The notes under the pieces: model-generated
Told to the model about the DNA's origin: nothing
Database searches by the model: none
Seen by the model: the letters and a program-made list of their open reading frames with translations, nothing else
Part shown: positions 1-41,138 of the stretch, one piece after another
Layout of the letters: each line of letters starts with the position of its first letter
Position numbering within the stretch: the first letter of the stretch is position 1
Program-made: the position numbers and the translations under genes
Assembly (NCBI GenBank): GCA_017859335.1
Contig: JAFMNH010000009.1
Span: forward strand, 1 to 41,138
Length of the DNA stretch: 41,138 bases
Source: Rhodothermales bacterium
Lineage (GTDB): Bacteria > Bacteroidota > Rhodothermia > Rhodothermales > UBA10348
Direction: 5' to 3'

Positions 1-2259
1 GATGAGACGTCCCTTGTTGCCACGGTTGGCAACAGGAAACTTGGTAGGCCGGATGATCTCTTCGCGCCCCCTGGTAGTCTCCACCTCCAGACCCTGGCGC
101 GCAGCACTCGAAAGCGTGAAACCTAGGATGGAATCGCCCGCATTGAGCCGCATGGCGATGACGCCTTTGGCAGCATTCTTCATAACAGGTACCTGGGATA
201 CCGGGAAGATGAGGCTATTGCCCTCTTTCGTTGCCAGGCAGACGTTTTCGGCCCCGGAAGCAGGCTCTACGCGGAGCACCTGCTCCCCCTTGGCCGTCTT
301 CATGAACATGCGTCCACTGACAGTCGAGGGATCGCTGTAATTCTCAAGGGCAATACGCAGCACCTGGCCATCCGAGGTCACTCCGGTGGCGTAAGGCCCT
401 TCCAACTCCGGTTCACTGTCCTCAAAGAGCTCTGGTGCCACTTCTTCACGTTGCATGGGCTTGGGGAGAGCCCGTTCGTCCATTGAAATGACGCCGACAA
501 TACGCTCCCTGTCAGAAAAGTCGAAGAGCTTCTGGATTGGCGCTCCATGCCCTGTGGTGGCCGTCAGTGCCTCTGCGCGCGTTGTATAGGCTTTGCCGAA
601 GTTCGAGAAGAACACGACCGATTTGCGCGTCGTAGCCGGTAAGATCCACGCGACTGAGTCGCCGTCACGTACGCGGATACTTTCCACATCGCCGTAGGAT
701 CGCTGACGCTTGACCCAGCCATCCCCGGTTACGATGACGAAGACATCCTCCTCCACGATATAGTCCTCCGCCGAATACTCGATGTCCTCATCGGGTCCGG
801 CAATCGTGGTCCGACGCCCTTCGGGATACTTTTCCCGGATCTCCTTCAATTCCGTCTTGATCAGCTTCCACCGTGCTCCCTCATCTCCCAGAAGTTCACG
901 GAGCTTGGCAGCCATCGCTTCCTTTTCTTCGAGTTCGGAGCGAATGGCGTCGATTTCCAACCTGGACAGCTTGTAGAGCTTGATTTCCAGGATGGCGTCT
1001 GTCTGTACATCGTCAAGCTGGAAGCGATGCATCAACCGGGAGGCGGCATCGGCTTTATTGTCAGAGGCGCGAATGATGCGAATGGCCTCGTCGAGTGCAT
1101 CAAAGATCTTTTCGAAGCCGCGCAGGATGTGGATTCGCTTCTCAAGCTGCGCCAGTTCGTACTCCAGACGTTTCACGACGACCTCCATCCTGAAATCCAG
1201 GAAGTGCCGGATGATCGTACTCAGGTCTACCTTGGACGGCGCACCGATTTCCGGATTGTCCGTTGGCAACAAGCACGTCAAATTGACATGGAAGCGCGTT
1301 TGCAGAGCCGTATGCTTGAGAAGGAAGGCCATCGCGGCCTCACTGTCCGCTCCGCGCTTGATCTCGAGTACGATACGGACATCGTCTGTTGACTCATCCC
1401 GAACATCCACCAGTTGCGGGACTTTGCCTTTGATGATGTTGTCAGCGATCTGTTCGATCAGCGCACTTTTCGTCAGGCCATAGGGTATTGAGGTGATGAT
1501 GACACGGCTCTTTCCCTCGTACTCGTATTCGCCCCGCAATTCGATGGCCCCTTCGCCCGCCGAATAGATCTGAATGAGTTCCTCTTGCGTGTTCAGGACA
1601 CGACCACCCGTCGGAAAGTCCGGGCCGGTGACGAATTTCTCCACCAGCGTTTGGGTCCTCGCGTTCGGCGCACCAATCATGTAGATCGAGGCATCGATGA
1701 GCTCCGTCAGATTGTGCGGCGGAATATTGGTGGCCATTCCGACGGCGATACCTGCTGCCCCGTTCAAAAGCAGGTTGGGAACGCGGGCAGGCACTACGAC
1801 GGGCTCAAATAAGGACCCGTCGAAATTGGGCCTGAACGCCACCGTTTCTTTCCTTATTTCCGCCAGGAGCTCCATAGCCAGGGGGCGAAGACGCGCCTCC
1901 GTATATCGCATGGCGGCAGGCGAGTCACCGTCGAGTGAGCCGAAGTTGCCATGCCCTTCCACCAGGGGTGCCCGCAATGAAAACTCCTGGGCCATTCGCA
2001 CCATGGCGTCATAAATGGCAGAATCCCCGTGGGGATGGTACTTCCCCATCACCTCGCCCACTACCGTCGCACTCTTCTTGAAGCGCGAATCCGGATATAG
2101 ATGCAGATTGGTGAACATCGCATACAGGATGCGACGTTGCACGGGCTTGAGACCGTCCCGTATATCGGGAAGGGCCCTCGAGGTAATAACGGACAACGCG
2201 TAGTTCAGATAGCGAGAACGCGTTGTTTCGTGCAGAGGGATGACATCTACGACGGGCAT
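1..2259 (-). CDS. Type IIA DNA topoisomerase subunit A, ParC/GyrA-like (3' end cut by window edge)
   Basis: This is the DNA-breakage/rejoining subunit of a type IIA topoisomerase; it pairs with a GyrB/ParE ATPase to pass one duplex through another. 753 residues are visible and the frame is still open at the left edge. The start [13 protein letters not shown] gives a short N-terminus. The winged-helix catalytic domain shows [21 protein letters not shown] (28-48), the quinolone-pocket segment [17 protein letters not shown] (73-89, with Ser80 and Asp84) and the catalytic tyrosine in AAMRYTEAR (Tyr119). A coiled-coil tower follows, then beta-pinwheel blades from about residue 500. Where GyrA carries its QRRGGKG box after the first blade, this protein has [20 protein letters not shown], with no such box. 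That favours a topoisomerase IV-like (ParC) role over a supercoiling gyrase, but the family is hard to split by eye, so I leave the symbol blank. It lies 173 bases downstream of the AlbA_2 gene on the same strand. Confidence 0.88.
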
Positions 2260-2432
2260 GAATCGGCACCAATAACGGACTTTTTGAACCGAACGTGCAA
2301 TGTACGAAAGCCGGTTGCGATGTTCATCTGGCAGCTTCCCCTTGATGAACTATTTATCGCCTGGGCCTGTGTGCATCAGCTCTGGAGGTGAGGCCTTCCT
2401 TCGACTGGAGCATCCTAGAACCCAGCCCCATC

Positions 2433-3083
2433 CTATGCATCATAATGGATCATGTAGAAATCCCCACGAGCCTCACGGTACTGGTCGAGCACACCGGCCC
2501 TGGTCAACGTGACCAGTAGCCGGCCTGCCCTATCCCGATCGAGATCAGCTATCTGCGCGAACCCATCGACCGTGACCCGACCGTATTGCTCCAGATAGCG
2601 CATGAGAAGCAATTCCTTCTCGCCAAACTCGAAACGCACCCCTTCACCGGAGTTTTCGCTTCGCATCAATGCCACGGACTCGGGCGAAGCCTCTACACTC
2701 ATGTCATCGATCCGGACATAGGCCGGACCCGTACCGTCTTCGACATTCGTAACAAGGTAGTGCGGTTTTCTCGGGCTGTCTGGAACCGTCACGAGAATGA
2801 CCTCCCGCTTTGGTGTTATGGCAATACGCTCGGATACCCACTGGATGGCGGGTCGACAGTTCAACCCCAGTGCCTGCCTTAGCGAGTACTCCTCTTCCTC
2901 CGAATCCCGAACGCCGACAAGGGTACCGTCGTCCCCGACACCAATGAGCAGGTGCCCACCTCCCGAATTAGCAAAAGCCACCACCTCTTTGGCCAAGCGT
3001 TCGGGTTCCGGTACGCGGCGCTTGAACTCCAGATGTCGCCCTTCCCCACGGGCAACCAGACGCTTGATCTCTTCTACTGTCAT
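2433..3083 (-). CDS. AlbA_2/Schlafen-type putative DNA-binding protein with C-terminal winged helix
   Basis: This 216-residue protein has an N-terminal AlbA_2 (Schlafen AlbA-like) domain: the family hallmark ExK in HLEFKRR (18-23), then VAFANSGGGHLLIGVGDDG (35-53) and a YVRI/S-type strand near residue 125. The C-terminal 70 residues (about 150-216) look like a winged-helix module: a helix starting FGEKELLLMRYLEQYG, then a helix-turn-helix around DLDRDRAGRLLVTLTRAGVLDQ. Family members are often annotated as ATP-binding or transcriptional regulators, but the biochemical role is poorly defined and I do not assign one. It starts 15 bases after the gpsA stop, so it is probably co-transcribed with gpsA and leads on to the topoisomerase gene. 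ATG start; no strong Shine-Dalgarno. Confidence 0.8.
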   Translation of the reverse strand: MTVEEIKRLVARGEGRHLEFKRRVPEPERLAKEVVAFANSGGGHLLIGVGDDGTLVGVRDSEEEEYSLRQALGLNCRPAIQWVSERIAITPKREVILVTVPDSPRKPHYLVTNVEDGTGPAYVRIDDMSVEASPESVALMRSENSGEGVRFEFGEKELLLMRYLEQYGRVTVDGFAQIADLDRDRAGRLLVTLTRAGVLDQYREARGDFYMIHYDA

Positions 3084-3098
3084 GCTGTGTCCCCCTCG

Positions 3099-4133
3099 TC
3101 ACGAACCGGTTTCGGACACGATCCATTCCTCTTGTTTTGCGCTGCGCATCATAAGGTACCGGACGGCTTCAGCTGGCGGGATGCCTTCGAAAAGGATGCT
3201 GTGCACGGCAGCAATAATCGGCATCTCGACATCCAGACGATCGGCCAGTTCCATGACGGACGCGGTCGTACGAACACCCTCTGCGACCATGGTCATTTCC
3301 CCCTGCGCGGCATCCAGTGATTTTCCCTGTCCGATCGCATATCCCAGGTTTCGATTTCTGCTCAGGGAACTCATACAGGTCACAACAAGGTCTCCAATTC
3401 CTGCCAGGCCGCCAAAGGTACCTTCCCTGGCCCCCATGGCTACGCCGAGACGCTTGATTTCGCAGAGGCCCCTCGTCAGGATAGCGGCCTTCGCATTGTC
3501 GCCGAAACCAACGCCGTCAGAAATACCGGCAGCTATTGCAAGAACATTCTTGACGGATCCCGCTATCTCTACGCCCCGGAGGTCGGTATTGGCATACACC
3601 CGGAGTGTCGGCGTCATGAAAATCTCCTGCAACCTTTCCGCTGTCGTGAGCACGCTCGAGGCCGCAACTACAGTTGTGGGACAGTGCTTGGCTACTTCTT
3701 CAGCGTGGCTTGGGCCGTAGAGCACCGCTATCTGGTGGGGCCGGGCGTCCGTGAAAACATCCTGTAGCACTTCGGAGGTCGTCATCAACGTGCCATTCTC
3801 GATGCCCTTTGCAACAGATACAAGCAGTACCTCCGCTCGAAAGGCATCCCTGAGCTGGCTGGCCACTTGTCTCACGCCTTGGGATGGCACCGCGAAGAGC
3901 CAGATATCGGCGCCTTCAACGCTCTCGTGCAGATCGTGCGTGATACGGACGTGAACGGGAATGAGGGCTTCCGGCAGATAAGCAGGGTTGTGCCGCGTCG
4001 TGCGCATCTGCTCGGCCGCTGCTTCCTTGCGGGTCCACAGGCTTACTTGGTGCCCGGTTTGAGCGAGGCTGATGGCCAGTGCCGTACCCCAGCTTCCTGC
4101 CCCAATCACCGCTACGTGTTCCTTTCTGCTCAT
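3099..4133 (-). CDS. gpsA: NAD(P)+-dependent glycerol-3-phosphate dehydrogenase
   Basis: GpsA reduces dihydroxyacetone phosphate to sn-glycerol 3-phosphate in the cytoplasm, giving the backbone for phospholipids. The protein has 344 residues, normal for the family. The Rossmann dinucleotide loop is VIGAGSWGTALA (9-20). Other family signatures are SVAKGIENGTLMTTSEVL (106-123), LYGPSHAEEVA (138-148), the catalytic lysine in AGSVKNVLAIAAG (Lys195) and the glycine-rich GGLAGIGDLVVTC (241-253). The plsY gene, whose product uses glycerol 3-phosphate, is next upstream on the same strand, 152 bases away. A small hairpin (4160-4177) lies just before the ATG. The AlbA_2 gene follows after 15 bases. Confidence 0.96.
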   Translation of the reverse strand: MSRKEHVAVIGAGSWGTALAISLAQTGHQVSLWTRKEAAAEQMRTTRHNPAYLPEALIPVHVRITHDLHESVEGADIWLFAVPSQGVRQVASQLRDAFRAEVLLVSVAKGIENGTLMTTSEVLQDVFTDARPHQIAVLYGPSHAEEVAKHCPTTVVAASSVLTTAERLQEIFMTPTLRVYANTDLRGVEIAGSVKNVLAIAAGISDGVGFGDNAKAAILTRGLCEIKRLGVAMGAREGTFGGLAGIGDLVVTCMSSLSRNRNLGYAIGQGKSLDAAQGEMTMVAEGVRTTASVMELADRLDVEMPIIAAVHSILFEGIPPAEAVRYLMMRSAKQEEWIVSETGS

Positions 4134-4159
4134 GTTCTCTCAGTATTCTGCTGAGTGCG

Positions 4160-4177
4160 CTGTCTGACGTAAGACAG
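4160..4177. repeat. Short perfect inverted repeat between plsY and gpsA
   Basis: CTGTCT (4160-4165) and AGACAG (4172-4177) form a 6-bp stem with a six-base loop, 26 bases before the gpsA start. There is no T-tract on either strand, so it is not an obvious terminator. It could be an operator half-site pair or a leader hairpin in the gpsA mRNA. The function is unknown, and a 6-bp repeat can arise by chance. Confidence 0.35.
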
Positions 4178-4285
4178 GCCTGATGCACCGGTAGCGGCCC
4201 TGATGTCTGAGTCCGACGGGAAGCCGCCTTCAGCCACAACGACGGCAGTAATCACAAAACGCGAACCTCGCACCACTCCTCTACT

Positions 4286-4969
4286 TCAGATCTCGCCCCT
4301 GCCGCGCATCCCTTGGGCAGCGCGAAAGGTTGTTATACGGTTCTCTGTTCCTGCAATAAGGCGTTTAATGTTGGACCGGTGCGCCAGGAATATACCAGTG
4401 GCCAGTACCAAACTGAAAACAAAGACTGAGGCATCAAGACCCTCGGCATGCATCCAATACTTCTTCACAGCGATAGTACTCGGATAGACTACCGTTGCCG
4501 TGAGCGAAGCAAGTGACACGTATCGGGACGCGAAGAGGACAACTGCAAAGACACCCAACGTCAGAAGCATCACCCCCGGCGTCAATGCGAGCAGGACACC
4601 AGCCGTAGTGTTGACCCCCTTTCCACCCTTGAAACCGGCCCAAACAGGGTACATGTGGCCGATGACAGCGGCCATACCCGCCATCAAACGAACTACGGAT
4701 TCCACCTCCCAGAAACCGAATCCTGCCGGAAGTGCGTCGACACGGATGGTGGCAATCAGGCCCGCTGCCAGGACACCTTTACCGAGATCAACCAGGGAGA
4801 CGACAGTACCTGCTTTCCAGCCAAGGACGCGAAACGCATTGGTGGCACCAGCATTGCCGCTGCCGTGGGCCCTCAGGTCAATACCGTGAGCCGCTTTACC
4901 GATCCAAACACTCGTGGGAATGGATCCGACGGCGTAGCTCAGAAGAAGGATGATAGCCACCGATAGCAT
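4286..4969 (-). CDS. plsY: Acyl-phosphate:glycerol-3-phosphate acyltransferase
   Basis: PlsY is an inner-membrane enzyme that moves an acyl group from acyl-phosphate to glycerol 3-phosphate, the first committed step of phospholipid synthesis. The conserved motifs are present: GSIPTSVWIGK near the N-terminus, RAHGSGNAGATNAFRVLGW, and GHMYPVWAGFKGGKGVNTTAG. The rest is mostly hydrophobic and fits five transmembrane segments. I chose the start MLSVAIILLLSYAVGS, which begins directly with the first membrane segment and gives 227 residues. An in-frame ATG at 5047 would add 26 hydrophilic residues unlike the family. The C-terminus (TENRITTFRAAQGMRGRGEI) is polar and cytoplasmic. It lies between purM (95 bases upstream) and gpsA on the same strand, so substrate supply and use are encoded side by side. 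Confidence 0.94.
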   Translation of the reverse strand: MLSVAIILLLSYAVGSIPTSVWIGKAAHGIDLRAHGSGNAGATNAFRVLGWKAGTVVSLVDLGKGVLAAGLIATIRVDALPAGFGFWEVESVVRLMAGMAAVIGHMYPVWAGFKGGKGVNTTAGVLLALTPGVMLLTLGVFAVVLFASRYVSLASLTATVVYPSTIAVKKYWMHAEGLDASVFVFSLVLATGIFLAHRSNIKRLIAGTENRITTFRAAQGMRGRGEI

Positions 4970-5064
4970 AGCTGATACCTGCTTTTCTGTTTGGAAGCCG
5001 GAAGATACGGTATCCGGATGGGATGGGATCCGATCAGCACCACTCACCAGGTACTGTCGCAGGA

Positions 5065-6060
5065 TCAGACAGCTTTCACCGATCCAATTACAAACGGGGC
5101 TTCATCCGTGAAGGATGAAAGGACGGTTTCCACCTCACCGGGCGGCACGATGGCAATCAAACCGACACCTAGGTTGAATGCCGAGCGCATGTCCTCCTCG
5201 GGCACATTACCGAGATCCTGGATCAAACGAAAAATGGCTGGACGTTCCCATGAATCGTAATCGACATCGATGGTGAGCCCTTCGGGCATCACCCGTTTCG
5301 TATTTCCGGGTATACCCCCGCCCGTCACGTGAACCAGAGCCCGCACGTCGGTAATGGAACACAGCTGATCGATGATATCCAAATAGGACTTGTGGACGGC
5401 CAATAGCTGCTCTCCAACGGTCTGCCCTCCCAAAACTGGAGGACGGTCGTGTACATCATGATGTTTGAGCAATACATGACGCGCCAGGCTGTACCCATTG
5501 GTATGCAATCCTGTAGAGGAAAAGGCAACCAGTACGTCACCTGACTCGACACGGCTTCCGTCAATGATATTCTTCCGATCAACGACTCCCACAATGGTAC
5601 CTGCCAGATCGTATTCACCCTTCGCGTAGATATCCGGCATTTCAGCCGTCTCTCCTCCAATAAGGGCGCATCCATTTTCCTGACACGCTGTCGCAAACCC
5701 CTTGATGACCTCGAAACCAGCGTCTTGATTCAGGGACCCGGTCGAGAAGTAGTCAAGGAAGAACAGCGGCTTGGCACCACAGACGGCAATATCGTTTACG
5801 CAGTGGTTTACGAGGTCCTGGCCCACAGTATCATGTCGATCCATCATGAAGGCCACTTTCAACTTTGTGCCCACACCATCAACCGAGGAGACGAGCACAG
5901 GGTCTTCATAGGCCCTCCAATCTACCTTGAAAAAGGCGCCGAAAGCTCCAATATCCGTCATCACACCATCGGTGAAGGTTTTCCTGACCAATGGCTTGAT
6001 GCGATCGACCATCTCCTCTCCAGCCTTAACATCAACCCCGGCTTCCTTGTATGTAGTCAT
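5065..6060 (-). CDS. purM: Phosphoribosylformylglycinamidine cyclo-ligase (AIR synthetase)
   Basis: PurM closes the imidazole ring in purine synthesis: FGAM plus ATP gives 5-aminoimidazole ribonucleotide. The 331 residues are slightly shorter than the E. coli enzyme. Diagnostic segments are the N-terminal TYKEAGVDVKAGEEMVDRIK, the dimer-interface/ATP region DGVGTKLKVAF, GGETAEMPDIYAKGEYDLAG and the C-terminal VHVTGGGIPGNTKRVMPEG. It is the first gene of the run purM-plsY-gpsA. A 318-base non-coding stretch lies upstream and contains a Bacteroidota-like promoter candidate (6224-6252). The link with lipid genes is one of position, not pathway. Confidence 0.96.
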   Translation of the reverse strand: MTTYKEAGVDVKAGEEMVDRIKPLVRKTFTDGVMTDIGAFGAFFKVDWRAYEDPVLVSSVDGVGTKLKVAFMMDRHDTVGQDLVNHCVNDIAVCGAKPLFFLDYFSTGSLNQDAGFEVIKGFATACQENGCALIGGETAEMPDIYAKGEYDLAGTIVGVVDRKNIIDGSRVESGDVLVAFSSTGLHTNGYSLARHVLLKHHDVHDRPPVLGGQTVGEQLLAVHKSYLDIIDQLCSITDVRALVHVTGGGIPGNTKRVMPEGLTIDVDYDSWERPAIFRLIQDLGNVPEEDMRSAFNLGVGLIAIVPPGEVETVLSSFTDEAPFVIGSVKAV

Positions 6061-6378
6061 GTCCCCCTATTTGCGTTGGATGAATCGACAATGGTGCCGG
6101 TAAAGATAGGAACACCGACCCGTGTTAGATGGACATCTTCACCTGTCCCGGAGGCCATATTGGGATTCCCGCAGTATACCCTGAGGAAGAGCATGCTGAC
6201 GAAGGTACCTCGACCCTGGACTACTAAATTAGGACAATCCTGTCATGCGCAATAACGAATAGAGGTGAAAACGCTACCGGTTCACCATCCACTACAGCGC
6301 ATGGGGCCGGGAAAGGCATCATCCACGTGGAAGGTTCTGTTGTCCTATTGCGGGAGAAATACAGCACCATCATCTGGT
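6061..6378. other. Non-coding region upstream of purM
   Basis: These 318 bases between the LuxE-like gene stop and the purM start hold no convincing gene on either strand. On the minus strand I see one promoter candidate (6224-6252). I see no T-tract hairpin terminating the upstream gene and no recognisable purine riboswitch. The pieces GACA and TGTC at 6233-6236 and 6241-6244 form a small inverted repeat inside the candidate promoter spacer. Confidence 0.5.
6224..6252 (-). promoter_or_regulatory. Candidate Bacteroidota-type promoter for purM
   Basis: Read on the minus strand, TTG (6252-6250) is followed after 18 bases by TAATTTAG (6231-6224), which matches the Bacteroidota -7 consensus TAnnTTTG except for one base. 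Transcription would start about 160 bases before purM. The match is by eye and such short patterns also occur by chance. Confidence 0.35.
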
Positions 6379-7380
6379 TCATTCCAGCAGAAAATTGCAT
6401 CCTCGCAATTCCGCCTCGGCCATGCGTCCAAGCACCCTGAATCCGCCATTTTCCGAAACCGCTCGGTCCTGCGTGAGCACCGCACTGACCGTATGCACAT
6501 TGGCAAGGTCCATGAATGCAAGAATCCCTTCTTGGCCCTCATCGCATAGACGCGTGGGATCTGTAGGGTCCACCACGTAATGCCTCATCCACGGGGGCGT
6601 CCTGTAAATGGTATCGGCGTCCGTGTAGCACTGGGATAGTAATTCGCACATGCCGTACTCGGATACAACGCGCTTGCGAGGTACTCCGAAACCCGAGGAC
6701 AACCTATGATGCAGGGCCTCTCGTGAGATTTCTCGCCGGTGCGTTTTCATGCCCCCCGTTTCAATGACGACACTGCCCGTCGGAAGCATCCAATCACGGA
6801 CATCTAGCAGGTCCAGGAGGCCAAAAGCCGCACCGAAGAGCACCACAGGACCCGATGCATCGCTCCTCGTTATTGCATCAAGGCATGACGTGTCTTCCAA
6901 GAAGAGCTGCGAACCGGATGCACCTCGCTTCTCTATCAGGATGGACACCATGGCCACCAGCGAACTTTCCTGCGCATAAGCCGGCAGATGACCCAAAATG
7001 GTTACATCGCCGGGTTGCCAATCAAACCGTTGAGCAATGGCCCGGTCAAAGCCAGCCAATACGCTGCGCTCATACAGACGTGAGTCGGCTATGTAATGAC
7101 GGCTTCGCTGTTGGCTGCCCGTACCCGAACTGACAAAGACGCGCTCCGCTCGATCTGCCGGAAAACTCGTAACCGTCGCCAACTTGAAGGCTTCTACCGG
7201 CAGGAAACGGTATCTCTCGAAACGGCCATAAACCGGACAGTGGGTGCGCTGATAGGCCTCCACACGGTCGGCGACCTCTGAAAACGAGACATCGCCAGCA
7301 TCCACCGACCCGATGAGATCCCACACGAGATCCTCAATCGGCAAGGCAGTATCTGCGTTGTTACTTACCTCAATAGTCAT
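6379..7380 (-). CDS. LuxE-like acyl-protein synthetase family protein
   Basis: This 333-residue protein resembles the LuxE/acyl-protein synthetase family (adenylating enzymes related to PaaK that activate a carboxyl group with ATP). Matching segments are the nucleotide-binding loop VFVSSGTGSQQRSRHY (81-96), a central IETGGMKTHRREISRE (206-221) and SEYGMCELLSQCY (240-252), all of which correspond to LuxE blocks. I chose the ATG at 7380, which overlaps the M14 peptidase stop by 11 bases (ATG...TGA), so translation is probably coupled; an upstream ATG at 7470 would read through the peptidase gene. No luxC (reductase), luxD or luciferase gene is near, so this is not a bioluminescence operon. The true acyl substrate and acceptor are unknown. 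The downstream neighbour, purM, is separated by 318 bases. Confidence 0.82.
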   Translation of the reverse strand: MTIEVSNNADTALPIEDLVWDLIGSVDAGDVSFSEVADRVEAYQRTHCPVYGRFERYRFLPVEAFKLATVTSFPADRAERVFVSSGTGSQQRSRHYIADSRLYERSVLAGFDRAIAQRFDWQPGDVTILGHLPAYAQESSLVAMVSILIEKRGASGSQLFLEDTSCLDAITRSDASGPVVLFGAAFGLLDLLDVRDWMLPTGSVVIETGGMKTHRREISREALHHRLSSGFGVPRKRVVSEYGMCELLSQCYTDADTIYRTPPWMRHYVVDPTDPTRLCDEGQEGILAFMDLANVHTVSAVLTQDRAVSENGGFRVLGRMAEAELRGCNFLLE

Positions 7381-9046
7381 TATCAGGAGCAGGCTTCTCA
7401 GGAATGGGTACAGGCTGCTGAGGCAAGCGGTGGATGGGGTATTCACCTCCGGTAACCATCCAGTCCTCAAGTAGGGCCCAGTTCACCAAGCCGTCATCCG
7501 AACGGGGTTCCAGCAAATAAAAAATCAACCGGGCCTTGTTGTTTCGGGTCGGTACGAGGAGACTGCCCTCTGCGGGGACCACTTCGCGTTGGACCCATTC
7601 CCCCCATACTGTGCGTTCCTGGACACCCTGAAAAGCCCGCTCAGCTGTGGATGTTGAGTCGACTCGAAAGGTCTCGACAAGCTGCGAGACACCGGGTCCC
7701 ATTCGGGAGAACCTGATTCCGTGGCGCTGCAGCAGGTCAGACACCGTCTCCGACGCCTCTGGAGCTATGACATAAGCGAATGGAATCGTGGAAGACTCCA
7801 CGGTTTGAAAAGCCCCATACTCTGGCATGTACTGAATATGGGTAGAATCGGTGCGGGCGAAATACATGGCACCACTGTAGGGATTCCGACGCTCCTCCAC
7901 CGCACCCATGAGAATGGGCGACGCATCGGCATTTCGCTTGGGCTCAAAGCGAAGACCCTGCTCGAGTCCCGCCATGCTCCGACCCTCGGCTTGGCTGATG
8001 ATGGACCGGATGGCCTCACCATTTTGAACGGCATAGTCCACGATGGATTCGACGAAATACAGGCTGGACAGAATCCGCTGCTCGAACGAGGCATACGCGT
8101 AGGCTTCACTCAGAATAGCCACACGATTTCTCAGGCCGACATAGTTGTTGTTGAAACGAGGGCGATGGTCGAAGGTGTACCACCCGGGCTCTCCCCGACG
8201 GAAAGGAAGGTTTCCGTACCAGTAGGCATCCCAGCCGGAACGTTCGCGAAAGGTCGAGCGGACTGCAGGAAGCATCTCCTTGCGCAACAAAGAGTCGATT
8301 GCAGTGTCCGTGTTCGGATTCAGCGGTGACGAATAGGTCAAATGGTACCCATGACGCGTCCCGTTCGTTGTATGCAGATCGACGACCACATGGGGATCGT
8401 ATGCATTCATGAGCGCGAGAAGCGACTGCGCCTCAGGGCTCCTCGCTTTCATGTGGTCCCGATTCAGGTCAAGACCTTGGGCATTGGGGCGCTGTCCCAT
8501 GCCTCCATATGGCCCATTCTGCCGAGGTCGATTGTACAGGTTCACGCGCTCGTTTCCGTCCGCATTATAGAGGGGCGCTAACAGGAGCACGACGGAATCA
8601 GCCCATGCTGCATGATTGCCTGATGCCAGGGACCGGATGAGCATCAACAGGGCCTCTTTGCCGCTTACTTCGCCTGCGTGGATATTTGCCTGAACGAAGA
8701 GGCGTAGCTTGTTTGTCCTCAGAACGCTCTCCGCCGATGCGTCCGCGACATCTCCGAAGACAACCAGCGGGAGACGACGCCCTTCGACCGAGTAGCCGAA
8801 GTGTGTGACGTGGAGACTCGGATGTTGGGCAGCCGCCACGTCGATGAAGGCCATCACCTCGTCGTATCGGGTAGTCTCATCGAACGAAGTGCGTTCGGCA
8901 CCCGTTAGCAGAAACGACAGGTCCGGGGTTTGTGCCCAGACCCGGCTTGCGAACACGATGCAGAGAAACATCGTCATCAAGCTGATGACCCGAGCGGTCG
9001 AAGCGAGCACGGGGCGTGGTCCCATCGGTAGGTGAGGATACTGCAA
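7370..9046 (-). CDS. Secreted M14-family zinc carboxypeptidase
   Basis: This is a 558-residue exported metallocarboxypeptidase. An N-terminal signal peptide (hydrophobic core about 18-35, cleavage likely after RVWA-QT) precedes the M14 fold. Zinc ligands are visible as His123 and Glu126 in NIHAGEVSGKE and His225 in VVDLHTTNG. A substrate-binding arginine sits in GLDLNRDHMK (Arg196), and the general base is probably Glu314 in AILSEAYAY. The C-terminal 200 residues (about 350-558) form an additional domain without a recognised motif. The architecture is like the M14 peptidases common in Bacteroidota that act on peptides or peptidoglycan-like substrates outside the cytoplasm; the specific substrate cannot be read. 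A second in-frame ATG at 9025 would still leave a usable signal peptide. The gene overlaps the LuxE-like gene downstream by 11 bases. Confidence 0.92.
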   Translation of the reverse strand: MQYPHLPMGPRPVLASTARVISLMTMFLCIVFASRVWAQTPDLSFLLTGAERTSFDETTRYDEVMAFIDVAAAQHPSLHVTHFGYSVEGRRLPLVVFGDVADASAESVLRTNKLRLFVQANIHAGEVSGKEALLMLIRSLASGNHAAWADSVVLLLAPLYNADGNERVNLYNRPRQNGPYGGMGQRPNAQGLDLNRDHMKARSPEAQSLLALMNAYDPHVVVDLHTTNGTRHGYHLTYSSPLNPNTDTAIDSLLRKEMLPAVRSTFRERSGWDAYWYGNLPFRRGEPGWYTFDHRPRFNNNYVGLRNRVAILSEAYAYASFEQRILSSLYFVESIVDYAVQNGEAIRSIISQAEGRSMAGLEQGLRFEPKRNADASPILMGAVEERRNPYSGAMYFARTDSTHIQYMPEYGAFQTVESSTIPFAYVIAPEASETVSDLLQRHGIRFSRMGPGVSQLVETFRVDSTSTAERAFQGVQERTVWGEWVQREVVPAEGSLLVPTRNNKARLIFYLLEPRSDDGLVNWALLEDWMVTGGEYPIHRLPQQPVPIPEKPAPDNDY

Positions 9047-9060
9047 GATTCATCTGTACG

Positions 9061-9082
9061 GGTAGAATCTAGGGGCTCTACC
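9061..9082. repeat. Inverted repeat upstream of the M14 peptidase gene
   Basis: GGTAGA (9061-9066) and TCTACC (9077-9082) are perfect reverse complements separated by ten bases, 15 bases upstream of the peptidase start. It could be an operator for the divergent genes at 9046 (minus) and 9335 (plus). No factor can be named. Confidence 0.3.
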
Positions 9083-9276
9083 TACAAAAAGCCGGTACGT
9101 ACGAAGTGTTTTCCGGATTCATGCACCCCGTACGTGCCAGATCAGAATTCATTGCCTTTCAGCATCGATCAGCGGTCTCTGTTGTATAATTCGGCGTTGC
9201 GCCCCGCCTTGCATGCAGAACGCTGGCGACTCGTGACCAACGTGGTTGCAAGCCTTCATGAGTCCCCGTTCAGCAG

Positions 9277-9301
9277 GACGGTGTGTAACGCGACGGTGTG
9301 T
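9277..9301. repeat. Pair of 10-bp direct repeats before the YjbQ-like gene
   Basis: GACGGTGTGT occurs at 9277-9286 and again at 9292-9301, a 15-base period, 33 to 58 bases before the start codon at 9335. The second copy also pairs with CACAC at 9306-9310. The position, just upstream of the gene or in its leader, suggests a regulatory site or a leader structure; no function is known. Confidence 0.4.
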
Positions 9302-9334
9302 CCAGCACACAGACCGTATGCACCAAGCGACAAT

Positions 9335-10402
9335 ATGGCAACACAACCTACTGACATCCGCCTTACGCTGAAGCCAGAGTCCAGGCTCGAGCTGATTGAC
9401 GTATCTGAGCGAGTAGAAGCCGAGAGCGGTGATTTCTTCGACGTGTACCGCAAAAGCGCGTATGCCTCGCACCACACGACGGCTGGTTTCTTTGAGCAAA
9501 GTTTCGCCCGGCGCCTGAAGCACGACCCTGAAGCACTCGAAAAGTACGTAGGCTCGTTCAAGAAGCTCTTTCCGCCGAACGCAGACTATCGACATGATCA
9601 GATGGAGTTGCGCGACGAACTGAGCGATGCCCAAAAACTGGTAGAGCCAAGAAATGCCGACTCCCACCTGACCTACATCGGTGCTGGCCTGGAAAACTGT
9701 GTCACCTATCTGAATGAACGGCGGGCGCCAGTTTTTTTCATCGATCTGGACGGTACGAACGGCGACACGCGTCGCACCCGCAAGACAACTGTTGTGGGAT
9801 TCAACAGTGAGACCGTCGTTCAGGAGCAGGTGCTGCGCATTCCAATGGGCTCCCACCCTATCGGGTCGGTAAACCTGTGGGACCCCAAGGTAGGCGTGCT
9901 ACAGCAAATCGAAGAGCACATTGCAACGCTTGGGATCGAGAAGGGCCGCGTCAGTTTATCGTTATCCCCGGACGAGAAGAACACAGGGCTGACGGTCAAT
10001 GAGTACGAAACGCTTCTCATGCGCCACGATCTACCCGATGTACTCAAGAACCCCCTGCGTTTTATGGCCATGCGCGGCGTGAATATGCTGCGCGACCCCG
10101 GTGCCATCAAGGAAAAGGCCAAGGATTATATGAAGTACGACCTGGTTCACGTGGTCAATGAGTTCATTGAAGCCACGGGCCTGAGCGATACGAAGGTGGA
10201 ACGCATCATCGACAAGTTCTTCCAGGTCCCTGCCAACCGTTTCCTGCGCATGAAACGAAAGGTGGACCTGATTGTCTCTGATGAGGGCACAGGCAACGGC
10301 CGGATCATCAATGGGACCTACCAAAGCCCGATTCTCGTGCAGTGGAATCGCAATCAGGATCGAACACGAACGGTGAACGTGGTTTTCAGCCGTTTCGAAT
10401 AG
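9335..10402 (+). CDS. Uncharacterised protein with YjbQ/UPF0047-like N-terminal domain
   Basis: I do not recognise the full protein (355 residues). The N-terminal 155 residues resemble the YjbQ/UPF0047 family: SHHTTAGFFEQSF (45-57) matches the family HTT block, YRHDQMELRDE (85-95) lies where YjbQ has its Y-x-H segment, NADSHLTYIGAG (107-118) matches the NAHAHL block and FFIDLDGTNGD (134-144) matches the FVDFDGPR block. Normal YjbQ proteins stop at about 140 residues. Here about 200 more follow, with helices near 185-300 and the basic segment RFLRMKRKVDL (302-312), and no motif I know. The start MATQPTDIRL was chosen because upstream in-frame sequence is low in coding character. No signal peptide or membrane segment is visible, so it is probably cytoplasmic. 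The gene is alone on the plus strand, with a repeat-bearing upstream region. YjbQ proteins have been linked to a weak thiamine-phosphate synthase activity; I do not infer that here. Confidence 0.68.
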   Translation: MATQPTDIRLTLKPESRLELIDVSERVEAESGDFFDVYRKSAYASHHTTAGFFEQSFARRLKHDPEALEKYVGSFKKLFPPNADYRHDQMELRDELSDAQKLVEPRNADSHLTYIGAGLENCVTYLNERRAPVFFIDLDGTNGDTRRTRKTTVVGFNSETVVQEQVLRIPMGSHPIGSVNLWDPKVGVLQQIEEHIATLGIEKGRVSLSLSPDEKNTGLTVNEYETLLMRHDLPDVLKNPLRFMAMRGVNMLRDPGAIKEKAKDYMKYDLVHVVNEFIEATGLSDTKVERIIDKFFQVPANRFLRMKRKVDLIVSDEGTGNGRIINGTYQSPILVQWNRNQDRTRTVNVVFSRFE

Positions 10403-10444
10403 GTAGGGTCTTCCCTCCAGGCTGCCGCGCCGCGGATCACGGCC

Positions 10445-11221
10445 TTAGATCAAGGAGTGGGACTGTACACCATCGACGGTAATACAGGCACCTGAAACCC
10501 ATGATGCACGTGGCGAGGACAAGAAGGTTACGACATCAGCCACCTCCTCAGCCGAACCGAAACGGCCCAGAGGAATGTTGTCCGCGATGAATTGCTTCAT
10601 TCCCTCGGGATCTTCTTTGCATCGCCGATCCCACGATCCGCCTTCAAAGCGGATGGACCCTGGAGCTACGGAATTGACGCGAACCCCGTACTTGCCAAGC
10701 TCGATGGCCATGATCTTGGCCGCACTGATGAGGGCTGATTTTGTCGTATTGTAGATGGACAACCCCGCGCCACCAGCTTCACGTCCGAAGATGGATGATA
10801 TGAAGATGATGGAGCCACTTTCCGAATCTTTCAGTGATGGAATGACGGCCCGAGCCGTTCTAAGATGGGACTTGAGGTTCAATTCCAGGATATCCTCCCA
10901 GTCCTGATCGGTAGTTTCCTCGAACTGTCCCCGCCGGTTACCTCCAGCGTTTGCGACGAGGATATCTATGCCTCCGTAAAGGTCTTGCGCCCGGGCAGCC
11001 AACGTCTGCCCCGCATCCGGATGTGTCACATCGAGGGCCAGGCCATGTACATCGGTACCGTACACCTTCAAAGCATCAACTGCCGCATCAAGACTCTCCT
11101 GCCCCCGAGCGCAAACCAACAGGCGGCATCCTTCTTTGGCCAACCCATGAGCTATCGCCAGACCGATCCCCCGACTGGCACCGCTGACGATGGCTACTTT
11201 TCCTTCAATTCCAAGATCCAT
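10445..11221 (-). CDS. Short-chain dehydrogenase/reductase (SDR) family oxidoreductase
   Basis: This is a classical 258-residue SDR. The cofactor loop is SGASRGIG (13-20), with the NAG motif at 91-93 and Asn115 in ELNLKSH. The catalytic Ser142/143 (FISSIFG), Tyr157 and Lys161 (YNTTK) are all present. The C-terminus, VSGACITVDGVQSHSL, is the usual end of FabG-like SDRs. The substrate cannot be told from sequence; 3-oxoacyl-ACP reductase-like or sugar/alcohol dehydrogenase roles are both possible. It converges with the YjbQ-like gene (42 bases between stops) and is divergent from the plus-strand group starting at 11386, separated by 164 bases. Confidence 0.93.
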   Translation of the reverse strand: MDLGIEGKVAIVSGASRGIGLAIAHGLAKEGCRLLVCARGQESLDAAVDALKVYGTDVHGLALDVTHPDAGQTLAARAQDLYGGIDILVANAGGNRRGQFEETTDQDWEDILELNLKSHLRTARAVIPSLKDSESGSIIFISSIFGREAGGAGLSIYNTTKSALISAAKIMAIELGKYGVRVNSVAPGSIRFEGGSWDRRCKEDPEGMKQFIADNIPLGRFGSAEEVADVVTFLSSPRASWVSGACITVDGVQSHSLI

Positions 11222-11385
11222 GGTGCTAAAACAACGTGTTGGTAATTGGCGCTTAAGTTACGGGCGCATGATAGCGATCTTTCGACGAGGGAATGCGTAC
11301 CTCGACAGGAATTGACAGGAACTCCGAGAGGACGCTGTCACGCGAAGAACCCTACCCGTTCGGTATCAGCATAGATCGTAACCCC

Positions 11386-11904
11386 ATGACCACACTGGAA
11401 GCCTTCAATGATCTACCGGATTCCACGGATTGCTGGCTGTACGCAGCAAGCCGGGAGTTGAATGAGGCAGAGATCTCGTTTCTGAATAGTCTGTTCACGG
11501 CTTTCGAAAAGGACTGGTCTACGCATGGAAGATCCGTCAGCGGCGCATTTGCCGTTGCCGGAAACAGGATAGTGATTGTCGCCGCCCATGTCGAAGCAGG
11601 CGATATCAGCGGGTGCGGCATCGACAAGTCACTTCATTTCTTGCAGGAGGCGGCTGCTTCCCGCGGATTCGAGTGGTCCTCCGCCCTGAACATCGTCCAC
11701 GAAGACTCCGACGGTGCCCTCCAGGTGGTTTCCAGAGGGGACTTCAAGAAAATGGCGAAGGAAGGGGTTGTAACACCGAGTACGCGCGTCGTCGACCTGT
11801 CCATCCGCTCCCTGGGTGAACTCCGCAATCCCGGCCTGCTGAGGCGGGCTTCCGATTCATGGCACGTCAGTCTTTTACCTGATCCGTTGCTACCGGTCTC
11901 TTAA
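11386..11904 (+). CDS. Conserved hypothetical protein of a Bacteroidota family
   Basis: This 172-residue protein matches a small conserved family common in Bacteroidota. Family-like stretches are CWLYAASRELNEAEISFL (18-35), a central W-x3-G segment DWSTHGRSVSGAFAVAG and GCGIDKSLHFLQEAA. Members often carry the label 'ABC transporter ATPase' in databases, but no Walker A, signature or Walker B motif is present, so that label is not supported. No signal peptide or membrane helix is visible. I chose the start MTTLEAFNDL; an ATG at 11293 would add 31 residues unlike the family. The potassium-channel gene follows after 20 bases on the same strand, so the two are probably co-transcribed. The function is unknown. 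Confidence 0.75.
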   Translation: MTTLEAFNDLPDSTDCWLYAASRELNEAEISFLNSLFTAFEKDWSTHGRSVSGAFAVAGNRIVIVAAHVEAGDISGCGIDKSLHFLQEAAASRGFEWSSALNIVHEDSDGALQVVSRGDFKKMAKEGVVTPSTRVVDLSIRSLGELRNPGLLRRASDSWHVSLLPDPLLPVS

Positions 11905-11924
11905 CGCCTCGAGGTACCTGAACG

Positions 11925-12965
11925 ATGTCCTACGATCGTGGCAACGGGGTCAGCTTCTTTCTGAGCCGAGAACTGATTGTTGCCAATGCTTTTCTGGCCA
12001 TGGTTTTGGTCGCGGGGACGGTTGGTTATACCGTCATCGAGGGATGGTCCCTGATGGACAGTCTCTACATGACATTCATTACCCTGACAACGATTGGTTT
12101 CAGGGAAGTGCATGACATGTCCGCCGGCGGCCGGATGTTCACGATCATCATCGGCTTGATGGGTATAGGAAGTGTAGCATTCATTGCTACCCGAACGGCT
12201 CAGGTGCTCTTGAATACCCACACCTTTCGATACAGGAAAATGATGCGCTCCATCGATGCGACGTCCGAACACTACATACTGGCTGGCTTTGGCCGAATTG
12301 GACAGCGAATTGCCAAGGACCTTGCCCGCAACGAGGTGCCTTTCGTCGTCATTGAGAAGGATAACACACCGCTGGAAACCCTTGAGCGTTCGGGCTACCT
12401 GCATCTCCAGGGGGACGCGGAAACCGAGGATATTCTGCAGGCCGCTGGCATCAAACGCGCTCGGGGTCTGATCCTCACACTTCCCGAGGATCGGGCGAAT
12501 GTGTTTGCAACACTTGTTGCGCGGGAGCTGAATCCGGACCTCTTCATCCTGGTTCGGACCGACACCCATGCCAACCGGCGTAAACTCATCCGTGCCGGTG
12601 CAGACAAAGTCGTAGCGCCCTACGAAATCGGAGCCGATCGCATGGCTCAGGTTCTGCTTCGGCCAACGGTAGAGCACTTCATGGAACGTATCATGCGTTC
12701 TGATGCCTTGGCCTACTCGATGGATGAGGTCATCGTGGAGCAGGGTTCCAAGCTGGCGGGAAAAACACTGCAGGCAGCCAACTTCAGATCCCGTTTCGAT
12801 GCCATTGTTGTGGCCGTCATGAATGGTACAACGAACCAGTTGACCTTCAACCCCGGTCCTGATACTTCGTTACGAGGAGGGGATACACTGATTGTGATGG
12901 GTAGCTCCGAGATGATTGCAACCCTTCGATCTGAGGGATGCCGCGCGGGCAGTGGGAAATCCTGA
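11925..12965 (+). CDS. Two-helix potassium channel with RCK/TrkA cytoplasmic domain
   Basis: This 346-residue membrane protein has an ion-channel pore followed by a ligand-gating RCK ring domain. Helix 1 is about residues 18-38, the pore loop about 44-60 and helix 2 about 71-92. The RCK/TrkA-N Rossmann domain begins near 115, with the nucleotide loop AGFGRIGQRIAKDL (120-133) and VVIEKDN; a TrkA-C domain occupies about 250-340. The selectivity filter region reads TLTTIGFREVHD (53-64) instead of the canonical TVGYGD: the second filter glycine is replaced by arginine. It probably conducts K+ or another cation across the inner membrane under control of a cytoplasmic ligand, but selectivity cannot be assumed from this filter. 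The gene is 20 bases after the conserved hypothetical gene, and the L,D-transpeptidase gene follows. Confidence 0.9.
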   Translation: MSYDRGNGVSFFLSRELIVANAFLAMVLVAGTVGYTVIEGWSLMDSLYMTFITLTTIGFREVHDMSAGGRMFTIIIGLMGIGSVAFIATRTAQVLLNTHTFRYRKMMRSIDATSEHYILAGFGRIGQRIAKDLARNEVPFVVIEKDNTPLETLERSGYLHLQGDAETEDILQAAGIKRARGLILTLPEDRANVFATLVARELNPDLFILVRTDTHANRRKLIRAGADKVVAPYEIGADRMAQVLLRPTVEHFMERIMRSDALAYSMDEVIVEQGSKLAGKTLQAANFRSRFDAIVVAVMNGTTNQLTFNPGPDTSLRGGDTLIVMGSSEMIATLRSEGCRAGSGKS

Positions 12966-13083
12966 GCGAAGCGGGAACCCCATTCCGCGCGCAATGATTG
13001 ATCGAATGCGGACGGCCGGTGCACGTGCCTGCCATTTGCTCTCGTCAGCGACCTGCCCTTCGACTACAGACAACCGATTTACG

Positions 13084-14061
13084 ATGGCTTTTCGTTCAAA
13101 CGCTGGTCATGGTTCTTTCGCCATTTTTTGCTCCTTGGCGTCGCTTTTTCTTTCGCTCTGGGTACAGCCGGTGAAAGGTCAGTTCTATCTCAATCAGGGA
13201 GAACTGGCGGAGATCATGCATGAGTGCTCTGCGGACCTGGGGATGCTGCCCGACGTCGACTACTCGTACAGGGTGCTCTACAATTCCAGGGGGAACAACG
13301 TCTTGGCCCGGAATACCTTCTACAAGATCATCGGCGATGGCGATGTACGCACGGGTCGGAGTCGCTCCTTGCTTGTGGGCCTGCTGAACCGACGCCTGAT
13401 GCATGAAGTACAGATCGGCGACACCCTTGTTGTACCCGATACTTGGGATCTTGACTTCTGCGCGTATTCGCCCTTCCCTCACAGGTACGACGGGGGCGCC
13501 TCATTCGAAAAGCTGTTCATCATCGACAAGTCCATACAGGCCTGGGCAGCGTATGAAAGAGGTCGGTTGGCACGCTGGGGAATCGTCAATACGGGCGATC
13601 CCAATCACAGGACTCCCAACGGCCGGTTCAACTTCAATTGGAAAACCGAGTATCGGGTATCTTCCCACAGCCCGCCGGGAGAACCCTGGGAAATGTATTG
13701 GGTGTTCAATTTTGTGGAATCAAGGGGCATTCATATCCACCAATATCCCATGCCCAGCGGCGGACCCATGAGTCACGGATGTGTCCGACTCGTCGATGAG
13801 GATGCGCGTTGGATCTACAATTGGGCCGAAACCTGGACCAAGGGCTCGAGCGGGTACAAATCTGGTTTCGGGACCATCGCAGAGCCTGGTACCACGCTAC
13901 TCGTCATTGGAGACGACCCGGATGGAACCCCGGAAACCTTCAGTCGGACCGGCCCAAAACCGACGCTGAACACGATTATACTCCCAGCGGACCCGTATGA
14001 AGTCCCTCCAGGAACCGATCAGCAGCGCTTTTTTGACCGCCTTCGAGGCACCGAGCCGTAG
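13084..14061 (+). CDS. Exported L,D-transpeptidase (YkuD family)
   Basis: This enzyme family makes 3-3 peptide cross-links in peptidoglycan or attaches lipoproteins to it, acting in the periplasm. I chose the start MAFRSNAGHG, which yields 325 residues with a signal peptide (hydrophobic core about 11-28, cleavage near KG-QF). An ATG at 12916 would overlap the channel gene. The YkuD catalytic block is present: GIHIHQYPMPSGG (215-227) and PMSHGCVRLVDED (228-240), with catalytic Cys233. The family consensus is (S/T)HGC(VIL)(R/N). The N-terminal 130 residues contain a region that may be a substrate-recognition module, and the C-terminus, after about residue 270, holds a further beta-rich segment. 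It follows the channel gene on the same strand by 118 bases. Confidence 0.92.
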   Translation: MAFRSNAGHGSFAIFCSLASLFLSLWVQPVKGQFYLNQGELAEIMHECSADLGMLPDVDYSYRVLYNSRGNNVLARNTFYKIIGDGDVRTGRSRSLLVGLLNRRLMHEVQIGDTLVVPDTWDLDFCAYSPFPHRYDGGASFEKLFIIDKSIQAWAAYERGRLARWGIVNTGDPNHRTPNGRFNFNWKTEYRVSSHSPPGEPWEMYWVFNFVESRGIHIHQYPMPSGGPMSHGCVRLVDEDARWIYNWAETWTKGSSGYKSGFGTIAEPGTTLLVIGDDPDGTPETFSRTGPKPTLNTIILPADPYEVPPGTDQQRFFDRLRGTEP

Positions 14062-14088
14062 GGCTCAGGGCGCACGCATCCGCAGGGT

Positions 14089-15207
14089 TCAGTCGATAGA
14101 ATGGAACAGCCGGCTGAAGCGTGGCAACATGCTGTCCTTGTCCCAGGAGAAATACACAAGTAGCGCTTTACCAACGACATGGTCCATGGGGACGAAGCCC
14201 CAGAAGCGGCTGTCTTCCGAATTGTCCCGATTATCTCCCATCACGAAAAAGTAGTCCTGTTCGAATGTATACGTTTCCGCAATCTGACCATCGATAAGGA
14301 AATCCCCAGCCGTCGTTCTACCCGTCTCGTGCCCTTCAAAACGGGAGATGACTTTCTCATAAGTAGCCCATGTATCCTCATTGAGCGCTATGCTCATACC
14401 CTGACCAGGGATAGTGACCGGTCCGTAATTGTCCGGCGTCCAACCACGACCGGGCGGATACATGGCCGCATCATACACCGAATTGGCCTGAGCTACGGCA
14501 GGCGCTACGTCGGACACCCATGGCCAATTTGCAATCGCTTCGGCCGCTGCCTCCGTGGCAATCAAACGGACCACAGCTGGATCTGCAGACTGGATGACAT
14601 CGGTGATACCCAGTTCCTCCAGGGCTGAACGATTCAACTGGACGCGTGGATCAGTCTTCGTAACGGACCAATATTGCTGCATCCCCTCCTGTAAGGGAAC
14701 AGGCGCATCATTGACAACGACTTGCTTGTCCTTTACCGCAATCGACTCTCCGGGCAGCCCCATGACCCGCTTGATGTAATGCATGCGACGTTCTATGACA
14801 TCCACATTGTCATCAGGCCAGTTGAACACAATGGCATCCCCGCGCTCAACCTTAGAAAAACCAGGAAATCGGGTGAATGGAAATTCAAGTCCGGGTAGGT
14901 AGATCTGCGTAAACGGAACGCCAATCGTCATGGGCGTGCGCGTTCCGTAATGCAGCTTAGAGACGAACAGATAGTCCCCCACCAACAGGTTCTTCTCCAT
15001 GGATGGTGTCGGGATGCGGAACAGGTCGAAGAAGAGGGTCCGCAACACGACCATCACCACAATGGCGAAGATCATGGCATCGAGCCATTCCCGGAATGGA
15101 CCCTTTTTCGGGGCGGTTTCCTTGCCGGATCCACGATGCTCCGCGGAACGATGTGCTTTACGCCGCCTGCGCTCGTCACGGCGTGCCTCTGCTTGGCTTT
15201 TTGCCAC
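14089..15207 (-). CDS. lepB: Signal peptidase I with large periplasmic insertion
   Basis: LepB removes signal peptides from exported proteins at the inner membrane. The 372-residue protein begins with a strongly basic cytoplasmic stretch (1-36), a membrane helix (about 42-60) and the catalytic serine in RIPTPSMEKNLLVGDYL (Ser69). The catalytic lysine is in MHYIKRVMGLPGE (Lys146). The conserved box GDNRDNSEDSRFWG occurs at 324-337, then a C-terminal helix GKALLVYFSWDKDS. Between about 175 and 300 there is a long non-conserved insertion containing many Ala and Glu residues; bacterial LepB proteins vary here, and Bacteroidota examples are often long. It is the last gene of the unit lepA-hypothetical-lepB, four bases after the preceding stop. 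Confidence 0.94.
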   Translation of the reverse strand: MAKSQAEARRDERRRRKAHRSAEHRGSGKETAPKKGPFREWLDAMIFAIVVMVVLRTLFFDLFRIPTPSMEKNLLVGDYLFVSKLHYGTRTPMTIGVPFTQIYLPGLEFPFTRFPGFSKVERGDAIVFNWPDDNVDVIERRMHYIKRVMGLPGESIAVKDKQVVVNDAPVPLQEGMQQYWSVTKTDPRVQLNRSALEELGITDVIQSADPAVVRLIATEAAAEAIANWPWVSDVAPAVAQANSVYDAAMYPPGRGWTPDNYGPVTIPGQGMSIALNEDTWATYEKVISRFEGHETGRTTAGDFLIDGQIAETYTFEQDYFFVMGDNRDNSEDSRFWGFVPMDHVVGKALLVYFSWDKDSMLPRFSRLFHSID

Positions 15208-15211
15208 GGGA

Positions 15212-16054
15212 TCAGTTTGGTTCGTTTGCTGAGGGTGTCGGTTCTGGCTCCACCGTTCTGGGAACTGGATACCTCCTGTCGTTCAGGTCAGGCCGGTCAA
15301 TACGCTCGTCGAAAAAGGATGCTCCATCATACCCCGTCAAATACCAAGCCTGTAAATCAACATTATAATAGTAGTCAGCGAACGGGGCTCGCTCGGCGTC
15401 AGCCAGCATATGCTCCAGAAAATCCCTCTTGATCACTGGCAAGTGCGATCGGACCCTCTGATCAGCTGCGAGCACTATACCCCGGTCCCATGGACCATTC
15501 ACATCGAGTATGGCGACACGTACGGAATCGTTGAGCAAAAACCAGTACTCGAACTGTATGATGTCCTCACGCTGTAGCTCCTCAGGACGCTGACGGTCGG
15601 ACAACGTCAGGGTAGGCGCTCCGAAAACTGACTCGAAGCGACTCCGGAGGTCAGCCGTTTTCATGGTGTCTACAGGGCTCAGGGAACTGCTGCCCGTGAA
15701 GGCCCATTTCGTGCCGGAAAACGCCTTGGCATGTGTGTCCTTGGCTTGGAAGGGAATCTTTCTCCAGTTGGTAACGGTGAACAAGGGCAGTTTGTCCGGG
15801 AGGGAGGACAGGAGACGCTGGTACTCAAGCCCCTCGAGCCACGCACGCACGGTGTCTCCTTCCAGATACAGGGTCGCAGGTGCTCGATAAGGGATGCGGG
15901 AACCCGTCCGTTGCACCTCCTGCTCAGCCAAAAAGTGTGTCCGGGCCTGCATGTATCGCTGCAACAGATCCGAGGAAGACACCTGCCTGCCAACAGCAGT
16001 CGCCGAGGGCAAGTACGCAGCAAGCACGAGAAATCCGTACAGAAAAAGCCTCAT
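15212..16054 (-). CDS. Unknown exported protein inside the lepA-lepB operon
   Basis: I do not recognise this 280-residue protein. It begins with a clear signal peptide (MRLFLYGFLVLAAYLPSATA, cleavage near ATA-VG), so it is exported. The mature part is mixed alpha/beta with many aromatic residues, for example IQFEYWFLLNDSVRVAILDV (180-199), and ends in a Pro/Glu tail (PEPTPSANEPN). There is no cysteine pair, lipobox or known catalytic motif that I can see. It lies 37 bases after lepA and four bases before lepB, so it is very likely co-transcribed with them. The position suggests an envelope or secretion role, but that is inference only. Confidence 0.75.
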   Translation of the reverse strand: MRLFLYGFLVLAAYLPSATAVGRQVSSSDLLQRYMQARTHFLAEQEVQRTGSRIPYRAPATLYLEGDTVRAWLEGLEYQRLLSSLPDKLPLFTVTNWRKIPFQAKDTHAKAFSGTKWAFTGSSSLSPVDTMKTADLRSRFESVFGAPTLTLSDRQRPEELQREDIIQFEYWFLLNDSVRVAILDVNGPWDRGIVLAADQRVRSHLPVIKRDFLEHMLADAERAPFADYYYNVDLQAWYLTGYDGASFFDERIDRPDLNDRRYPVPRTVEPEPTPSANEPN

Positions 16055-16091
16055 ACGTCGCTGCGATCAAAATGGCAGGATAGGTGCGATT

Positions 16092-17897
16092 TCATTCGTC
16101 CATGGAAAGTACGGCCAGGAATGCTTCCTGAGGCACCTCCACGCTGCCGACTTGTTTCATCCGCTTCTTCCCTGCCTTCTGTTTCTCCAGCAGCTTTCGT
16201 TTCCTCGAGATGTCGCCACCGTAGCACTTGGCAGTAACATCCTTGCGCATGGCCTTGACCGTTTCGCGGGATATGATGCGCGACCCTACAGCCGCTTGCA
16301 ACGCGACATCGAACATCTGCCTTGGAATGAGCTCTCGGAGCTTTTTGACCAACCGGCGACCCATCTCGTAGGCTTTGTCTCGGTGGACGATCGTCGAAAG
16401 CGCGTCCACCGGATCCCCGTTGATCATGACGTCCAGCTTGACGAGATGACTGATACGATAATCGATGTACTCATAGTCGAGTGAGGCGTACCCCCTGCTG
16501 ATGCTCTTCAATTTGTCGTAGAAATCGAAGACGATCTCTGCGAGTGGAAGCTGATACTCCAAGGCAACACGCTCAGAATCCAGGTACTGTGTGTTGATGT
16601 AGACACCCCTGCGGTCCTGGCACAACTGCATTAGCCCACCGATGTAATCCGTCGGCGTGATGATCTCTGCCTTTACGTACGGCTCCGAGATAGACTCGAT
16701 GTTGCCTACTTCCGGCATGTTCGAGGGGTTCTCGACCGTCAATTCGACCGCATCCGTCTTGAGTACCCGGTACTTCACGTTGGGTACAGTGGTGATTATA
16801 TCCAGACCGAACTCCCGATCGAGCCGCTCCTGTACGATCTCCATGTGCAGCAGGCCCAGGAAGCCTACACGAAAACCGAATCCGAGAGCCGCCGAAGTCT
16901 CCGGCTCAAACGTGAGGGCCGCATCGTTGAGCTGCAACTTCTCAAGCGATGTCCGCAAATCCTCGAATTCATCTGCATTCGTCGGGTAGACACCCGAAAA
17001 AACCATCGGTTTGGCTTCCCTGAACCCGGCAATGGCTTCCTTGGCCGGATTGACGCGGGTGGTCACGGTGTCGCCTACCTGCGTATCCTTCACATCCTTT
17101 ATGGACCCGATGATGTAGCCGACTTCTCCAGCCGAGAGGCTGCTTACCGGTTGCATGGACATTCGCAAGAAACCAATTTCCTCTGCGTCTGCTTCGGCGC
17201 CGGTAGCCATGAAGCGTATGCCGTCCCGTTTGTTCAACGACCCATCGAAAATGCGTGCGTAGACGATGGAGCCGCGATACGTATCGAAGATGGAATCAAA
17301 AATGAGCGCCTTGAGCGGAGCCTCGGGATTGCCGGCTGGTTGGGGAATCCGCTCGATGATGCGCTCGAGCAGCGCTGGAACGCCTTCGCCCGTCTTCGCA
17401 CTGATGCGAAGGACATCCTCCGCTGGCTCGCCGATCAGATTTTCGATGGACTGTGCCACGGCCTCAGGATTGGCGCCGGGCAGGTCCACTTTATTCAGAA
17501 CGGGGATAATCTCGAGATCCTGCTCCATGGCAAGAAGCAGGTTGGAAATGGTTTGCGCTTCGATACCCTGTGCGGCGTCAACTACGAGAATGGCTCCTTC
17601 GCAGGCCTCCAGCGCTCGCGACACCTCGTAGGTGAAGTCCACATGCCCCGGGGTATCAATCAGGTTCAAAACATACGGTTCACCATCTGCCGCTACGTAA
17701 TCCATACGGATGGCATGGCTCTTGATGGTGATTCCGCGCTCACGCTCCAGATCCATGGAGTCGAGGACCTGCTCCTGGAGCTGACGCTTGGTGAGCGTGC
17801 CGGTCAACTCCAGCAAGCGATCCGCAAGCGTGCTTTTGCCGTGATCAATGTGCGCAATGATGCAGAAATTGCGGATGCGCCGCTGGTCGGTGGCCAT
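16092..17897 (-). CDS. lepA: Elongation factor 4 (LepA), ribosome back-translocase GTPase
   Basis: LepA is a translational GTPase that acts on stalled or paused ribosomes. The 601 residues match the family size. The N-terminus shows the G1 P-loop [18 protein letters not shown], the G2/G3 segments [13 protein letters not shown] and [21 protein letters not shown], and the G4 NKVD ([14 protein letters not shown]). Domains II, III and V follow, then the LepA-specific C-terminal domain with [20 protein letters not shown] and the basic end [22 protein letters not shown]. It is the first gene of the lepA-hypothetical-lepB unit. The upstream 366 bases contain direct repeats (17991-18020). Confidence 0.97.
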
Positions 17898-18263
17898 TCA
17901 GGGGAACTGGGTAGTTGCAGGGGTCGGAGGATGAGACGGTGTAATAACCTGTTGCGTATGCGGTTCCTACCAGAGGGCACAAGCGACGGCGCAGAGGATA
18001 CATTTCGCAGAGGATACATTGAGGTCGGGCGAACCCACCGGGTGTCAGCCAGTTGGTAGCCATCTCTTCCCGAGCGCAACTTTTCCGCCGTTGCAATCTT
18101 ATTTTTTAGACCTTGCGAAGCACCAGAATATCATCAATACCACAATAACCGCTTGTTGCACAGTACCTTACGGTGCTCCGTGCATACTCTGCTTGATTGA
18201 TTGTCGAATTTTGGGTAGTAACGAACACCTTCGTGTATTGATAGTGACTGAGGCAGTAACGAC
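17898..18263. other. Non-coding region between divergent lepA and ECF sigma genes
   Basis: Both genes point away from this 366-base stretch, so it should hold two promoters and their control sites. I see a 14-bp direct repeat pair at 17991-18020 and a small inverted repeat ACGAA-cacc-TTCGT at 18221-18234, just before the sigma gene. I do not see a convincing sigma-70-type box on either strand. No gene is apparent. Confidence 0.5.
17991..18020. repeat. 14-bp tandem direct repeat upstream of lepA
   Basis: GCAGAGGATACATT occurs at 17991-18004 and 18007-18020, a period of 16 bases. It lies 94-123 bases upstream of the lepA start and about 245 bases upstream of the sigma-factor gene. It could be a binding site for a factor that recognises repeated sites on one face of the DNA, or a recent replication-slippage duplication. 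Confidence 0.45.
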
Positions 18264-18851
18264 ATGCGCTCCATAACCGACGAGCAATTTCGTAGCTGGA
18301 GTCACGGTCTTTTACGTTCTGACGAAGAATCGTACGCGGCTCTTTTTGATGCCAGTTATGATGCGCTGTTCAGGTACACGCTGTACATCACGCATGACAA
18401 GGCAGCAGCCGCGGATATTCTTCAGGATGTATACCTGAAACTCTGGCAGGTACGCGAGTCCATAGATCCTGATCGCTCCCTTCGAGCGCTCATGTATCAG
18501 ATGGCTCGAAACTATGCACTCAATCACGAACGACAGAGGAAGCGGCATGCCGCTGAGGCCATCGATGATGACCACCCCTCTGTCAGCTTTGACACAGTGA
18601 ATGACGATGAATTGGACGCCGCGATGCTTAAAAGGCATCTGGAGCGGTGGATCAGTGAAATGCCTCAGCGCCGACGCGAGGCTTTCATGCTGAGCCGGTT
18701 TGAAGGGTTGAGCCACGAGGAAATCGCTTCCTTGATGGATCTCGCCCCGAAAACAGTCAACAATCACATCGTCTTGGCCCTCCAACACATCCGGAGGAAA
18801 CTGGATGGGTTCAGGGAAAGGGAATTCCCTACGGACTCGGGCCTTACATAA
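18264..18851 (+). CDS. ECF RNA polymerase sigma factor, FecI-like
   Basis: This 195-residue extracytoplasmic-function sigma factor has region 2 (AALFDASYDALFRYTLYITH, with AAADILQDVYLKLWQVRESI at about 48-67) and region 4 (QRRREAFMLSRFEGLSHEEI with the helix-turn-helix MDLAPKTVNNHIVLALQHIR at about 158-177). It directs RNA polymerase to a small set of promoters. The next gene, 67 bases away, encodes a FecR-type membrane anti-sigma factor and the third is an STN-domain TonB-dependent receptor. This is the standard cell-surface signalling set, in which substrate binding to the receptor is relayed through FecR to release or activate the sigma factor. A promoter is not evident. Confidence 0.92.
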   Translation: MRSITDEQFRSWSHGLLRSDEESYAALFDASYDALFRYTLYITHDKAAAADILQDVYLKLWQVRESIDPDRSLRALMYQMARNYALNHERQRKRHAAEAIDDDHPSVSFDTVNDDELDAAMLKRHLERWISEMPQRRREAFMLSRFEGLSHEEIASLMDLAPKTVNNHIVLALQHIRRKLDGFREREFPTDSGLT

Positions 18852-18918
18852 TATCCACTTGCTTTGAGGCACTGCCAAGAGAGCAGCGTTTCGAGATAGC
18901 CAGGTACGCCCTGCTTCA

Positions 18919-19866
18919 GTGAACACTGATCGTACATATCAGCCGAACGTCGAGATACTCTCGGGCTTGGATGCGTCGCAGCAGCACGCCATCCAGCACC
19001 TCTGGGAGCTGTGCGGTCAGGTGGAGCCGTCAGTAGCGACCGATAGGAAGGCTGAAACGAGGGCAATGCTCCTGTCCCGTATTGCGCAGGAGAAGCACGT
19101 GCCCAAGGTTGCCGACCGTTCCGCTCTTCGCTTGGTTCGCCGCACGTCAGTGGTTCGAACTGCTGCCTACCGAACGGTATCTCTGGCGGCTGCGTTGGTT
19201 ATAGCTGTAGCGCTCATCGTCTTCAGCGGAGGCGAGCGCTACCGGGTTGCCCCTGGAAGCGATGCCAATCTGATCCATCTTGACGATGGTACAAGCGTTC
19301 TCCTATCACCGGGCTCCCGCCTGACTGTAGGCAACTCGTTCGGAAAGGACGACAGGGCAGTGCGTCTTCGTGGAGAAGCTTTCTTCAATGTAGCAAAAGG
19401 TCCTCTGCCCTTTTCCGTGAAGACCGCCGACGCGACGACGACTGTTCTGGGAACGAGCTTCAATGTACGCTCATGGCCAGGCAGTTTGTCCGATATGTCA
19501 CACATTGTCGTTGAGACGGGACGCGTATCCGTGGCCATCGACCACTTGCAGGCCATCGTTGAGCCAGGTCAGGCATTGACCGTCTCGCCAAAGGCTCTCA
19601 CGCCCGTCGAGACCGATCCACAAGAGCGGCTCGCATGGCGAAGCGGCGGATTTTCCTACGATAACGAGCTCATCGGCACCATCCTCGAGGACGTCGAGCG
19701 TCGGTTTGGAATCAGTGTCAAGGCACCCGCCTCCATCCGGCTACGTCCAGTGACTATCCATCGCAAGGAGGTGTCTGATGCGTCTGAGTTCATTGGTGAT
19801 ATCGCCGCAACCATCAGCGTACGATACCGCACGACTGCCAACGGACTGGAGATGTATCTCGACTGA
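18919..19866 (+). CDS. FecR-type membrane anti-sigma factor/signal transducer
   Basis: This 315-residue protein spans the inner membrane once and links the outer-membrane receptor to the ECF sigma factor. The cytoplasmic N-terminus (1-85) is followed by a transmembrane helix (TVSLAAALVIAVALIVF, 86-102). The periplasmic FecR domain occupies about 107-205 and includes DDGTSVLLSPGSRLTVGNSF (122-141) and LGTSFNVRSWPG. The C-terminal domain (about 240-315) resembles the FecR-associated DUF4974/STN-like fold and includes FSYDNELIGTILEDVERRFG. The start is GTG at 18919; no earlier ATG gives a better frame. A rho-independent terminator follows the stop at 19901-19933, so the receptor gene has its own promoter. 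Confidence 0.9.
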   Translation: MNTDRTYQPNVEILSGLDASQQHAIQHLWELCGQVEPSVATDRKAETRAMLLSRIAQEKHVPKVADRSALRLVRRTSVVRTAAYRTVSLAAALVIAVALIVFSGGERYRVAPGSDANLIHLDDGTSVLLSPGSRLTVGNSFGKDDRAVRLRGEAFFNVAKGPLPFSVKTADATTTVLGTSFNVRSWPGSLSDMSHIVVETGRVSVAIDHLQAIVEPGQALTVSPKALTPVETDPQERLAWRSGGFSYDNELIGTILEDVERRFGISVKAPASIRLRPVTIHRKEVSDASEFIGDIAATISVRYRTTANGLEMYLD

Positions 19867-19900
19867 TATCCCGAAGCGTATCGGTAGTGTGGAACCTCAG

Positions 19901-19933
19901 AAAGCCGACCTGTACGACAGGCCGGCTTTTTTT
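19901..19933 (+). terminator. Rho-independent terminator after fecR
   Basis: AAAGCCG and CGGCTTT form the base of a stem, with CTG/CAG pairing above an internal two-base mismatch and a five-base loop, followed by a run of seven T (19927-19933). It starts 34 bases after the FecR stop and would separate the sigma/anti-sigma unit from the receptor gene. Confidence 0.85.
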
Positions 19934-19977
19934 GTCTGGAACCCCCATTCTCAAACAGCTTAGGAATCGCTCAATCA

Positions 19978-20005
19978 TTGTTTTACGGGCGTTTTTCTAT
20001 ATTCG
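19978..20005 (+). promoter_or_regulatory. Candidate Bacteroidota-type promoter for the TonB receptor
   Basis: TTG (19978-19980) is followed after 17 bases by TATATTCG (19998-20005), which differs from the Bacteroidota -7 consensus TAnnTTTG at one position. It would start transcription about 75 bases before the receptor gene, after the terminator at 19901-19933. An ECF-type promoter cannot be excluded. Confidence 0.4.
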
Positions 20006-20081
20006 GGTAGCCATTCCGTGATCTTGCGCGCCAGTATACGCGCCGACACGTGCCGGCCCCTTTCTTCCGGATATCTCCAGC

Positions 20082-22952
20082 TTGTCATTGTCACCTCGCA
20101 GCTCGCGCCATCGCAGGGTTCATAATGCCGCCCGTTGGGTCACTTTTGCAGTGGCTGGATTCATCCTGTCTGTATCCCACCAGCAGGTGGCGGCCCAGGT
20201 TCAACCGGGGGATCAGGCTGCCGATCCGCGATACACCATGGCTTGGCGAGGCGTGGTTCTGGATGAGGCCTTACGGCAGTTCAGGAACGCAACCCAGCTG
20301 GACATTTCGTGGGACCCCCTTCTGACAGAAGGAAAACGCGCATTCTGTGTTGCTGATCGTTTGACACCAGAAGGTGTTCTGAAATGTATTCTTGTGGGTA
20401 CGGGCTTGGATTTTGTCAGGCGGTCCAATGGACTCTATGTGCTCGAAATTGCTTCAGAGGGTCCTGCACAATTCGGAAACCTGAGGGGTATCGTTCTTGA
20501 TGCTGAAACGGCCCAGCCCCTCTCCCACGCGCATATCCTTCTTTCCGGAGTCAATCGAGCCAGCGTGGCCAACCTCGACGGGCTGTTCATTTTCCCCCGT
20601 CTGCTGGCTGGAGAGTATGATATCAGAGTTAGTCACCTTGGCTATGAGACTGCGGAAAAAACGATCACGATTGCTGCGGGTACGAGTGAAAGCATCGAGG
20701 TTGTCCTGGCATCTGGGGCACCGATCCTGATTTCCCAAGTCATTGTAGACGGCATCGGGATGATGCCATCCTCTACCCTGCTCGGTGCACCCCAGGCTTC
20801 GCAGGAAGAGATGATCTCGGAGTTGTCTGCCGGTACGTCGGGGTTGATCCGCAGTCTGGATGCGCTCCCGGGTGTGCGGGTCAATGATGCAACGGCTGAC
20901 ATTCATATCCAGGGTGGCGAAGCGGGCGAACATCAGTTCCGTCTCGATGGCGCTCCTGTTTTCCTGCCATTGAATGTGGCTTCGTTCATAGGCCCTTTCA
21001 GCCCCTTCGCACTCGGAAAGATTACGGTGCACAAAGCCGGTTTCGGCGCACCGATCGGTTCTCAGATTTCCGGGGTGATTTCCGCGGAGCATGATCTGCG
21101 TGCACCCTCCTCACCCGTCATGGCTGCCGGAAACAACAGCCAGTTGACCGTTCAGGTAGATCCTCTCTCATCCAACGCTCGTCACACCGGTTTCTGGCTC
21201 CGCCCCTCCGGAACCAAGATCACGACCCTCGGGGCAGCTCGCATCGGCACTTGGAGTTTGCTGGCTCCGCCTTCGCTTGCCCGTCTGATGGATGACTGGA
21301 ATGCCATTGACACGTTTCTTCTTTCAGCTTTTGCTGCGCAGAATACACCCTTCGCCAATTTCCCACCCTCGGGAGACCCCTCCATCCAATTTGCCGATTT
21401 GCATGCGGCAACGAAGATTCAAGCAGGTTTGCGAACAATTACGGCTTCGACCTATCTCGGGCGGTCGAGCCTGGGAAACAACCTGACAGCGGCAGATCCC
21501 TTGGGAACGGATGGTCTGGAGCGTTCCCGGGATACCTTTCAGGATATCTACACCTGGGAGAATGGCATGTCCCAGATCCGGATGTCAAACGTCCGCTCCG
21601 CTCGTCTGCTGTCTATGCACACCGCAAGGGTCTCCGCCTATCGATTACAGCATGATTTCGAGGCATCCAGTACCACGGAAAATTCAGGCACCGAAGACGA
21701 CGGCAATCGCATTTACGAGATCGGTTTGGGCTCTGACTGGAATTACTTCCCTGGGGGACGGCATGAATTCGATTTCGGTGGGGAATGGATTCTGACTGGC
21801 AGCCGGTTCACGATTGCGGGGACGCAACAATTCCCCTTGCGACATTCGTCCAATGGATGGCGTTTGACCTCGTTCATTCAGGATAGGGTGCGTCTCGGTA
21901 CGAATGGTGTTCTCGAGGGAGGATCACGTTTTACCTGGCTCCAGTCCAAGCGCACACTGTATGCGGAACCACGGCTTTCAGCCCGTTTTGATTGGCTTGA
22001 AACACCGGTGGGCGGATTGTCGGTGTACGTAGGCACAGGACTTTACCGGCAATACGTGTCCCAGTTTGACATCAGCAGCAGAAGCCCGCGTACCTTCGTC
22101 TCCTCCACCCGTTTTTGGATGGGTAATGACCACAGTGTGACACCCCCCAAGGCCGCTCATTTTGTAGCGGAGGCGCTTATTCTGCCCAACCGGCATTGGT
22201 CCCTGACCCTTGAGTCCTTCTACAAGCATCAGTATCACATTCTGTCGGTAGACTATTCAGCCGCTACTGAGGCGCAATCGGTCTTGGACCAAGATGCGTT
22301 TCTCCAAGCCACCCGTGGCTATTCCTACGGTTTCTCCGGAAGCATCAAACGACGCTTGGGACCGGGTAATGCCAAGCTTCGATTGGACAACACCTACTCT
22401 GTGCGACGCATTCGCAACCTCTTCGACAACCGCACGCTGACCGTACCGTGGAACGAGCCGCTCAGACTGGAGGTGTCCGTAGATATTGCTCCGTGGCGTC
22501 GGTTGGTTGTACTCGGCCGATGGCGAAGTATTTGGGGCCGTGAATGGGGCTACAGGAAGTCCTACTACGACTTCCTGAGCGCTCATCTCAACGACGTTAC
22601 ATCCCTGCTGGACCAGATGCGGGAGAACGGGGTCTCTACCGACGCCATCCGACGAGTGGAGCGTCAGATCACCAATTACAACCTGACTGAACCTACGGCT
22701 CATGGGCTACCGCCCATTCACCAACTGGATGCCAGTGTGGCGTACTCCTTCCGGCTGTCGGACTACTCATTACAGCTACGGGCCGATGTAGTCAACGTGT
22801 TGAACCGCAACAACATAGCCGAGTGGCGTTTCCAAATGGATGAGGACATCTACTTCGGCAACGGTGAGCTGCCATCCACAGGCCTCTTGGAGCGTACAGA
22901 CCGCCTGCTGCTACCGCGGGTAATCTCCATTGCAGCCCGTTTGACCTGGTAA
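20082..22952 (+). CDS. TonB-dependent outer-membrane receptor with STN signalling domain
   Basis: The 956-residue protein takes up a ligand across the outer membrane using TonB energy and signals to FecR. A signal peptide (basic 8-18, hydrophobic 19-34, cleavage near VAA-QV) is followed by an STN domain (about 52-125, VVLDEALRQFRNATQLDISW). A carboxypeptidase-regulatory-like domain (about 132-210), a plug (about 240-340, LIRSLDALPGVRVNDATADI) and a beta-barrel ending in ARLTW come next; a terminal aromatic residue is typical for barrel insertion. The STN domain carries two cysteines (Cys89, Cys102) that could form a disulfide. The start is TTG at 20082 (or TTG at 20088): the frame is closed upstream by a stop at 20019-20021 and has no ATG before the signal peptide. 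There is no SusD-like lipoprotein or degradative enzyme beside it, so the ligand is unknown. Confidence 0.92.
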   Translation: MSLSPRSSRHRRVHNAARWVTFAVAGFILSVSHQQVAAQVQPGDQAADPRYTMAWRGVVLDEALRQFRNATQLDISWDPLLTEGKRAFCVADRLTPEGVLKCILVGTGLDFVRRSNGLYVLEIASEGPAQFGNLRGIVLDAETAQPLSHAHILLSGVNRASVANLDGLFIFPRLLAGEYDIRVSHLGYETAEKTITIAAGTSESIEVVLASGAPILISQVIVDGIGMMPSSTLLGAPQASQEEMISELSAGTSGLIRSLDALPGVRVNDATADIHIQGGEAGEHQFRLDGAPVFLPLNVASFIGPFSPFALGKITVHKAGFGAPIGSQISGVISAEHDLRAPSSPVMAAGNNSQLTVQVDPLSSNARHTGFWLRPSGTKITTLGAARIGTWSLLAPPSLARLMDDWNAIDTFLLSAFAAQNTPFANFPPSGDPSIQFADLHAATKIQAGLRTITASTYLGRSSLGNNLTAADPLGTDGLERSRDTFQDIYTWENGMSQIRMSNVRSARLLSMHTARVSAYRLQHDFEASSTTENSGTEDDGNRIYEIGLGSDWNYFPGGRHEFDFGGEWILTGSRFTIAGTQQFPLRHSSNGWRLTSFIQDRVRLGTNGVLEGGSRFTWLQSKRTLYAEPRLSARFDWLETPVGGLSVYVGTGLYRQYVSQFDISSRSPRTFVSSTRFWMGNDHSVTPPKAAHFVAEALILPNRHWSLTLESFYKHQYHILSVDYSAATEAQSVLDQDAFLQATRGYSYGFSGSIKRRLGPGNAKLRLDNTYSVRRIRNLFDNRTLTVPWNEPLRLEVSVDIAPWRRLVVLGRWRSIWGREWGYRKSYYDFLSAHLNDVTSLLDQMRENGVSTDAIRRVERQITNYNLTEPTAHGLPPIHQLDASVAYSFRLSDYSLQLRADVVNVLNRNNIAEWRFQMDEDIYFGNGELPSTGLLERTDRLLLPRVISIAARLTW

Positions 22953-22981
22953 CCAGCCCTGCCAACGATGGGCGCAGGCGC

Positions 22982-23635
22982 TCACCCCTCTTCAGCCGAC
23001 GTCTCTTCCAGTAGGGATGCAGTCTGCCCTGGCGTGCCCTCGGCTGTATTCGTATCAGCCCCCGAGCGCGCCTCTTCAACCATGTCATGAAAGCCGCGTT
23101 GGAAGAAGAGTATGCCCATCACTCCGAGCACGATGGCCATGTCTGCTACATTCCAGATGGGGAACAAGGCCAGGTATTTACCCCCCAGGATCGGCACCGT
23201 ATCTGGAACGACGCCCCGCCAGACGTTGACGTGGATGAAGTCCACCACCTTCCCCAGGAAAAGGGGGTCATCGTAGAGGATCTTGCCGTAAAAGACGCGA
23301 TCAATCACGTTACCCAGTGCGCCGCCCAGAACGACACTCAATCCAATCCTGTAGGGTGCATAGTTCCGTCCAACACTGAACAGGTAGACGACTATGAGGA
23401 TGGTGGCCACCAGGGACAAAATGGAGATGAGCGCAGGCGGTCCGAACTGCATCCCGAATGCCATGCCGGGATTCTCTGTAAACGTCAGGCGAAGCCAGTC
23501 TCCAAGCACCGGGATGGATTGCCCCTTGTACATCGTTTTGAGCACGATGACCTTGGACACCTGATCCACCACAATGATCAAAGCAATGATCAATATGGAT
23601 CGGGCCATCCACTTTTCAGGTGGTTTGAGAGCCAT
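22982..23635 (-). CDS. lspA: Lipoprotein signal peptidase (signal peptidase II)
   Basis: LspA is an inner-membrane aspartic peptidase that cleaves the signal peptide of prolipoproteins. Family blocks are present: VVDQVSKVI (22-30), TFTENPGMAFGM (51-62), GGALGNVIDRVFYG (104-117), VVDFI (130-134, catalytic Asp132) and WNVADMAIVLG (161-171, catalytic Asp165). Four membrane segments fit. The 217 residues exceed the usual length of about 160-170 because of an inserted loop (133-158) and an acidic, cytoplasmic-looking C-terminal tail after residue 180. It is the last gene of the run divIVA-punA-ileS-dksA-lspA and starts 38 bases after the DksA-like gene. Confidence 0.96.
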   Translation of the reverse strand: MALKPPEKWMARSILIIALIIVVDQVSKVIVLKTMYKGQSIPVLGDWLRLTFTENPGMAFGMQFGPPALISILSLVATILIVVYLFSVGRNYAPYRIGLSVVLGGALGNVIDRVFYGKILYDDPLFLGKVVDFIHVNVWRGVVPDTVPILGGKYLALFPIWNVADMAIVLGVMGILFFQRGFHDMVEEARSGADTNTAEGTPGQTASLLEETSAEEG

Positions 23636-23673
23636 GTTCAGAGCTAGGGATGGTCGCAGGAGGCCTTAGCGAA

Positions 23674-24084
23674 CTACTTCTTCTGTGCCAGTTTGGCTTC
23701 GATGGAAATTTCAGTGTGCGGTACAGCTTCGAGACGTTCCTTGGCAATAGCATTACCAGTGACTTTACAGATCCCATAGGTTCTGTTTGCAATCCGCTCG
23801 AGGGCACGATCCAGATAGCCGATGTACTTCTGCTCTCGGGCAATCATCAAGTACAGCTTTTCCCGCTCCATGGCATCCGTTCCCGCATCAGCCATATGGA
23901 AGCTGTATGCCGTGTCGTTCTCAGCCTGCTCCCGTGCATCCGCCAGCTGGGAGCGCATGCGTTCCACATCTTCGGTTGCCTTTTCCCGTTTCGCAAGAAT
24001 CAAACCCCTGAAGTAATCGAGTTCGGCTTCATTGAACGGCGAATGACCGTCGCCACCGACCGGTACTTTTTTACCATCTGCCAT
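23674..24084 (-). CDS. TraR/DksA-family protein with degenerate zinc site
   Basis: This 136-residue protein has the two-helix coiled-coil (about 25-90) and C-terminal globular region of the DksA/TraR family, which binds the RNA polymerase secondary channel. The C-terminal motif reads YGICKVTGNAIAKERLEAVP: only one of the four zinc cysteines remains, as is common in Bacteroidota relatives. I chose the start MADGKKVPVG; an ATG at 24129 would overlap the end of ileS by 17 bases. It stands between ileS and lspA, where Bacillus subtilis has the DksA-like gene ylyA. It may modulate transcription in response to growth state, but this has to be inferred. Confidence 0.88.
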   Translation of the reverse strand: MADGKKVPVGGDGHSPFNEAELDYFRGLILAKREKATEDVERMRSQLADAREQAENDTAYSFHMADAGTDAMEREKLYLMIAREQKYIGYLDRALERIANRTYGICKVTGNAIAKERLEAVPHTEISIEAKLAQKK

Positions 24085-24112
24085 AATACCCTCACCATTT
24101 TGCGGTGCAGAT

Positions 24113-27100
24113 TCAGCCTGCTTTTGCAAGCCGAATACTGATCGTCAACAACTCTGAATTGATATCGAACTCCGAGGTCACATCTCCCTGCGGGTCGTCC
24201 TCTGATATCAACTCCAGACACAGGGTCTCGTTCCGTATCCAGCTGCCATGCTCGCCAATGGTCTCGGATAGGACACCATCACTATTCCAGGAAATCAGAA
24301 TACGGTCAGTAACCTCATATCCGGCTTCCTTTCGCATGTTCTGGATGCGATTGATGATCTCCCGGGCCATTCCCTCCTTGCGTAATGCATCGGTAAGCTC
24401 GGTGTCAAGCGCTACGGTAATGCGCTCCTCCTGACCAACCAGCCATCCTTCGATACCCTCACTTACGACCTCGATATCATCTCCCGAAAGCACCACGGTT
24501 TCACCGTCCAGAACCACCGTGATTTCACCTTCCCCGATATACGTATCAATCTGCTCGTCAGACAGGTCCCGAATGGCTGCATTGGCCGCCTTCATCATCT
24601 TGCCCAGTCGCTTACCCAGAGCCTTGAAGTTGGGCTTGGCCTGACGGGAAACCACGGAAGAAGACCCTAGCACATATTCGATCTTTTTGACGTTCGTCTC
24701 GTCTCGGATGATGTCCGCAACGCCTTCGATGACATCTTCTTCCACCCCGGCTCCCGTCACTACCATGATACGGGGTAACGGCTGACGGACGTTGAGGGAA
24801 GCCGTGTTGCGCAATCCCAAGACAATGGAGGATATGCTCCGTGCCAGGTACATACGGTGCTCGAGCGCCTCGTCAAAGGCACCCCGGGTCTCCTCAACCG
24901 AGGGGAATGTCGTCAGGTGAACGGATGCTTCGGTGTGGGCCTTCATGACACCGTTGATCGCACCGAAAAGCCATTCCGCATAAAAGGGCGAAATGGGTGC
25001 CATCAAGCGACTCACGGCCAGGATGCACTCCGCTACCGTGTGGTAAGCAGCGGTTTTGTTGCTAGCATCCACATCACCTCCTTTCGCGCTCCAGAAGCGC
25101 CGCCGGTTGCGTCGGATGTACCAGTTGGACAATTCGTCGACAAACTGCTCCACCGCGCGGGCAGCCTTCGTAGGATTGTATTCGTCCAACGCCGAGGAAA
25201 CGATTGCGGTTGTGGAATGGAGGCGCGAAAGGATCCAGCGGTCCATTTCCGCTCGATCCGCTATGACGGGCGCTGCCGACCCGTCGAAGCCGTCCACATT
25301 GGCGTAGGTGGCAAAGAAAGAGTACACGTTGGAGAGCGTGTTGAAGAACTTGCGCTGGGACTCCACGATACCGCGCTCGGAGAACTTCAGGTTTTCCCAC
25401 GGCGGCGTGTTGCTCATCATGTACCAGCGGATGACATCCACGCCATGCTCTTCAATAAGGGCGAACGGATCGACGGCGTTGCCCTTGCTCTTGGACATCT
25501 TTTCGCCTTTCTCATCCAGAACAAGCCCATTCACTACCACATTGCGGTAAGCCACGTCGTCCATGACGAGTGCCGCGATGGCATGTAGTGTGTAGAACCA
25601 TCCACGCGTCTGGTCCACGCCTTCGGCAATGAAATCGCCCGGGAAGTTGCGCTCGAATACTTCTTTGTTCTCGAACGGGTAGTGCCACTGCGCAAACGGC
25701 ATGGCTCCCGAGTCGAACCAGACATCGATCAGATCCTCAACGCGGCGCATGGTGCCCCCGTCGGGAGCGGGCCAGGTCAGTTCATCCACAAATGGCCGGT
25801 GCAGGTCCACATCCTCGTCGTTCTCCGGGAGTTTCCCGGGACATTTCTCCCGGAGCTCCGCAATGGATCCGATGACTTCGATGTACTCGGAGTCCGGTGC
25901 ATCCGACTGCCAGATGGGCAACGGCGTACCCCAGTAGCGACGCCGGCTGAGCGCCCAGTCCACATTGTTCTTGAGCCAATCCCCGAAGCGTCCGGTCCCG
26001 ATACCCTTGGGCTGCCAGTTGATCGTGTCATTGAGCTCCATGAGCCGCTCCTTGATGGCCGTCGTCCGGATGAACCAGCTCTCGACGGGATAGCTCATCA
26101 AAGGGGTGCCTTTGCGCCAATCATGAGGATAGTTGTGTAGATAGGTCTCGTGACGGTACATGAGTCCCCGTTCGCGCAGATCCCGCGCCACAACCTTGTC
26201 CGCATCCTTGAACCACATGCCGGAAACAAAGCCGAAACCCTCACGGAAATGACCATCGGGTTGGACAGCATTCAACATGGGAATGCCTTCCTTCAGCCCC
26301 GTCTCGTAGTCCTCAGCACCAAACGCCGGAGCAGTATGAACCAGTCCGGTACCGTCCTCTGTGGAGACATAATCGGCCGCCACGATCTGCCACGCATTTT
26401 CTGTCCCGTCCTCACCGACAAAGAAGTCATACAGCGGCTGGTAGCGCTTGCCCAGGAGCGCTTCGCCCTTGAACTCGTCCAGAACCTCGTACTCCTCCTT
26501 GATTACGCTCAGACGGGCCTTGGCCAGCACCATCTCATGCTCTCCGATGTCCTCCGTCGTCAACCGGATCCGGACATAGTCAATCTTCTTCCCGACAGCG
26601 ATGGCTGCGTTGGATACCGTCGTCCAGGGGGTCGTGGTCCAAGCCAGGTAGTAGAGGTCGTCACGCTCGACGCTCCGAAAACGCGTGTAGATACTTGGGT
26701 CCTGCACCTCCTTGTACCCGAGGCTGACCTCGTGCGAGGAAAGCACCGTACCTGAACCGGGGCTGTACCACTGGATCTTGAAGCCCTGATAGAGATAGCC
26801 CTTACGATGCATCTCCTTGAGGAGCCACCAGACGCTCTCGATGTAGCTGGATTTGAAGGTGATATAGGGATCATTCAGATCGACCCAGTACCCCATGCGG
26901 GTCGTGAGGTCATCCCAGAGGCCCTTGTAGCGCAGGACGCTCTCCCGGCAGGCCGCATTGTACTTGGCGATGCCGTACTCCTCAACCTGGTGCCGACCTT
27001 CAAGTCCAAGCTCCTTCTCCACCTCTATTTCAACCGGCAGACCATGCGTGTCCCAACCGGCCTTGCGGTCCACCCGAAACCCCTGCATCGTCTTGTATCG

Positions 27101-27307
27101 GCAGAAAATATCCTTGATCGTGCGAGCCATCACATGATGGATTCCCGGCTTCCCATTGGCCGTAGGCGGTCCTTCGTAAAAGGTGAAGGATGGCGCACCA
27201 TCGCGCTCGGATATGCTCTTCTCGAAGATCTCTCCTTCCTGCCAGAAGGAGAGGATGTCCTTTTCAAGGTGGTTGGCTGATACGTCTCTCGACTCGGGAA
27301 ACGCCAT
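24113..27307 (-). CDS. ileS: Isoleucyl-tRNA synthetase, type 2 (eukaryote-like)
   Basis: IleRS charges tRNA-Ile with isoleucine and edits valine. 1064 residues from the start MAFPESRDVSANHLEKD; an ATG at 27484 would add 59 residues unlike the family. Motifs: HIGH equivalent GIHH (55-58, in TANGKPGIHHVMARTIKDIF), editing domain with LAWTTTPWTTVSNAAIAVG, WDTHGLPVEIEVEKELG, and KMSKSKGNAVDP with KMSKS at 603-607. The C-terminus lacks the zinc-cysteine cluster of E. coli-type IleRS, and the N-terminal block FYEGPPTANGKPG resembles type 2 enzymes, which in other bacteria are linked to mupirocin resistance; I infer that property but the sequence alone does not show it. It is between punA and the DksA-like gene on the same strand. 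Confidence 0.97.
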   Translation of the reverse strand: MAFPESRDVSANHLEKDILSFWQEGEIFEKSISERDGAPSFTFYEGPPTANGKPGIHHVMARTIKDIFCRYKTMQGFRVDRKAGWDTHGLPVEIEVEKELGLEGRHQVEEYGIAKYNAACRESVLRYKGLWDDLTTRMGYWVDLNDPYITFKSSYIESVWWLLKEMHRKGYLYQGFKIQWYSPGSGTVLSSHEVSLGYKEVQDPSIYTRFRSVERDDLYYLAWTTTPWTTVSNAAIAVGKKIDYVRIRLTTEDIGEHEMVLAKARLSVIKEEYEVLDEFKGEALLGKRYQPLYDFFVGEDGTENAWQIVAADYVSTEDGTGLVHTAPAFGAEDYETGLKEGIPMLNAVQPDGHFREGFGFVSGMWFKDADKVVARDLRERGLMYRHETYLHNYPHDWRKGTPLMSYPVESWFIRTTAIKERLMELNDTINWQPKGIGTGRFGDWLKNNVDWALSRRRYWGTPLPIWQSDAPDSEYIEVIGSIAELREKCPGKLPENDEDVDLHRPFVDELTWPAPDGGTMRRVEDLIDVWFDSGAMPFAQWHYPFENKEVFERNFPGDFIAEGVDQTRGWFYTLHAIAALVMDDVAYRNVVVNGLVLDEKGEKMSKSKGNAVDPFALIEEHGVDVIRWYMMSNTPPWENLKFSERGIVESQRKFFNTLSNVYSFFATYANVDGFDGSAAPVIADRAEMDRWILSRLHSTTAIVSSALDEYNPTKAARAVEQFVDELSNWYIRRNRRRFWSAKGGDVDASNKTAAYHTVAECILAVSRLMAPISPFYAEWLFGAINGVMKAHTEASVHLTTFPSVEETRGAFDEALEHRMYLARSISSIVLGLRNTASLNVRQPLPRIMVVTGAGVEEDVIEGVADIIRDETNVKKIEYVLGSSSVVSRQAKPNFKALGKRLGKMMKAANAAIRDLSDEQIDTYIGEGEITVVLDGETVVLSGDDIEVVSEGIEGWLVGQEERITVALDTELTDALRKEGMAREIINRIQNMRKEAGYEVTDRILISWNSDGVLSETIGEHGSWIRNETLCLELISEDDPQGDVTSEFDINSELLTISIRLAKAG

Positions 27308-27417
27308 GTGATTTGCGGGCGAAAGGTGAGGGTTCCAGTACCGGGGTACACCCGGGTAGTAGGGACCGGGAGGGGCAGGAATATAGCAATCCGGCCAGCC
27401 TTCAGCCTGCCTTACCT

Positions 27418-27440
27418 CCCTAATCAGGACGATATTAGGG
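27418..27440. repeat. Inverted repeat upstream of ileS
   Basis: CCCTAAT (27418-27424) and ATTAGGG (27434-27440) form a perfect 7-bp stem with a nine-base loop, 111 bases upstream of the ileS start. There is no T-tract, and the region does not look like a T-box leader. It may be an operator or an mRNA leader hairpin in the punA-ileS gap, which holds no gene (205 bases). Confidence 0.4.
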
Positions 27441-27512
27441 GATTCCTCAAAGAGGCGACATGCCTGAAAACAGACCCGACTCAAAGCGATTGGCGCCCGA
27501 GCGAAAAGCCAA

Positions 27513-28343
27513 CTACATACGGGGTACGATCTTCCTTACCAGGCGCTCGAGGGGTCCGCTGGCCTGCGCGGCGGCGGCCAATACATCGTCAATGCTTATG
27601 GGAGAAAGATTGTCCGGGTCACACTCGTCGGTAACGACAGCAAAGGCAAGTACCCGCATACCCATGTGCCGCGCAACGAGCACTTCCGGTACGGTGCTCA
27701 TGCCAACGACATCGGCCCCCATGCGGGAAAGCATCCGGTACTCAGCCCTCGTTTCCAGGTTCGGTCCTACCACGGCCACGTAAACACCCTCACGCAGGGC
27801 AATTCCTTCTTCAGAGGCCACAGTGCGCGCCATGTGCCGCAACGCACCATCGTAAGGGTCACTCATGTCCGGAAAACGCGGTCCCCAATCATTATGGTTC
27901 GGTCCCTCGAGCGGGTTTACACCCATCAGATTGATGTGGTCTTCGAGGAGCACGATATCACCAGAGATGCTGGCCGGGTTCATCGACCCGCATGCATTGG
28001 TTAGAATGACCTGCTCAACCCCCAGGCTGCCAAGCACCCGCATAGGTACGGTCACCTCCTTGGCATCATATCCTTCATAGATGTGGGCCCGGCCATCGAG
28101 GACAAGAACCGGCGAGCCATCCATGTCCGCTTTGATGAGTCTTCCTGGATGGGAAGCTACCGTCAACCGTGGAAACCCTGGCAGATGCGTAAACTCCCAC
28201 GACCTTTCCACCGACAAACTATCCGTAAGACCGGACAGGCCTGTGCCAAGAACGATGGCCGTCTTGGGTACGTCGCCCATCTGCGATGACAGCAAGGCTG
28301 CCGCCTGCTCCACGCAGCGGATATGGTCACGATCTGATTTCAA
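27513..28343 (-). CDS. punA: Purine nucleoside phosphorylase
   Basis: This enzyme splits purine nucleosides with phosphate to base plus (deoxy)ribose 1-phosphate (salvage). 276 residues from a TTG start at 28343. Family blocks: IVLGTGLSGLTDSL (31-44), SHPGRLIKADMDG, MRVLGSLGVEQVILTNACGS, GPNLETRAEYRMLSRMGADV and GMSTVPEVLVARHMGM. It is of the trimeric PNP/MTA phosphorylase type, most like inosine/guanosine-specific enzymes. The TTG start overlaps the stop of the DivIVA-like gene (28340-28343), which supports translational coupling. It is inserted between the DivIVA-like gene and ileS, an order not seen in the Bacillus cluster. A later ATG (residue 22) would remove part of the N-terminal helix. 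Confidence 0.93.
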   Translation of the reverse strand: MKSDRDHIRCVEQAAALLSSQMGDVPKTAIVLGTGLSGLTDSLSVERSWEFTHLPGFPRLTVASHPGRLIKADMDGSPVLVLDGRAHIYEGYDAKEVTVPMRVLGSLGVEQVILTNACGSMNPASISGDIVLLEDHINLMGVNPLEGPNHNDWGPRFPDMSDPYDGALRHMARTVASEEGIALREGVYVAVVGPNLETRAEYRMLSRMGADVVGMSTVPEVLVARHMGMRVLAFAVVTDECDPDNLSPISIDDVLAAAAQASGPLERLVRKIVPRM

Positions 28344-29341
28344 ACGGTTTCTCCCCGGTCGTGATCAGGTCCGGAACCCTCGATCCCATCCTGCTCCTTG
28401 TCGAGACCTTTCAGAATCTCGTGGATCTTGCGAATTTCATCTTCTCCACTGTCACCTTCCGCCGAAGCGGATGAGGAGGGCTGTGGGTCGCTACCGCTGA
28501 CCTGATCGGCCAGGTCCCATACCGAGACCGATTCCTCCTTGTTTGGCTCGGTCTCGCCCGCGCTGACTTCTTCCGAACTTTCTTCGGTGCTTACTGCGTT
28601 GATTTCGTCCGTGATAGCCTCGGCACTCTCCCCAGCTGGAGTGTCACCTCCCGTTGCCGGTGCCTCGCCAGTGACCCTTTCCTCTACCTTCTCAGCGCCA
28701 CCTGACCCGGTTGCGTTCTCAACTGGCGCATCGTCTACCAGCTCATCGTCAACTGGCGCATCGTCAAACGACGAATTTTCTGCTGGCACATGGCTAGCCT
28801 CGGCTGCATCCGCGGAACGGGCCGCCTCTGCCCTTTCCTCATCCCGGTACATCTCTATCTCCTTGCCAGCGGAGGCGCTTGGAAGGGACGTCATCCCCGA
28901 CTCAAAATGATGCAGCATCTCCATTTCGGATACCAAAAAGGAACGGAGCTTGGCTACGATTTCCTGCTGACGCACTGCGTAGCGCGCCGTTTCGCGCTTC
29001 ATGTCCAGGCGATGTTCATCGGCTTCCTTCTGGAGGCGAATGACCTTATCCTCTACTCCCTCAAGGATGGCCGCAGCCTTGCGCTCTGCATTCTCGACCG
29101 TTTCACGCGCGCTTGTACGTGCCGTCTGGAGAGCATCTCCCAAAGCCTCTTCCACTTTCGTAAAGTGATCGAGGCGCATCTGCTGCTCTGAAATCTTCTC
29201 CTCACAACGACGTAACTCATCCACCATTTCCTGCCAACCCATCGAGATGACATGCAGAAATGAATCGACCTCTTCCGGATCATACCCGCGGAAGGTACGG
29301 GCGAATTCCTGTTTCCTGATATCGAGTGCTGTGATCTTCAT
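28340..29341 (-). CDS. DivIVA-domain protein with long acidic tail
   Basis: The first 140 residues resemble DivIVA: MKITALDIRKQEFARTFRGY then DPEEVDSFLHVISMGWQ, leading into a coiled coil (about 45-140) with heptad-like Glu/Leu pattern. DivIVA proteins in other bacteria bind curved membrane or poles and recruit division and cell-wall proteins. The remaining 190 residues are a disordered, acidic Glu/Asp/Ser/Ala tail with a short repeat (see 28719-28765) ending in GPDHDRGETV. I chose the start at 29341; an ATG at 29398 would add 19 residues before the conserved MKIT. It follows yggS (80 bases) and overlaps punA (28340-28343), all on one strand. Its cell-biological role in this phylum is unproven. 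Confidence 0.86.
   Translation of the reverse strand: MKITALDIRKQEFARTFRGYDPEEVDSFLHVISMGWQEMVDELRRCEEKISEQQMRLDHFTKVEEALGDALQTARTSARETVENAERKAAAILEGVEDKVIRLQKEADEHRLDMKRETARYAVRQQEIVAKLRSFLVSEMEMLHHFESGMTSLPSASAGKEIEMYRDEERAEAARSADAAEASHVPAENSSFDDAPVDDELVDDAPVENATGSGGAEKVEERVTGEAPATGGDTPAGESAEAITDEINAVSTEESSEEVSAGETEPNKEESVSVWDLADQVSGSDPQPSSSASAEGDSGEDEIRKIHEILKGLDKEQDGIEGSGPDHDRGETV
28719..28765. repeat. 30-bp-period direct repeat inside the DivIVA-like gene
   Basis: TCAACTGGCGCATCGTC occurs at 28719-28735 and 28749-28765, exactly 30 bases apart, so it encodes a 10-residue repeated unit (DDAPVDDELV then DDAPVENA) in the acidic tail. Replication slippage inside a low-complexity coding tail is the simplest origin. 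Confidence 0.6.
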
Positions 29342-29421
29342 GGGCCCGTGGACGCCTCGGCGATTGACAGGGTTGATTTCCTGACCGAAAGATACCAAAA
29401 ACCGGGTTGTATGATGATGTC

Positions 29422-30123
29422 CTAACGAGAGCCGAAAATGGCGCTGCCAATACGAACATGCGTTGCGCCCTCCGAAATGGCTACCTCGAAGTCACCACTC
29501 ATGCCCATCGAGAGCAGCGGCTGCTGCCCCGTACACCGGTCGGCAATACCTTCAGAGAGGCACCGCAGGTGGGCCATCTCGGGGCGTACCTGCTCGGGGT
29601 CTTCAGCAGGAGAAGCAAGCGTCATGAGCCCTCTGATCCTCAGGCGGTCGTAATCAGATAGGGTGTCGACAAAGGCATCCAGCGCAGCGGGATCTATGCC
29701 GAATTTGGAGTACTCGCCTGATACGTTCACCTGAATCAAACAGTCGAGATAGCTGTCTGCAGCCGCCAAGCGCTTTTGAAGCTCCTGACCCAACCGATGA
29801 CTGTCCAGGGCATGGAGCAGATCGACCCTGCCCACAATGTCCTTCGCCTTGTTGCGCTGGAGATGGCCGATGTGGTGCCACTCCAACGGGTTGGCTTCCG
29901 TACCCCTACCCAGCGCGTTGGTTTTTCGGACGAGCTCCTGCACCTTGTTCTCGCCAAAGGCACGCTGGCCCAACGCGGAAGCCGCAACAATAGCTTCCTC
30001 AGGAAACGTTTTCGAGACAGCAATCAGGTGAACGTCAGCGACTTCTCTTCCCGACGTGGATGCAGCAGCGGCAATCCTGTCATGAATTGCATCAAGTCGC
30101 TCTTTCAAAGTATTGGCTTGCAT
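29422..30123 (-). CDS. yggS: YggS-family pyridoxal-phosphate homeostasis protein
   Basis: YggS/PLPBP proteins bind pyridoxal 5'-phosphate and help regulate free PLP and amino-acid balance; no catalytic reaction is known. The 233 residues match the family. The PLP-binding lysine is in LIAVSKTFPEE (Lys38), followed by FGENKVQELVRK, WHHIGHLQRNKAKDIV, VNVSGEYSKFGIDP, RGLMTLASPAEDPEQ, SMGMSGDFEVAISEGATHVR and GSAIFG. It is the 5'-most gene of the yggS-divIVA-punA-ileS-dksA-lspA run, as ylmE (same family) is near divIVA in Bacillus subtilis. Confidence 0.95.
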   Translation of the reverse strand: MQANTLKERLDAIHDRIAAAASTSGREVADVHLIAVSKTFPEEAIVAASALGQRAFGENKVQELVRKTNALGRGTEANPLEWHHIGHLQRNKAKDIVGRVDLLHALDSHRLGQELQKRLAAADSYLDCLIQVNVSGEYSKFGIDPAALDAFVDTLSDYDRLRIRGLMTLASPAEDPEQVRPEMAHLRCLSEGIADRCTGQQPLLSMGMSGDFEVAISEGATHVRIGSAIFGSR

Positions 30124-30214
30124 GGGGTTGTAATGAAAGCGACAATAACAGGCCAGTTACGACCTTGCGTATTGCCGTTGGTATCGGTCAGAAAGGCACT
30201 CGTTCCAACCCGAC

Positions 30215-32743
30215 CTAGACTTCCGAGCGCAGCACGTCGAGGGCGCTACGATCATAGACGCCGCGCGAATTGACATGCCCGATACCCAGGGTTAGTACAA
30301 GCACCGAGCCCATGATGAGCAGAATGGACCCTCCAGGCACGACCATATCAGCCTCGAAGACAAAGTATGAGATCAGCCAGCCTGCTCCGAGCGCCAACAC
30401 GATACCCGTGAGCGAAGCCACGATGCCCAGTACCAGATACTCCACTGACATGATACGGACAACGGTGCGCCTTGAGGCCCCAAGCGTCTTCAACAAAACA
30501 CTTTCCTCGATCCGTTGAAAACGGCTGATGAGCACGGCTCCGGCCAGAACAACGAGACCCGTGAGGATCGAAAAGAGTGCCATGAATCGGGCCACAAAGG
30601 CAATACGGGAGAAAATGGCATCAAACACTTCAAGCACCAGCGCCAGATCGATACTGGACACGTTGGGTTGAGCGCGGACCACCGAGCGCTGTACGCGTGC
30701 AGAAGCCTCTTCGCTGTCAACACGGGTCATCATGACGTACCACGCGGGCGCCCTGTCAAGAGACCCCTCGGGAAACACTGCAAAGAAGTTGGTCTGCATC
30801 CGTCGCCAATCCACTTCCCTGATGGACGTAACAACCGAGGGCAGTTCAATACCCTGGATGTCCCAAACAACAGGGTCTCCCACCGCTACGTCCAATTCCC
30901 TGGCCACCTCGGCTTCCATGGATATGGGAATGGGTCCGACGCCATCGTAGGAACCCGTGAAGGCTCCCTCAACCACTGTTTCCGAATCCGTGAGACTTCC
31001 CCTGAACGTGGATCGGTATTCCCGTCGGTGCGCCCACGTGGTGCGCATCGTGGAATCTTCCCGCATGGATGCAACCGTATGTCCCTTCACCGAGTGGATC
31101 CGCATCGTAACGATAGGAACGGCATCCATGACCGCGAGACCCTCCCCTTCAATGGTAGCCCGCACGGGCGCGACCTGATCAGGTTGGATATCGTAAAAGA
31201 TCAGGTTGGGACGTTCTCCTGATCCTGCCAGGGATACCTGGCTGACCAGCGTTCGCTCGCTCACAAGCATCGTGGTCACAAGGAACGTTCCCAGACCCAA
31301 TGCCAACATCATCGTAAGCGTCTGGTTATTTGGTCGGTGCAGGTTCGCAATGCCCTGCTTGATGGTGTACGAGACCTGCTGCGGTGGACGCCGCAGCATA
31401 ACCAGAACGAGTATCCGAGCCGTAGCTGCCAAGAGGAGGAAAACGACGAGGATTCCGCCGGCATATGCCAGTCCCATCGTGAGGGTTGGGGCCTGAACGA
31501 CAGCGAAACCGGTTGTGCCGAGCCCGATCAGGCCCACCGTAAGCCACCATGCCAAACCCCTCTTGTGGGAGGTCGATCCGATCCCGGACCGAAGTGCTGA
31601 CAGCGGGGATACCTCGCGCAGTGAAAGCAAGGGCAGAAGGGCGAACAAAAGAGTAACACCCAGACCTATCCCCGACCCCATGAATACGGCTGGCCACGAA
31701 ATGCTGAAAGCCACGTCGACTGGAAGGAAGTCCGCCAAGATGCGGGGTATCAAGGTCTGTATACCGATGCCCACGGCACTGCCCACACCGGCACCGAACA
31801 GGCCCATGACGCCAGTCTGCAGGACGTATACCCAGACGGTAGACGCTGTCGAGGCACCATAGCATCGCAGCAGGGCGATGGTATGAACACGCTGCCGGAC
31901 ATACACACTAACGGCGGACGCTACGCCAAGTGATCCCAGGAGAAGGGCAGTAAACCCGACTAGCCCGAGGAATCTATACAGATTGGTCAAGGCCTCGTCC
32001 CAATTCTCCCGCTCCTCCTTGACCGTATCCGCTCCGACGCGATACTCCCGCAGCTCATCCCGCAACGGATCTATGGCAGCATCTGCATCCCGGGTATCTT
32101 CAAACTTGAAATAGACCTCATAGTCTGCCCGAGAACCCGCTGACAACAGCGACGCGTCCAAACGTGAGAGGGGAACGTAGACCCGTGGACTGAACAGCAT
32201 GACGGCCGCTGATTCCCGGGGCGTTTGCAGAAGGCGGCCCTCGACGCGGTAAGTAACGCTGCCAATGCGCATGCTGTCTCCGATGGCAATGTCGAACTGC
32301 TGCATAAGGGTGCCATCAATGAGAGCGCCCCCTGTTTTGAGGTAGGTCTGAGCTGCCTCCGGGGGATCTGTTTCCACTGCGCCGTAAAACGGAAAACCGG
32401 GTTCGTTGCCACGCACCGTTACCAACCGGGAGGATTCCGTGCGAGGGAAGTACGCCATGGATGCAAACGACGTCCGGCGCGACTGGATGCCGCCCAGCGA
32501 ATCCACAATGGCCTCGACCCGATCATTGAAGGGAGCCCCGGATTCGAGACTCAAATCAGCACCCAGGAGCGTCTTGGCTTCCTCATCAATGGCTGCACGG
32601 AGATTGTCACCAAACGAATTGATGGAGACCAAAGCGGCAACACCGAGAACCATGGAGGAGACGAACAGGGCCAATCTACCCCTGTTGCCCCGAGTATCCC
32701 GCCGGGCAAAACGCCATACCCATCCTTCCATATCAGGCCTCAT
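30215..32743 (-). CDS. ybbP: ABC transporter permease, YbbP/MacB-type with FtsX domains
   Basis: The 842-residue membrane permease has two FtsX/MacB-like four-helix units, with one N-terminal helix (VSSMVLGVAALVSINSF), a long periplasmic segment and further helices near VGFTALLLGSLGVASAVSVY and FGAGVGSAVGIGIQTLIP, and a C-terminal unit (TGLVVLAGAVLISRF, IVASLTGIVLALGAGWLI). It pairs with the ATPase encoded just upstream; stop and start overlap by 11 bases. I chose ATG at 32743, with ATG at 32731 also possible. The E. coli YbbA-YbbP pair resembles the LolCDE/MacAB family, but its substrate is uncertain; toxic lipid or acyl compounds have been suggested from synteny with tesA. Confidence 0.88.
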   Translation of the reverse strand: MRPDMEGWVWRFARRDTRGNRGRLALFVSSMVLGVAALVSINSFGDNLRAAIDEEAKTLLGADLSLESGAPFNDRVEAIVDSLGGIQSRRTSFASMAYFPRTESSRLVTVRGNEPGFPFYGAVETDPPEAAQTYLKTGGALIDGTLMQQFDIAIGDSMRIGSVTYRVEGRLLQTPRESAAVMLFSPRVYVPLSRLDASLLSAGSRADYEVYFKFEDTRDADAAIDPLRDELREYRVGADTVKEERENWDEALTNLYRFLGLVGFTALLLGSLGVASAVSVYVRQRVHTIALLRCYGASTASTVWVYVLQTGVMGLFGAGVGSAVGIGIQTLIPRILADFLPVDVAFSISWPAVFMGSGIGLGVTLLFALLPLLSLREVSPLSALRSGIGSTSHKRGLAWWLTVGLIGLGTTGFAVVQAPTLTMGLAYAGGILVVFLLLAATARILVLVMLRRPPQQVSYTIKQGIANLHRPNNQTLTMMLALGLGTFLVTTMLVSERTLVSQVSLAGSGERPNLIFYDIQPDQVAPVRATIEGEGLAVMDAVPIVTMRIHSVKGHTVASMREDSTMRTTWAHRREYRSTFRGSLTDSETVVEGAFTGSYDGVGPIPISMEAEVARELDVAVGDPVVWDIQGIELPSVVTSIREVDWRRMQTNFFAVFPEGSLDRAPAWYVMMTRVDSEEASARVQRSVVRAQPNVSSIDLALVLEVFDAIFSRIAFVARFMALFSILTGLVVLAGAVLISRFQRIEESVLLKTLGASRRTVVRIMSVEYLVLGIVASLTGIVLALGAGWLISYFVFEADMVVPGGSILLIMGSVLVLTLGIGHVNSRGVYDRSALDVLRSEV

Positions 32744-33488
32744 CAAGGGTATCGGGTTGGACAGAACCCAGACCCATGCGATCAGCTGCCTGCCCGGTCG
32801 ATGCACTGTCGGAAACGACACGTCCGCCATGAAGACGGATGATCCTGTCCGTCATATTGGCCAGATCCAGATCGTGGGTTACCAGGACCAGTGTCGTCCC
32901 AGCGACCTTGTTCAACGTGAAGAGCAGATCCACGATATGGGATCCCGTCTCTGCGTCCAGGTTGCCTGTGGGCTCATCGGCAAAAAGGATGTCCGGCTTG
33001 TTGATGAAGGCACGCGCCAGGGCAACCCGCTGCTGCTCGCCACCGGAAAGCTGCGAGGGAAAGTGATTCATGCGATCACCCAGTCCGACCTCTGTAAGTA
33101 ACGTGGCCGCTTCCTCCCGTACGTCGTTTCGACCCTGCAACTCTGCAGGCACCATCACATTTTCGAGGGCTGTAAGGGTGGGAATCAATCGGAATGATTG
33201 GAAGACAAACCCCACGTGCTTGTTGCGAACAGTAGCCCGCTCATCCTCGGTCAGCGAACCCAGATCGTGGGAGCAGAGTGTAACAGAACCCTCTGTGGGC
33301 GCGTCCAACCCTGCACACAAGCCCAGCAGAGTGGTTTTACCAGAGCCACTTGGCCCCACGATGGCGCATGTATCTCCACCTTGGATGGAAAACCGTACAC
33401 CGTCCAGCACTGTCAAGGGCCGCTCCCCACTCCGGTAGGTCTTCGTAAGGTCAACAACGTCCAGCACTACGCCAGCAGCTTTCGTCAT
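32733..33488 (-). CDS. ybbA: ABC transporter ATP-binding protein, YbbA/LolD-like
   Basis: 251 residues from the start MTKAAGVVLDVVDLTKTYRS; an upstream ATG at 33638 would run into the tesA gene. Walker A is GPSGSGKT (45-52), the Q-loop VFQSFRLIPTLTALENVMVP (95-114), the signature LSGGEQ (147-152), Walker B ILFADEPTGNLD (167-178) and the H-loop His205. The signature and GNLD match the LolD/MacB/YbbA branch. It energises the permease of the next gene. It is divergent from tesA, with 76 bases between the starts. Confidence 0.92.
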   Translation of the reverse strand: MTKAAGVVLDVVDLTKTYRSGERPLTVLDGVRFSIQGGDTCAIVGPSGSGKTTLLGLCAGLDAPTEGSVTLCSHDLGSLTEDERATVRNKHVGFVFQSFRLIPTLTALENVMVPAELQGRNDVREEAATLLTEVGLGDRMNHFPSQLSGGEQQRVALARAFINKPDILFADEPTGNLDAETGSHIVDLLFTLNKVAGTTLVLVTHDLDLANMTDRIIRLHGGRVVSDSASTGQAADRMGLGSVQPDTLDEA

Positions 33489-33564
33489 GATCGTTTTATT
33501 TGCCTTGTTCACGTCCTCTTCTGGTTCTGTAGCGAAGGCTGCACGACAACGCGGAACATGGTTT

Positions 33565-34266
33565 ATGCCCATCGCTCTGGCCATCGCGCTTTCCACCCTC
33601 GGATGCGGCGACGCCTCAGCGCCTGCAATGCCGGACACATCCTACTCCGATAGACAGGAAGCATCGATACCGGCCCCCGCCGAGACGGACACCGAGGCGG
33701 TGGAGATCCTCTTCCTAGGAGACAGCATCACAGCCGGCTACGGTGTGGACCGCGCCCGTGCTTTCCCGTCCATGGTTGAGATGCGCTTGCGCGAAGCAGG
33801 TTACAGCGTCAACGCAATCGATGCGGGCGTCTCCGGTGACACCAGTACGGGAGGATTGAACAGGTTGGACTGGTTGCTTCAGCGCCCCATTGATATCCTG
33901 GTGCTTGAGCTGGGCGGTAACGACGGCCTTCGCGGACTCGATCTGTCCATGACGCGCTCCAATCTGGGAGCCATCATAGAACGGACCCGGGAAACCTGGC
34001 CGGATGTTGAGGTCGTTCTTGTCGGAATGCAGGTGCCACCAAATCTTGGGCGGGACTATACCCGCGAGTTTGCTGCCATGTATCCGGAGGTAGCAAATCA
34101 ACACGAAACACACTTTGTGGCTTTCCTGGCCGATGGCTTCGAGGATATCGTACATCTGCTGCAGGATGACGGTATCCACCCAACCGAGGAAGGTCATGCC
34201 CTGATAGCAGAGAAGGTCGAAGCCGTTATCGAACCGATCGTGGCGCAACGGCAATCCCCGGCCTGA
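33565..34266 (+). CDS. tesA: Exported SGNH-family esterase/thioesterase, TesA-like
   Basis: E. coli TesA is a periplasmic thioesterase/lysophospholipase/arylesterase. This 233-residue protein shows the SGNH blocks: LGDSITAGYG (51-60, Ser54), AGVSGDTSTGGLNRL (87-101, Gly91), ELGGNDGLRG (115-124, Asn119) and QDDGIHPTEEGHA (200-212, Asp202, His205). All four catalytic-site residues are present. The N-terminus (MPIALAIALSTLGCGDA) is a signal sequence that ends at a Cys with a non-canonical lipobox (Thr at -3), so lipoprotein status is uncertain. I chose ATG at 33565; an ATG at 33487 would overlap the start of ybbA. It is divergent from ybbA-ybbP as in E. coli. Confidence 0.9.
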   Translation: MPIALAIALSTLGCGDASAPAMPDTSYSDRQEASIPAPAETDTEAVEILFLGDSITAGYGVDRARAFPSMVEMRLREAGYSVNAIDAGVSGDTSTGGLNRLDWLLQRPIDILVLELGGNDGLRGLDLSMTRSNLGAIIERTRETWPDVEVVLVGMQVPPNLGRDYTREFAAMYPEVANQHETHFVAFLADGFEDIVHLLQDDGIHPTEEGHALIAEKVEAVIEPIVAQRQSPA

Positions 34267-34324
34267 AAACGGCTAAACGGACATCAGGTATCGCATAGGC
34301 GCCTGAGACAACATGCAGCACCGG

Positions 34325-35773
34325 CTAGAGCGCCTTGATTTCGTTGATGACCTCCGTTATCGACTCTTTGGCATCCCCGAAAAGCATCTGATTGTTGGCG
34401 TTGTAGAACAACTCGTTGTCAACGCCTGCGTAACCGGGACGCATAGAGCGCTTGAGCACGATGGTGGTCGCAGCCTGGTCCACATTCAGGATGGGCATAC
34501 CGTAGATCGGGCTGGCCGTATCGTGGCGGGCAGCCGGATTGACCACATCATTGGCACCGATGACGACGGCTACGTCCGTGGTCTCGAATTCGCCGTTGAT
34601 CTCATCCATTTCATAAAGCTGGTCATAGGGCACATTGGCCTCGGCCAACAACACGTTCATGTGACCTGGCATGCGACCCGCCACCGGGTGCACGGCGTAC
34701 TTGACGACCACTCCTTTTTTCGCCAACTCATCTGCCAGTTCGCGAACGGCATGCTGGGCCTGGGCAACGGCCATCCCATACCCTGGCACGAATATGACTT
34801 TGCTGGCATAGCTGAGCAGGATGGCAACATCATCCGGAGTCGTTGCATTCACCGTCTGCCCTGCTACCGCTGAGGCGCTTCCACCCTGACCGGCCGAATC
34901 ACCGCCGAAGCCACCCGCCAGCACATTCAGGAGGGATCGGTTCATGGCCTTGCACATGATGGTGGTCAAGATGAGCCCTGAAGCTCCGACCAGAGCGCCT
35001 GACACGATAAGCGCAGTATTATCCAGAACGAACCCTGTAGCCGCTGCGGCCAGTCCCGAATAGGAGTTCAACAAGGCCACCACCACGGGCATGTCGGCAC
35101 CACCTATGGGCAGGACCAAAAGAATTCCCAGAAGGGCCCCGGCGGCCGCAATACCCAGCGCGGCCTGCACGACGGGGTCTGCCGGAAAACCAGGTGTTGC
35201 GAAATCTCCGGCTCCGGAAACCATGACTGCGAGGGCACCCACAGCACCCAGCACGATTACTACCGTGACCAATCGCGCTCCAGGAAAAACAATGGGATTG
35301 CCCGATATCCTCCCGCTCAGCTTACCGAACGCGATGAACGAACCGGTGAACGTGATCATTCCGATCAGGATGGACAATGAAATGGTTACGGCATCTGCTC
35401 CGCTGAGCACGGATCCTCCCATCAACTCCGCGGCATTGGGAGCCAGAAAACGGGCCACCTCAGCGCCAGCCACCAAGGCTGAGGCCGCCCCACCGAATCC
35501 GTTGAAGGCTGCCACCAGCTCAGGCATACCCGTCATTTCGACACGCCGGGCAAGCAGCGCGCCGAAAGCACCGCCAACAACAAGACCAGCCAGCATCTGA
35601 ACGGGGGTAAGAAGGTTCTGCACGAACAAGGTTGCCACGACAGCAACAAACATTCCCAACGCGGCCAACCTGTTGCCCCCTCTCGCCGTCGAAGGCGACT
35701 GCAGGCGTTTAAGGCCGTATATGAACAAGATGGCCGAAACCAGATAGGCTATGTCGATCAGGTTCTGCTTCAT
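34325..35773 (-). CDS. pntB: Proton-translocating NAD(P) transhydrogenase, beta subunit
   Basis: Pnt uses the proton gradient to reduce NADP+ with NADH. PntB supplies half of the proton channel and the NADP(H)-binding domain III. 482 residues with about nine transmembrane segments (1-260) and domain III with the NADP site VIFVPGYGMAVAQAQHAVRE, GRMPGHMNVLLAEANVPYD, GANDVVNPAARHD and NVDQAATTIVLKRSMRPGY. It is the third gene of pntA1-pntA2-pntB; pntA2 is 64 bases upstream. Confidence 0.96.
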   Translation of the reverse strand: MKQNLIDIAYLVSAILFIYGLKRLQSPSTARGGNRLAALGMFVAVVATLFVQNLLTPVQMLAGLVVGGAFGALLARRVEMTGMPELVAAFNGFGGAASALVAGAEVARFLAPNAAELMGGSVLSGADAVTISLSILIGMITFTGSFIAFGKLSGRISGNPIVFPGARLVTVVIVLGAVGALAVMVSGAGDFATPGFPADPVVQAALGIAAAGALLGILLVLPIGGADMPVVVALLNSYSGLAAAATGFVLDNTALIVSGALVGASGLILTTIMCKAMNRSLLNVLAGGFGGDSAGQGGSASAVAGQTVNATTPDDVAILLSYASKVIFVPGYGMAVAQAQHAVRELADELAKKGVVVKYAVHPVAGRMPGHMNVLLAEANVPYDQLYEMDEINGEFETTDVAVVIGANDVVNPAARHDTASPIYGMPILNVDQAATTIVLKRSMRPGYAGVDNELFYNANNQMLFGDAKESITEVINEIKAL

Positions 35774-35837
35774 GAGGTATTACCGGTGCACAGCAATTGA
35801 GTGGACCGGGGTGGTAGCTCCACCCCATCTCCCGAGC

Positions 35838-36110
35838 CTAATCCTTTTTCTTGAACATCTGCAGCATACGGTCCGTCACCAAGAAGCCCCCTACAACGTT
35901 GGTCGTCGCAAAGATCAGGGCAGCCAGTCCGATGTACATGGCCCATGGATCGCCGACCATACCGGCAACGACGAGCGCACCTACGATCGTTATGCCCGAA
36001 ATGGCATTGGACCCCGACATCAACGGGGTATGCAGCGTTTGTGGCACCTTGCTGATGACCTCACTGCCGATGATGGAGGCCAGAATGAAAACGATAAGGT
36101 TGGAAAGCAT
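35838..36110 (-). CDS. NAD(P) transhydrogenase alpha-2 subunit (membrane part of PntA)
   Basis: This 90-residue membrane protein corresponds to the C-terminal part of E. coli PntA and completes the proton channel with PntB. Three hydrophobic segments are visible (LIVFILASIIGSEVI, ISGITIVGALVVAGMVG and YIGLAALIFATTNVVGGFLV), and the family signature PQTLHTPLMSGSNAISGIT lies between the first two. The ATG at 36110 gives the usual N-terminus MLSNLIVF; a TTG at 36140 would overlap the alpha-1 gene by four bases. Confidence 0.93.
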   Translation of the reverse strand: MLSNLIVFILASIIGSEVISKVPQTLHTPLMSGSNAISGITIVGALVVAGMVGDPWAMYIGLAALIFATTNVVGGFLVTDRMLQMFKKKD

Positions 36111-36136
36111 GGTATGATGCAGGTGTGTGGTGCGTC

Positions 36137-37267
36137 TCAACTCAACAGTGCAGCAACGCGATCATGGACGATCCTACCTCCGTCGGTTACGCAGGAACCA
36201 GCAAAGATCTCATCATCCGGCTTCGGGGCAAACCCATTCTCGTCCGTGAACTCTTCGAGCATGGCCAACAGGGTGCGAGCATACAACTGGCTAGCATGCA
36301 CGGGCATGTCAGACGTCAGATTCGTTTCTCCGACGATGGTCACACCGTTTTTGACGACCGTTTTACCAGGTTCGGTCATGGCACAGTTGCCTCCATTCGA
36401 GGCAGCCATATCCACGATGACACTGCCCGGAGCCATGGACCGGACAGCCTCCTCAGAGATGAGAAGCGGGGCCTTTCGTCCCGGTATGAGGGCCGTGGTG
36501 ATTACCACATCACTCTTACCGATAAAAGGGACCAACAAGGAGACCTGCTGTTTTGCCTTCTCCTCTGCCAACGCCTTGGCGTACCCGCCTGAATCGCTGC
36601 TGTCCTGCCCTTCGATTTCCAGCTTTACGAACGTAGCGCCAAGGCTCTGTACTTCCTCGGCCACGGCATCCCTGATATCATAGCCTGACACTCGGGCACC
36701 AAGTCGACGTGCCGTTGCAATCGCCTGCAAACCGGCCACACCCGCACCAAGCACCAAGACATTGGAAGGGCGAACCGTGCCTGCTGCTGTTGTCATTAGC
36801 GGGAAGAACTTGGGCAACAGGGTCGATGACAACAGTACGGCCCTGTAACCGGCGAGGGAACTCAAGGCGGACAAGGCATCCATCTTCTGGGCGCGTGAAA
36901 TACGCGGTACCAGCTCCATGGAGAGTGCTGTGGTTCCGCGGGCCGCAACGGCCTTGGCAATCCCGGGCTGATCGAGGGGTGCCAGAAAACCGATATAGGC
37001 ACCTCCTGTTTTCATGAGACCTGTTTCCTGTTGCGAAGGAGGCTGGACTTTGACCAGGATATCGGCACCGAATGCATCCTCCCTGCTTCCCATGCGGGCA
37101 CCAGCCTTTTCAAATTCCGCATCAGGATAAAAGGCACCCTCTCCCGCGCCCCGCTCCACGATGACGGAAGCACCACCCTTTACCAACCGGCTGACCACTT
37201 CGGGGACCAACGCAACAAGCCGCTCACCGGGTACCGATTCTTTTGGAACGCCAATCGTGTAGGACAT
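36137..37267 (-). CDS. pntA: NAD(P) transhydrogenase alpha-1 subunit (NAD-binding PntA)
   Basis: The 376-residue soluble subunit binds NAD(H) as domain I of the transhydrogenase. Start MSYTIGVPKES. Family blocks: GERLVALVPEVVSRLV, VIVERGAGEGAFYPDAEFE and the Rossmann loop VLVLGAGVAGLQAIATARRL, followed by GYDIRDAVAEEVQSLGA. The organisation is split (alpha-1, alpha-2, beta), as in many bacteria and unlike the fused E. coli PntA. The promoter at 37310-37338 lies just upstream. Confidence 0.95.
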   Translation of the reverse strand: MSYTIGVPKESVPGERLVALVPEVVSRLVKGGASVIVERGAGEGAFYPDAEFEKAGARMGSREDAFGADILVKVQPPSQQETGLMKTGGAYIGFLAPLDQPGIAKAVAARGTTALSMELVPRISRAQKMDALSALSSLAGYRAVLLSSTLLPKFFPLMTTAAGTVRPSNVLVLGAGVAGLQAIATARRLGARVSGYDIRDAVAEEVQSLGATFVKLEIEGQDSSDSGGYAKALAEEKAKQQVSLLVPFIGKSDVVITTALIPGRKAPLLISEEAVRSMAPGSVIVDMAASNGGNCAMTEPGKTVVKNGVTIVGETNLTSDMPVHASQLYARTLLAMLEEFTDENGFAPKPDDEIFAGSCVTDGGRIVHDRVAALLS

Positions 37268-37309
37268 GAGGATAACCTGAGTATGACTCGGTCTTCGAAC
37301 TATTGGACC

Positions 37310-37338
37310 TATATAAGATGACGGGTGCCATTGCGCAA
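37310..37338 (-). promoter_or_regulatory. Sigma-70-like promoter for the transhydrogenase operon
   Basis: On the minus strand TTGCGC (37338-37333) and TATATA (37315-37310) are separated by 17 bases, the ideal spacing. Transcription would begin about 37303, roughly 36 bases before the pntA1 start (37267). It lies in the 111-base gap between serC and pntA1. Confidence 0.55.
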
Positions 37339-37378
37339 CGTGCCTCTCCCAATTGCAAGAAGCGGAGGTATCCCCGTA

Positions 37379-38452
37379 TCAGCCGTGGCGCTCGGAAAAA
37401 TCCTGCATGAAGGAGGCCAGCGCTTCCACTCCCTCACGCGGGCAAGCGTTGTAGAGTGAAGCGCGAATGCCACCCACACTCCTGTGCCCCTTGAGCGCAA
37501 CCAGGCCATGGTCTCCCGCCTCCTTCAGAAATGCGGATTCCAGGGCTGCACTGGGTAGGTTGAAGGTCACATTCATGTTTGATCTGGCTGACGCCCGTGC
37601 ATGTCCGCGATAGAACTCAGAAGCATCGATCTGCTCGTAGATGAGCGCTGCCTTCTCGTCATTGCGACGCTTCATATCAGCCAGCGAACCACAGCTCTTG
37701 ATCCATCGAAGCACCTTTTCGACCATGTAAACCGAGAAGACCGGTGGTGTATGGAAGAGCTTCGAAGCGTGCGTACGGTAATCAAGCACCGTTGGCAAAC
37801 CGTCAGGGATTCGCTTCAGGAATTCGTCCTTGACCAATACGACTGTCACACCGGCAGGTCCGATGTTCTTCTGCGCTCCGGCATAGATCAGGCCGTAGCG
37901 CTCGAGGTCTATCGGACGGGACAGGAAATCGCTTGAGGCATCGCAGACAAGGGGTACATCGATGATCGGGTCGTCCTGAAATTGGGTCCCAAAAATAGTG
38001 TTGTTGGACGTGATATGTACGTAGGCAGCCCGATCGCTGATATCCCAAGCACCCGCGGCAGGGATATGGTCATGCCCGGTTTCCGCGCTACTGGCAACTG
38101 CCCTTGCCTGTCCCACCAACGTGGCTTCAGCGAGCGCATTCTCTGCCCAGGCACCGGTCACCACGTAATCGCCCGTTACCCCCGAAGTCAGGAAATTGAG
38201 AGCCGTCTGATAAAATTGCAGCGAAGCACCGCCCTGCAGGAACAGGATGTGCCACTCTTCCCCCATTCCCAATAGATCCCTGAAGTGCTGCCGCGTGGTT
38301 TCTGCCAAGGCAGTGTACTGCGGGGACCGATGACTGATTTCCATGATGGAAGCACCGGCGTCCTTGTACACGAGCATCTCCTCACGTGCTTCTTCCAGTA
38401 CGTCAACAGGCAGGGTACCCGGACCCGCTGAAAAATTGAATAAACGATCCAT
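37379..38452 (-). CDS. serC: Phosphoserine aminotransferase
   Basis: SerC transaminates 3-phosphohydroxypyruvate to O-phosphoserine with glutamate (second step of serine synthesis; also vitamin B6 synthesis). 357 residues; start MDRLFNFSAGPGTLP. Blocks: EISHRSPQYTALAE, FLQGGASLQFYQTALNFL, the PLP lysine in IYAGAQKNIGPAGVTVVLV (Lys195), DYRTHASKLFHTPPVFSVYM and the C-terminal GHRSVGGIRASLYNACP. It is downstream of serA (51 bases) on the same strand. Confidence 0.97.
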   Translation of the reverse strand: MDRLFNFSAGPGTLPVDVLEEAREEMLVYKDAGASIMEISHRSPQYTALAETTRQHFRDLLGMGEEWHILFLQGGASLQFYQTALNFLTSGVTGDYVVTGAWAENALAEATLVGQARAVASSAETGHDHIPAAGAWDISDRAAYVHITSNNTIFGTQFQDDPIIDVPLVCDASSDFLSRPIDLERYGLIYAGAQKNIGPAGVTVVLVKDEFLKRIPDGLPTVLDYRTHASKLFHTPPVFSVYMVEKVLRWIKSCGSLADMKRRNDEKAALIYEQIDASEFYRGHARASARSNMNVTFNLPSAALESAFLKEAGDHGLVALKGHRSVGGIRASLYNACPREGVEALASFMQDFSERHG

Positions 38453-38503
38453 TGTCTGCGCCGAAATAGATGGTGAATGAGTGTGGTCTTTTTGGGGGAT
38501 GGA

Positions 38504-39706
38504 TCAAAGGCGAACAATGGTGGCAGCCAGCACATCATCCAGGCCTGCAATACGCTCTACAACGCCAGGGTCATCCTGTCCATCAACACGAATGTATGCA
38601 CAGGCCGCCTTGGCCTGATCGAAAATAACATTTTCCATTTCCTGAACATTCCAATTGGCCAGGCTGATCTCGTTGAGCACGCGTGCCAACACACCGACCT
38701 TGTCAAGGTGGCGTACAGTAAGCTGATGTGTAGCAGGTGTTTGCGTGGACAGGTTGACACAGTTTGGCACCTCTCCTTGAGCCGCATAGCACGAAATGAT
38801 ACGCGCAGCCTCATCAGCAATGGCAGTCTGGGCCTGAGCGGTGGAGGCGCCGATATGATGGGTCAGGTACACCGATGGATGGCCGGCCAGAGGATGGTCG
38901 AGTGTCCCCGTCTTGCCGGCAGGTTCGTCTGAGAACACATCCAATGCAACGCGCACACCTTTCTCCTCGATGGCCTTCATCATGGCGGCTTCATCCACCA
39001 CGGACCCGCGCGTCGTATTGATGAAAAAGGCACCCTCTTTCATGGCATCGAAGAAGTCATGCGAGGCCAAAGCCAGGGTATCGGCCGTTGCTGCACAATG
39101 CAGACTGACCACGTCAGATTGCCTTGCGACATCCTCTGGCGTGGCTGCGTACCTGATATTCAACTGCTGGGCCTCTTCCCTGGAAAGCGAGCGACTCCAG
39201 GCAACGACATCCATGTCGAGGGCACGTACCCTCTTGATGACCTCCCTGCCGATGTTGCCCAACCCGATCACGCCGAAGGTTCGACCCTTGAGACCGGCCG
39301 CCTTGCCGTATTTCGCCTTGTTCCATATTCCCTGACGGGCATCCATGACATTGTCAGGAAGGGAGCGATCCAGGGACAGGAGCAAGCCCACGGTCAGCTC
39401 TGCCACTGCGCATGCATTTTTGCCTGGACAGTTGGCAACAAAGACACCGGCGGCCGAGGCAGCCGCCACATCGATCGTATCGTATCCAGCGCCGGCCCGG
39501 ACGATGAGTTCCAGTCCCGCCGCAGCCTGTATGTCTTCTTCCGTGACCTTCGTTGACCGTACCACCAAAACCTGGGGATTGTGTGCCGACAGGGCTTCGG
39601 TCAAAGCGCGCCCCTTCAGATCAGGCGCATTGATGACAGTGCAACCGGTAGCTCGCAGTTGGTCAATTACGGCTTCAGAGAGGGCATCAGCCAGCAGAAC
39701 AGTCAT
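38504..39706 (-). CDS. serA: D-3-phosphoglycerate dehydrogenase with C-terminal ACT domain
   Basis: SerA oxidises 3-phosphoglycerate, the first step of serine synthesis. 400 residues from the start MTVLLADALSEAV; an ATG at 39742 would add 12 unlike residues. Blocks: RAGAGYDTIDVAAASAAGV, NAELTVGL-like AVAELTVGLLLSLDRSLP, the NAD loop VIGLGNIGREVIKRVRAL and HHIGASTAQAQTAIADEAA containing the catalytic His. The C-terminal ACT domain (about 325-400, QLTVRHLDKVGVLARVLNEI) suggests serine feedback control. It is between the DUF1015 gene (72 bases upstream) and serC. Confidence 0.96.
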   Translation of the reverse strand: MTVLLADALSEAVIDQLRATGCTVINAPDLKGRALTEALSAHNPQVLVVRSTKVTEEDIQAAAGLELIVRAGAGYDTIDVAAASAAGVFVANCPGKNACAVAELTVGLLLSLDRSLPDNVMDARQGIWNKAKYGKAAGLKGRTFGVIGLGNIGREVIKRVRALDMDVVAWSRSLSREEAQQLNIRYAATPEDVARQSDVVSLHCAATADTLALASHDFFDAMKEGAFFINTTRGSVVDEAAMMKAIEEKGVRVALDVFSDEPAGKTGTLDHPLAGHPSVYLTHHIGASTAQAQTAIADEAARIISCYAAQGEVPNCVNLSTQTPATHQLTVRHLDKVGVLARVLNEISLANWNVQEMENVIFDQAKAACAYIRVDGQDDPGVVERIAGLDDVLAATIVRL

Positions 39707-39778
39707 GGAAGTAGCGTCGTGTTGGATTGATTGGGTGGGCAACCTGCTTGCAAGTCAGGAACGGTGGGAAAACCGTGA

Positions 39779-41002
39779 TCAGTACACTTCGTCCTGTGTT
39801 GCATCCGAGAACAGGTGGACCAGCAGCCCGCTACGCAGCTTGGGCTCGAACCATGTTGATTTGGGTGGCATGAGAAGGCCTGCATCCGACACCTCCACCA
39901 ATTCCTGGATGCTCGTGGGAAACATGGAAACCGCCAGCTCGGCCTCGCCGCGGTCCACGCGTGCCACCAAGTCCGTCGTACCGCGGATACCCCCTACAAA
40001 ATCAAGATTGGGGTCGGTCCTGGGATCCGTGATACCCAGCATCGGGGACAGGATGTGTTCCGAGAGACGGGATACATCCAAAGCGTCCACAACGCTATCG
40101 GCAGCACTCGGAGGCAACGTCATGCCGTACCAATGACCGTCAAGATAGATGCATATATCGCCCTTCTTCTGCGGGACAGGGTTTTCGACCGGGGCAAGAT
40201 CAAAGGATGCTTTCAACGCTCCCAAGAAGGCGGCTGGACCTTCTGGTAAATGCTTTACGATGCGATTATAGGCCATGATAGCCATGTCATCCATCGGAAA
40301 CAGGACCGCCGGAAAGAATGCCGCCTCACTCTGATGAGGCGCTTGCTTGGCCGCGCGACTGGCCGCCTTGCACCGATGGTGGCCATCTGCCACATACAGG
40401 TTCTCGATACTTCCGAAGAGGTTGACCAGTGGCTCAGGACGGTCCACGCGCCAAATGGTATGCTGCACCCCATCATCTGCCACTAGATCGTAGAGAGGCT
40501 CATTCTCAATCGTCTGACTCAGGATTGCCGCTATATGCGGGTCATCCTTGAAGGTCAGCATGACCGGTTCGGCATGGGCTTGCTGTTCGAGGATGTGACG
40601 CGTTCGGTCATCTTCCTTGACGGGTCGCGTCAGTTCGTGCTTCAAGATGATGTCATTATCGTAATCCGCAACAGCCACGCAGCCGTAAATACCCGTTTGA
40701 CTACGACCGTCCATTATGAGCCGATACACATACACTGATGCCGATTCTTCTTGAACGGTATCGCTCGAGGCGGCGAACGCCTGCAAATTGCGCGCCCCTT
40801 GCTCGTAGACTACATCAGCATGTTCATCCGTCCCCTCTGCAAGGTCTATCTCAGGTCGAATGACATGCAGGAAACTGGCCGGCTTGCCTGAGGCCAGCGC
40901 CTTGGCTTCCTCCGTGTTGATGACGTCGTATGGAACGCAGGCTACTTCGGAAGCTTTACCAGGCACGGGTCGAAGTGCGCGGAAGGGATGCAGAATGGCC
41001 AT
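39779..41002 (-). CDS. DUF1015-family protein of unknown function
   Basis: This 407-residue protein matches DUF1015: N-terminal FRALRPVPGKASEVACVPYD (7-26), HVIRPEIDL, EQGARNLQAF and the central YVADGHHRCKAASRAAKQ. The family is often found next to serA/serC, as here, which suggests an unknown link to serine metabolism, but no enzyme activity is established. It is first in the order DUF1015-serA-serC on the minus strand. No signal peptide or membrane segment is seen. The upstream 136 bases to the window edge hold no gene or clear promoter. Confidence 0.93.
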   Translation of the reverse strand: MAILHPFRALRPVPGKASEVACVPYDVINTEEAKALASGKPASFLHVIRPEIDLAEGTDEHADVVYEQGARNLQAFAASSDTVQEESASVYVYRLIMDGRSQTGIYGCVAVADYDNDIILKHELTRPVKEDDRTRHILEQQAHAEPVMLTFKDDPHIAAILSQTIENEPLYDLVADDGVQHTIWRVDRPEPLVNLFGSIENLYVADGHHRCKAASRAAKQAPHQSEAAFFPAVLFPMDDMAIMAYNRIVKHLPEGPAAFLGALKASFDLAPVENPVPQKKGDICIYLDGHWYGMTLPPSAADSVVDALDVSRLSEHILSPMLGITDPRTDPNLDFVGGIRGTTDLVARVDRGEAELAVSMFPTSIQELVEVSDAGLLMPPKSTWFEPKLRSGLLVHLFSDATQDEVY

Positions 41003-41138
41003 ACTCGCGTTGATGGGAATGAGCGGATTAGTAATTCCAGAGGTGCCATGTTAATCGGCGGGACACCCCGAAGCATCTACAAGGTGATGAAAAAGACACG
41101 AAGGAAACAGCGCGAATGCCGTTGGCGCCCACAAACGG

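Follow-up and report, generated by a model that had tools for sequence, protein, structure and literature searches.

A LuxE-like protein of a Rhodothermales bacterium and its most likely LuxC-like partner encoded at a separate locus

The LuxE-like gene and its surroundings

The window analysed here is the whole of a 41,138-nucleotide stretch from a Rhodothermales bacterium (assembly GCA_017859335.1, contig JAFMNH010000009.1). The features on which the argument depends are the following.

5065..6060, minus strand: purM, then plsY and gpsA, a housekeeping block that is syntenic in the family (Pfam/NCBIfam matches; locus comparison)
6061..6378, minus strand: gap between the LuxE-like gene and purM, the site of an enoyl-CoA hydratase (ECH) gene in relatives that is absent here (locus comparison)
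6379..7380, minus strand: LuxE-like adenylating/acyl-transfer protein, 333 aa (PF04443 above cut-off; PDB profile match; AlphaFold2 model)
6397..6399, minus strand: codon for Cys328 in the RGCN motif, where the acyl group is presumably accepted (aligned with Cys360 of pOX38 luxE)
7370..7380, minus strand: 11 bases, ATGACTATTGA, shared by the end of the M14 gene with its stop and the beginning of the LuxE-like gene with its ATG (ORF coordinates)
7370..9046, minus strand: M14 zinc peptidase of the secreted type, 558 aa, with 9025 as the likely ATG start (PF00246; invariant zinc ligands)

The LuxE-like ORF runs on the minus strand from the ATG at 7380 to the TGA at 6379-6381. A TTG at 7470 is a possible longer start. 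The ORF upstream encodes a clear M14 peptidase, with 65.6 bits against PF00246 (cut-off 21.6), and its internal ATG at 9025 is followed by a stretch that, judged by eye, resembles a signal peptide. The zinc ligands H123, E126 and H225, in the HxxE...H pattern, are invariant in 33 of 33 relatives, and N195/R196 and E314 likewise. The 11-base overlap of the two genes, as originally predicted, was confirmed at 7370-7380. Overlaps of a few bases, such as the 11 here, are ordinary for bacterial genes. In the related loci where it was listed, the candidate LuxE start nearest the M14 stop lies at -11 to a few tens of bases; the adjacency of the two genes is conserved in the window's family and the exact overlap is not.

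The original prediction further proposed that the coupled pair is unusual and may mark an undescribed pathway, and that its conservation be sought in other genomes. The pair does recur in other genomes, with M14 directly 5' of LuxE in all 19 members of the window's family that have visible upstream sequence (window included), but direct adjacency is confined to that family. Of 80 genome-contig loci, 15 have M14 directly 5' of LuxE, all of the window's synteny type and, where flanks are available, all with its longer gene order. In two more, from two other families, Roseithermus (L037) and a Rhodothermales MAG (L061), M14 stands one gene away with an SNF transporter alongside, the Roseithermus order being SNF transporter, M14, redoxin, LuxE, LuxC. 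At the remaining 63 loci, 7 of which show no upstream gene, M14 occupies neither the first nor the second place before LuxE. A dedicated pathway, in which the exported peptidase would free an acid for the cytoplasmic LuxE to activate, could draw on the family-wide adjacency and on the two near-adjacent loci. The genes flanking the pair (a UPF0047-like gene, an SDR, purM, plsY and gpsA) are, however, similarly conserved, so that the M14 adjacency is a matter of block synteny. Since the adjacency is also limited to the family, this pathway was rejected as the main reading and we consider it very unlikely. Nothing found in this analysis ties M14 chemistry to LuxE. The M14 peptidase is probably only a bystander; the Roseithermus order is plausibly the older arrangement and the window's M14 gene a syntenic leftover of it.

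On the other side of the LuxE-like gene, an ECH gene follows directly in 17 of the 18 family members whose downstream sequence is visible; the window (L001) is the one without it. No ECH remnant was found on the same strand in 6061..6378, where the best local match lies on the opposite strand (E 0.015), and the two ECH matches elsewhere in the window genome are paralogues of 32-33% identity. ECH was rejected as an obligate partner of LuxE because the window genome has none beside it. On the 5' side of M14 lie first a divergent gene, whose match to UPF0047 stays below the threshold, and then the SDR.

The LuxE-like protein

By Pfam the window protein is a LuxE-family member (PF04443, 33.9 bits, gathering cut-off 24.9), with no other family matching it at E values up to 1. 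The same model finds 41 of the 48 members of its family alignment, the basis of our LuxE profile, at E 0.01 and misses seven; a PF04443 search of the window's own genome returned nothing at E 0.001, though the translated protein does clear the cut-off in hmmscan. One further Pfam match was seen in the family, a single weak one in one member. Against NF052244, the NCBIfam equivalog for the luminous enzyme, the protein reaches 27.5 bits where 550 are required, and it is therefore a distant LuxE member rather than the luminous enzyme itself. The family profile, run against all PDB sequences at E 0.001, found only the LuxE chain 7xc6_E (E 3.4e-21, nearly the whole chain) and no PaaK-type sequence. 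In hhalign the comparison with the luxE that plasmid pOX38 carries in its luxCDE set gave 98.5%, whereas an AMP-binding control gave 0.5%. The Pfam, hhalign and PDB-profile controls stand in place of a PaaK outgroup, the LuxE tree being made up of LuxE-type groups only. The trees were rooted at the midpoint, and some of their branches are very long (those of true LuxE and LuxC, Chloroflexota and Deinococcus).

The AlphaFold2 model of the protein (pLDDT 89.4) is a PaaK-like ANL N-domain, with Z 23.9 to 2y27 over 278 aligned residues, and PaaK chains rank first among the Foldseek and VIA matches listed, where 7xc6 does not appear. The alignment is confined to residues 8-330 of the 425 of PaaK1 and stops where the PaaK C-terminal domain would begin, so that the model has no such domain; Pfam found none either. 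In its place the window protein has a C-terminal tail with Cys328, which aligns with Cys360 of pOX38 luxE and is a cysteine in all 56 aligned sequences, true LuxE included. In known LuxE a C-terminal cysteine receives the acyl group, and the acyl-AMP and cysteine steps of LuxE/LuxC are described in the available text of PMC8301110. The original assignment of a LuxE-like protein with a carboxyl-activating fold is thus borne out by the single PDB match and the retained acyl cysteine. Compared with PaaK phenylacetate-CoA ligases it shares the fold of the ANL N-domain, but it differs in the lack of the C-terminal domain, in the cysteine tail and in the absence of a sequence match at E 0.001. With the luminous system (7xc6; pOX38 luxCDE, L162) it shares homology over nearly the full length of LuxE, but its identity to luminous LuxE is about 19%. 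It was also correctly foreseen that no luxC, luxD or luciferase gene lies nearby: a Pfam scan of the 10 ORFs around the LuxE-like gene (2433-12677) found none of the three. A LuxC is encoded elsewhere in the genome.

LuxC as the recurrent partner

The adjacent pair that recurs most among the 80 loci is LuxE with LuxC, which is encoded directly 3' of LuxE in 52 of them, rather than LuxE with M14 (15/80). The downstream family is named LuxC by Pfam, and LuxC also follows LuxE in the annotated loci of Azospirillum, Pantoea, Lactiplantibacillus, Priestia, Chloroflexota and Deinococcus. In the window genome the corresponding gene lies on another contig (G000:C135:8015-9085) and encodes 356 aa, scoring 337.5 bits with our LuxC profile and 32.5 bits with PF05893 (gathering cut-off 21), a model that 6 of 34 LuxC members miss. 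Its Cys215 is kept in 41 of 41 rows and matches Cys288 of true LuxC, to which hhalign gave 86%; the LuxC profile matched no PDB chain. The acyl cysteine of LuxE, the catalytic cysteine of LuxC and the pairing of the genes in most relatives are thus likenesses to the luminous system, while the window LuxC is shorter than the luminous one (356 vs 480 aa) and stands at a separate locus in the window's family.

The C135 luxC lies behind a thiolase gene and a CrcB gene, in relatives it precedes a holin-like gene and adenylate kinase, and across the window's family luxC is found away from LuxE in the order thiolase-crcB-luxC-adk. In the LuxC tree the C135 protein groups with the operon-borne LuxC of Rhodothermales (support 93/95), and its identity is 38-49% to these and 18-27% to the Balneolales-type proteins. 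The C135 protein is an orthologue of that operon-borne group. Among 60 relatives, 37 have LuxE and 40 have a strong LuxC, with both present in 36, LuxE alone in 1, LuxC alone in 4 and neither in 19. Strong here means 260 bits or more, a line drawn at a gap after the list had been viewed, and the association is confounded and inflated by shared ancestry. Weaker LuxC matches in 14 LuxE-less relatives mean that LuxC-like proteins can exist without LuxE.

We therefore regard a split LuxE-LuxC carboxylate reductase, dependent on ATP and NAD(P)H and without luciferase, as the best explanation and a probable one. The window LuxE most likely works with the LuxC-like reductase encoded elsewhere in the genome, converting an acid to an aldehyde. 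Behind this stand the homology, the two conserved cysteines, a structure model with an ANL fold but no C-terminal domain, the operons that join LuxE to LuxC, the co-occurrence and the orthology of the separate LuxC. We propose that LuxE would take ATP and a carboxylic acid to form the acyl-AMP, and that the acyl group would then pass to its own Cys328, carried on a flexible tail. The C135 LuxC would accept the acyl group as a thioester, presumably at Cys215, and its reduction with NAD(P)H would yield the aldehyde. The acid could be either a small or a fatty one. The reaction, the association of the two proteins in a complex here and the kind of acid used are all predictions.

Some observations weigh against this explanation. 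The PF04443 matches are weak (34 bits in the window), and LuxC adjacency is rare in the wider phylum. LuxE-like genes are widespread among the non-luminous Bacteroidota, the family profile finding LuxE in 172 of the 394 genomes sampled; at 20 wider-phylum loci it stands amid varied genes, with LuxC adjacent in only one, from the window's own class, so LuxE is mostly solitary there. Such solitary genes, together with the PaaK-like fold of the model, would suit a LuxE that acts without LuxC, either as a stand-alone ligase loading another protein or as a PaaK-like enzyme forming acyl-AMP or acyl-CoA, with the neighbouring ECH, present beside LuxE in 17 family members, taking part in fatty-acid metabolism. 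The deletion of a Flavobacteriales luxE homologue, which alters the expression of other genes (available text of PMC4772473), could be read in the same way. The stand-alone role is nevertheless unlikely in our judgement: neither the model nor the Pfam result includes the PaaK C-terminal domain, the C-terminal cysteine is invariant, LuxC accompanies LuxE in 36 of 37 relatives, and the window genome has no ECH beside LuxE, its two matches being the distant paralogues noted above.

TPP riboswitches and the vitamin B1 question

The window LuxE has named relatives in another setting. A plasmid search with it returned 27 records, with Azospirillum and Pantoea at the top (about 29-32% identity), and a second with the Pantoea protein returned 44. 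Some records label the plasmid-borne LuxE as a 'long-chain fatty acid--CoA ligase'. From these genera and from Pseudomonas, Bacillaceae and Lactobacillaceae, 12 fetched loci make up the set of TPP modules. LuxE, LuxC and an SDR are encoded in all 12, with LuxE and LuxC in pieces in L297. A TPP riboswitch reaches the Rfam threshold 5' of the operon in 11 of the 12 (6/7 and 5/5 in two scans); in the twelfth, L161, the match stays below it (49.0 bits vs 54.3). Four loci with other LuxE types (L163, L164, L166 and L302) had no TPP riboswitch in the Rfam scan. Nutrient transporters adjoin several of the modules; those examined were two NMT1/THI5-like solute-binding proteins (ABC) and one Xan_ur_permease (xanthine/uracil type). 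We infer for this branch a role in salvaging a carboxylated precursor of B1. Our literature searches found no paper on a link between the TPP riboswitch and LuxE-LuxC or on such a salvage step, which points to a route that is apparently unreported.

Whether this role extends to the window's lineage is another matter. If LuxE and LuxC there belonged functionally with the TPP modules, their substrate would be a carboxylated B1 compound, such as oxidised thiamin or an acid of the pyrimidine or the thiazole, which they would reduce back to its aldehyde or alcohol. The modules hold the nearest named LuxE relatives found, with the riboswitch and transporters just described, and the TPP and Bacteroidota groups are joined in the unrooted LuxE tree (93/77). 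ThiC makes the B1 pyrimidine and ThiE joins the two halves of the vitamin. ThiC is absent in 27 of 27 genomes of the window's family, and 21 of these, the window's included, have a ThiE-family match. The single TPP riboswitch of the family lies beside one gene family (L236, L237, L238 and L239; a TonB receptor by Pfam in L236). At LuxE and LuxC, however, the riboswitch is missing: Rfam found no match in the window, among the 60 relatives no TPP riboswitch lies close to either gene (tables compared by eye), and none was found in 15 Balneolales loci or 12 wider-phylum loci. Furthermore, LuxE does not follow the B1 genotype, since of the 37 relatives that carry LuxE, 11 gave no match to ThiE and 5 possess ThiC. 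The LuxC of the modules groups with true LuxC, apart from the Bacteroidota LuxC (100/98), and the window has neither a LuxC nor a PRK08642-type SDR in the same operon. Its own SDR (10445-11221) was rejected as the module SDR, being just 28-35% identical to those and of another subfamily. The UPF0047/YjbQ-like protein (9032-10402) was also rejected as a B1 link, its matches falling under the curated cut-offs. The modules and the window's lineage thus have in common the LuxE relationship and the LuxE-LuxC pair, and differ in riboswitch control, SDR and LuxC branch. Since the lineage lacks ThiC and yet has no riboswitch at LuxE or LuxC, extending the B1 role to it is speculative, and we judge it highly improbable.

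A broader view, which we hold tentatively as a real possibility, is that LuxE-LuxC is a general module for turning acids into aldehydes, with several uses other than light. The TPP branch would reduce carboxylated B1 precursors to alcohols, and the Bacteroidota branch would act on another small imported acid. LuxE outside luminescence is already known, from a deletion in Riemerella anatipestifer and from flagellin glycosylation islands. The former concerns AS87_03730, a LuxE-family protein of a non-luminous member of the Bacteroidota like the window's; its deletion altered gene expression and virulence, according to the available text of PMC4772473. The occurrence of LuxE/LuxC in the islands is described in the available parts of PMC4875605 and PMC7874193. 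Deinococcus L166, with an ACP, an SDR, an AMP-binding protein, LuxE and LuxC, resembles such an island, but the islands belong to a surface glycan context with an ACP, neither of which is present in the window. What is new here is the riboswitch branch and the splitting of the pair, with LuxC encoded in trans. With the LuxC partner located, the predicted reaction of the two proteins becomes testable. For one branch, the link to the riboswitch singles out a concrete class of substrates and, if true, would add a salvage step to vitamin B1 metabolism; the distant relatives under B1 sensors hint that enzyme pairs of this kind may serve vitamin salvage.

Conserved genes around the LuxE-like and M14 pair

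The divergent gene at window 9032-10402 is conserved in 16 loci, and it has a sub-threshold match to UPF0047/YjbQ that covers residues 112-223 and leaves the C-terminal half of the protein unassigned. Adjoining the block of conserved gene order is a 203-aa ORF (window 11293-11904) which is kept in 14 loci and for which no Pfam or NCBIfam match was found at E 1. An enoyl-CoA hydratase gene occupies the site equivalent to window 6061-6378 in 17 of 18 members of the window's LuxE family. At 6061-6378 in the window genome this gene is missing, and a search for its remnant found none that was convincing.

Within three genes upstream of LuxE, 17 loci (L005, L009, L019, L021, L022, L037, L038, L040, L041, L043, L044, L046, L049, L051, L053, L054 and L061) carry a gene of the SNF family (sodium:neurotransmitter symporter), often accompanied by a redoxin-like gene. 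This arrangement hints at possible import of the substrate on which LuxE acts.

TPP riboswitches in relatives of the window

Three genomes of family f14 (G039, G049 and G058) encode ThiC together with LuxE-LuxC, the proposed two-protein carboxylate reductase; unlike most relatives, they gave no TPP riboswitch match in the riboswitch search. In two genomes of family f15 (L241:1072-1345 and L242:9026-9290), the TPP riboswitch comes immediately after an rRNA operon's 5S gene and is followed in both by the same receptor-like gene.

LuxE-LuxC-SDR operons on plasmids

TPP riboswitch-controlled LuxE-LuxC-SDR operons were found on named plasmids at 12 loci (L158-L161, L165, L167, L168 and L297-L301), with 11 of the 12 riboswitches at threshold. 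The Niallia locus (L165) has a tandem pair of TPP aptamers. In Pseudomonas silvicola (L297:5001-7321) the LuxE and LuxC frames are in pieces, reflecting either a decaying copy or sequencing errors, and the riboswitch upstream remains above Rfam's threshold. Several of the 12 operons include transporters, either ABC NMT1-like or SLC23-type. We propose that these plasmid operons represent a putative B1-salvage module, apparently not reported before.

Follow-up and report, generated by a model that had tools for sequence, protein, structure and literature searches.

Here, we identify a 355-residue protein of a Rhodothermales bacterium as a tandem YjbQ protein, in which structure prediction assigns to the second half a diverged second copy of the YjbQ domain. 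The residues that are invariant in single-domain YjbQ proteins are divided between the two domains, and the gene faces, tail to tail, a gene for a short-chain dehydrogenase/reductase (SDR). We suggest that the two domains contribute to one composite active site and that the protein acts in the same pathway as the SDR, a reading to which we assign a probability of roughly 0.55. The broader proposal, that fusion of two YjbQ domains gave rise to a multi-phylum family with divided catalytic residues, a composite site and a dedicated SDR in a two-gene module, is more tentative. All coordinates refer to the window, i.e., the whole stretch of 41,138 nucleotides that was analyzed.

9277–9301, forward strand: two 10-bp direct copies of GACGGTGTGT, 15 bp apart, upstream of the tandem gene; probably chance
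9335–10402, forward strand: tandem-YjbQ gene, a 355-aa ORF with a conserved ATG and relatives in 92 of the 114 order genomes
9350–9802, forward strand: YjbQ domain 1, residues 6–156 (Pfam UPF0047 at its cut-off, hhalign, strand and helix order in the AF2 model)
9473–9487, forward strand: HTTAG motif, residues 47–51, with the first YjbQ His (H47, T48, T49 and G51 in 70/70 sequences)
9587–9598, forward strand: YxHD motif, residues 85–88, with the second YjbQ His (Y85 and H87 in 70/70)
9653–9670, forward strand: NADSHL motif, residues 107–112, with the third YjbQ His (N107, D109, H111 and L112 in 70/70)
9743–9754, forward strand: DLDG motif, residues 137–140, matching the YjbQ E.DG strand (D/E137, L138-D139-G140 in 70/70)
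9809–10396, forward strand: predicted YjbQ domain 2, residues 159–354, diverged (PDB matches of the C-terminal half predicted alone; collinear hhalign alignment)
9989–10003, forward strand: LTVNE motif, residues 219–223 (T220, N222 and E223 in 70/70); the YjbQ His corresponds to E214 (66/70)
10007–10243, forward strand: predicted helical segment inserted in domain 2, residues 225–303 (AF2 secondary structure, low pLDDT)
10319–10330, forward strand: YQSP motif, residues 329–332, matching YjbQ WQG (Y329 in 69/70; Q330 and P332 in 70/70)
10445–11221, reverse strand: SDR gene, 258 aa, convergent with the tandem gene (Pfam adh_short_C2, E 8e-55)

The ATG at 9335 is common to most relatives, and the frame stays open upstream to 9032; the gene called at 9335–10402 in the preliminary description is thus a real ORF of 355 aa whose start codon is kept in relatives. 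The two-domain length is near-constant across these relatives, instead of the ~140 aa of single-domain UPF0047/YjbQ proteins. A phmmer search of PDB sequences with the full protein and a search of PLSDB plasmids gave no match. In the libraries searched, the family is uncharacterized, as had been proposed, and the papers there that name UPF0047 or YjbQ do not describe the tandem in their titles or abstracts.

Several observations support the assignment of the first half to YjbQ. PF01894 (UPF0047) matches residues 45–123 with a score of 27 bits (cut-off 27; E 5.5e-6), and its gathering cut-off is reached by this half only; membership is borderline because a six-frame family search of the bacterium's own genome gives no match at E≤0.001. 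The YjbQ equivalog model TIGR00149 scores 23.4 bits, far below its cut-off of 67.75. In a comparison of hhalign profiles built from 70 tandem proteins and 43 single-domain YjbQ proteins, residues 1–156 match YjbQ over the whole domain (E 2e-9, probability 96%). A shallower comparison of 28 tandem and 21 YjbQ sequences had been tried first, and the first half is clear only with the deeper profiles. The preliminary description had taken this half as YjbQ-like and had proposed profile searches to check it; the UPF0047 match, the hhalign alignment and the presence of the HHTT, NADSHL and DLDG motifs bear it out.

For the second half, the evidence comes mainly from structure prediction. Predicted alone from 70 sequences, this half gave a model with a mean pLDDT of 69, in which the core blocks mostly reach 83–95 and the helical segment falls below 50. 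YjbQ structures account for all 17 PDB matches of this model with E<1e-3 (E from 4e-7 to 3e-4, probability 1.00). The best is chain C of 1vph (E 4e-7, TM 0.68 by target length), and the next match, with E 0.05, is unrelated. The same 17 YjbQ chains are all the matches with E<1e-3 of the full-length AF2 model, in which strands and helices follow in the same order in both halves. By sequence, this half resembles YjbQ weakly (hhalign E 0.0011, probability 20%), but the alignment is collinear, pairing GLTVNE with SLTLNE and GTYQSPILVQW with GTWQGIYLCE of YjbQ; the two halves have no direct sequence similarity to each other (hhalign E 0.26). The YjbQ fold is thus found by profile in the first half and by modelling in the second half alone and in the full-length protein. 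Because the second half alone significantly matches only YjbQ structures, we conclude from the models that it is a diverged second YjbQ domain and that the protein is a tandem YjbQ.

Compared to UPF0047/YjbQ proteins (PF01894, TIGR00149; 1vph, 2p6h, 1vmj, 1vmf, 1xbf and 2cu5), the tandem shares the fold in both halves, the HTTA, YxH, N..SH and DG..R motifs in the first half and the TxNE and (W/Y)Q motifs in the second, but has two domains per chain, between which the residues are partitioned, and a helical segment in domain 2. This segment of ~80 residues lies between the NE motif and the last three strands of domain 2 and is largely helical in the model, although poorly predicted. A shortened tandem relative of 320 aa (locus L176, 173–1135, forward strand) is missing most of it and keeps VNEYE and YQSP. 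This relative sits on a long branch, and the SDR orthologue of its genome (G428) is ~68 kb away on the same contig.

The division of the signature residues emerged from a comparison of 70 diverse tandem sequences with 43 single-domain YjbQ proteins, taken from order genomes and from other phyla, using the YjbQ numbering of L141. The residues invariant in the 43 YjbQ proteins include the three His, E50, D59, G106, W108, Q109, E115 and R122, and in the tandem they are not found together in either domain. H41, H76 and H84 of YjbQ correspond to H47, H87 and H111 in domain 1, which also has R147 in all 70 sequences and an acidic residue at position 137; the WQ and NE pairs are lost from this domain. 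By contrast, E50, D59, G106 and Q109 correspond to E223, D232, G327 and Q330 in domain 2, each invariant in the 70 sequences, as are N222 and R345. Domain 2 is missing all three His and has Glu in place of the first in 66/70, Tyr in place of Trp in 69/70 and Gln in place of the strand Glu in 69/70, while the Arg is kept in each half. Domain 1 has an acidic residue at position 54 throughout (Glu in 45 and Asp in 25 sequences), which may replace the lost YjbQ Glu; therefore, the partition may be incomplete.

YjbQ is a homotrimer with active sites between subunits. We suggest that the tandem chain arose by fusion of two subunits that were once alike, and that residues that single-domain YjbQ may draw from two neighboring subunits would now come from two unlike halves. 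The simplest reading of the residue split would then be that each chain has a single composite active site rather than two. A metal ion or a phosphate group is probably bound by the three His, and the substrate would be a small metabolite of the pathway in which the SDR oxidoreductase works. The preliminary description had raised the possibility of a new activity; because the signature residues are partitioned between the halves, a changed activity is possible.

A scan with one genome per species found 242 tandem loci. By record title, and with many metagenome bins among them, the best 80 of the 242 comprise Rhodothermales or Bacteroidetes records, Acidobacteriota, KSB1, Calditrichota, Gemmatimonadota and Methylomirabilota; contrary to what had been thought possible, the family is thus not confined to one clade. 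In the order, nearly all of the relatives are full length. Of 394 sampled genomes of the phylum, 40 have a match, of which 39 lie inside the order; the remaining one (G236; 24% identity, E 1.8e-4) is doubtful, spans the domain border and is likely due to chance. In the tree, some Acidobacteriota records are mixed among Rhodothermales ones, so that transfer of the gene between phyla is possible. In a Methylomirabilota record (L133), the frame stops after 153 aa though the match runs on, and this copy looks frameshifted. Single-domain YjbQ is widespread (10 of 14 control genomes); the six-frame family search at E≤0.001 found none in the bacterium's own genome. Mutual exclusion of the two forms was considered and rejected, because 21 of the 26 tandem genomes of a wider set also have a single-domain YjbQ, which the tandem therefore does not simply replace.

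The SDR gene is a conserved neighbor of the tandem gene. Among 114 genomes of the order, 88 have both genes, four only the tandem, four only the SDR and 18 neither; in two of the tandem-only genomes (G356 and G463) the tandem lies ~80–100 bases from a contig end, and the copy in a third (G430), at base 12, is partial. These counts are raw and not corrected for kinship, and Fisher's p of 1e-13 for the co-occurrence ignores relatedness and should not be taken for a true probability. The two genes are tail to tail within 300 bp, with a median gap of 28 bp, in 65 of the 88 genomes holding both. In the 394 phylum genomes, an SDR orthologue (E<1e-70) occurs in 38, all in the same order and in the same families as the tandem. 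Outside the order, the SDR adjoins the tandem in records whose titles name KSB1 (L100), Gemmatimonadetes (L119 and L131) and Acidobacteria (L126 and L134) and is nearby in KSB1 L097 and Calditrichaeota L120; no SDR lies beside the tandem in many of the Acidobacteria genomes that carry it, and several tandem genomes lack a close orthologue of the SDR. The product is a classical SDR like the FabG-like short-chain dehydrogenases (adh_short_C2), but falls into an orthologous group of its own (SIFGREAGG, GSIRFPGGSWDRR) and stays below the cut-off of each of the 25 top-scoring NCBIfam models, the best of them being PRK07231.1 (213.2 versus 215 bits).

The preliminary description had called the tandem gene alone. 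It indeed has no codirectional neighbor, but this account misses the conserved SDR gene facing it. The upstream repeats that it mentioned exist but are weak: besides the two probably fortuitous copies of GACGGTGTGT, there are one 10-bp pair with one mismatch and one imperfect (80%) inverted repeat. Between the SDR gene and a K+ channel gene, a 203-aa ORF (11293–11904, forward strand) without a Pfam or NCBIfam match has relatives with 34–68% identity that occupy the corresponding position in many of the order's loci. On the other side, at 6379–7470 and 7370–9046 on the reverse strand, a gene for a LuxE-like acyl-protein synthetase lies beside one for a secreted-looking M14 zinc carboxypeptidase, a pair that is syntenic in the bacterium's own family.

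Different readings of the two-domain chain have to be weighed. The preliminary description saw a YjbQ domain fused to an unknown domain of ~200 residues without known motif. In line with this, residues 157–355 have no significant match in Pfam or NCBIfam, as it had anticipated, and their similarity to YjbQ is weak by sequence; however, the structure prediction that it had also proposed leads to YjbQ structures as the only significant PDB matches of this half alone, and the motifs are collinear, so the architecture that it proposed fails and we regard an unrelated domain as highly improbable. A more serious alternative is that domain 1 works on its own as a YjbQ-type enzyme, with domain 2 as a catalytically dead copy serving assembly, regulation or partner binding. 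Domain 1 retains the three His, the acidic strand, the Arg and the invariant acidic residue 54, and domain 2 has none of the three His and carries the large helical segment, as this alternative would have it. Yet a dead copy would not usually hold residues as constant as the NE pair, D232, Q330 and R345, which do not vary among 70 sequences from different phyla; apart from the Arg, these are the very residues that single-domain YjbQ keeps and domain 1 has lost. We therefore consider a dead second domain unlikely, and a composite site drawing on both domains is the reading we prefer.

As to function, YjbQ has been credited with a single enzymatic activity, a low, secondary thiamin phosphate synthase activity that reportedly emerged from a screen for such side activities (Morett 2008, as cited in PMC4731195), and thiE and/or yjbQ have been used to call this step in genomes (PMC5613172); in E. 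coli, overexpression of yjbQ relieves a pdxB block, with its function given as unknown (PMC7954711). From the first two reports, one could argue that the tandem is a thiamin phosphate synthase replacing ThiE. However, its own genome has a ThiE above cut-off and no ThiC match (and so may have to obtain the thiamin pyrimidine from outside), one family with the tandem (f7) has neither ThiC nor ThiE among the matches listed, another (f10) has both and no tandem, and WQ is lost from domain 1. Replacement of ThiE was therefore rejected on co-occurrence and appears very unlikely. Because the tandem does not track thiamin synthesis genes in the order, we favor a small-molecule enzyme working with the SDR. 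The conserved tail-to-tail arrangement could also be merely inherited gene order with no functional link: the whole neighborhood is syntenic in the bacterium's own family (M14 peptidase, SDR, 203-aa ORF and K+ channel), and convergent genes are not co-transcribed. This explanation is tenable, if doubtful, given that only the SDR recurs beside the tandem in KSB1, Gemmatimonadetes and Acidobacteria records and that the two genes are jointly present or absent in most genomes of the order, even when not adjacent.

The tandem splits the signature residues of YjbQ over two unlike domains, and each half of the site can thus be altered separately. Its recurrent SDR partner provides a concrete lead to the pathway. 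If the proposed reading is true, solving the module of tandem and SDR would help to tell what YjbQ itself does.
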